A DNA stretch of 34,214 nt from contig JAUWZV010000009.1 of NCBI GenBank assembly GCA_030615105.1, positions 1 through 34,214 of the forward strand, in the 5' to 3' direction. Shown piece after piece: positions 1 to 34,214 of the stretch. Both the position numbers and the translations under genes were made by a program. The first letter of the stretch is position 1; each line of letters opens with the position of its first letter. The DNA comes from Desulfobacteraceae bacterium (GTDB lineage Bacteria > Desulfobacterota > DSM-4660 > Desulfatiglandales > B25-G16). Below the pieces are notes generated by a model. The model had not been told where the DNA came from and did not search any database. It saw only the letters and a program-made list of their open reading frames with translations.

Positions 1-2
1 GA

Positions 3-62
3 AAGGCGGTTGGTCACCTCGGTCCTGAAGGAAAGGTAGCAAGAGTAAGGCTTCCGGAGTAG
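3..62 (+). CDS. possible C-terminal end of an upstream gene
   Basis: Frame 3 is open from the window edge for 19 codons and ends in TAG. The residues (AVGHLGPEGKVARV and following) read like ordinary protein rather than repeat translation. The piece is too short to assign a family, and 19 open codons can occur by chance. If real, it would be followed by the hairpins at 71-145 and the terminator-like stem at 187-230, which fits the end of a transcription unit before tyrS. Confidence 0.25.
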   Translation, partial: KAVGHLGPEGKVARVRLPE

Positions 63-70
63 TAGATACC

Positions 71-145
71 CACGGGCTCACGCCCATGGCACTCAAAAGG
101 CACTAACTTAATTTAAGGCATTCACCCCCGGGCTCACGCCCGGGG
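71..145. repeat. two hairpins sharing the core GGGCTCACGCCC
   Basis: The 12-mer GGGCTCACGCCC occurs at 74-85 and again at 130-141. The second copy lies in a perfect 8-bp stem (CCCCGGGC, loop TCAC, GCCCGGGG; 126-145). The first copy has a 4-bp core stem. A repeated palindromic core in non-coding DNA suggests a dispersed intergenic repeat rather than a regulatory site of tyrS. No function can be read from it. Confidence 0.6.
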
Positions 146-186
146 TCCTCTGCAAATTTTGATAGAAGGGGGTTCGGTAACTTTAG

Positions 187-230
187 GCCTGCCCGTCCCG
201 CTCTGCGGGACGAGGCGGGCGGGCATTTTT
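187..230 (+). terminator. GC-rich stem followed by ATTTTT, terminator-like
   Basis: GCCTGCCCG (187-195) pairs with CGGGCGGGC (216-224) with one G-T pair. Inside it TCCCGC pairs with GCGGGA around a TCT loop, leaving a 5-nt bulge. A run of five T follows at once. This has the form of a rho-independent terminator for whatever lies left of the window. It ends 34 bases before the tyrS start. The GCCTGCCCG word is shared with repeats near 21840 and inside ftsI, so it may be a dispersed repeat that also works as a terminator. Confidence 0.55.
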
Positions 231-264
231 AGCTCTGGCACTTTTTAATGTTGGAGGGGATTAA

Positions 265-1500
265 TTGAAAAATGCATATGATATCTTTGAGGAAAGAGGC
301 TTTATTGAACAGGTAACTGATGAAAATATGCTCAGGGAGCTTTTAGCCAAACCAATTACCTGTTATATCGGCTTTGACCCAACAGCAAAAAGCTTACATG
401 TAGGCAGCTTGCTTCCCATTATGTCCCTTGCCCATATGCAAAGGGAAGGTCATAGGCCTATAATTTTAGTCGGCGGTGGGACGTCCCTTGTGGGTGATCC
501 AAGTGGTAAAGATGAGATCAGACCTGTTATGATGAGAGAGGAGATTGACAGGAACGCAGAGGGTATTAAGAAACAACTTTCCCGGTTTATTGATTTCAAT
601 AATGGGAAGGCTCTTATGCTCAACAACGCTGACTGGCTGGCCCCTTTAAATTACATAGACTTTTTAAGGGATATAGGTAGACATTTTAGTGTAAACAGGA
701 TGTTGGCGGCCGAAAGCTACCGCCAGAGGCTGGAATCTGGCCTCAGCTTTTTAGAATTCAATTACATGCTCCTTCAAGCCTATGATTTCTGGTATCTTTT
801 TAAAAAATACAACTGTCTCCTTCAGATGGGAGGAAACGATCAGTGGGGGAATATCTTAGCCGGTGCCGACCTGACTAGAAGAATTGAAGGAAAGATTATC
901 TATGGTCTGACATTTCCCTTGATAACTACTGCTGACGGTTACAAAATGGGCAAAACACATAGAGGTGCCATATGGCTAGATGGAGAATTGACATCTCCTT
1001 ATGAATATTACCAATATTGGGTAAATATAGATGATATGGATGTAAGGAGGTTCCTTTCCTATTTTACATTCCTTCCTATAAATGAGATCAAAGGGCTCTC
1101 TCAGTTAAAGGGGGAGAGTTTACGAAAGGCTAAAAATGTTTTGGCATATGAGGCCACAAAAATATGTCATGGTCAAGAGGCAGCGGACAAGGCCCAAAGC
1201 TCTGCCAAACAGCTATTCAGTCAAGAAGCTATCAAGGACATTGAAGCAATCCCTGCTTACCCCATGACAAGTGATGAATTAGGTGAAGGTATTGAGGCAT
1301 ATATTCTTTTTAAAGAAACGGGCCTGTGTAAAACCAGGAGTGAAGCAAGGAGGTTAATATCCCAGGGGGGTGCCTATGTAAATGGAAAAAGGGTTCCATC
1401 CTTTGAGACAGTAGTTGGACCGGATTATATCCAGAATAATACCATCTTGCTAAGAGCAGGAAAAAAGAACTACCTCAGAGTTCATATCAAAGATTCATAA
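265..1500 (+). CDS. tyrS: tyrosyl-tRNA synthetase
   Basis: Class I aminoacyl-tRNA synthetase that charges tRNA-Tyr with tyrosine in the cytoplasm. The HIGH-like motif is HVGS (residues 45-48) and the KMSKS-like loop is KMGKT (227-231). The tyrosine pocket region includes QMGGNDQWGN (about 187-196). An S4 RNA-binding domain occupies about 350-405. The length of 411 aa is normal for TyrRS. The start is TTG at 265, preceded by GGAGGGGA at 253-260; nearby ATG triplets are out of frame, and the next in-frame Met is residue 22, which would cut the family N-terminus. The gene stands alone ahead of rpoH with a 72-base gap. Nothing in it looks damaged. Confidence 0.97.
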   Translation: MKNAYDIFEERGFIEQVTDENMLRELLAKPITCYIGFDPTAKSLHVGSLLPIMSLAHMQREGHRPIILVGGGTSLVGDPSGKDEIRPVMMREEIDRNAEGIKKQLSRFIDFNNGKALMLNNADWLAPLNYIDFLRDIGRHFSVNRMLAAESYRQRLESGLSFLEFNYMLLQAYDFWYLFKKYNCLLQMGGNDQWGNILAGADLTRRIEGKIIYGLTFPLITTADGYKMGKTHRGAIWLDGELTSPYEYYQYWVNIDDMDVRRFLSYFTFLPINEIKGLSQLKGESLRKAKNVLAYEATKICHGQEAADKAQSSAKQLFSQEAIKDIEAIPAYPMTSDELGEGIEAYILFKETGLCKTRSEARRLISQGGAYVNGKRVPSFETVVGPDYIQNNTILLRAGKKNYLRVHIKDS

Positions 1501-1513
1501 CTCCTTCTCTTAG

Positions 1514-1558
1514 ACTCCATCACTCCAATGATCCATCACCCCATCACTCCATGACTCC
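1514..1558. repeat. CCATCACTCC-type short-word repeat
   Basis: The gap between tyrS and rpoH is largely variants of one word: ACTCCATCACTCC, ATCCATCACC, CCATCACTCC, ATGACTCC. It is an imperfect microsatellite-like stretch and belongs with the other short-word repeats that fill gaps in this window. No coding potential or clear regulatory site is seen in it. Confidence 0.6.
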
Positions 1559-1572
1559 AAGAGTAAAGAAAT

Positions 1573-2541
1573 ATGAAAAAGAAAAAAGATAGAAGTGCTC
1601 AAAGAAAGAGAGAAGATCTAAGTACAGATGCCCGATATGACCTCGTTCCTGCTCCAAGAAAGGAAGATGGCGCCTTAGTCGCCTTTGATCCCTTACAGAT
1701 GTATTTAGGAGAAATGAGAAGATACAAGCTTCTTACAAAAGAGGAGGAGATAGAACTTGCTATTAGGTACAGGGAAAAAAATGATCAGGATGCCGCTCAT
1801 AAGCTTATTCTATCTAATCTAAGATTAGTGGTAAAAATTGCAATGGATTTTCATAGGTATTGGATGAAAAACCTTATGGATTTGATACAAGAGGGAAATA
1901 TTGGGTTGATGCAGGCAGTAAAGAAATTTGATCCACACAAGGGCGTGAAGTTTTCTTATTATGCCTCATTTTGGATAAAGGCCTATATCCTTAAGTTTAT
2001 CATGGAGAATTGGAAGTTGGTCAAGATTGGGACTACCCAGGCCCAAAGAAAGCTTTTCTTCAATCTTGCAAAGGAGAAAGAAAGGTTGCTATCTCAGGGT
2101 TATAATCCTGAACCCAAGCTCCTTGCAGAACGTTTAGATGTAAAGAAAGCTGATATTATAGAAATGGGGCAACGATTAGGTGGATGGGAAGTCTCTATTG
2201 ACGCCCCAGTTAAAGAAGACTCCAAGCAAGATTATAGTTCTTTTTTGCCCTCTCCAGAAATAGATATAGATAAACAGATATCTATGAGGCAAAGAAAGGA
2301 GTTACTCTGGGAAAAATTGGAAGAATACAGAGAAACCCTTTCCGAGAAACACAGGGATATATTTGATAACAGAATATTGGCCGAAGATCCCTTGACCCTT
2401 CAGGAACTTGGAGATAAATATAACATATCCAGGGAAAGGGTTCGACAGATTCAGGAAAAGATTTTAAAGAAGGCCAAGGAATGGTTGATGGCAAATATAC
2501 CCAATTTTGAAGAAAATTTCTCTGATCTTCTAAATGAATAG
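1573..2541 (+). CDS. rpoH: RNA polymerase sigma factor, RpoH (sigma-32) type
   Basis: Sigma-70 family factor of the heat-shock group, which directs RNA polymerase to stress promoters. Region 1.2 is visible at DPLQMYLGEM. Region 2 (LILSNLRLVVKIA through DLIQEGNIGLMQAVKKFDP, then FSYYASFWIKAYI) binds core enzyme and the -10 element. The RpoH box QRKLFFNLAK is at 158-167; this motif separates RpoH from other sigma factors. Region 4 ends in the helix-turn-helix ISRERVRQIQEKILKKA. At 322 aa it is slightly longer than the E. coli protein, with a lysine-rich N-terminal extension. The ATG at 1573 has only a weak purine stretch upstream. The next genes encode envelope lipoproteins and a membrane protease, so a shared stress role is possible but unproven. 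Confidence 0.93.
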   Translation: MKKKKDRSAQRKREDLSTDARYDLVPAPRKEDGALVAFDPLQMYLGEMRRYKLLTKEEEIELAIRYREKNDQDAAHKLILSNLRLVVKIAMDFHRYWMKNLMDLIQEGNIGLMQAVKKFDPHKGVKFSYYASFWIKAYILKFIMENWKLVKIGTTQAQRKLFFNLAKEKERLLSQGYNPEPKLLAERLDVKKADIIEMGQRLGGWEVSIDAPVKEDSKQDYSSFLPSPEIDIDKQISMRQRKELLWEKLEEYRETLSEKHRDIFDNRILAEDPLTLQELGDKYNISRERVRQIQEKILKKAKEWLMANIPNFEENFSDLLNE

Positions 2542-2580
2542 ACAATGTCAATAGGTAGTTGATTCATCTATTCCTTTCAA

Positions 2581-2630
2581 CGGCTTCCGAGTTCCGGTTT
2601 CCGAATTCCGGAATTCCGGGGAATCGGAAA
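2581..2630. repeat. TTCCGAATTCCGG-type short-word repeat
   Basis: Between rpoH and the TPR gene the sequence runs through variants of one word: CTTCCGAGTTCCGG, TTTCCGAATTCCGG, AATTCCGGGG, AATCGGAAA. GAATTCC is itself nearly palindromic, so arms of both orientations are mixed. It resembles the other intergenic word repeats of the window. No promoter could be picked out with confidence. Confidence 0.6.
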
Positions 2631-2659
2631 TAACTGTAAACTTTTAACATACACTACTA

Positions 2660-4408
2660 ATGAATAAAGCGATTAAAAAGATATCCATCTGGTCTTTGTT
2701 TTTTCTAATTGTGTTAGCCTTGTCTTGCGTTATGGTAGAAAAAAAAATTCCCTTAAAACAAAGTTCTACTCTGTCAGGAGAGGTTAAAAGAGAAAGAGAC
2801 CCTCTCCAATATGCCTATCAAAATTATGTCTTTGCCTCCATATCTATAACAAACGGCAATTACGAGCAAGCGGAAATCTATCTAAAAGAGGCCCTCAAAA
2901 ACGATAAAGATTCCCCCTATTTACTCATGAAATTGTCTCAAGTATTGGTTGAAAATGGGAAGGTGGAAGATGCCTTACACTTTGCCCGAAAGTCGGTTGA
3001 CTTAGCACCTGATGATCTTAAGGCACGTGAGTTCCTGGCAGAAATTTACTCTCGGCTAAAGAAATTCGATTTGGCTATATCCCAGTACAGGGTAATCCTT
3101 GAAAAGGATCCGGGAAACAAAGAGGTAAGGCTTCATCTATCAACACTTTTTATCAGGTTGAAAAAATATGATCTTGCTCTGAATCAGTTATCGATTCTGA
3201 TAAACAATGAGCCTGAGCTGATAATAGCCCATTATTATAAAGGAAGGATAAATCTGGAGCTTAAAGAATACAGCAGAGCAAAGCAGGCATTTCTAAGGGT
3301 CCTTGAAATAAATCCCAGGTTCCTTCCAGCCCTTTTCGATCTGGCAGCCTTGTACAGCAAGATTGATAAAGCTGATCAGGCAATAGAAACCTATAAAAAG
3401 ATATTGGTATTATATCCAACCAATACTGTAGCCAGGGAAAGGCTGATTTCCATTTACTACAAGGCTGGCCAAGAGAAATTGGCAGAAGAAAATATGGAGG
3501 AGATGAAAAAGATATTCAGTCCTGGGGATTTAAAAAGAAAAAGATTGGGGCTGATATACCTCAGGCATGGAAAACTGAATGAATCTATAGCAGAACTTAA
3601 ATCAATAGTTTCTGCATGGCCAGATGATCAGGAGGCCAGATATTATCTGGGGACTGCCCTGGAGGAGAATGGAGATTTTGATGAGGCCTATAAAAACTTT
3701 GATCTCCTTAATCCCAACAGCAATTATTTTATGAATGCCAGGATGCATATGGCCTATATCCTGGAAAAGCAAGAAAAGCTTGATAAGGCCATAAATCTCC
3801 TAAGGGAAACCATCAATCATAAAAAGGGTAAACCTCAACTTTATTTGATGTTGGCCTCTATTTATGAAATTAAAGAGGAATACCATAATGCTATGGATAT
3901 CTTGAAGGAGGGGCTAAAATACAATGAGAGAAATACTGGTCTTCTATACAGGCTCGGCATTGTATTGGATAAATTAAAAAGAAGCGAAGAATGCATTGAA
4001 CAAATGGAGATGGTAATAAAGATAAATCCTAAACATGCCGATGCCCTTAACTACATTGGCTACACCTATGCTGATAAGGGCATTAACCTTGATAAGGCAC
4101 AGGAGTTAATAGAAAGGGCTCTACAGTATAAACCCAATAGCGGCTATATAATTGACAGTCTGGGATGGGTTTATTTTCAAAAAGGGCAATACGATAAGGC
4201 CCTCATCAAGTTAAAAAAGGCTGTTGAATTGTCCTCTGAAGATCCTACCATTAATGAACATTTAGGCGATGTCTATTTCAAAAAAAAAGATTATGGGAAG
4301 GCCTTGGAAATTTACAAAAGGACAATATCTTTAAAGAATGCAAATCATGAGAGACTGAATAAGAAGATCAAAGATGTTATGGAGCATCTGAAAGGTAATT
4401 TGCCTTGA
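2660..4408 (+). CDS. large tetratricopeptide-repeat lipoprotein
   Basis: The N-terminus has two lysines, a hydrophobic core and a cysteine at position 23 (IVLALSC). The lipobox is non-ideal because position -3 is Ala, but export and lipidation are likely. The remaining 560 residues are TPR units, for example YEQAEIYLKEALKNDKDSPY near the start and YDKALIKLKKAVELSSEDP near the end, roughly fifteen or more repeats. Such solenoids act as protein-protein scaffolds; the partner is unknown. The stop codon overlaps the TTG start of the next lipoprotein gene by 3 bases (TTGA), so the two are probably co-translated and may act in the same envelope complex. Similar long TPR lipoproteins occur in Desulfobacterota. 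No enzymatic motif is visible. Confidence 0.85.
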   Translation: MNKAIKKISIWSLFFLIVLALSCVMVEKKIPLKQSSTLSGEVKRERDPLQYAYQNYVFASISITNGNYEQAEIYLKEALKNDKDSPYLLMKLSQVLVENGKVEDALHFARKSVDLAPDDLKAREFLAEIYSRLKKFDLAISQYRVILEKDPGNKEVRLHLSTLFIRLKKYDLALNQLSILINNEPELIIAHYYKGRINLELKEYSRAKQAFLRVLEINPRFLPALFDLAALYSKIDKADQAIETYKKILVLYPTNTVARERLISIYYKAGQEKLAEENMEEMKKIFSPGDLKRKRLGLIYLRHGKLNESIAELKSIVSAWPDDQEARYYLGTALEENGDFDEAYKNFDLLNPNSNYFMNARMHMAYILEKQEKLDKAINLLRETINHKKGKPQLYLMLASIYEIKEEYHNAMDILKEGLKYNERNTGLLYRLGIVLDKLKRSEECIEQMEMVIKINPKHADALNYIGYTYADKGINLDKAQELIERALQYKPNSGYIIDSLGWVYFQKGQYDKALIKLKKAVELSSEDPTINEHLGDVYFKKKDYGKALEIYKRTISLKNANHERLNKKIKDVMEHLKGNLP

Positions 4409-5205
4409 TACCTTATAAAAGATGGAATAATCTTTTATCATATGTGGCTATCTTTGTTTTAACCCTGCTTTTAGGATGTGCATCCCTTATACCCTTTCCA
4501 CCCGCTAAGCCTTTCAGCCAGGAAGAGACCGCCCGTCTTATCTCCCACCTGAGAAAACAAGGGGAAAGTATATTTAGCTTTCAAGGAGTTGGAAAAATAA
4601 GATTCAAAAAGGGGGAAGAAGAAACAGAGGCAAATCTTTTTGCTGTTGGCTGCAGACCTTTCAAGGTCAGGCTCGAAATTGCTCACCCATGGGGAAGACC
4701 CCTTTTTCACATCGTAGTTGATGAAAAAAATATTTCAGTATTATCCCTTACTGACAAAAAGTTTTTCAAGGGGCCATCAAGACCTTTAAATACAAATCAG
4801 TCTTTCTTATGTGGGCTTGATCTGGATTTAACCTGGAAGATACTTTCTGGTAGGGTACCAATATTGTCCGCCACAGGCGGAGCAGTTAGCTTGAATCCAA
4901 ATGAAATTACCCTTTTCAATAGTCAGGGTGAGGTTGTAGAAATAATATCTTTTGTCTCTGGGTCCCTTCAACCAAAATCAGTGTATTTTCAAAAAAAAGG
5001 GATTACCATAATTTTATCGGAATTTAAGGAAGAGGGCTTGGGACTCTACCCCTTAAGGATAAAAATAGTAAAGAAAGATGAGGATCAATTAGCAGAGATA
5101 AGATACAAGAATTTTAAATTTAACAAACCAGTCCCGGAAGAAATCTTCCTATTGAATCCACCACCAGATTTTGAAATCATTAATCTGAGCACTCACGAAG
5201 ATTAA
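4405..5205 (+). CDS. DUF4292 / LolB-like outer-membrane lipoprotein
   Basis: A signal sequence ends in a good lipobox, LLLGC, with cysteine at 25. The mature part has the repeated beta-strand pattern and the opening GVGKIRFKKGEEETEANLFAVG typical of DUF4292 and LolB-like proteins, which are thought to receive or hold lipoproteins at the outer membrane. The family call rests on pattern recognition rather than a search. The start is TTG at 4405, inside the stop of the TPR gene; no better start lies downstream before the signal peptide. The coding sequence contains the palindrome TCCGCCACAGGCGGA (4867-4881), a short GC-rich word unlike its AT-rich surroundings. The gene is 34 bases ahead of the Mut7-C gene. 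Confidence 0.75.
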   Translation: MIPYKRWNNLLSYVAIFVLTLLLGCASLIPFPPAKPFSQEETARLISHLRKQGESIFSFQGVGKIRFKKGEEETEANLFAVGCRPFKVRLEIAHPWGRPLFHIVVDEKNISVLSLTDKKFFKGPSRPLNTNQSFLCGLDLDLTWKILSGRVPILSATGGAVSLNPNEITLFNSQGEVVEIISFVSGSLQPKSVYFQKKGITIILSEFKEEGLGLYPLRIKIVKKDEDQLAEIRYKNFKFNKPVPEEIFLLNPPPDFEIINLSTHED

Positions 5206-5239
5206 TATTTTACCTCTTTTTTTAAAAGGAAAGAGATTT

Positions 5240-5689
5240 ATGCTATTTGTAGCTGATAGCATGCTTGGCAAGTTAGCCAGATATTTAAGGATCATGGGTT
5301 ATGATACAATCTACCAGAAAAGCTACCCGTACCAAAGACTATCTGAACTGGTTATGGAAGGAAGAATTCTCCTGACAAGGACTCATTCAACATATAGATT
5401 ATATTCTAACTCCATCTTTATAGACAATGATCTTGTGAAAGATCAACTAAAGGTGGTTGACAGCATCCTAAAACTTACACGGGATCGAAGAGACTGGTTC
5501 AGCAGGTGCCTGATCTGTAATTCATCTCTATCAAAGGCTGACGGAGAGGCAGTCAGAGAGAATGTTCCCGATTTTGTTTTTTTTCATTACCCTGAAAGGA
5601 TACTTTTTTGCCCAACATGCAAACGATTTTACTGGCCAGGTACCCACAGAGAAAGGATGTTAGAAGGGTTTAAGGATTGGGGATTTTGA
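5240..5689 (+). CDS. Mut7-C RNase-domain zinc-ribbon protein
   Basis: Small cytoplasmic protein of 149 aa. The opening FVADSMLGKLARYLRIMGYDT is the hallmark of the Mut7-C domain (PF01927), a PIN-like fold proposed to be an RNase. The acidic residue in ADSMLG and the LLTRT segment fit the family. The second half carries a zinc ribbon, CLIC followed by CPTC, and ends in FYWPGTHRERM, another conserved Mut7-C feature. AAAGGAAAGAG lies just before the ATG. It sits 34 bases after the LolB-like gene and 4 bases before the M48 peptidase gene, so it is probably in the same operon. The RNA substrate is unknown. Confidence 0.85.
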   Translation: MLFVADSMLGKLARYLRIMGYDTIYQKSYPYQRLSELVMEGRILLTRTHSTYRLYSNSIFIDNDLVKDQLKVVDSILKLTRDRRDWFSRCLICNSSLSKADGEAVRENVPDFVFFHYPERILFCPTCKRFYWPGTHRERMLEGFKDWGF

Positions 5690-5693
5690 ACCA

Positions 5694-7532
5694 ATGTTCA
5701 ACAACATTATTTATATTATCATTGTTGTAGTAATATTTAACATAAATTACCCTGGGGAGGGTCTATTCAGATCACCTGTAACAGCCATTCTTATTCTCTT
5801 TCTGCTCTGGCTAAATTTTACCATCTTATGTAGATATCGCTTCTCCAGACTCTTAGGTCCTTATAGGGCTAATTACACAAGTTTGGGTCAAAGCCAGGTA
5901 AGTATAGCCTATCAATCGGTGGTCACGAAACTCTCCATTCTATCTATAGTGATATTTGCCTCATCTGTTTACCTATTAAATCTGAAATACTGGCTTCTCA
6001 AGATCCCTGGTTTTACCACGTTTTCTATTCTTCCTGGTGCTGTGGCAATCCTTATCTTTTTTACTTTTCTTGCCACCATCTGGTATTATGGTTATCCGGC
6101 CTATTGCGCCCTTTTTAATGCTCCTATAAAAAGGTGGACCTACATAGGATCAAATATAAAGCTAAATCTTCCCATCCTCTTTCCCTGGGCAATTCTCACT
6201 ATTTGCTATGACATAATAAGCCTAATTACACGGCCATCTCTGAAAAAGATCTTTGAAAGCGAGGTCGGACAATTCATATTTCTTACCTTATTTATGATCC
6301 TCCTTGTCCTATTTCTCCCTCCCTTTATCAAGTATTGGTGGGGCTGTAGCAGCCTTCCACAGACAGAAAAGAAAGAGAGTATAGTAAATTTTTTCCAGAA
6401 ACTGGGCTTTAAATATAGAGACATATTACGGTGGCCGATATTAGAGGGGAGGATGATCACTGCCGGGGTTATGGGTTTGCTGCCAAAGTTTAGATACATC
6501 CTCATCACAGACTCCTTATTAAACATCCTTTCAGAGGAAGAACTCAAGGCAGTTATGGCGCATGAAATGGGCCATATAAAATATAGGCACATTCTTTTTT
6601 ACATCCTTTTTCTCCTAGGCTTTATGGCTATTTCCTTTGGCCTTTTTGATTTCTTCTTCTATGCAATGGCAATGCAACCCAGTTTATTTGGCTTGTTAAA
6701 TAGCCAAAAGGAGCTTCAGACAAGCATCTTTTATTTTCTGCTCTCTATACCCATCATCTTGAGCGTCATCCTTTACTTCCGATATATCATGGGTTTTTTT
6801 ATGAGGAACTTTGAGCGTCAGGCCGATCTTTATTCGGCCAAGATCATGGGTAAACCTGATCCAACTATCACCTCCCTTGAAAAGATTGCCCGCTTTAGTG
6901 GTCTAAGCCGCCATCATCCATCCTGGCACCACTTTAGCATTGCTGAAAGAATTGAGTTTTTATGGAAATCCTTGCAGGATCCTCAATTGATTAAACGCCA
7001 TTCAAGACGTTTAGCCCTCTCTTTGATTGTCTTTTTAGTCCTTATCACCTTTCTGGGATACACACTTAATTTTAGTCCCCTGAAGACCAATATTGAACAT
7101 AAATTTCTGACACATATCCTGAATCGGCAGCTTATTGAGTCGTCAGAGAATATCGAGATCTACAAGGCTCTCGCCTATGTCTATCACAGGAGAAAGAACC
7201 TTGCCAAGGCTCAATGGACATATGAAAATATCCTCAGGCTAAATCCTGATAATGGATTAGCCCTTAATAACCTTGCATGGATTTTAGCTACAGCCCAGGA
7301 TACAACACTACTTGATTATCCAAGGGCACTTAAATTAGCTAAACGGGCAGTTGAGATAGAAAGATCACCAACCTTTCTTGACACCTTAGCTGAGGCTTAC
7401 TATGTAAATGGATTGTATGATCAGGCATTGCAAACCATAAAAGAGGCCTTAGAGAATGCATCTGGAAATAGGGGATATCTTAACAGTCAGTTGAAGAAAT
7501 TTAGTAAAGCACAGGGTCTCCCAGGAAGATGA
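5694..7532 (+). CDS. membrane M48-family metalloprotease with C-terminal TPR
   Basis: Integral membrane zinc protease of the HtpX/Ste24 (M48) group. Several hydrophobic helices occupy residues 1-220. The catalytic HEMGH is at 290-294 and the third zinc ligand is the Glu of NFERQAD (E374), with two more helices between them and another near 440. Residues about 490-600 form TPR units (NIEIYKALAYVYHRRKNLAKAQ, SPTFLDTLAEAYYVNGLYDQA). M48 enzymes degrade misfolded membrane or envelope proteins, which fits a place downstream of rpoH. At 612 aa it is larger than HtpX because of the extra helices and TPR tail. It starts 4 bases after the Mut7-C stop with GGGGAT upstream. It is convergent with the minus-strand DUF885 gene, 43 bases away. 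Confidence 0.88.
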   Translation: MFNNIIYIIIVVVIFNINYPGEGLFRSPVTAILILFLLWLNFTILCRYRFSRLLGPYRANYTSLGQSQVSIAYQSVVTKLSILSIVIFASSVYLLNLKYWLLKIPGFTTFSILPGAVAILIFFTFLATIWYYGYPAYCALFNAPIKRWTYIGSNIKLNLPILFPWAILTICYDIISLITRPSLKKIFESEVGQFIFLTLFMILLVLFLPPFIKYWWGCSSLPQTEKKESIVNFFQKLGFKYRDILRWPILEGRMITAGVMGLLPKFRYILITDSLLNILSEEELKAVMAHEMGHIKYRHILFYILFLLGFMAISFGLFDFFFYAMAMQPSLFGLLNSQKELQTSIFYFLLSIPIILSVILYFRYIMGFFMRNFERQADLYSAKIMGKPDPTITSLEKIARFSGLSRHHPSWHHFSIAERIEFLWKSLQDPQLIKRHSRRLALSLIVFLVLITFLGYTLNFSPLKTNIEHKFLTHILNRQLIESSENIEIYKALAYVYHRRKNLAKAQWTYENILRLNPDNGLALNNLAWILATAQDTTLLDYPRALKLAKRAVEIERSPTFLDTLAEAYYVNGLYDQALQTIKEALENASGNRGYLNSQLKKFSKAQGLPGR

Positions 7533-7575
7533 ACATAAAGGCAGACCCCTGCATAACAGAAGTGTCGATGTAGTG

Positions 7576-9195
7576 TTAAATCTCTTTTTTTTTATCTCTC
7601 CAAGATTCTAATCTCCTCTCCACAAGATGGAAGGGAAGCTGACCTCCAGTTAGAAGAATATCATGGAAGGTTTTTAGCCCTACTATTGAAACAAATCGTT
7701 GTCGTAATCCAAGGATCTCCTGCATCCCTATAAAATAGCATAATTGATATCCCGGTGTGAGGGCAAATCGGCAGGCCTGGCGTTTGGCCCTATGAGGAGA
7801 GAACCCAAGGTTTTCGATCTCTCTTGCAGCCTGCTTCAGGGTGATCCTTCCTGTGTGGAGTTTAACATCCAGTATGGCTCTAAGGACACGCCAGAGTTGG
7901 CGTTTCAACCCGATGAGTTGCTGATGTGGATCTTCTACGTATCCTAACTCATCCAGCAACTGCTCCACATAACAGGCCCACCCTTCATAGAAGAGAGGCG
8001 ATTCGATCTGGCGGCGGATTGGGTTGGAATGATGGATTCGAAGATGATCCAATATGTGGTGCCCTGGATAAGTCTCATGGGCAGATAGATAGGGACAATG
8101 AGCGGAGATCATTTCTAAGTCCTCTTTCCCAGGGGTAATATAGAAAATGCCATAGCCTTTTTTATTGCCGGGTAAAGGTGCCCTGTAGGAGGCTGTTGCC
8201 CTGAGGGATTGGAGATAGGATGGGGTCTGGCGGACAGTGACCCTTTCTTCAGAAGGAAAGGGAATAATGTCTTGCGTGTAAAAGAAACTGCGGAGGTCTC
8301 GAATTTCCTTCTGATACAATTGAATAAGTTCTGCCGGGGATGATGCGGAAGAAAGTTTCTTATATATTATAAGGTTCCAGGTCTTGCGGCTGTCTATTTT
8401 CCTGGCCAATGCACAGAGGCACTCTTGAGTCTTTTGATAGGCGTCTTGGGCGATATCTAAAATTTCATTGGGGGATTTAGGATAGCTCAGGCTAACAGCA
8501 AGGATTTTTTGGAGGCCTTCCTCTCCTATGGCAAACGATTTCTTGGAAGTCAGGTGAAGCAAATCCTCTTTGAATCGTTCCCATGCCTCCATTACCTTTT
8601 TGTTTTCTATAGAAAGCCCTTTATCCTTTCCCACCCGCTCCTCAATAAAGGCCCGAATGTCCCGGTTGTAAAAGTTAAAGGCATCCTGGGCCATATTAAG
8701 GGTAACTTGGAGAGAAATTTCAGAAGGGGAATGGAGATTTTTAATGCCTTGAGTTAGAAAGGAGGGGATCTGGGCAAAAAGCGTGCATAGATCTGCTTTT
8801 ATATGCTCTGATGAACTATCTCTTTGGGATACAACCTGATCCATTGCAAAGAGAGGGATTTTAACATAGAGGGTTGGATCACTTTGCCAGACCTTCTCAT
8901 CCTCGAACTCCCTTATAAAGCCTTCCATGCTCTGTTTAAGAAGCAGGCGATCAATTTCTTTTTCCAGATCATCCAATTTAGCTGCCGGTATTTCCCTCAA
9001 AAGATCTTTCACATACCTCAGGTAATCCTGAACTTTCTCAGGAGATAGATCATCTAATCTGTTTAGATGCGGGATGGCAGCCTCAGAGCGGGGGAGAAAA
9101 TAGAATTCATCATTAGCGCACTGCTGGGCTATATGACAGCCAAGATAATCAAAGAACTCCCGGGCTGTCTGATCCAGTGATCTCTTTTTTCCCAT
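7576..9195 (-). CDS. DUF885 family protein, probable metallopeptidase
   Basis: The C-terminal part holds AHETYPGHHILDH, the zinc-binding-like motif of DUF885 (PF05960; first His is residue 373 from the start used here). It is followed by FYEGWACYVEQLLDELGY, with the conserved Glu, and a helical R/K-rich tail. DUF885 proteins resemble thermolysin-fold carboxypeptidases; the substrate is unknown. There is no signal peptide, so it is probably cytoplasmic. The ORF track extends to a TTG at 9291, overlapping the radical SAM gene by 65 bases with no ribosome site. I prefer ATG at 9195, which lies beyond that gene's stop and keeps the recognisable domain (539 aa). GTG at 9258, after AAGG, is an alternative. 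It is the last gene of the minus-strand dcw run. Confidence 0.82.
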   Translation of the reverse strand: MGKKRSLDQTAREFFDYLGCHIAQQCANDEFYFLPRSEAAIPHLNRLDDLSPEKVQDYLRYVKDLLREIPAAKLDDLEKEIDRLLLKQSMEGFIREFEDEKVWQSDPTLYVKIPLFAMDQVVSQRDSSSEHIKADLCTLFAQIPSFLTQGIKNLHSPSEISLQVTLNMAQDAFNFYNRDIRAFIEERVGKDKGLSIENKKVMEAWERFKEDLLHLTSKKSFAIGEEGLQKILAVSLSYPKSPNEILDIAQDAYQKTQECLCALARKIDSRKTWNLIIYKKLSSASSPAELIQLYQKEIRDLRSFFYTQDIIPFPSEERVTVRQTPSYLQSLRATASYRAPLPGNKKGYGIFYITPGKEDLEMISAHCPYLSAHETYPGHHILDHLRIHHSNPIRRQIESPLFYEGWACYVEQLLDELGYVEDPHQQLIGLKRQLWRVLRAILDVKLHTGRITLKQAAREIENLGFSPHRAKRQACRFALTPGYQLCYFIGMQEILGLRQRFVSIVGLKTFHDILLTGGQLPFHLVERRLESWRDKKKEI

Positions 9196-9226
9196 AAAAA
9201 ATGGTGAGGATATAAGGTTAGAAAAG

Positions 9227-10966
9227 CTATGTGCAAATTCCACATCTGGTGCAATCACCAACCTTGCATGGAGGGGATTCAATTGAGGCAAGGGCGAGGT
9301 TGTATTCTTCCTTTAGATATGATTTTTGGATACTATGGTCAATAAAATCCCATGGAAGTCTTTCATTGAGATCTCTGGCCCTGTAAACAAAAAAATCTGG
9401 ATTGATATCTGAGGATCTAAAGGTACGCTTCCAATCCCTATTATTCCTGTGGGTAGTTAATAGCATTTGCCCCACCCTTCTGTCACCCATAGAAAGTAGG
9501 CTCTGTATATAGGCCCATTTTGGGACATCAAAACTAATCCCGATACCTCCCTCAACTGATAGAGTCCTCTTTATTGTTTTTTGCTTTTCCTTAAGGGACT
9601 CCACAGTATCCATAGGAAACCACTGGAAAGGAGTAAATGGTTTTGGAACAAAACAATTAATACTCAATCTGATTCTGCCTATCTTTTTCCTGCCTCTACT
9701 TTCCTTTATTAAATAATGTCTTATCGATTTAACCAGACCAATAATGTCCTTTATATCCTCCCCTGTTTCAGTTGGAAGACCGATCATAAAATAGAGCTTG
9801 ATATGAAAAAAACCTGTCCCTGCTATAAGTATAATTGCCTCTGTAATCTTTTCTGTTGTCAATTTTTTGTTAATAACCCTCCTTAATCTCTCACTGCCTG
9901 TCTCAGGGGCAATGGTCAGGGTTTTCTGGCCGCTTCTCTTTAAATTTTCTATCAAACCTTTTGTTAATGAATTTGCCCTGAGGGAAGACACTGAAAATTC
10001 ACCATCTCTGTCAAGTATAAAACTGGTCAATTTTTCTATTCCTGGGACATCAGAAACTGATGGACTAATAAGACCGATACTGTTTTTTTCAGCCAAGATT
10101 TGTTCAAATGAGGTAAATATTTCTTCCTCCTCTATAACTCTTGGAGGCCTGTACATGTAGCCAGCGGCGCAAAACCTGCACCCAATACCACATCCGCGGC
10201 TTAACTCCACAAGAATGGTATCAGAGAACTCTGTAAATGGTGTAATTATCCGCGATCGGCGCAAAGGTCCATTAAAAGGGACCTGCCTAACAGCCTTTAC
10301 CCTGGAAGGGATGGAGGGGATTAAAGGTTCAAAGGAGGAAATTAATCCATCTCCCTTGTATTCAACCTTATAAAGGGAAGGACAATAAACACCCTCGACC
10401 TCAATAGCCAGAATTCTCAAGGTCTCCTCTTTTTTAACAGTTGATAGTGGGAGATCAAGATAGGTCTGAAAGAATTCTTTCAAGATAACCTCACCTTCCC
10501 CAATAAGAAAGCAATCTATGAAGTTGGCCAGAGGTTCAGGGTTCATAAAGGTTGTTATACCACCTGCCAAGATGAGGGGATAATTCTCGCCTCTTTCCTT
10601 ACTCATGAGGGGAATCTTGCTCATATCAAGTATGGTAAGGATATTTAGATAATCATTTTCAAATGAAAGGGAAAATGCTAAAAGATCAAATTTTAGCAGG
10701 GGAGTCAGGGATTCTAAAGAAAGGAGGGGTTGATCTGTCCTTCTATATATGGATAATTCCTCTTCATCTGGTAGAAATGCCCTCTCTGCCACTATTGCAG
10801 GATTATCATTCAATATTCCATATATAACCTGGAAGCCAAGATTGGACATGCCAACCTGGTAATAATTAGGATATATCAGGGCCACAGATACCCTGCCGCC
10901 CCAATCCTTTTTTACTGTACCCCGTTCTTGAGCAAGTCTGCTCCTGTAAAGAGTAGCAATTTTCAA
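9227..10966 (-). CDS. radical SAM protein, TIGR03960 type
   Basis: Residues 1-180 look like a B12-binding-like N-terminal domain (VALIYPNYYQVGMSNLGFQVIYGILN, LILAGGITTFMNPEPLANFIDCFLIGEGE). The radical SAM cluster motif C-x3-C-x2-C is CGIGCRFC, starting at C259. The C-terminus ends in C-x4-C-x2-C-x2-C (CKVGDCTRCGIC), a likely second iron-sulfur site. This matches the TIGR03960 family, whose substrate is not established; it is often next to or fused with a TIGR03936/DUF2344 partner, absent here. The start is TTG, 7 bases after the ftsZ stop, so it is almost certainly in the ftsZ transcript. Why a radical SAM enzyme should be tied to division genes is open. Confidence 0.85.
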   Translation of the reverse strand: MKIATLYRSRLAQERGTVKKDWGGRVSVALIYPNYYQVGMSNLGFQVIYGILNDNPAIVAERAFLPDEEELSIYRRTDQPLLSLESLTPLLKFDLLAFSLSFENDYLNILTILDMSKIPLMSKERGENYPLILAGGITTFMNPEPLANFIDCFLIGEGEVILKEFFQTYLDLPLSTVKKEETLRILAIEVEGVYCPSLYKVEYKGDGLISSFEPLIPSIPSRVKAVRQVPFNGPLRRSRIITPFTEFSDTILVELSRGCGIGCRFCAAGYMYRPPRVIEEEEIFTSFEQILAEKNSIGLISPSVSDVPGIEKLTSFILDRDGEFSVSSLRANSLTKGLIENLKRSGQKTLTIAPETGSERLRRVINKKLTTEKITEAIILIAGTGFFHIKLYFMIGLPTETGEDIKDIIGLVKSIRHYLIKESRGRKKIGRIRLSINCFVPKPFTPFQWFPMDTVESLKEKQKTIKRTLSVEGGIGISFDVPKWAYIQSLLSMGDRRVGQMLLTTHRNNRDWKRTFRSSDINPDFFVYRARDLNERLPWDFIDHSIQKSYLKEEYNLALASIESPPCKVGDCTRCGICT

Positions 10967-10973
10967 TTCTTAA

Positions 10974-12170
10974 TTAATCTGCTTGCTTCCTTAAAAAGGT
11001 AGGATATTCCAAATTTTCCTTTTGAAAGACCCTCTGGAATATACCCTTTTTCCCAGATTTTAACCCTATCTCTTTTAGAGGCCTATCATCATTTTCCTCA
11101 GCTAACCTCCTCTGGAAGGTTGGCTTATCAAGATCCTCCTTCAACCTTACTGTCCAGCTCTCTTCCGCATCTTCAGGGGTAAGATCCCTTAAATTAATAA
11201 CCTTTCTCTCCTTATTTCGGCCGATACCTGTGGCAATGGCTGTTATTCTCATCTCCTCATCCATAGTATCATCAAAGACCATACCCCATATAATCTCTGC
11301 ATTGGGATGGACCTCATTCTTTATAAAGGAAGATGCCTCAGTAACCTCATCCATTGTCATCTTGATAGAAGCAGTTATGTTAATGAGAACACCTTTTGCC
11401 TGATCAATTGAGATATCTTCCAACAGGGGGCTATTAATGGCCATCTGAGCTGCCTCAATTGCCCTATTTTCTCCTTTAGCTATCCCTGTACCCATTATGG
11501 CTGTTCCCATTTGTTCCATAACCCTTTTAACATCGGCAAAATCAAGATTTATAAAGCCAGGAACCGTAATAAGATCCGATATCCCCTTGACTGCATAGAG
11601 AAGGACATCGTCGGCCTTTTTCATGAGCTCCAGAAAAGGTGTATCTTTATCCCCCAATGCTCTTAGGCGCTGATTTGGAATGATAAGCAGGGTGTCAACC
11701 TCTTTCTTCAATTTTTCAATACCGGTTAGGGCAATTTCCATCCTTTTTTCACCCTCAAATTCAAAGGGTTTTGTTACAACTGCTACTGTCAGGGCCCCGA
11801 TATTTTTACTTTCCCTGGCTATTATTGGAGAGGTGCCTGTCCCTGTTCCTCCTCCCATTCCTGCAGTAATAAAGATCATATCTGAATCTTCAGTAGCAGC
11901 CCTGATTGCCTCCACGCTCTCCTCTGCAGCCAAACAGCCCTTCTCCGGGTCAGCTCCAGCCCCTAATCCATGGGTTAGATTGGCCCCTAATTGCAGTTTA
12001 TTAAGGGCAGAGCTAAGATCAAGGGCCTGTTTGTCAGTATTTGCAGCAATGAAGTCAACCCCCTTAAGTCCAGCGGCAATCATGTTACTGATTGCATTGC
12101 CTCCTGCGCCTCCGACACCAAAAACCTTTATCTTGGCGCTTGGGCTTTCTTCAACAAATTCATATCTCAT
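10974..12170 (-). CDS. ftsZ: cell division GTPase FtsZ
   Basis: Tubulin-like GTPase that polymerises into the Z ring at midcell. The N-terminal nucleotide site VFGVGGAGGNAISNM and the tubulin signature GGGTGTG (106-112) are intact. The catalytic T7 loop region (NLDFADVKRVM) is present. A short linker leads to the conserved C-terminal peptide EYPTFLRKQAD, which binds FtsA. The length of 398 aa is normal. GGGAGGGG lies just before the ATG. It follows ftsA by 60 bases with a small hairpin between them, and the radical SAM gene follows 7 bases downstream. Confidence 0.98.
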   Translation of the reverse strand: MRYEFVEESPSAKIKVFGVGGAGGNAISNMIAAGLKGVDFIAANTDKQALDLSSALNKLQLGANLTHGLGAGADPEKGCLAAEESVEAIRAATEDSDMIFITAGMGGGTGTGTSPIIARESKNIGALTVAVVTKPFEFEGEKRMEIALTGIEKLKKEVDTLLIIPNQRLRALGDKDTPFLELMKKADDVLLYAVKGISDLITVPGFINLDFADVKRVMEQMGTAIMGTGIAKGENRAIEAAQMAINSPLLEDISIDQAKGVLINITASIKMTMDEVTEASSFIKNEVHPNAEIIWGMVFDDTMDEEMRITAIATGIGRNKERKVINLRDLTPEDAEESWTVRLKEDLDKPTFQRRLAEENDDRPLKEIGLKSGKKGIFQRVFQKENLEYPTFLRKQAD

Positions 12171-12209
12171 AATTCCCCTCCCTTCTTGATTTACGTTTTG
12201 GAATTTTTT

Positions 12210-12222
12210 GGGGCGAAGCCCC
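12210..12222 (-). other. small stem-loop between ftsA and ftsZ
   Basis: GGGGC, loop TTC, GCCCC on the minus strand, just after the ftsA stop. It is followed by A residues rather than T, so it is not a classical terminator. It could slow 3' decay of the ftsA part of the message or mark a processing point before the highly expressed ftsZ. GGGGCGAAGCCCC is also a plausible dispersed intergenic word. Confidence 0.4.
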
Positions 12223-12230
12223 TAATTTCT

Positions 12231-13457
12231 TTACTCTCCTTCCATAAACCATCTCTTCATCCTGGATACTACCCGGTTAAAGATATTTGTATCCCTTATC
12301 CTAAATTTCTTCTCTCTCTGCTCTAAATTAGCCCCATACAGGACAAGACCTACTGCTGTTGCGTACATGGGGCTGTTGACAATCTCTTTTAATCCCCCAA
12401 TATTATTAGGATAACCCACCCTGGCCGGCATATTGAAAACCTGTTCCACTATTTCCGGTACACCTGGCAGGAGAGAAGACCCTCCGGTGACAACAACACC
12501 AGAAGTGACCAGATCATCATAACCAGATCTAATCATTTCCTGGTGAATAAGGCTAAAAATCTCTTCCACACGTGGCTCTAAAATCTCCCCCAGCAATTGC
12601 CTGCTGATAGTCCTTGGCTTCCTGCCACCTACACTTGGAACCTCAATGGTTTCATCCTTACCGATAAGTGAGGTGAGGCCACATCCATACTTTATCTTTA
12701 TCTTTTCCGCTTCTTTAAAGGGGGTCCTGGCTCCAATGGCAATATCATTAGTCAGGTTGTCACCACCTAAGGTTAATACAGATGTATGTTTTATGGAGCC
12801 CTGGAAAAATATTGCTAAATCAGTAGTCCCGCCTCCAAAATCTATTAATGCAACGCCCAGATTGCTTTCTTCATCTGTTAGGATCGCCTCACTGGAGGCA
12901 AGGGATTCAAGAACAATATCGTAAACATCAAGACCTGCCCTGTTGGCGCACTTTATTATATTCTGGGCTGATGTAACCGCTCCAGTTACTATATGTATCT
13001 TAACCTCAAGGCGGACACCTGACATCCCTGCGGGATCACTAATGCCACCCTGGTCATCAACAATAAATTCCTGGGGTAAGGCATGGATAACTTCCCTATC
13101 CATGGGAATTGCAACTGCCCTGGCTGCATCAATCACCCTCTCAATATCTCTTTTGCCCACCTCCCTATTCTTTAAGGCAATAACACCATGACTGTTAAAA
13201 CCCTTTATATGGCCCCCGGCAATTCCAGCATACACAGAGCTTATCTCGCAGCCAGCCATGGTTTCTGCCTCTTCTATGGCCTCTTTAATGCTATTTACCG
13301 TGTTTTGGATGTTGATCACCATGCCCTTCCTTAGCCCGATAGATGGGTGAGATCCCATTCCTATAATATCAACCATCCCATCAGGCCGCACTTCCCCAAC
13401 CACTGCACAGATTTTACTCGTGCCAATGTCAAGGCCTACAATTAATTCCCCTACCAT
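12231..13457 (-). CDS. ftsA: cell division actin-like protein FtsA
   Basis: Actin-fold ATPase that tethers FtsZ filaments to the inner membrane. The phosphate-1 loop is VGLDIGTSKICAVVGE, phosphate-2 is DFGGGTTDLAIF and the adenosine motif is VVTGGSSLLPGV. The last residues, RMKRWFMEGE, form the amphipathic membrane-targeting helix. The ORF track starts at TTG 13463 (TTG GTG ATG in a row). I use the ATG at 13457 because AAGGGGG ends about 6 bases upstream of it. The length is 408 aa. It is preceded by a repeat-filled gap of about 90 bases after ftsQ. Confidence 0.97.
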   Translation of the reverse strand: MVGELIVGLDIGTSKICAVVGEVRPDGMVDIIGMGSHPSIGLRKGMVINIQNTVNSIKEAIEEAETMAGCEISSVYAGIAGGHIKGFNSHGVIALKNREVGKRDIERVIDAARAVAIPMDREVIHALPQEFIVDDQGGISDPAGMSGVRLEVKIHIVTGAVTSAQNIIKCANRAGLDVYDIVLESLASSEAILTDEESNLGVALIDFGGGTTDLAIFFQGSIKHTSVLTLGGDNLTNDIAIGARTPFKEAEKIKIKYGCGLTSLIGKDETIEVPSVGGRKPRTISRQLLGEILEPRVEEIFSLIHQEMIRSGYDDLVTSGVVVTGGSSLLPGVPEIVEQVFNMPARVGYPNNIGGLKEIVNSPMYATAVGLVLYGANLEQREKKFRIRDTNIFNRVVSRMKRWFMEGE

Positions 13458-13474
13458 CACCAACCCCCTTTATT

Positions 13475-13554
13475 TGTCATTGGTCATTTGTCACTTGTAT
13501 CTTTTTTGATATTTCTTTTCTTCCTTACAAATGCCAAATGACTAATGACTAACC
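13475..13554. repeat. inverted short-word repeat between ftsQ and ftsA
   Basis: The plus strand reads GTCATTGGTCATTTGTCACTTG at the left (13476-13497, variants of GTCATTTGTCATTGG). The same word appears in reverse complement at the right, AAATGCCAAATGACTAATGACTAACC (13529-13554). A T-rich spacer of about 30 bases separates them. The right arm covers the ftsQ stop codon (13549-13551). The arrangement of two mutually inverted arms of reiterated words recurs in other gaps of the window. Confidence 0.65.
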
Positions 13555-14367
13555 TATAAATCCAACGATCGCCCTATCTCTATAGTCCAAATCTATTGAT
13601 CTGGCCTGATAGAGTCTATGAGTTGCCCTGAGATGTCTGATAATATGCCTCAATGAATCAATTTTTCTGCTAAAACCGTCTCCCCCAAAAAAGACCTTAA
13701 AAGGTAATTTATTTAAATAGATGGTAAGAGTTCCATCCTCTTCTACATGAACCTCTGATAGCTCTCTTACAGATAATGGAGTATCCCTTAAGCAGAGGGC
13801 ATTTAAAAAAGATGCAACCCCCTTGAGATATGCTCCATTTTTTTTACCACCTGTGGATAGGCCAGTTATTACAGGAAAATCAATACAATCATCTCTTTCA
13901 ACCTCTTTAAATATAATCCCCTCTCTATCCATAAAGTACATCTCATCTAATAGCACTATTGCCACAGCCTCTTCATCTTCTGCTTTTATATAAAGGGTAT
14001 TGGGAAATTCTTTCTTTAAAAAAACAGATTTTATCCATGGATGTGCCTCGATATTTCTCTTAATGGCGACAGGATCAATAGACAAGAGACTTTCCCTTTC
14101 CTTAATACCCGATATTTTGATCAACTCTCCCCTTAAATCATCATTAACGCCAGTTACAACAATATTATTTAATCTAAAATAGGGCGATGAAGCCAGAAAT
14201 TGGTATCCAAAGATAAAGGTTAAAGAAATGGCTCCAAGCCCTAAAAAGAATATAAATATTTTAATCAAGCCAAAACCCAATTGGCCTAAGGTTCTCTTAA
14301 AGAGCAAAAACCCTTTTTGCCTATCCCTCTTTACTGACTGTTTATCTAATACGGAACCTCTTTTCAC
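13549..14367 (-). CDS. ftsQ: cell division protein FtsQ
   Basis: Bitopic inner-membrane protein that recruits FtsL and the FtsWI synthase. A basic cytoplasmic tail is followed by one hydrophobic helix at about 30-55 (IKIFIFFLGLGAISLTFIFGY). A periplasmic POTRA domain starts at FRLNNIVVTGVNDDLRGELIKISGI, then comes an FtsQ-type domain with the conserved IDLDYRDRAIV near the end. The length of 272 aa is typical. The start is GTG and overlaps the murB stop as GTGA, so translation is coupled. The stop codon lies inside a short-word repeat arm. Confidence 0.93.
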   Translation of the reverse strand: MKRGSVLDKQSVKRDRQKGFLLFKRTLGQLGFGLIKIFIFFLGLGAISLTFIFGYQFLASSPYFRLNNIVVTGVNDDLRGELIKISGIKERESLLSIDPVAIKRNIEAHPWIKSVFLKKEFPNTLYIKAEDEEAVAIVLLDEMYFMDREGIIFKEVERDDCIDFPVITGLSTGGKKNGAYLKGVASFLNALCLRDTPLSVRELSEVHVEEDGTLTIYLNKLPFKVFFGGDGFSRKIDSLRHIIRHLRATHRLYQARSIDLDYRDRAIVGFIG

Positions 14368-15281
14368 TCTTCACCTACTATCTTTATCTCAGGCGATAAT
14401 TGGATATTAAACATCTCCCTTACCTTAATTATAGCCAGATCCATAAGGGCCAATATATCAGATGCCGAGGCATTACCTTTATTAACAATGAAATTGGCAT
14501 GTTTAATTGATATCATCGCCCCACCTATGCTTCTGCCCTTTAAACCAGAGGCATCGATCAACCGGCCTGCATGATTACCCTCAGGATTTTTAAAAATTGA
14601 TCCGGCAGAGGGCATATCAAGAGGAAATCGCTCTTTCCTTTGTTTAATAATTGAAATGACCCTTTTCCTGATTGAAGCAGGCTTATCGCGCTTTAGATTC
14701 AATATTGCACTGAGTATTATCTCCCCAATGCTCAAATCAAGTTCCCTATATTTAAATCTAAGATTCAAACTATCTCTCCTTTCTAATATTCCGCCCTTCT
14801 TAGTCAGAACTGTTACCTCCCTGATCACATCTTTAATCTCTTGAGCTCCGGTCCCTGCATTCATGGCCAATCCTCCACCCAGGGTTCCGGGAATTCCTGC
14901 CAGAAATTCCACTCCGGCAAGGCCCTTTTCTGTGCAGAAATTCACCAGTTTATTTAAAAGTAGGCCTGCCCCAGATAAGATACATGGCTCTGCCATATTA
15001 TTATCCTCAACTGATGCAAAGTATCCGTCCAGGACAATTGCTACCCCATTTAATCCCCCATCCCTCACAAGGAGGTTACTTCCTTCCCCCAGAATCAAAT
15101 ATGGAATCCCCCCATCCGTTATAAAGGCCATCATTTCCTTTAATTCTTCCAGATTCCTGGCCCTGTAAATCGCCTCCACATTACCCCCAACCTTGAATGT
15201 TGTATACTGACTCATGGGCACATCAAAAAGGACTGCCTCACCTCCTATCTCTTTTATCCTTTTCTTTGTATCGTCATCCAT
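14364..15281 (-). CDS. murB: UDP-N-acetylenolpyruvoylglucosamine reductase
   Basis: FAD-dependent reductase that turns UDP-GlcNAc-enolpyruvate into UDP-MurNAc. The FAD-binding part includes YLILGEGSNLLVRDGG and GVEFLAGIPGTLGGGLAMNAG. The proton-donor serine is in PSAGSIFKNP. The C-terminal LSPEIKIVGE carries the final catalytic Glu. About 305 aa, the usual size for the shorter MurB type. The ORF track begins at TTG 15287; ATG at 15281 is two codons later and seems the better start, with AGG 9 bases upstream. It overlaps ftsQ by 4 bases. No ddl gene lies between murB and ftsQ, where it often sits in other bacteria. Confidence 0.96.
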   Translation of the reverse strand: MDDDTKKRIKEIGGEAVLFDVPMSQYTTFKVGGNVEAIYRARNLEELKEMMAFITDGGIPYLILGEGSNLLVRDGGLNGVAIVLDGYFASVEDNNMAEPCILSGAGLLLNKLVNFCTEKGLAGVEFLAGIPGTLGGGLAMNAGTGAQEIKDVIREVTVLTKKGGILERRDSLNLRFKYRELDLSIGEIILSAILNLKRDKPASIRKRVISIIKQRKERFPLDMPSAGSIFKNPEGNHAGRLIDASGLKGRSIGGAMISIKHANFIVNKGNASASDILALMDLAIIKVREMFNIQLSPEIKIVGEE

Positions 15282-15286
15282 CTTCA

Positions 15287-15440
15287 AGTGCCTAAAGTGA
15301 CCTAAAGTTAAAAGTGCCTAAAGTTCTCCTTATTGGGCTGAAGGCTCAAAGTGAAAGAAAACCATGAAACTTTTCCTCTCTTGCTTTCAGCTTTCAGCGT
15401 TGAGCTTTGAGCTTCCAATTCCTAAATTCCTAAATTCGCT
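15287..15440. repeat. AGTGCCTAAAGT and CTTTCAGCTTTCAGC short-word repeats between murC and murB
   Basis: AAGTGCCTAAAGT occurs twice at 15286-15324 with ACCTAAAGTTAAA between the copies, and a third copy lies at 16809-16819 on the other side of murC. Further in, GCTGAAGGCTCAAAGTGAAAG (about 15338-15358) faces CTTTCAGCTTTCAGCGTTGAGCTTTGAGC (about 15384-15412) in opposite orientation. CCTAAATTCCTAAATT then runs into the murC end. The gap holds no gene. Confidence 0.65.
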
Positions 15441-16806
15441 TCAATAACTCCTCTCCAACAAGGTCTACATCACCCGCACCAAGGGTCAAAACTAAATCAC
15501 CATTTCTAATCTCACCTAAAAGAAGAGATATAATATCCTCAATGCTATCGCAAAAATTAACCGCCCTGTGACCATGATCTCTTATTCCCTGATAAAGAGA
15601 CCTGCTATCTATGCCTGGTATAGGTTCTTCGCCTGCCTCGTAGATAGGAGTAATGACCAGAAAATCTGCCTGATTAAAAGAGATAACAAATTTATCATAC
15701 AAATCTTTTGTTCTGGTGTACCTATGGGGCTGAAAAATAACCACCAATCTCCGGTCAGGCCAGCATTCTTTAGCTGTGCTTATGGTTGCCACTATCTCTG
15801 TAGGATGGTGACCGTAATCATCCAAAAATATTATGTCACCCCTTTTATCCTTTATCTCAAAGCGCCTTTTAAGTCCTCCAAGGCTCTTGAGACCCTCTCT
15901 AATATCTTCAAAATCAATATCCAGCTCCAGCCCTACCCCTACTGCTGCCAGGGCATTCAACACATTATGGTCTCCGGGGATGCAGATAGTGATTTGACCC
16001 TCTAACCTATTCTTAAAGGTAACAACGAAACTGGTGTTCAGCCCTTCCTTTGATATCTCACTGGCCCTTATATCCGATTGAGGATTCAGGCCATATGTCA
16101 GATAACTCTTTTTAAGTTTAGGGATCAATCCCTGAACCTCTTTGTCATCAAGACAGAGAATGGCCCTACCGTAAAAAGGGATCTTGTTTACAAAATCAAC
16201 AAATGTCTTCCTGAGATGATTCATGGAGCGATAAAAATCCATATGTTCATAATCTATATTGGTAATAACAGCTATGCTCGGGGAGAGAGCAAGAAAGGAT
16301 CCATCACTTTCATCTGCCTCAGCCACTAGAAAATCACTTCTCCCCAACCTCGCATTAGAGCCTCCCCATATATTCAATCTCCCTCCAATAACAACGGTTG
16401 GGTCAAGACCACCCCTTGTCAAAATCGAGGCAATCATACTGGTAGTAGTAGTTTTTCCATGGGACCCTGCTACAGCTATCCCGTATTTAAGTCTCATCAG
16501 TTCAGCCAGCATCTCTGCCCTTGGTATTACAGGAACTGATCTCTCCCTTGCCTCAACTATCTCTGGGTTATCATCCTTTACTGCCGAAGAAAAAACTACA
16601 ACATCTGCCCCATCAATATTTTGAGGCCCATGCCCAAGAAATATCTTTCCGCCAAGATCTGAGAGATGCTCTGTTGCCTCGCTCCTCTTGATGTCTGACC
16701 CACTAATAGAGTAGCCTAAATTAAGGAGGAGTTCTGCTATACCACTCATTCCAATCCCGCCGATGCCTACTAAATGTATATGTTTTACCTTGCCAAAAAT
16801 CTTCAT
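15430..16806 (-). CDS. murC: UDP-N-acetylmuramate--L-alanine ligase
   Basis: ATP-dependent ligase that adds L-alanine to UDP-MurNAc. The Rossmann domain opens HIHLVGIGGIGMSGIAELLLNLG. The Mur-ligase P-loop is GSHGKTTTTSM, the Mg-site region is VAEADESDGSFL, and the central conserved segment is DDYGHHPTEIVATI. The C-terminal ligase domain ends in LTLGAGDVDLVGEELL. The length of 458 aa is standard. The start is ATG at 16806 with weak TTGAG upstream. It lies between murG and murB in the usual order and is flanked on both sides by short-word repeats. Confidence 0.98.
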   Translation of the reverse strand: MKIFGKVKHIHLVGIGGIGMSGIAELLLNLGYSISGSDIKRSEATEHLSDLGGKIFLGHGPQNIDGADVVVFSSAVKDDNPEIVEARERSVPVIPRAEMLAELMRLKYGIAVAGSHGKTTTTSMIASILTRGGLDPTVVIGGRLNIWGGSNARLGRSDFLVAEADESDGSFLALSPSIAVITNIDYEHMDFYRSMNHLRKTFVDFVNKIPFYGRAILCLDDKEVQGLIPKLKKSYLTYGLNPQSDIRASEISKEGLNTSFVVTFKNRLEGQITICIPGDHNVLNALAAVGVGLELDIDFEDIREGLKSLGGLKRRFEIKDKRGDIIFLDDYGHHPTEIVATISTAKECWPDRRLVVIFQPHRYTRTKDLYDKFVISFNQADFLVITPIYEAGEEPIPGIDSRSLYQGIRDHGHRAVNFCDSIEDIISLLLGEIRNGDLVLTLGAGDVDLVGEELLKRI

Positions 16807-16808
16807 CT

Positions 16809-16890
16809 CAAGTGCCTAAAGTGAACTAAAATTATGCTCGTTTTCTGTGTCCGTTGACCATTGCTAATTGATCATTGACCATTGCTAGTT
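16809..16890. repeat. ATTGACCATTGCTA short-word repeat between murG and murC
   Basis: AAGTGCCTAAAGTGA is followed by TTGACCATTGCTAATTGATC and ATTGACCATTGCTAGTTGATT, a direct repeat of a 14-base word. The second copy contains the murG stop codon (16885-16887), so the last murG residues are encoded by repeat sequence. The word CCGTTG here also appears just inside the murG start, on the other side of the gene. Confidence 0.6.
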
Positions 16891-17988
16891 GATTAGTTCC
16901 ATCAACTGTTCAGCTATGATTCCCCCTGCCCCTGGTCTTCCAGCCTTCAAGGCAAGAGATGACATCCTTTGAAGTACATCTGGGTTTTCCATATACCTTC
17001 TAACCTTCCTAGCCAGGGTGTTACTGTTAAGATCCCTTTCCATTAATATATCTGCCCCCCCAGTTTCCTTCAAGACCATGGCATTAATGTCCTGGTGCTT
17101 ATTAGCTGCATATGGGTAAGGTATAAGGATTGATGGTTTGCCTAAGGCAGCCAACTCAGCAATAGTAGTTGCACCTGCCCGACAGATAATCAGATCGGCC
17201 CTTCTGTAAGCAGAGGCCATATCCTCTATAAAGGCCTTTACTTCTCCATCAAGTCCAAGGGTATGATAATCGTCAATTACCTTTCCGAAATCTTCCTTGC
17301 CTGTCTGATGGATTACAAAAGGAACAAGACCCTCCGCCTTCAACTCCTCAAGAGCAGATACAACCGCCCTGTTTATTGCCCTGGCTCCTTGACTTCCGCC
17401 CATAACCAAAATTACAAATCTTTGTTTAACCCCTCTGGGAATTGGTTTTATGTGCAAAAGTTCATCCCTTATCGGATTACCGCTAAAAAAGAGATTTCCC
17501 CTTTTGAAATACCTCTTGCTTTCCTCAAAGGATATAAAGACCCTTTTAACTAAAGGAGCTAAGATCCTGTTTGTTAGACCTGGAAAAGAATTCTGCTCAT
17601 GTATAGCTGTAGGTATTCCAAGAAACCACCCCATCAGGCACACTGGCCCTGATGAATAACCACCTACGCCAACTATCAGATGAGGTTTGAAATCTCTAAT
17701 TATTGAAAGCGACTGAATTAAGCTTATAGGTATCTTAAAAAGGACTATTATCCTCCTTAAAAAACCCTTACCTATCATACCCTCAACATCAATTGATCTA
17801 ACCTCAAATCCAGCCCGTGAAAGAATCGCTCTCTCCATTTTCCTTTTACCAACGATAAAAAGGATACTTACATCATCACATCTTTTTTTTAGCTCCCTCA
17901 CAATTGCAATCCCTGGGAATAGATGCCCACCTGTGCCTCCACCAGCAATTATTATTCGTTGTCCGTTGCTACTTGCTTCTTTCTGCAT
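16885..17988 (-). CDS. murG: undecaprenyldiphospho-muramoylpentapeptide N-acetylglucosaminyltransferase
   Basis: GT28 glycosyltransferase on the inner face of the membrane; it adds GlcNAc to lipid I to make lipid II. The N-terminal glycine loop is GGGTGGHLFPGIAI, the second glycine loop is MGGSQGARAIN, and the UDP-GlcNAc site is CRAGATTIAELAALGKPSILIPYPYAANKHQD. The length of 367 aa is normal. The first 11 residues (MQKEASSNGQR) precede the conserved core and are encoded by DNA that reads like the adjacent repeat (GCATATTGCATACTGCTTATTGC). The true start may therefore have drifted. The ATG has only weak upstream purines. Confidence 0.97.
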   Translation of the reverse strand: MQKEASSNGQRIIIAGGGTGGHLFPGIAIVRELKKRCDDVSILFIVGKRKMERAILSRAGFEVRSIDVEGMIGKGFLRRIIVLFKIPISLIQSLSIIRDFKPHLIVGVGGYSSGPVCLMGWFLGIPTAIHEQNSFPGLTNRILAPLVKRVFISFEESKRYFKRGNLFFSGNPIRDELLHIKPIPRGVKQRFVILVMGGSQGARAINRAVVSALEELKAEGLVPFVIHQTGKEDFGKVIDDYHTLGLDGEVKAFIEDMASAYRRADLIICRAGATTIAELAALGKPSILIPYPYAANKHQDINAMVLKETGGADILMERDLNSNTLARKVRRYMENPDVLQRMSSLALKAGRPGAGGIIAEQLMELIN

Positions 17989-18040
17989 ATTGCATACTGC
18001 TTATTGCTTACTGATTGACAATTATTGGTTTGAAACGAGT
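17950..18040. repeat. GCATATTGCATACTGCTTATTGC short-word repeat at the murG start
   Basis: On the plus strand the words CCGTTGCTACTTGCTTC, GCATATTGCATACTGC, TTATTGCTTACTG and ATTGACAATTATTGG follow one another. The stretch runs from inside the murG N-terminus into the ftsW-murG gap. It is the third place in the operon where repeat words touch or enter a coding end. Confidence 0.55.
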
Positions 18041-18051
18041 AACTACTTCCA

Positions 18052-19170
18052 TTACCTTGCCATAACTATGGTCTTTTTTGATATATTCATCAATATTCCC
18101 ATACCTATAAGGCTAACAATAAGAGAGGACCCGCCATAACTAATAAAGGGAAGTGTTAAACCCTTAGTGGGCAAAAGGGCCATAACAACACCCATATTAA
18201 CTATTACCTGCACTGCCAACATACAACTTATCCCCATGGCAAGATATGTCCCAAAAAGCTCCGGGGCATTTAAAGCAATCTTGATTCCCCTGATTACAAC
18301 AAGACTAAACAGGATTAATAAAACACTTATCCCTATAAATCCTATTTCCTCAGCTATTATCGACACTATAAAATCGGTATGGGGTTCTGGTAGATAAAAG
18401 AGCTTTTGTTTGCTTCTTCCCAGTCCAACTCCAAAGAGCCCCCCTGAACCAAAGGCCAGAAAAGAGTGGATTATCTGGAAGCCAAATCCCTGAGGATCTT
18501 CCCAAGGGTTTAAAAATGCCCACCATCGATGAAGCCTGTAAGCGGACTGTGTTATCAGATAAAAAACAACAGGGGTTAGGAGGCCTAACAGGACAAGAAG
18601 CTGCCCTAAATGCACTCCACCTATAAAAAGGAGGATCAACATCCACATTCCTATAATTATAGCTGTTCCAAGGTCTGGCTGGAGAAGAATAAGGATAATA
18701 AAGATTGCTGCCACAAATAAGTGCGGAAAAAGCCCGTGAAAGAAAGTCCTCATGTTCTCAACGTTTTTGCTCATACTATAAGCTATGAAAATGGCGAGTG
18801 ACAACTTGGCTGCTTCTGATGGCTGCATTGAGATAAAGCCAAACCTGAACCATCTCTGGGCACCCCCCACTTTATGTCCAAGCCCTGGTACAAGCAGTAA
18901 AATCAATAAAATCAAACTAGAGCCCAGAAAAAAGTAGACCAATTTTCTGTATAAAAGGTAGTTAACATTCTTTGCTAAAATCATAAGGAGAAGACCAAAA
19001 AGACAAAAGATAGCCTGTCTCTTAAGATAGTAATAGTGGTCCCCAAATTTCTCCTGTGCAAGAATTGAACTGGCACTATAAACTGCAACCAATCCAATAC
19101 CAATCAACAGTATAACAGCGAGGAGAATAACAGGATCATAGTTATAAGCATCTCTTTTCTCATGTACCAT
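18052..19170 (-). CDS. ftsW: septal peptidoglycan polymerase FtsW
   Basis: SEDS-family lipid II glycosyltransferase with about ten membrane helices, the polymerase partner of FtsI. The large periplasmic loop carries YRLHRWWAFLNPWEDPQGFG and a Gly-rich segment (FLAFGSGGLFGVGLGRSKQK), then LPEPHTDFIVSIIAEEIGFIG. The final signature is LPTKGLTLPFISYGGSSL. The length of 372 aa is typical. The start ATG overlaps the murD stop by 11 bases, so translation is coupled. A 63-base gap separates it from murG. Confidence 0.96.
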   Translation of the reverse strand: MVHEKRDAYNYDPVILLAVILLIGIGLVAVYSASSILAQEKFGDHYYYLKRQAIFCLFGLLLMILAKNVNYLLYRKLVYFFLGSSLILLILLLVPGLGHKVGGAQRWFRFGFISMQPSEAAKLSLAIFIAYSMSKNVENMRTFFHGLFPHLFVAAIFIILILLQPDLGTAIIIGMWMLILLFIGGVHLGQLLVLLGLLTPVVFYLITQSAYRLHRWWAFLNPWEDPQGFGFQIIHSFLAFGSGGLFGVGLGRSKQKLFYLPEPHTDFIVSIIAEEIGFIGISVLLILFSLVVIRGIKIALNAPELFGTYLAMGISCMLAVQVIVNMGVVMALLPTKGLTLPFISYGGSSLIVSLIGMGILMNISKKTIVMAR

Positions 19171-20539
19171 TTTTTAATCTTCTAACCGCCTCTCTAAAGA
19201 CCATCCCCCTGTGTTTAAAGTCTCTAAACATGTCAAAACTCGCGCATGCTGGTGCAAGGAGAACCACATCTCCTTCCTGGGCCTGATCAAATGCAAGAGA
19301 TACCGCATTAATCATACCAGTTGCCTTACTCCATGATATTTTACTGTCAAATGCCTCTGCCAAAAGGCAACCTGCCTCCCCCAAAAAAACAGCCCCCTTT
19401 ACCCTGTTAGATGCTGCCTTAACAAGGGGAAAATAATCACTGCCCTTGTGTCTGCCCCCGGCGATCAATACAACTGGCCTTGAAAAACTGATAATAGATT
19501 TTATAGCCGCATCTATATTCGTTGCCTTTGAATCGTCATAAAAATCTACTCCTTTTACAGTGTCTACAAGCTCAATCCTATGGGGAAGACCCTTAAAATT
19601 ATCAATAACATCCTGCAAGTCAGAGGGAGATATCTTTAGGGCCAAACATGTTAGGATTACAGCCATCAAATTTGCCCTGCTATGGCTGCCAGGCAATGAA
19701 AACCTGTCCAGATTCAATGTAATTATCTTCTCCCCGGAAAGTGTCGCCTTTATTTGTCCATTATCTAAAAATGCGTGTAGCCCGAGCCTTCTTTTCAATC
19801 CATACCTATATACACTGGCTCCCTTTTTTGGTTCTAACTTTCTTAGCCAGGTATCATCATCATTTAAGATGAGGATCTGGCCTGGGCCCTGGTTTGCAAA
19901 GATCCTTTCCTTGGATCTTGCATAGGATTGATAATCTGCGTACCTATCGAGATGATCAGGGCTTATATTAAGAATCAGGGCCAGAAGGGGTGAAAAGGTT
20001 TTGGTAGTATCAAGTTGAAAGCTGCTTACCTCGAGCACCACATAATCAGCTGTCTGTTCTCCCCCAATATAATGGGTAAGTGGACGGCCAATATTTCCAC
20101 CAACAAAGACGCGTTTCCCTCCCTTACGGAGCATATCACCTATTAAATTTACAACCGTTGACTTACCGTTTGTTCCTGTTACAGCTATAAATGGTGTTTT
20201 TAAATATCGACTGGCAAGCTCCATCTCCCCTATTATAGGAACTCCCTTTTTCCTGGCCCCGGCAAGTGGCCTGATATCAAGACAGACACCAGGGCTGACA
20301 ACAATCAAATCCGTCTCCAGAAAGGTCTTCACCTTGTGCCCGCCAAGCTCAAGTTTAATGCCTGATTTTAAAAGATCAGCTAAGACATCTTTATTTAGAT
20401 CAGACTCTTTTTGTATTTCACTAACAGTTACTTGAGAACCTTGCTTAGCAAGCCAGCGTGCAGCAGCCAAGCCACTCTCACCAAGGCCTACCACCAGGAC
20501 CCTGTTTTCAATTTTCGATTGACAATTGACAATTTTCAA
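19160..20539 (-). CDS. murD: UDP-N-acetylmuramoylalanine--D-glutamate ligase
   Basis: Adds D-glutamate to UDP-MurNAc-L-Ala. The N-terminal domain opens VLVVGLGESGLAAARWL, the P-loop is VTGTNGKSTV, and the ligase core holds ILNISPDHLDRY, FKGLPHRIE, DDSKATN and LLAPACASFDMFRDFKHRG. The length of 459 aa is normal. The start is TTG at 20539 with GAGG 7 bases upstream. No ATG or GTG lies between it and the conserved core except one GTG inside the first strand. The first 13 codons (MKIVNCQSKIENR) are encoded by the intergenic word repeat AAAATTGTCAATTGTCAAT, so a repeat supplies both the start and a leader. Confidence 0.97.
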   Translation of the reverse strand: MKIVNCQSKIENRVLVVGLGESGLAAARWLAKQGSQVTVSEIQKESDLNKDVLADLLKSGIKLELGGHKVKTFLETDLIVVSPGVCLDIRPLAGARKKGVPIIGEMELASRYLKTPFIAVTGTNGKSTVVNLIGDMLRKGGKRVFVGGNIGRPLTHYIGGEQTADYVVLEVSSFQLDTTKTFSPLLALILNISPDHLDRYADYQSYARSKERIFANQGPGQILILNDDDTWLRKLEPKKGASVYRYGLKRRLGLHAFLDNGQIKATLSGEKIITLNLDRFSLPGSHSRANLMAVILTCLALKISPSDLQDVIDNFKGLPHRIELVDTVKGVDFYDDSKATNIDAAIKSIISFSRPVVLIAGGRHKGSDYFPLVKAASNRVKGAVFLGEAGCLLAEAFDSKISWSKATGMINAVSLAFDQAQEGDVVLLAPACASFDMFRDFKHRGMVFREAVRRLKNGT

Positions 20540-20545
20540 TTAATT
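20510..20545. repeat. CAATTGACAATT repeat forming the murD start
   Basis: The plus strand reads CGATTGACAATTGACAATTTTCAATTAATT. The TTG start and about a dozen codons of murD lie in it. Nearly the same word, CAATTGTCAATTGTCAATT, fills the ftsI-murE gap (25214-25240), showing that this is one repeat family. Confidence 0.65.
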
Positions 20546-21623
20546 ACCTCAACTTGAGTGTACTCATAGAAAGCAGGGCAAGCATAATGGCAATAATCCA
20601 GAACCTAATGGTCACCTTTGGCTCTGGCCATCCCTTTAGTTCAAAATGGTGATGTATAGGGGCCATTCTGAATACACGCTTGCCACCGGTTATTTTAAAG
20701 TAGCTGATCTGCAAAATTACTGACATGGCCTCAACCACAAAAAGCCCACCAACAAGGATAAGGGTTATCTCCTGCTTGCAAATTACGGCTATCATACCCA
20801 AGGCAGCGCCCAAGGAAAGGGAGCCTGCATCTCCCATAAACACCTGAGCAGGATAAGTGTTGTACCATAAAAACCCCATACCTGCCCCTACCACAGCCCC
20901 GCAAATCACAGAAAGTTCTCCTGCACCGCTTACATATGGAATCTGCAGGTACTGGGCAATCTTTATATGTCCAGCAAGATACGAAAACACGAGAAAGCTA
21001 AGAAAAGCTATAATAATCGGCCCTATAGCCAGACCATCCAATCCATCAGTTAGGTTAACTGCATTGGATGCACCTACCACAACCAAAACAACAAGGATTA
21101 TGTAACCCATGCCAAGGTCAGGTAAAAAATTCTTAAAAAAGGGAAAACTGAGCCTGGAATCAAACCCAGTGTGATTGTACAGTATTATTCCAGCAAGGGC
21201 GGCAATTCCAGCCTGCATGGAAAATTTACTCCATGCCCTTAGCCCCTTACTGCTCTTTCTTATCACCTTGAGATAATCATCCAAAAACCCAATAGCGCCA
21301 AAAAGAAGAGTAACAAGTAAGACCAGCCAGATATATAAATTCTTCGGCTCCACCCAGAGAATTGCGGATATAAGAATCGAAATCAGTATAAAGAACCCCC
21401 CCATGGTGGGGGTTCCCACCTTATCTTTATGGTTAGGAGGCCCATTCTCTCTGATATATTGACCAATCTGGAGTCTTCTTAACCTTGGAATGATCCAGTA
21501 GCCAAGAAGTAACGAAATAAGAAGGGCAGTCAGGGTTGCATAGATAGTCCTGAAGGTGATGTATCTAAATACATTCAGAAAGGAGTAATCGGTATGAAAC
21601 ATATAAATCAATTTATAAAGCAT
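20544..21623 (-). CDS. mraY: phospho-N-acetylmuramoyl-pentapeptide transferase
   Basis: Polytopic enzyme that joins phospho-MurNAc-pentapeptide to undecaprenyl phosphate, giving lipid I. It shows PPNHKDKVGTPTMGG near the start, the catalytic FLDDYLKVIRKSSKGL, the NLTDGLDGLAIG motif and MAPIHHHFELKGWPEPKVTIRFWI near the end. About ten hydrophobic helices are visible. The length of 359 aa matches E. coli MraY. ATG at 21623 is preceded by AAGGGAT. murD starts 4 bases after its stop. Upstream lies a 334-base repeat-filled gap. Confidence 0.98.
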   Translation of the reverse strand: MLYKLIYMFHTDYSFLNVFRYITFRTIYATLTALLISLLLGYWIIPRLRRLQIGQYIRENGPPNHKDKVGTPTMGGFFILISILISAILWVEPKNLYIWLVLLVTLLFGAIGFLDDYLKVIRKSSKGLRAWSKFSMQAGIAALAGIILYNHTGFDSRLSFPFFKNFLPDLGMGYIILVVLVVVGASNAVNLTDGLDGLAIGPIIIAFLSFLVFSYLAGHIKIAQYLQIPYVSGAGELSVICGAVVGAGMGFLWYNTYPAQVFMGDAGSLSLGAALGMIAVICKQEITLILVGGLFVVEAMSVILQISYFKITGGKRVFRMAPIHHHFELKGWPEPKVTIRFWIIAIMLALLSMSTLKLR

Positions 21624-21649
21624 TTTTATCCCTTAACCCGGACAAGCCG

Positions 21650-21957
21650 GGACTAAATCTGAAATCCGAATATCGAAAACCGAAACAAATTTAAAATTCG
21701 AATATCGAATGTTCAAAACAACAAACCCAAATATTCCGCCGCACGTTGATTCAAAAGCATTACGGCTTTTCCTGAAATTCGTGTTTGTTACGTTTCGGTC
21801 ATTTGAATTTTGAAAATTTGGTCATTGTTTCGAATTTCGACCTGCCCGCAATGCCTTTGAGTTAATCCATAGAAATACTTGAAATAAAGTTGTACTGACA
21901 ATTATCACTTTAATTACAATTCTGATGCATGGCAGGCGGGTATTCGATATTCGAACT
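21650..21957. repeat. composite inverted word repeat filling the murF-mraY gap
   Basis: No gene is visible in this gap. Left arm (about 21660-21725): GAAATCCGAATATCGAAAACC and AAAATTCGAATATCGAATG. Right arm (about 21790-21840): the same kind of words in reverse complement, CGTTTCGGTCATTTGAATTTTG and GTTTCGAATTTCG. It contains the 13-mer CATTTGAATTTTG, also found in the ftsL-rsmH gap. CGACCTGCCCGCAATGC (about 21839-21855) and GCATGGCAGGCGGG (21927-21940) then form a second, GC-rich inverted pair around an AT-rich centre. The stretch ends in TATTCGATATTCGAA, abutting the murF stop. Confidence 0.7.
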
Positions 21958-23379
21958 TCATTTTTCAATGACCCCTATCTCATTTTTAATAACCTCAACT
22001 ACCTTATCCAAGGCAATCTTCCTTGAACCTTTCAGGAAAACAATGTCACCCTCTCTGACTTGCGCCTTTATTGCATTAATCATCTCAGTATGAGTAGTTG
22101 CAAGGTGTGTCTGTTCTATATCCATACCCCCTTTACATGCCCCTTCAATAATCTGGCGGCCATGTTCACCTAAGACGACTAAATATCTCGTTCCCATACC
22201 TGCTATTAAATGACCTGCATCAAAATGGTATTTCGCGGCCTCCTTACCCAATTCCAACATCTCCCCAAGCCCTACTACCAGACCCTGCTTTTTTAAATCC
22301 TTAATAGTCTGGAGAGCAGCCCTTAGAGAGGATGGATTGGCATTATAGGTATCATCTATAATCTGGATACCACCATTCAGATCTATAATCTGAAAGCGAC
22401 CTTTAAGTGGCCTGAAATCTTCTAAACCCAGGGCAATCAATTCTTTTGATATAGATAAACAAAATGCAATAGCCGCTCCGCCCAATGTATTGAAAACATT
22501 ATGAATACCAGGAAGATTTATTTTAACATTCACCCTCTCACCCTTTATGTAGATATTGAAGGCCTGGGTGTAATCCCCGAGCTTTTTTATTTCCCCAGCC
22601 CTTATCTGATTCATCTTACCTAATCCAAAGGTAATTATCGGCCCCGGGAATGTTGAAGCCAGCCCTGAAGTTAATTCATCATCACCGTTCAAGATTACAG
22701 TCGACTTCTTAGAAATCATTTTTAAGAGCTCACCTTTGGCCTTAATCACCCCATTTAAATCACCCAAGCCCTCTAAATGGGCTCTTGCCACATTGGTTAT
22801 CAGCCCTATATCAGGCTCAGCAATCTGGGTTAACCTTGCAATCTCACCTCTTCTATTCATACCCATCTCTAAAACAGCCATCCTGTGATCTTCCTCTAAT
22901 GACAAGAGCGCCAAAGGTAAGCCTATGAGGTTATTGAAGTTACCGGGGCTCTTCATTGTATTTGCCTTTAGAGAAAGAATCGAGGCAGCCATCTCCTTTG
23001 TTGTGCTTTTGCCATTGCTTCCAGTTATGGCTATTACCCTTGCTCCCCATTGCCTTCGCCACCACAATGCCAGATCACCCAGGGCCTTTAGGGTGGATGA
23101 GACTGTAATTACCACCAGATTGTTAGTTGAAAGCTCCTGAGGTATAGTTGTGTCAGATTGCAAAATTACACCAACAGCTCCAGCATTAGTTGCCTCAGCT
23201 AAAAAATTATGACCATTGTAGAACTCACCCTTTAGGGCCAGGAAAATGTGACCAGGGATCATCCTTCTGGAGTCAGTTGAAAGACCTCCAATGAGTTCAT
23301 CTGGCGAGCCAGATATCTGCCTTCCACCTATTGCTGAAACTACCTCCTTAACGGTTATTTCCCCCCACTTTGCAGTCAT
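21958..23379 (-). CDS. murF: UDP-N-acetylmuramoyl-tripeptide--D-alanyl-D-alanine ligase
   Basis: Adds D-Ala-D-Ala to the UDP-MurNAc-tripeptide, the last cytoplasmic step before MraY. The N-terminal substrate domain includes GLSTDSRRMIPGHIFLALKGEFYNGHNFL, the P-loop is ITGSNGKSTTKEM, and MAVLEMGMNRRGEIARL and DDTYNANPSSLRAAL are characteristic of MurF. The length of 473 aa is typical. AGGGG lies 5 bases before the ATG. Both flanking gaps are about 300 bases and are full of repeats, unusual inside a dcw operon. Confidence 0.97.
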   Translation of the reverse strand: MTAKWGEITVKEVVSAIGGRQISGSPDELIGGLSTDSRRMIPGHIFLALKGEFYNGHNFLAEATNAGAVGVILQSDTTIPQELSTNNLVVITVSSTLKALGDLALWWRRQWGARVIAITGSNGKSTTKEMAASILSLKANTMKSPGNFNNLIGLPLALLSLEEDHRMAVLEMGMNRRGEIARLTQIAEPDIGLITNVARAHLEGLGDLNGVIKAKGELLKMISKKSTVILNGDDELTSGLASTFPGPIITFGLGKMNQIRAGEIKKLGDYTQAFNIYIKGERVNVKINLPGIHNVFNTLGGAAIAFCLSISKELIALGLEDFRPLKGRFQIIDLNGGIQIIDDTYNANPSSLRAALQTIKDLKKQGLVVGLGEMLELGKEAAKYHFDAGHLIAGMGTRYLVVLGEHGRQIIEGACKGGMDIEQTHLATTHTEMINAIKAQVREGDIVFLKGSRKIALDKVVEVIKNEIGVIEK

Positions 23380-23488
23380 TCAATCCCCTAACCCGGATAA
23401 CGTAATTGCTCAATATCCTGTGTACTTATTGTATGTTATGTAACCTGAGCCAATCGTTCGACCTGGAGGCTCTCGACAGGCATACAAA

Positions 23489-23566
23489 TGTAGGGTGGCA
23501 TTTTATAAGCCTTAGGCTTATTAATATGCCACCTGTTTAAGGTCGGGTATAAAACCCGACCCTACA
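23489..23566. repeat. REP-like double hairpin closed by an outer stem
   Basis: An outer stem TGTAGGGT (23489-23496) / ACCCTACA (23559-23566) can enclose two hairpins. The first is GGTGGCAT ... ATGCCACC (23494-23533) with an inner ATAAGCC TTA GGCTTAT. The second is GGTCGGGT ATAAA ACCCGACC (23541-23561). The outer and inner stems share a few bases, so they are alternatives in part. It looks like a compact palindromic mobile repeat in the murE-murF gap (23380-23683); the rest of that gap shows no gene. Confidence 0.65.
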
Positions 23567-23683
23567 GTTTCCACGCTTTATTGAGCATGTTCCCAAAACC
23601 ATTAAATAATTTCCTGAGATCCAAACTCCAAACATGTTTTTGTTTTTAGCCTTTACTTTAGACACTTTTATATTTAGCTCACT

Positions 23684-25201
23684 TTATGCACTTCTCTCTC
23701 TGGCTGCCAGGACTGCCTCCTCTACATCATCAAAATGCCTCTTTCTGTTTCCAACAATCTGATAATCTTCATGTCCTTTACCAGCGATTAAAACAATGTC
23801 TTCTTTGTTAGCCATATTGATAGCACCCTGGATAGCCCTTCTCCGATTCAAAACAATCTCATAGCCCCTTTCTTTAAATCCGAGACTTAATTCTATCCTC
23901 TTTAACCCTGATTCTTTTACTCCGGGCTCAATATCACCTGCAATTTCTGCCGGATCCTCTCCCCTCGGGTTGTCTGAGGTAATTATGACAAAATCACTAT
24001 ATTTCCCTGCAACCCTTCCCATGTCTGGCCTTTTGCCCCTGTCCCTGTCACCCCCACATCCAAAAACTGTAATCAATTTCCCTTTAGTCCGCCTTAGGCG
24101 GATCAACGTCTGGAGCACTTTTTCCAGGGCGTCAGCACTGTGGGCATAATCAACAAACAAGGAAAGTCCTCTCCTGTTCTCTACAGGCTGAAGTCTGCCA
24201 GGAACATAGGTAAGTCTTTTTATACCCCTTGAGATAACTTCCAAGTCTATATTTAGGCTAAAGGCAGTTGCAGCAGCCCCAAGTATGTTATAAACATTTA
24301 TCTGGCCTAAAAGGGCGGAGGTAATAATTACATCACCAGCCGGTGCAACCAATCTAAAACGTAATCCACGTTGCCTGGTCTCAATATCGACAGCCCTAAC
24401 TAAACAATTATCTCCCAGACCGTAACTCACAACAGAGACCTTTGTTATTTTTTCTAACACCCTGCCCTTTGGGTCATCTATATTGATTACTGCTTTTACC
24501 TTTTCTCTTTCTTTGCCCTCTCCCAATGAAGAAAAGAGTTTCTGTTTTGCCTTGAAATACTCTTCCATTGTTGAATGGTAATCGAGATGATCTCTGGAAA
24601 AATTTGTAAATATTGCCCTTGACCAATCCAATCCCCTTGCCCTTCCCTGATCAAGGGAATGGGATGAGACCTCTGCTATAATATCTTTCACACCAGCATC
24701 TCTCATCTCACTTATAATTCTCATCAAATCAGTAGATTCAGGTGTAGTTAATGATGCCTTAAAAGACTTTCCATTAAACATATAACCGATACTCCCAATA
24801 ACCCCTACCTTACTCCCTGTCTCTTTTAATATTGACTCCAGCAGGTAACTTGTTGTTGTCTTCCCGTTAGTACCAGTGATACCTATTAAATTCATACCCT
24901 TAGCAGGATAATTGTAAAAACGGGCAGCCAGCTCAGAAAGGGCAATCCTTGTATCAGGTAACCTGACAATAGTTACATCCTTAAATACACTTTCAACATT
25001 TTCCACAACTAATGCATGGGCACCTTTTTCAACGGCATGAGCCAGATACCTATGTCCGTCTTGATTACTCCCCCTGACAGCAACAAACAGATAACCCTTT
25101 TTGACAGCTCGAGAATCATTGGTCAGCCCTTTGATCTCGATATCTGCCGTTCCCTTTTGCTCCAGGATAGGTAGCCCCTTCAATAAGTAATCAAGCCTCA
25201 T
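23684..25201 (-). CDS. murE: UDP-N-acetylmuramoyl-tripeptide synthetase, meso-DAP type
   Basis: Adds the third amino acid to UDP-MurNAc-L-Ala-D-Glu. The Mur P-loop is GITGTNGKTTTSYLLESIL, with EVSSHSLDQGRARGL, FVDYAHSADALEKVL and VFGCGGDRDRGKRPDMG all standard. The motif DNPRGEDP contains DNPR, which in characterised enzymes selects meso-diaminopimelate rather than lysine. About 505 aa. The ORF track starts at TTG 25207; ATG at 25201 is two codons in and is preferred. The coding region contains the palindrome TCCGCCTTAGGCGGA (24088-24102), the same type as one in the DUF4292 gene. Confidence 0.97.
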   Translation of the reverse strand: MRLDYLLKGLPILEQKGTADIEIKGLTNDSRAVKKGYLFVAVRGSNQDGHRYLAHAVEKGAHALVVENVESVFKDVTIVRLPDTRIALSELAARFYNYPAKGMNLIGITGTNGKTTTSYLLESILKETGSKVGVIGSIGYMFNGKSFKASLTTPESTDLMRIISEMRDAGVKDIIAEVSSHSLDQGRARGLDWSRAIFTNFSRDHLDYHSTMEEYFKAKQKLFSSLGEGKEREKVKAVINIDDPKGRVLEKITKVSVVSYGLGDNCLVRAVDIETRQRGLRFRLVAPAGDVIITSALLGQINVYNILGAAATAFSLNIDLEVISRGIKRLTYVPGRLQPVENRRGLSLFVDYAHSADALEKVLQTLIRLRRTKGKLITVFGCGGDRDRGKRPDMGRVAGKYSDFVIITSDNPRGEDPAEIAGDIEPGVKESGLKRIELSLGFKERGYEIVLNRRRAIQGAINMANKEDIVLIAGKGHEDYQIVGNRKRHFDDVEEAVLAARERSA

Positions 25202-25202
25202 A

Positions 25203-25240
25203 ACCAATTTTCACTTGTCAATTGTCAATTGTCAATTTTG
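25203..25240. repeat. TCAATTGTCAATTGTCAATT repeat between ftsI and murE
   Basis: The whole short gap is CACTTGTCAATTGTCAATTGTC followed by AATTTTGAAC, a direct tandem of a 7-base word that is also nearly palindromic. It abuts the murE start. The same word supplies the start of murD at 20510-20545. Confidence 0.65.
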
Positions 25241-25246
25241 AACAGC

Positions 25247-27250
25247 TCAACCTGGTGGCCTAAGTGTCACGGTTAATAACCTTTCCTCTTTTAAAGGCGC
25301 ACCAGGCGCTGGACTTTGTTCCACAGCCCGTCCACTTCCTCTAATAACCACCTTCAAACCTAATTGCCTTGTTTTTCTTAAAACATCTCTCACGCCAAGT
25401 CCTTTTAAATCAGGCATTAAACCAGGCAAATCAGGATCAAGAGCTACTGATTCCTCTTCTCTTTCTACAGGGCAAGAAAAACTTTGTTTACCTGCCCACA
25501 ACCCTCTAGCCCTGGCTGCTTCGCTCTGCCCGTCCGCCACCTGCCCGCTCGTGGCAGGCTGGAATGATGGGGTTATATTTAGATGATTGAGTGTCCAGGA
25601 GCCAACATCACTAAAAACAGGGGCTGCAACAAACCCTCCGTATGGTTTTCCTTTTGGTTCATCAAGGGCTACCAAAATTACTATACCAGGAGAGTGGGAA
25701 GGAACAAAACCACCAAAAAAGGCCACAAATTTCTCATCTGAATAGGTTTTCTTTTCTCTGTCGACCTTTTGCGCAGTACCTGTTTTACCAGCTACCACGT
25801 ATCCCTTTATCGCAGCCTTAGGGGCTGTTCCGCCTTTTCTAACTACGCCCTCAAGTATGCCTCTTACCTTCCTTGCTGTCTCGGATGATATGACATCCCT
25901 TCTAACTAACGGATAAAACTCTCTTACTACTCCCCTCTTATCAACGATTGATTTTACCAGATAAGGCCTCATTAAATGCCCGCCATTGGCTATCGCCCCA
26001 AAGGCCACGGCCAATTGAAGGGGAGAAACTGATATACCCTGACCAAAATATAGGGTATTTTTACCAAGAAGACTGGTAGCTTTAATAGATCTTAGAGTTC
26101 CTTTCCTTTCACCTGGAAAAGCTATCCCTGTCCGCTCACCAAAACCAAATCTTTTTAAATAATGATGGAAGCGCCCTGGTCCAAGCCTCTGGCCTATCTT
26201 TATCGCCCCTATGTTACTGGAAAATTTAATTATTTCACTTACCCTTAACATCCCAAAGGGGCGGCTATCATGAATAATAAAATTGCCAATGGGGTACTCT
26301 CCCTTTTCACAATTAAAAACTGTTTCCGGGGTAATTACACCCTCTTCTAAGGCAGCAGCCAAGAGAAACGCCTTCAGAGTAGATCCAGGCTCATAACAGT
26401 CAGTAACTGCCCTATTCCTCCACTCAAACGGTCTAAAGCGCCAAAAGATATTCGGGTTAAATTCTGGCACCACTGCCATAGCCAGGATCTCACCTGTCTG
26501 GGGCCTCATTACTATGCAGACACCACTCTCTGCCCCTGATCTTTCCACGGCCTCCCTAAGTGCTTTCTGGGCCTTATAATTTATCTCCTTATCCAATGTT
26601 AAAATGAGATCAAATGGGCCCTCTTCCTCTCTCCCTGGCCCATCAAAAAGAAGGGGCCTGCCAAGTGCATCATGAATCCTATTAAGCCTTATCTCTTGTC
26701 CCTCTAAAAAACGATTATATTGTAACTCTATACCCTCAAGGCCTGTATTATCCTGGCTTGCAAACCCTATAACATGAGCACCTGTTTCCATGCAGGGATA
26801 GTAACGCCTGCTCTCCTTGGTAAAATTTATTCCGGCTATGTTAAGTTCTCTAACTCTTTTAATCTCTTCAGGGGTTACCTTCCTTTTAATCCACACAAAG
26901 GAACGAGAATCATGTAATTTTTTAACTACATACCTTTTATCTATATCGAGGGCCCTGGCGATAAGAATCGCTGTTCTCGTCTTATCCTTTACCCTTTTTG
27001 GATAGCAGTATATTGAGTATACCTCAATGCTGAGTGCCAATTCCTTGCCATTCCTATCAAAAATAGTCCCTCTTTGTGAAGCAAGGGTGAACTTTCCTGT
27101 ATAGCCCTCCTTTGCCAGAGATGAGAGCTGACTCCCTTCAAGGATCTGAAGTTGATATGCCCTTAAAAAAATGATGCAGAGAACAAGGAAAAAACAGATC
27201 CCCGTTATATAGATCCTGATTCTTATCCACTTCTTATCCTTAATCCTCAT
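25247..27250 (-). CDS. ftsI: septal transpeptidase FtsI (PBP3) with PASTA domain
   Basis: Class B penicillin-binding protein that cross-links septal peptidoglycan. One membrane helix (about 12-32) precedes a dimerisation domain (RGTIFDRNGKELALS). The transpeptidase domain has SxxK at 290-293 (STLK), SSN in KFSSNIGAIKIG, and KTG in VAGKTGTAQK. A PASTA domain fills about 605-667 (PGLMPDLKGLGVRDVLRKTR). The linker at about 562-580 (PATSGQVADGQSEAARARG) is encoded by a GC-rich palindromic sequence resembling dispersed repeats elsewhere in the window. The length of 667 aa is long for E. coli FtsI but fits PASTA-bearing homologues. The start overlaps the ftsL stop as ATGA. Confidence 0.96.
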   Translation of the reverse strand: MRIKDKKWIRIRIYITGICFFLVLCIIFLRAYQLQILEGSQLSSLAKEGYTGKFTLASQRGTIFDRNGKELALSIEVYSIYCYPKRVKDKTRTAILIARALDIDKRYVVKKLHDSRSFVWIKRKVTPEEIKRVRELNIAGINFTKESRRYYPCMETGAHVIGFASQDNTGLEGIELQYNRFLEGQEIRLNRIHDALGRPLLFDGPGREEEGPFDLILTLDKEINYKAQKALREAVERSGAESGVCIVMRPQTGEILAMAVVPEFNPNIFWRFRPFEWRNRAVTDCYEPGSTLKAFLLAAALEEGVITPETVFNCEKGEYPIGNFIIHDSRPFGMLRVSEIIKFSSNIGAIKIGQRLGPGRFHHYLKRFGFGERTGIAFPGERKGTLRSIKATSLLGKNTLYFGQGISVSPLQLAVAFGAIANGGHLMRPYLVKSIVDKRGVVREFYPLVRRDVISSETARKVRGILEGVVRKGGTAPKAAIKGYVVAGKTGTAQKVDREKKTYSDEKFVAFFGGFVPSHSPGIVILVALDEPKGKPYGGFVAAPVFSDVGSWTLNHLNITPSFQPATSGQVADGQSEAARARGLWAGKQSFSCPVEREEESVALDPDLPGLMPDLKGLGVRDVLRKTRQLGLKVVIRGSGRAVEQSPAPGAPLKEERLLTVTLRPPG
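25511..25563. repeat. GC-rich palindromic repeat inside ftsI
   Basis: The plus strand carries CTCTGCCCGTCCGCCACC followed by CTGCCCGCTCGTGGCAGG; CCTGCC and GGCAGG pair around a 7-base loop. The words CTGCCCGTC and CCTGCCCG recur in the hairpin at 187-224, and CCTGCCCGC recurs near 21842. The length preserves the reading frame, so it adds residues to the linker between transpeptidase and PASTA domains instead of breaking the gene. Confidence 0.6.
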
Positions 27251-27534
27251 GGCAAAAAAACTATCTCTCCAGGCAAGGGATGTCTTAAGCCTAATTCTTT
27301 AACTGCCTTATTTTCTAAATACTCAGGGGATTTTAAAAAGGCTATCTCTAACTTTAACTTTCGGTTGTATTCCTCAATTTGCAATATCTCTTTTTTTAAC
27401 TGGATCAGTATATAGGCCATCTGGGTCCTTTTGAAATTCACCCAGACATGAGAAATTCCTGCTAATAAAAATAGAAAAAGCATGATTACAAGAAAATGGA
27501 ATAGTCTTTTAGATCCCCCTTTTCTCTCTTTCAT
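27247..27534 (-). CDS. ftsL: FtsL-like division protein
   Basis: A 95-residue bitopic protein in the classic ftsL position between rsmH and ftsI. A basic start (KERKGGSKR) is followed by one membrane helix (LFHFLVIMLFLFLLAGISHVWV) and a leucine-rich coiled coil (ILIQLKKEILQIEEYNRKLKLEIAFLKS). The end LENKAVKELGLRHPLPGEIVFL is typical of FtsL. It would link FtsQ/FtsB to FtsWI. The ORF track begins at TTG 27564; ATG at 27534 is preferred because GGAG lies about 10 bases upstream and the extra ten residues look unlike the family. Primary sequence is poorly conserved in this family, so the call depends partly on position. Confidence 0.88.
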   Translation of the reverse strand: MKERKGGSKRLFHFLVIMLFLFLLAGISHVWVNFKRTQMAYILIQLKKEILQIEEYNRKLKLEIAFLKSPEYLENKAVKELGLRHPLPGEIVFLP

Positions 27535-27584
27535 CCAAAAATAACTCCAATTCTGTACCTGCAATTCATTGAGGAAACAGTTAC

Positions 27585-27815
27585 TTAAATTCTAAATCCT
27601 AAGTACTAAATCCTAAACAAACACTCATGCCCATTCTAGGCACCACGAAGGATGAAAATATTCTATTTTCGGACCAAATTCAAAATTCAAATGTCCAAAA
27701 TACAAAACTTTTGAACCAATGTTTCCCGATATCCAATTGCTAATCATGTTTAGATCATTTGAATTTTGGTATTTGATATTGTTTAGCATTTCGGATTTAG
27801 GGTTTAGTATTTAAA
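27585..27815. repeat. composite inverted word repeat in the ftsL-rsmH gap
   Basis: No gene is visible in 27535-27893. Left outer arm: TTCTAAATCCTAAGTACTAA and ATCCTAAACAAA (27585-27621). Right outer arm, inverted: ATTTCGGATTTAGGGTTTAG and TATTTAAAT (27780-27815). Nested inside, CAAAATTCAAATG (27681-27693) faces CATTTGAATTTTG (27756-27768), an exact 13-bp inverted pair. The centre lies near 27715. Arm content is low-complexity but not a simple tandem. The same 13-mer occurs in the murF-mraY gap. Confidence 0.7.
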
Positions 27816-27893
27816 TCCTCATTTTCATGCCCTAATTATAGTGCATTGTATTTCAATCCTTTTTTGTGACCCAAGGGCCATGAAGGATTCACC

Positions 27894-28829
27894 TTAAATC
27901 CTTTCCGCTACTCTCATTATAGCGCTCCTGGATCTTGGGTTGACATTAATTTCAGCCTGGGTAGGCCTATGCCCCTTTTTCGTCAAGGCCTTCATCAATG
28001 GAGGCCGAGTGTCAGGAAAAACTGGCAGCTTTCGAGGATAAATGTCACCTTTCTCCCATAGGCGAAAGGCCTGTTTAACAAGCCTATCCTCCAATGAATG
28101 GTAAGATATAACCACTAACCTTCCTCCCTTAACAAGCAATAGAGGGGCCTTCTCCAAAAAATCAGCTATATTTTTTAGCTCCCTATTAACTGCTATCCTA
28201 AGGGCCTGGAAGGTCTTGGTGGCAGGGTGTCTTTTCCGAGGATGATGTTTAGCAGGAATAGTAGTTTCAATAAGCCGAGCTAATTGCCGGCTTGTTTCTA
28301 TTGGCCCTTTTTGCCTCTCTTCTATTATAGTCCGGGCAATCAATTTGGCCCATCTTTCCTGAGCATAGCCCCATAGAAGTCTCTGCAGCCTTTCCATGGA
28401 AATATTGTTAACTAATTCACTGGCAGTTACACCCCTGTCTTCATCCATTCTCATATCCAAAGGTTCGTCTTTAATAAAACTAAAACCTCTTCCAGACGAT
28501 TCGAGCTGATAGGATGATACACCAAGATCTAAAAAAATGCCGTTTACCTGATCAATTCCAATCCTTTTAAGTACCTTATCTAAGTTAACGTAGCTTTCCT
28601 TGATTATCTGGACCTTTTCTTCAAAAGGAGAGAGCCTTTCCTTGGCTAACCTCATCGATGATCTATCAATATCCAAACAAATCAATCTACCATTAGGAGC
28701 TATCCTTCTACAAATCTCCAGGCCATGTCCACCAGTGCCAATCGTACCATCAACATATATCCCCTCAGGAATCGTAACCAGCCACGAAATGACCTCATCA
28801 ACCATTACCGGTTGATGAGAAATGATCAT
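27894..28829 (-). CDS. rsmH: 16S rRNA (cytosine-1402-N4)-methyltransferase
   Basis: SAM-dependent methyltransferase (formerly MraW) that modifies C1402 in the ribosomal P site. It has the start HQPVMVDEVISWL, SAM loop YVDGTIGTGGHG, ICLDIDRSSMRLA, LDLGVSSYQLESSGRGFSF and EPLDMRMDEDRGVTASELVN. The C-terminus ends in NPRSRSAIMRVAERI, all family-typical. The length of 311 aa is normal. GGGGGAG sits 3 bases before the ATG, one of the strongest ribosome sites in the window. It follows mraZ across a 326-base gap filled with repeats, an unusually long separation for this pair. Confidence 0.98.
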   Translation of the reverse strand: MIISHQPVMVDEVISWLVTIPEGIYVDGTIGTGGHGLEICRRIAPNGRLICLDIDRSSMRLAKERLSPFEEKVQIIKESYVNLDKVLKRIGIDQVNGIFLDLGVSSYQLESSGRGFSFIKDEPLDMRMDEDRGVTASELVNNISMERLQRLLWGYAQERWAKLIARTIIEERQKGPIETSRQLARLIETTIPAKHHPRKRHPATKTFQALRIAVNRELKNIADFLEKAPLLLVKGGRLVVISYHSLEDRLVKQAFRLWEKGDIYPRKLPVFPDTRPPLMKALTKKGHRPTQAEINVNPRSRSAIMRVAERI

Positions 28830-28854
28830 CTTCTCCCCCGTAATTAATCAAAAT

Positions 28855-29140
28855 CTTGTGGATTTTGAGTAATTAATTGCAAAATGCAGAATGCAAATTG
28901 CCCGCCCTGGCGCGACTTGCTCGGATTAAGCTTATATCGCAGTAATATTTTAAAAACGACGTGCAATTGACTGCGCCCATGTAAGCCAGGTCTGGGCCAG
29001 GGAAAAATGTAAAATATATTAGTGAAGAAAAGCGATCTTGACTTTAAACCTGTCATTATCCCCATCTGTCGAATCTGGCTTTTGCACTTTGCACTTTTCA
29101 TTTTTCATTGTCTGTTCAAAACTCCACCGAATTTTGAACA
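28855..29140. repeat. inverted word repeats in the rsmH-mraZ gap
   Basis: Left: CAAAATCTTGTGGATTTTG (self-complementary ends), then AATTGCAAAATGCAGAATGC. Right: GCTTTTGCACTTTGCACTTT and TTCATTTTTCATTG, the same kind of words in reverse complement (about 29079-29109), then GTTCAAAACTCCACCG before AATTTTGAAC. Between them lies about 150 bases with no clear gene. The 85-aa ORF 28844-29101 is translation of these repeats and is not called. Confidence 0.65.
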
Positions 29141-29155
29141 GATATTCTCTCCCTG

Positions 29156-29614
29156 TTAAATTCCCAGATCAGAAAGTGATTGACTTATCTCTGGAAAGGA
29201 TTTCTTGGCCCTTTCGAACTCTTCCTCCCATTTGGCCTTATCCCAGATTTCAAACCTGGTTAGGTGTCCGACCAAAACTACCTCTTTCTCTAAACCAGCC
29301 AGCTCTCTCAGATCTGAAGGAACCAAAATCCTACCCTGTTTTAATGGACACTCTATGGCACCGGATATGAAATAGCGGATATAGATGTTGGCAGCAGAAT
29401 CAAAGAGCGGGAGATTTATGGCCTTCTCTTTTATTTTCTGCCAATCATCCCTTGCAAAGGCCACCAAACAGTTGTTAAGATTGGTAACCACAAGGGATGT
29501 ATCACCCCTTTCCTTCAAAATCTCCCTGAACCTTGCCGGGATAGCCAACCTTCCCTTCTCATCAAGTGTATGTCTTGATCTACCCTCAAAAAACTCATTT
29601 ATGGGATTTTTCAT
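29156..29614 (-). CDS. mraZ: transcriptional regulator MraZ
   Basis: First gene of the dcw cluster, an AbrB-fold DNA-binding protein that in E. coli and mollicutes controls this operon. Two tandem half-domains are visible: HTLDEKGRLAIPARFREIL and KQGRILVPSDLRELAGL, each with a D/Q-x-G-R turn. The C-terminal tail is FEIWDKAKWEEEFERAK. The length of 152 aa is normal. The ATG lies 7 bases from a set of three 10-bp direct repeats that should be its own binding sites. No separate strong Shine-Dalgarno is seen; the GTGGG of the nearest operator unit may serve. Confidence 0.96.
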   Translation of the reverse strand: MKNPINEFFEGRSRHTLDEKGRLAIPARFREILKERGDTSLVVTNLNNCLVAFARDDWQKIKEKAINLPLFDSAANIYIRYFISGAIECPLKQGRILVPSDLRELAGLEKEVVLVGHLTRFEIWDKAKWEEEFERAKKSFPEISQSLSDLGI

Positions 29615-29620
29615 GAATTT

Positions 29621-29650
29621 GACCCACTTTTTACCACTTTATGACACTTT
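29621..29650 (-). promoter_or_regulatory. probable MraZ operator, three 10-bp direct repeats
   Basis: On the minus strand three consecutive decamers are AAAGTGTCAT, AAAGTGGTAA and AAAGTGGGTC, each beginning AAAGTG(T/G). They end 6 bases before the mraZ start codon. MraZ of mollicutes is reported to bind AAAGTG(T/G)N3 repeats, and E. coli MraZ binds TGGG units in the same 10-bp register. The match in sequence, spacing and location makes this a strong operator candidate for the dcw operon. Confidence 0.82.
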
Positions 29651-29674
29651 CAAACAAAAATATCCTTTTGTCAA
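29646..29674 (-). promoter_or_regulatory. possible dcw promoter upstream of mraZ
   Basis: A perfect -35 word TTGACA (minus strand, 29674-29669) lies 17 bases before GAAAGT (29651-29646). The -10 match is poor and overlaps the first MraZ box. TTGATT with GATATT 16 bases on is an alternative a little upstream. Overlap of promoter and MraZ boxes would suit repression. The exact -10 cannot be fixed by eye. Confidence 0.35.
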
Positions 29675-29823
29675 GAAAAAAATCAAAAAAATCAAACTAT
29701 GTCAGTTAAAAGATAAAAGTGAATTGATTTAAATGAATTTGAGGTTTAAAAGTGGACTTTCTCCGAAGAGTTTGGGTTTGGGATTGATAAATGACTTGAA
29801 ATAGTAGAGATAATATCGTGGGG

Positions 29824-29965
29824 AAGTTGCCTAAGTGCTTCGATTCGCAAATACAGTGACGTATTTTAACAAGTTAATTCGGAGTAATCTTCTTCGACCT
29901 TGAGCTCAGCCGAAGTCTAAATAAGTTCGTAATCGAACTTATGAATCGAAGGACTAAGCAATGAA
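29824..29965. repeat. inverted repeat with internal hairpin between mraZ and cmk
   Basis: AGTTGCCTAAGTGCTTCGAT (from 29825, continuing TCG) is repeated in inverted form by ATGAATCGAAGGACTAAGCA (from 29941), with a few mismatches. Inside is a perfect hairpin ATAAGTTCG TAAT CGAACTTAT (29921-29942) and a CTTCGACCTTGAGCTCAGCC-type word, common in dispersed repeats. The 401-base gap 29615-30015 otherwise holds the mraZ operator and no gene. Confidence 0.55.
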
Positions 29966-30015
29966 CTTATATTTGCTATGCTTTAAGTGACCTGTGGAGG
30001 CAGTGTCACATGTCA

Positions 30016-30684
30016 TCAATTTTTATCTTTCTTCATCTCCTTAATTATCTCTTCAACCACCTGATCAGGACTTAATTTCGTTGAATCAATTATCTTTGCA
30101 TCTCTGGCTGGTCTGAGTGGAGACAGTCTCCGATTCATATCCTGATAGTCTCTCTTGATGAGATATTTCTTTACCTTTTCCCTTGAAATAGACTCCCCTT
30201 TCTTTTGCCTCTCCTGGAATCTCCGGCTCACCCTTACCTCTAATGATGCATCAAGATAAAATTTGTGCTTGGCTTGTGGAAAGACAACTGTCCCCATATC
30301 CCTTCCTTCTGCCACTAAAGGACCTTGGGAACCGATTTTTCTCTGAAGCCTGGTCATCGCCTTCCGTACAGTATGAAGTGTCGAGACACTGGACGCTAAT
30401 AAATCTATATCAGGCTCCCTGATAGCCTCAGTAACATCCTCCTGCGCCAGATAAATCTTGGTTGAACCACCTTCATGGATAAATTTTATGTCGAGGCTGT
30501 TACATATTTTGGCTACTTCCTCTTCATCTTGTAAGTCTATACCTGCCTTCTGGATGGCAAGTCCAACTACCCTGTACATTGCTCCTGTATCAAGATAGGA
30601 ATAATTTAGTCTTTTAGCCAGGAGGCGGCTAACGGTGCTCTTTCCCGACCCTGTTGGTCCATCTATGGTTATTAGGTAACTCAA
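30016..30684 (-). CDS. cmk: cytidylate kinase
   Basis: Phosphorylates CMP and dCMP using ATP. The P-loop is ITIDGPTGSGKSTVSRLLAK at the very N-terminus, YLDTGAMYR follows, and VAEGRDMGTVVFPQAKHKFYLDA is the conserved NMP/lid region. The SPLRPARDAKIIDST segment near the end is typical. The length of 222 aa is normal. The start is TTG one base after the hisC stop; the P-loop distance leaves no room for another start. It is the second gene of a hisC-cmk pair. In many Desulfobacterota cmk is followed by ispH or rpsA; here the dcw cluster follows. Confidence 0.96.
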   Translation of the reverse strand: MSYLITIDGPTGSGKSTVSRLLAKRLNYSYLDTGAMYRVVGLAIQKAGIDLQDEEEVAKICNSLDIKFIHEGGSTKIYLAQEDVTEAIREPDIDLLASSVSTLHTVRKAMTRLQRKIGSQGPLVAEGRDMGTVVFPQAKHKFYLDASLEVRVSRRFQERQKKGESISREKVKKYLIKRDYQDMNRRLSPLRPARDAKIIDSTKLSPDQVVEEIIKEMKKDKN

Positions 30685-30685
30685 T

Positions 30686-31774
30686 TTAAGAAAGGATCTT
30701 CTCCAGGGTTTTAATAAATCTCTTGTTCTCTTCTGGCAGGCCTACATTTATCCTGATATAATCATTTAACCCAAAGCTTTCCATAGACCTAACTATGACA
30801 CCTTGCCTGAGCATACGCTGGTATGTTTCTTGTGCGCCGAGTGGAGTCTTGATCAAGAAAAAATTTGTCTGGGTAGGCAAATATTCAAGTCCTATCCGAT
30901 CTAACTGTGAATAAAGGAATTCAAGACCATCCCTTGTAAGTGTAAGTGTTTTTTCCACAAACTCATCATCATCAAGGGCTGCTAAGGCTCCAACCTGGGC
31001 CAGATAATTTACATTAAAGGGCTGTCTGACAAGGTTCATGCCATCTATGATCATCTCAGAGGCAAATCCATAACCAATCCTGAGCCCGGCTAATCCATAG
31101 GCCTTTGAAAATGTTCTCAAAACCACGAGCAGGGGATATGATTCTAATAATTCTATTGCGCTTGCAATGTTTGGATCTGTGGCAAATTCAATATAGGCCT
31201 CATCTAAAACAACTATTAAATCTGAGGGAAGGGCGTTTAAAAAATGGGAGATTTCCTCCTTGTTTAAAGCCTGTCCTGTTGGATTGTTGGGGTTACTGAT
31301 AAAAATGATCTTGGTCCTGGAGGATACTGCCGTAAGTATAGCTGGCAAATCAATGGAGAAATTTAATAAAGGCACTGTAACTATTTTTGCCTCAAAACTT
31401 TTAACAACCTTTTCATATAATAAGAACGTAGGCAAAGGAAGTATAACCTCCTCATCAGGTGAAAGAACGGTGTGTACAACCAACTTTATTATCTCGTTTG
31501 ATCCATTGCCTGCAATAATCTTGCTCATTGGCAATCCGAACTTCTTTGCCAACTTCTGTCTCAAATAATAGCAACTGCCATCAGGGTAACGATGGATATT
31601 GTTGAGGTTTTCTTTGATAGCCCTGATAGCTTTAGGTGATGGGCCCGAGGGATTCTCATTTGAAGCCAGTTTGATAGAACCAACTATTCCTAATTCTCTC
31701 TCAAGTTCCTCTATCGGTTTCCCTGGTGGATAAGGGGTTATGTTTTCAATGCATTTCCTCATTAATCTTTTCAT
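30686..31774 (-). CDS. hisC: histidinol-phosphate aminotransferase
   Basis: PLP-dependent class I/II aminotransferase of histidine synthesis; some homologues also act on aromatic amino acids. It has KLASNENPSGPSPKA, NGSNEIIKLV, ISNPNNPTGQ, VLDEAYIEF and the PLP lysine in TFSKAYGLAGLRIGYG. The ORF track extends to 31888, but that extra N-terminus runs into the inverted repeat of the transposase unit. ATG at 31774 has AGAGGAAG about 7 bases upstream and gives 362 aa, the family length. It is the first gene of the hisC-cmk pair and lies downstream of the mobile element. Confidence 0.95.
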   Translation of the reverse strand: MKRLMRKCIENITPYPPGKPIEELERELGIVGSIKLASNENPSGPSPKAIRAIKENLNNIHRYPDGSCYYLRQKLAKKFGLPMSKIIAGNGSNEIIKLVVHTVLSPDEEVILPLPTFLLYEKVVKSFEAKIVTVPLLNFSIDLPAILTAVSSRTKIIFISNPNNPTGQALNKEEISHFLNALPSDLIVVLDEAYIEFATDPNIASAIELLESYPLLVVLRTFSKAYGLAGLRIGYGFASEMIIDGMNLVRQPFNVNYLAQVGALAALDDDEFVEKTLTLTRDGLEFLYSQLDRIGLEYLPTQTNFFLIKTPLGAQETYQRMLRQGVIVRSMESFGLNDYIRINVGLPEENKRFIKTLEKILS

Positions 31775-31798
31775 GGTGAATCTTCCTCTTTTTTGTTT

Positions 31799-31827
31799 TT
31801 TATAAAGCAACCAGGAAGAAAAGTAAA
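31799..31827 (-). promoter_or_regulatory. probable promoter for hisC-cmk
   Basis: On the minus strand TTTACT (31827-31822) and TATAAA (31804-31799) are separated by exactly 17 bases, upstream of the hisC ribosome site. TATAAA matches five of six consensus positions; TTTACT matches four. It lies between the end of the RAYT unit and hisC, so the pair keeps its own promoter despite the insertion nearby. Confidence 0.45.
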
Positions 31828-31863
31828 CCCTGTTAGGCTTTGCACAGGGCATGGAAGAGATAA

Positions 31864-32943
31864 GGGGACGTTCGTGCAGAAATTGCATAAATTCTTAAAT
31901 ATAGTCTTTCCTTTCAGACCCTTTCCCTGATGTAATGGCCCTGGTGATACATGAAGTTGTGACCCCAAGATAACGAGCTACTTCTGCTCCACAATAACCT
32001 AACTCCTTAACTGCAAGAAAGGATAATATCCGTCGGGCTTCAACAATTTCATGCCTTCTGCTTCTGGATTTAAGTTCACCAGTAGAAATATTATGGACTT
32101 TACACACCCTTTCAGCCAGTGAAGATACACTTATTTGTTTGGGAGCAAGCCTTAAATTCTCTTTTCCAATTTCATCTATCTCAGATAATACTGTCTCAAC
32201 AAATTCACCATCTCCCAATATCCTTTGATCAAAGGCCTGTTTTTCCCCACGTCTCCTTAAGGCCAATACCTCAGACCAAGTGCCCAGACTCCTTATAAGA
32301 CCACCACCTACAAGATCCGGTCTTCTACCCTGAGATATTGCCTGTTGAACAAATTTTAGATAGTTCTTTCTGCTATCACGACCACTTCCAAAATAGTTCA
32401 ATACAAATTCTGTATCTTGCCAGTCTCTTTTAACATATCCCATAAGTGCAGAATGGCCTGAGAATGGGGATCTATTTAGCCCTCTGATATCCTTAACTAA
32501 AGATGATCTTATTAAATTTAGATGAATATAGCGTACCAACTCCATTAAATATGTATCTTCCTGGCAGACAATAGATTTGTATCTATTCTGGAAGAGATGT
32601 CCGTGCCTTTTGTGGCGTCTGTTGAAATTGACCACATATCCGGTTAGTAATTTTCGCATACTTGATGAAAGTGGCCAGTTTTTTGTTTTACAAAGCAGGT
32701 GGAAATGATTTGGAAGCAACGTCCAGGCATATATGCTCAATGAACCATTAACTGCCAGTTCAGCCAACCGATCAATAAAGTCTTTTCGATCCTTTTTATT
32801 TAAGAAGATCTTTCTTCTTTCTATCCCCCTGCCCATAACATGATGTAATACACCAGGGGCATCTAATCTTGCTAACCGTGGCATGTGGCAAAAATCTCAT
32901 ATTAGATAATTGGATGTCAAGCAATTTCTGCACGAACGTCCCC
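31864..32943 (-). mobile_element. RAYT transposase unit with perfect 23-bp inverted ends
   Basis: GGGGACGTTCGTGCAGAAAT (continuing TGC) at 31864-31886 is matched exactly in reverse complement at 32921-32943. Between them is a single REP-associated transposase gene, 8 bases from the left end and 36 from the right. Classical IS200/IS605 elements carry subterminal hairpins rather than long inverted termini, but RAYT genes are often bracketed by inverted REP sequences, which this arrangement resembles. The 1080-bp unit sits just upstream of hisC. No target duplication is expected for a Y1 enzyme and none was noticed. Confidence 0.8.
31895..32884 (-). CDS. REP-associated tyrosine (HUH Y1) transposase with DnaA-like tail
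   Basis: Single-strand DNA transposase of the IS200-like Y1 family (PF01797). The start MPRLARLDAPGVLHHVMGRG, the HUH motif HFH (60-62, in LPNHFHLL), the RRHKRHGHLFQNRYKS segment and the likely nucleophile Y119 in YIHLN are all present. From about residue 250 the sequence (LAERVCKVHNISTGELKSRS, then ARYLGVTTSCITRAI) resembles DnaA domain IV, a helix-turn-helix that would add DNA recognition. The length of 329 aa is longer than minimal RAYTs because of this tail. The frame is intact, so it may be active. The gene reads toward hisC. Confidence 0.92.
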   Translation of the reverse strand: MPRLARLDAPGVLHHVMGRGIERRKIFLNKKDRKDFIDRLAELAVNGSLSIYAWTLLPNHFHLLCKTKNWPLSSSMRKLLTGYVVNFNRRHKRHGHLFQNRYKSIVCQEDTYLMELVRYIHLNLIRSSLVKDIRGLNRSPFSGHSALMGYVKRDWQDTEFVLNYFGSGRDSRKNYLKFVQQAISQGRRPDLVGGGLIRSLGTWSEVLALRRRGEKQAFDQRILGDGEFVETVLSEIDEIGKENLRLAPKQISVSSLAERVCKVHNISTGELKSRSRRHEIVEARRILSFLAVKELGYCGAEVARYLGVTTSCITRAITSGKGSERKDYI

Positions 32944-33453
32944 CTTTAGGACTATAACATCTTTCGGTTATTTATCTTGAAGACCCTGGCTAAATCAGGG
33001 CATAGACACCAGGTTCAGACCGTACGCTGGAGATTATATCAGATAGCCGGTAAGATTGTATTTCATGGGGGACAGGTTTTTCTGAAAGTCAGAAGAGGTC
33101 TTTGCCAACTCTTTGCTGACATTCGCCTCAGGATATGGGAGTTTGCCACTACTTAGAGAATACATTACAGGAAAGTGGCATTTTAAAATTTTAGATAGAA
33201 TAGTGTGCCCAAAGTACATGCTGAGGATGTCTAATAGTCATGAAAATAGAGAGGTAGGACAATGGGTTAAAGGTGACATATATTTTTGATCTTTGTTTTT
33301 TCATGCTGAAATAACAAAACACACCAATTTGCATAAAATTAATCTCGGATTTTGGGAGTATGCAAAGACTTGACCTTTGAAATCTTTTTATTTAGAGTTA
33401 AAAATAATAAATTTTTTACAAAAGTGACCGTTTTTCCTTTAAGGGGGGACTGT
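32944..33453. other. non-coding stretch with a second GGGGGACAGG motif
   Basis: About 510 bases with no convincing gene. The ORF 33034-33219 (61 aa, minus) has no recognisable domain or ribosome site. GGGGGACAGGTTTTTCTG at 33067-33084 resembles the GGGGAC ends found next to RAYT genes but differs from the local 23-bp repeat, so it may be a relic of another unit. The region before the next gene is AT-rich; no promoter stands out. Confidence 0.4.
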
Positions 33454-33660
33454 ATGGTACCTTTCTTTCAAAGAAACATGATCTTAGGCCTCATTATTAT
33501 GCTGATTGTGCCAGGTTGTGTTGTTGCTACCAAGAAGGATTTTGTGCCTCCGCCGGTAAGATCCCCGTATAAAGGAGACTATAAGGTAATTGATATCGCT
33601 TATATGTCCGATGGTTCTGTAGAGGCGACTGTGGCAATGAATCTCAGGGGGGGTTGCTGA
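33454..33660 (+). pseudogene. N-terminal part of a frameshifted envelope lipoprotein
   Basis: ATG at 33454 is preceded by AAGGGGGG with a 5-base spacer, so the longer ORF from 33352 is not used. The protein opens with a signal peptide (MILGLIIMLIVPGC), a probable lipobox with cysteine, then PPPVRSPYKGDYKVIDIAYMSDGSVEATVAMNL. The frame ends in TGC TGA right after a run of seven G (33647-33653). Removing one G joins it smoothly to the next ORF (NLRGVADMVLPKS). The two pieces are therefore one gene split by a frameshift: a true lesion, a phase-variable tract or a sequencing error. As it stands it would yield a 68-aa fragment. Confidence 0.7.
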
Positions 33661-33661
33661 C

Positions 33662-34078
33662 ATGGTATTACCCAAGTCGATAAAACCTATTCAACCTATT
33701 AAGCAGCCTCAAGCACCTCCAAGGGAAGAACCAGGTGAGGTCTTTACAGGATTGGTAGTGGATAGCAGGGGATTTCAGGTAAAACCTGCTATGCCACCCA
33801 AGATCGTGGATGAGGATGGTAACGAGGTGTATGGTTCATCATATGTCAGCCGTGATTACGCAATAAGCCAAGGTATGGCTGGATATGCAAAGGATCTTAC
33901 TGCTGCCCAGACCAATCAGAGGGTTACTAATAATCCGTTCACTATAAAAGGGATAAAGGCAGCAGATACCGGGGACTCTGATATTGTAATTAGCAATGCA
34001 GATGCCGCTAAGATTAAAGGTGCGGGCGAAAATTTAAGCTTTTTACAACATTGCAAGGTGATGATTGTTTTAGACTAG
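33662..34078 (+). pseudogene. C-terminal part of the same envelope protein
   Basis: A proline-rich start (PIQPIKQPQAPPREEPGE) is followed by FTGLVVDSRGFQVKPAMPPKIVDEDGNEVYGS and VISNADAAKI ... LQHCKVMIVLD. From memory this matches the C-terminal domain of secreted proteins annotated around the LPP20 lipoprotein group in Deltaproteobacteria; I could not verify this by search. The ATG at 33662 has no good independent ribosome site, and its codons continue in frame upstream as GGVAD, supporting a split gene rather than a separate one. If it were translated alone, the product would lack a signal peptide and stay in the cytoplasm. Confidence 0.65.
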
Positions 34079-34121
34079 ACCCTAATCAAGTGTAATTTTT
34101 TCGTGAGAAAGCAATAAAAGT

Positions 34122-34197
34122 ACTCGAAATGCCCGTCAGATAAGGTTATAATAGAATTATATAAAAACAAAACCTATCAGAAAGGAGCATTTCGAGT
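34122..34197. repeat. inverted repeat enclosing the start of the right-edge gene
   Basis: ACTCGAAATGC (34122-34132) and GCATTTCGAGT (34187-34197) are exact reverse complements. Inner bases AGGTT (34143-34147) and AACCT (34171-34175) can extend the stem. The right arm touches the ribosome site AAAGGAG and covers the first two bases of the GTG start codon. A -10-like TATAAT (34147-34152) lies in the loop. Confidence 0.65.
34147..34152 (+). promoter_or_regulatory. -10-like TATAAT within the hairpin loop
   Basis: A perfect TATAAT lies 44 bases before the GTG start. No good -35 is seen 16-18 bases upstream (TCGAAA region). If used, transcription would begin near 34159, after the left arm of the inverted repeat, so only transcripts reading in from outside would contain both arms. 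Confidence 0.4.
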
Positions 34198-34214
34198 GAA
34201 GAAAAATAATAACA
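34196..34214 (+). CDS. start of a gene running off the window, possibly a transposase
   Basis: GTG AAG AAA AAT AAT AAC follows AAAGGAG with a spacing of 8 bases. Only six codons (MKKNNN if GTG is the start) are inside the window, so the product cannot be identified. A start codon buried in an inverted repeat with a promoter in its loop is the arrangement of insertion sequences that block translation of read-through transcripts. A transposase is therefore a reasonable guess, not a finding. Confidence 0.45.

Follow-up and report, generated by a model that had tools for sequence, protein, structure and literature searches.

The Y1/HUH transposase gene described here and the inverted repeat that encloses it form a TIRtron, an element with inverted ends (TIRs) that encodes a TIRYT transposase of TnpA-Y1 subclass 2.1. 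The element lies in the window, which denotes the whole 34,214-nt stretch of DNA that was analysed. The class is already known and the element is a new member of it. It is probably a small autonomous transposon, with TIRs that are read by a helix-turn-helix (HTH) domain and an enzyme that moves gene-less copies in trans. A preliminary description of this DNA had called the gene a RAYT, a label that is loosely right, as the gene belongs to the TIRYT branch (subclass 2.1) and is flanked by TIRs rather than REPs. Since this branch has already been described with TIRs and not with REPs, such flanks are not exceptional within the class.

The exact 23-bp inverted repeat around the Y1/HUH gene, which had been reported in that description, is confirmed by arms that are 100% complementary, with 1034 nt between them and a 329-aa ORF inside (Table 1). 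It is the sole inverted repeat of at least 12 bp within positions 31400-33400, and no gene other than the Y1 gene is located between the element ends. The chance that a 2-kb region contains any perfect inverted pair of 23 bp is estimated at ~2e6 x 4^-23 = 3e-8; the repeat is not due to chance. The listed ORF of the neighboring hisC gene (30686-31888) extends into the TIR. For hisC, the ATG at 31774 is probably the conserved start; this would place the element ~89 bp upstream of hisC without overlap. Outside the element, a lone GGGGGACAGGTTTTTCT at positions 33067-33083 of the window fits the published TIR motif GGGGWSAS; it is single-copy in the genome and is conserved beside the same flank in the same-genus relative G001.

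Table 1. Features of the TIRtron, in positions of the window
Feature	Position	Strand	Remark
3' TIR, downstream end of the element	31864..31886	-	GGGGACGTTCGTGCAGAAATTGC on the + strand; copies dispersed
TIRYT gene, 329-aa Y1/HUH transposase with C-terminal DnaA-like HTH	31895..32884	-	
Bac_DnaA_C-like HTH, residues 256-313	31946..32119	-	strongest covariation with the inner TIR
Catalytic Tyr Y119 (YIHLN)	32528..32530	-	present in 71/71 aligned clade A homologues
HUH motif, H60-F-H62 (NHFH)	32699..32707	-	both histidines in 71/71 aligned clade A homologues
TTGACA, -35-like box at the inner edge of the 5' TIR	32915..32920	-	offset recurs in many homologues, at the 5' end only
5' TIR, upstream end of the element	32921..32943	-	perfect complement of the 3' TIR arm
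TTTA adjoining the 5' TIR (minus-strand TAAA)	32945..32948	+	TAAA preferentially before one MITE end

The 329-aa ORF matches the Pfam model Y1_Tnp (E 1.3e-10) and, below the cut-off of the model, NCBIfam REP_Tyr_transpos (E 4e-16). The C-terminal residues listed in Table 1 resemble Bac_DnaA_C with an E-value of 1.7e-6, which is below the gathering score. A structure model built from three sequences only has a mean pLDDT of 50; its only well-predicted part comprises residues 251-320 (pLDDT about 62-86), with helices at 253-318. No relative was found in a PDB sequence search with the transposase.

The preliminary description had proposed a genome search for the end sequence. In the 2.46-Mb assembly (171 contigs, 81% complete), copies are indeed found elsewhere, with the exact 23-mer recurring on contigs C95 and C123. 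The 14-bp end GGGGACGTTCGTGC has 10 exact occurrences in the genome and five more with one mismatch, and at up to two mismatches the real pattern gives 23 matches compared to six for a reversed-sequence control. The majority of copies pair up in inverted orientation at a spacing of about 115-145 bp with no gene in between, and the same TIRs thus make gene-less elements of ~145 bp (MITEs) at about nine sites, on contigs C25, C97 (two), C110, C115, C117, C123, and C151 (two). C128 has a further, partial copy, and C95 a single TIR. The copies on C97, C110, C117, and C151 are near-identical across ~136 bp, have unrelated flanks and have ends that read TAAAGGGGGACGTTCGTGYAGARATTGC; three of them sit at contig ends, as is expected for recent repeats in short-read assemblies. 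The gene-bearing element itself is present in one copy, and we infer that it is mobile. The earlier proposal of a discrete unit whose two ends both bear the recognition sequence is supported, as paired inverted ends recur around gene-less copies and as the TIRs of homologues are family-specific and lie about equally far from the gene. The MITEs as simple internal deletions of the present gene element were considered and rejected: the interior is similar on the 3' side (p 0.007) and non-significant on the 5' side. Two MITEs from different genera, L062 and the one at G000:C151 (2022-2161), have a common left flank TTAATATATAAC replacing GGGGGAC, which is perhaps a common nested insertion.

TIRs of homologues were searched by local alignment of upstream regions with reverse-complemented downstream regions, in comparison with 200 shuffles. 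They are present in 41 of ~54 distinct homologue loci of the order and in 55 of 59 testable homologues from an independent phylum-wide sample, where nearly all begin with GGGGACG; a close homologue is encoded in 93 of the 297 genomes of this sample. As the anchoring of TIRs favours the GGGGAC core, base frequencies within that core are partly produced by construction; the core was seen independently in unanchored alignments of both the order set and the phylum-wide set. The distance between TIR and gene is near-constant across the phylum, often about 57-65 bp upstream. Two clades can be distinguished, clade A with GGGGACG..., to which the element of the window belongs, and clade B with GGGGTCA..., in which the protein is ~30% identical. 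The GGGGTCA clade includes a second TIRYT of this genome (L183, on G000:C119), which has 28-bp TIRs, GGGGTCACATCTTCATTTGTC, and dispersed ends of its own on C18, C58, and C103.

DDE elements typically combine long TIRs with MITEs, and the dispersed gene-less pairs in this genome look DDE-like. A DDE transposon that owns the TIRs and MITEs and carries the Y1 gene as a passenger is nevertheless extremely improbable and already largely refuted, because the TIRs track Y1 genes in 55/59 homologues and covary with them, because the ends enclose no second gene, and because no target duplication is visible at the MITEs for which both flanks are known.

Regarding the recognition of the ends, REP-like hairpins inside the TIRs of clade A are ruled out, as the hairpin content of 32 non-redundant TIRs is no higher than in shuffles (3.09 versus 3.12). 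Clade B TIRs have a modest hairpin excess with GTCAAA...TTTGAC stems (p 0.003). The inner TIR, taken as the stretch from +4 to +17 relative to GACG, covaries with the transposase in a first set of homologues (Mantel r 0.76), with positive partial correlations for the Y1 core and for the HTH. In an independent second set, rank regression gives 0.216 for the HTH (p below 0.002), 0.075 for the core (p 0.09) and 0.016 for the linker (p 0.38), and a sliding-window profile of the pooled sets peaks at residues 251-290 and 291-320, i.e. in the HTH; these tests are correlative, may be inflated by relatedness and may include a contribution of C-terminal divergence, the C-terminal domain being the most divergent and thus the best resolved region. 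The covariation, seen in a comparison of about 70 relatives, suggests that the DnaA-like tail of the transposase reads the TIRs. As single-stranded DNA, a MITE folds end to end via its TIRs, at -33.5 kcal/mol where shuffles give -10.6 (z -9). One TIR by itself remains unfolded (z -0.1 and -0.9). By this modelled folding, the hairpin that results from TIR pairing is a plausible candidate for the cleavage substrate. It is conceivable, at somewhat less than even odds, that the Y1/HUH transposase recognises its ends via the DnaA-like HTH on the duplex inner TIR, or on the paired TIR stem, and not via local single-strand hairpins. If the HTH indeed reads the inner TIR, an HTH swap should swap the TIR specificity.

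The two ends differ in adjoining motifs. At the 5' TIR, 16/22 and 16/53 elements have TTGAC at a distance of exactly 20 or 24 nt from GACG; none of the 3' TIRs has it at the +20/+24 offset. Matches to a -10 box behind TTGACA are not convincing, with only 3-5 of 6 positions. With the -35-like box placed against the 5' TIR, a transposase that binds its own end could repress its own gene. This position of the box could also mean that the TIRs chiefly regulate the transposase gene, as operators or terminators, and that their dispersal is secondary, which is very unlikely given that the 3' TIR is equally conserved without such a box and that paired TIRs occur without any gene. Furthermore, TAAA precedes 13 of 16 right MITE ends and only 2 of 12 left ends (Fisher p 0.0016). 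This asymmetry fits a strand-specific Y1 mechanism with one flank as a fixed short site and would also fit TAAA as part of one end; one-sided junction comparisons are compatible with TAAA in the target or in the element.

The MITE family is present in 10 of 40 related genomes. Its TIRs are intact in this genome and eroded in the relatives, with a median of 1 versus 5 mismatches (p 0.0008). The closest homologue of the transposase (72% identity) is encoded in G036, which belongs to another family of the order; other near homologues are found in a Desulfobacteraceae MAG (L054, 70%) and in G001, where the best one has 69% identity. As the closest homologue is located outside the family while the hisC DNA of G001 is 89% identical, these comparisons suggest a non-vertical history of the transposase. 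The 5' end of the L054 homologue is tandemly doubled, GGGGACGTTCGTTCCGAGCGTTCTTGACG; a 3' TIR matching this end was looked for and not found.

The preliminary description had also suggested looking for an empty site upstream of hisC in close relatives. Only the first part of this comparison turned out as proposed: hisC is kept in eight relatives, none of which has the element upstream of it, but the right flank of the element is contiguous with hisC in none of them. In G001, this flank lies elsewhere and adjoins an unrelated IS transposase, which, together with the absence of the element upstream of hisC, places the element at a synteny break. Comparisons of the flanks of MITE sites and of the window element with 18 relatives yielded no empty site that was clean on both sides, nor did those of the element flanks in the genera of G014 and G011; the junction comparisons gave one-sided or rearranged junctions only. 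One MITE (L165, G004:C27:2091-2228) is located precisely where two segments meet that have the swapped order in G012, and thus resembles the window element in its location at a synteny break.

The genomic data can also be read as a REPIN-RAYT-like host system, in which a resident, largely immobile gene disperses only short TIR pairs and the gene-side TIRs are two more copies. Such a system would agree with the finding that each TIR type of this genome has one intact gene copy, outnumbered by dispersed pairs, and with paired repeats that fold as one long hairpin like REPINs. It is still unlikely, as the near-constant TIR-gene distances across the phylum resemble those of element ends, the site is not common to relatives and clade A TIRs have no REP hairpin.

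For the favoured autonomous transposon, a reaction sequence can be proposed. The C-terminal DnaA-like HTH would recognise the half of the TIR that faces inward and is specific to the family, and the HUH/Tyr119 domain would cleave the outer GGGGAC end as single-stranded DNA, probably at replication, when both TIRs pair with each other as one long hairpin. The same domain would then attach the element at a new site, in many cases beside TAAA, and gene-less copies would be moved in trans by the transposase. TIRYTs are among the largest Y1 subclasses, and no demonstration of their recognition target or mobility was found in the available text of the literature on TIRYTs. Family-specific TIRs, HTH covariation, and near-identical MITEs together with a cognate gene provide defined substrates and a falsifiable HTH-swap prediction, which addresses a question left open in the available text of Quentin et al. 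2018 (PMC6006769). At the level of sequence, the features that appear to be new here are the phylum-wide TIRs, the hairpin-less TIRs, the HTH covariation, the 5'-only TTGACA, the TAAA preference and the MITEs that are intact here and eroded in relatives.

IS200/IS605 elements have subterminal hairpins and no TIRs. The element has the Y1 HUH core in common with them, and the short sequence beside one of its ends may be a counterpart of the IS200/IS605 target sites, but it differs by its TIRs and by the lack of subterminal hairpins, in agreement with the single-TIR fold (z -0.1/-0.9). With REPIN-RAYT systems (Bertels and Rainey 2011, PMC3116915) it shares one Y1 gene with many dependent short inverted pairs, but its ends are TIRs without REP hairpin or GTAG tag; the flanking repeat has no REP palindrome, and the ends read GGGGACG.

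TIRtrons and TIRYTs were named by Di Nocera et al. 2013 (PMC3733652), who, in the available text, give the motif GGGGWSAS for most but not all TIRYTs and describe TIR dimers as moderately abundant in some genomes. According to the accessible parts of Quentin et al. 2018 (PMC6006769), TIRYTs are subclass 2.1, with C-terminal HTH domains and no REPs found, whether the HTH reads the TIR is left open, and the subclass corresponds to RAYT group 1 (Bertels et al. 2017, as cited therein). These two papers were the only ones with the names TIRtron or TIRYT in a literature search of incomplete coverage. HTH covariation, 5'-only TTGACA, and hairpin-less TIRs were not found in the available text of these accounts (PMC3733652, PMC6006769).

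The transposase has the motifs NH[YF]H, FQ, and Y[IV]HLN in common with subclass 2.1/RAYT group 1 as presented in the accessible parts of PMC6006769, with YIHLNL in place of YIHLNP, and likewise agrees in its C-terminal Bac_DnaA_C/HTH_23 similarity and in the absence of REPs nearby. The DnaA-like or HTH_23 assignment of the C-terminus is based on sub-gathering scores and the modelled helices 253-318. As in the TIRtrons of PMC3733652, so far as its available text describes them, a Y1 HUH gene with a catalytic Tyr lies inside long TIRs that start with GGGG, and some TIRs are dispersed as dimers. Compared with the consensus GGGGWSAS given there, GGGGACGT of the element fits at the first six positions and differs at the remaining two, with G for A and T for S, whereas GGGGTCAC of the genome's second TIRYT fits, and GGGGTCA[AGC] of the sister clade fits or nearly fits.
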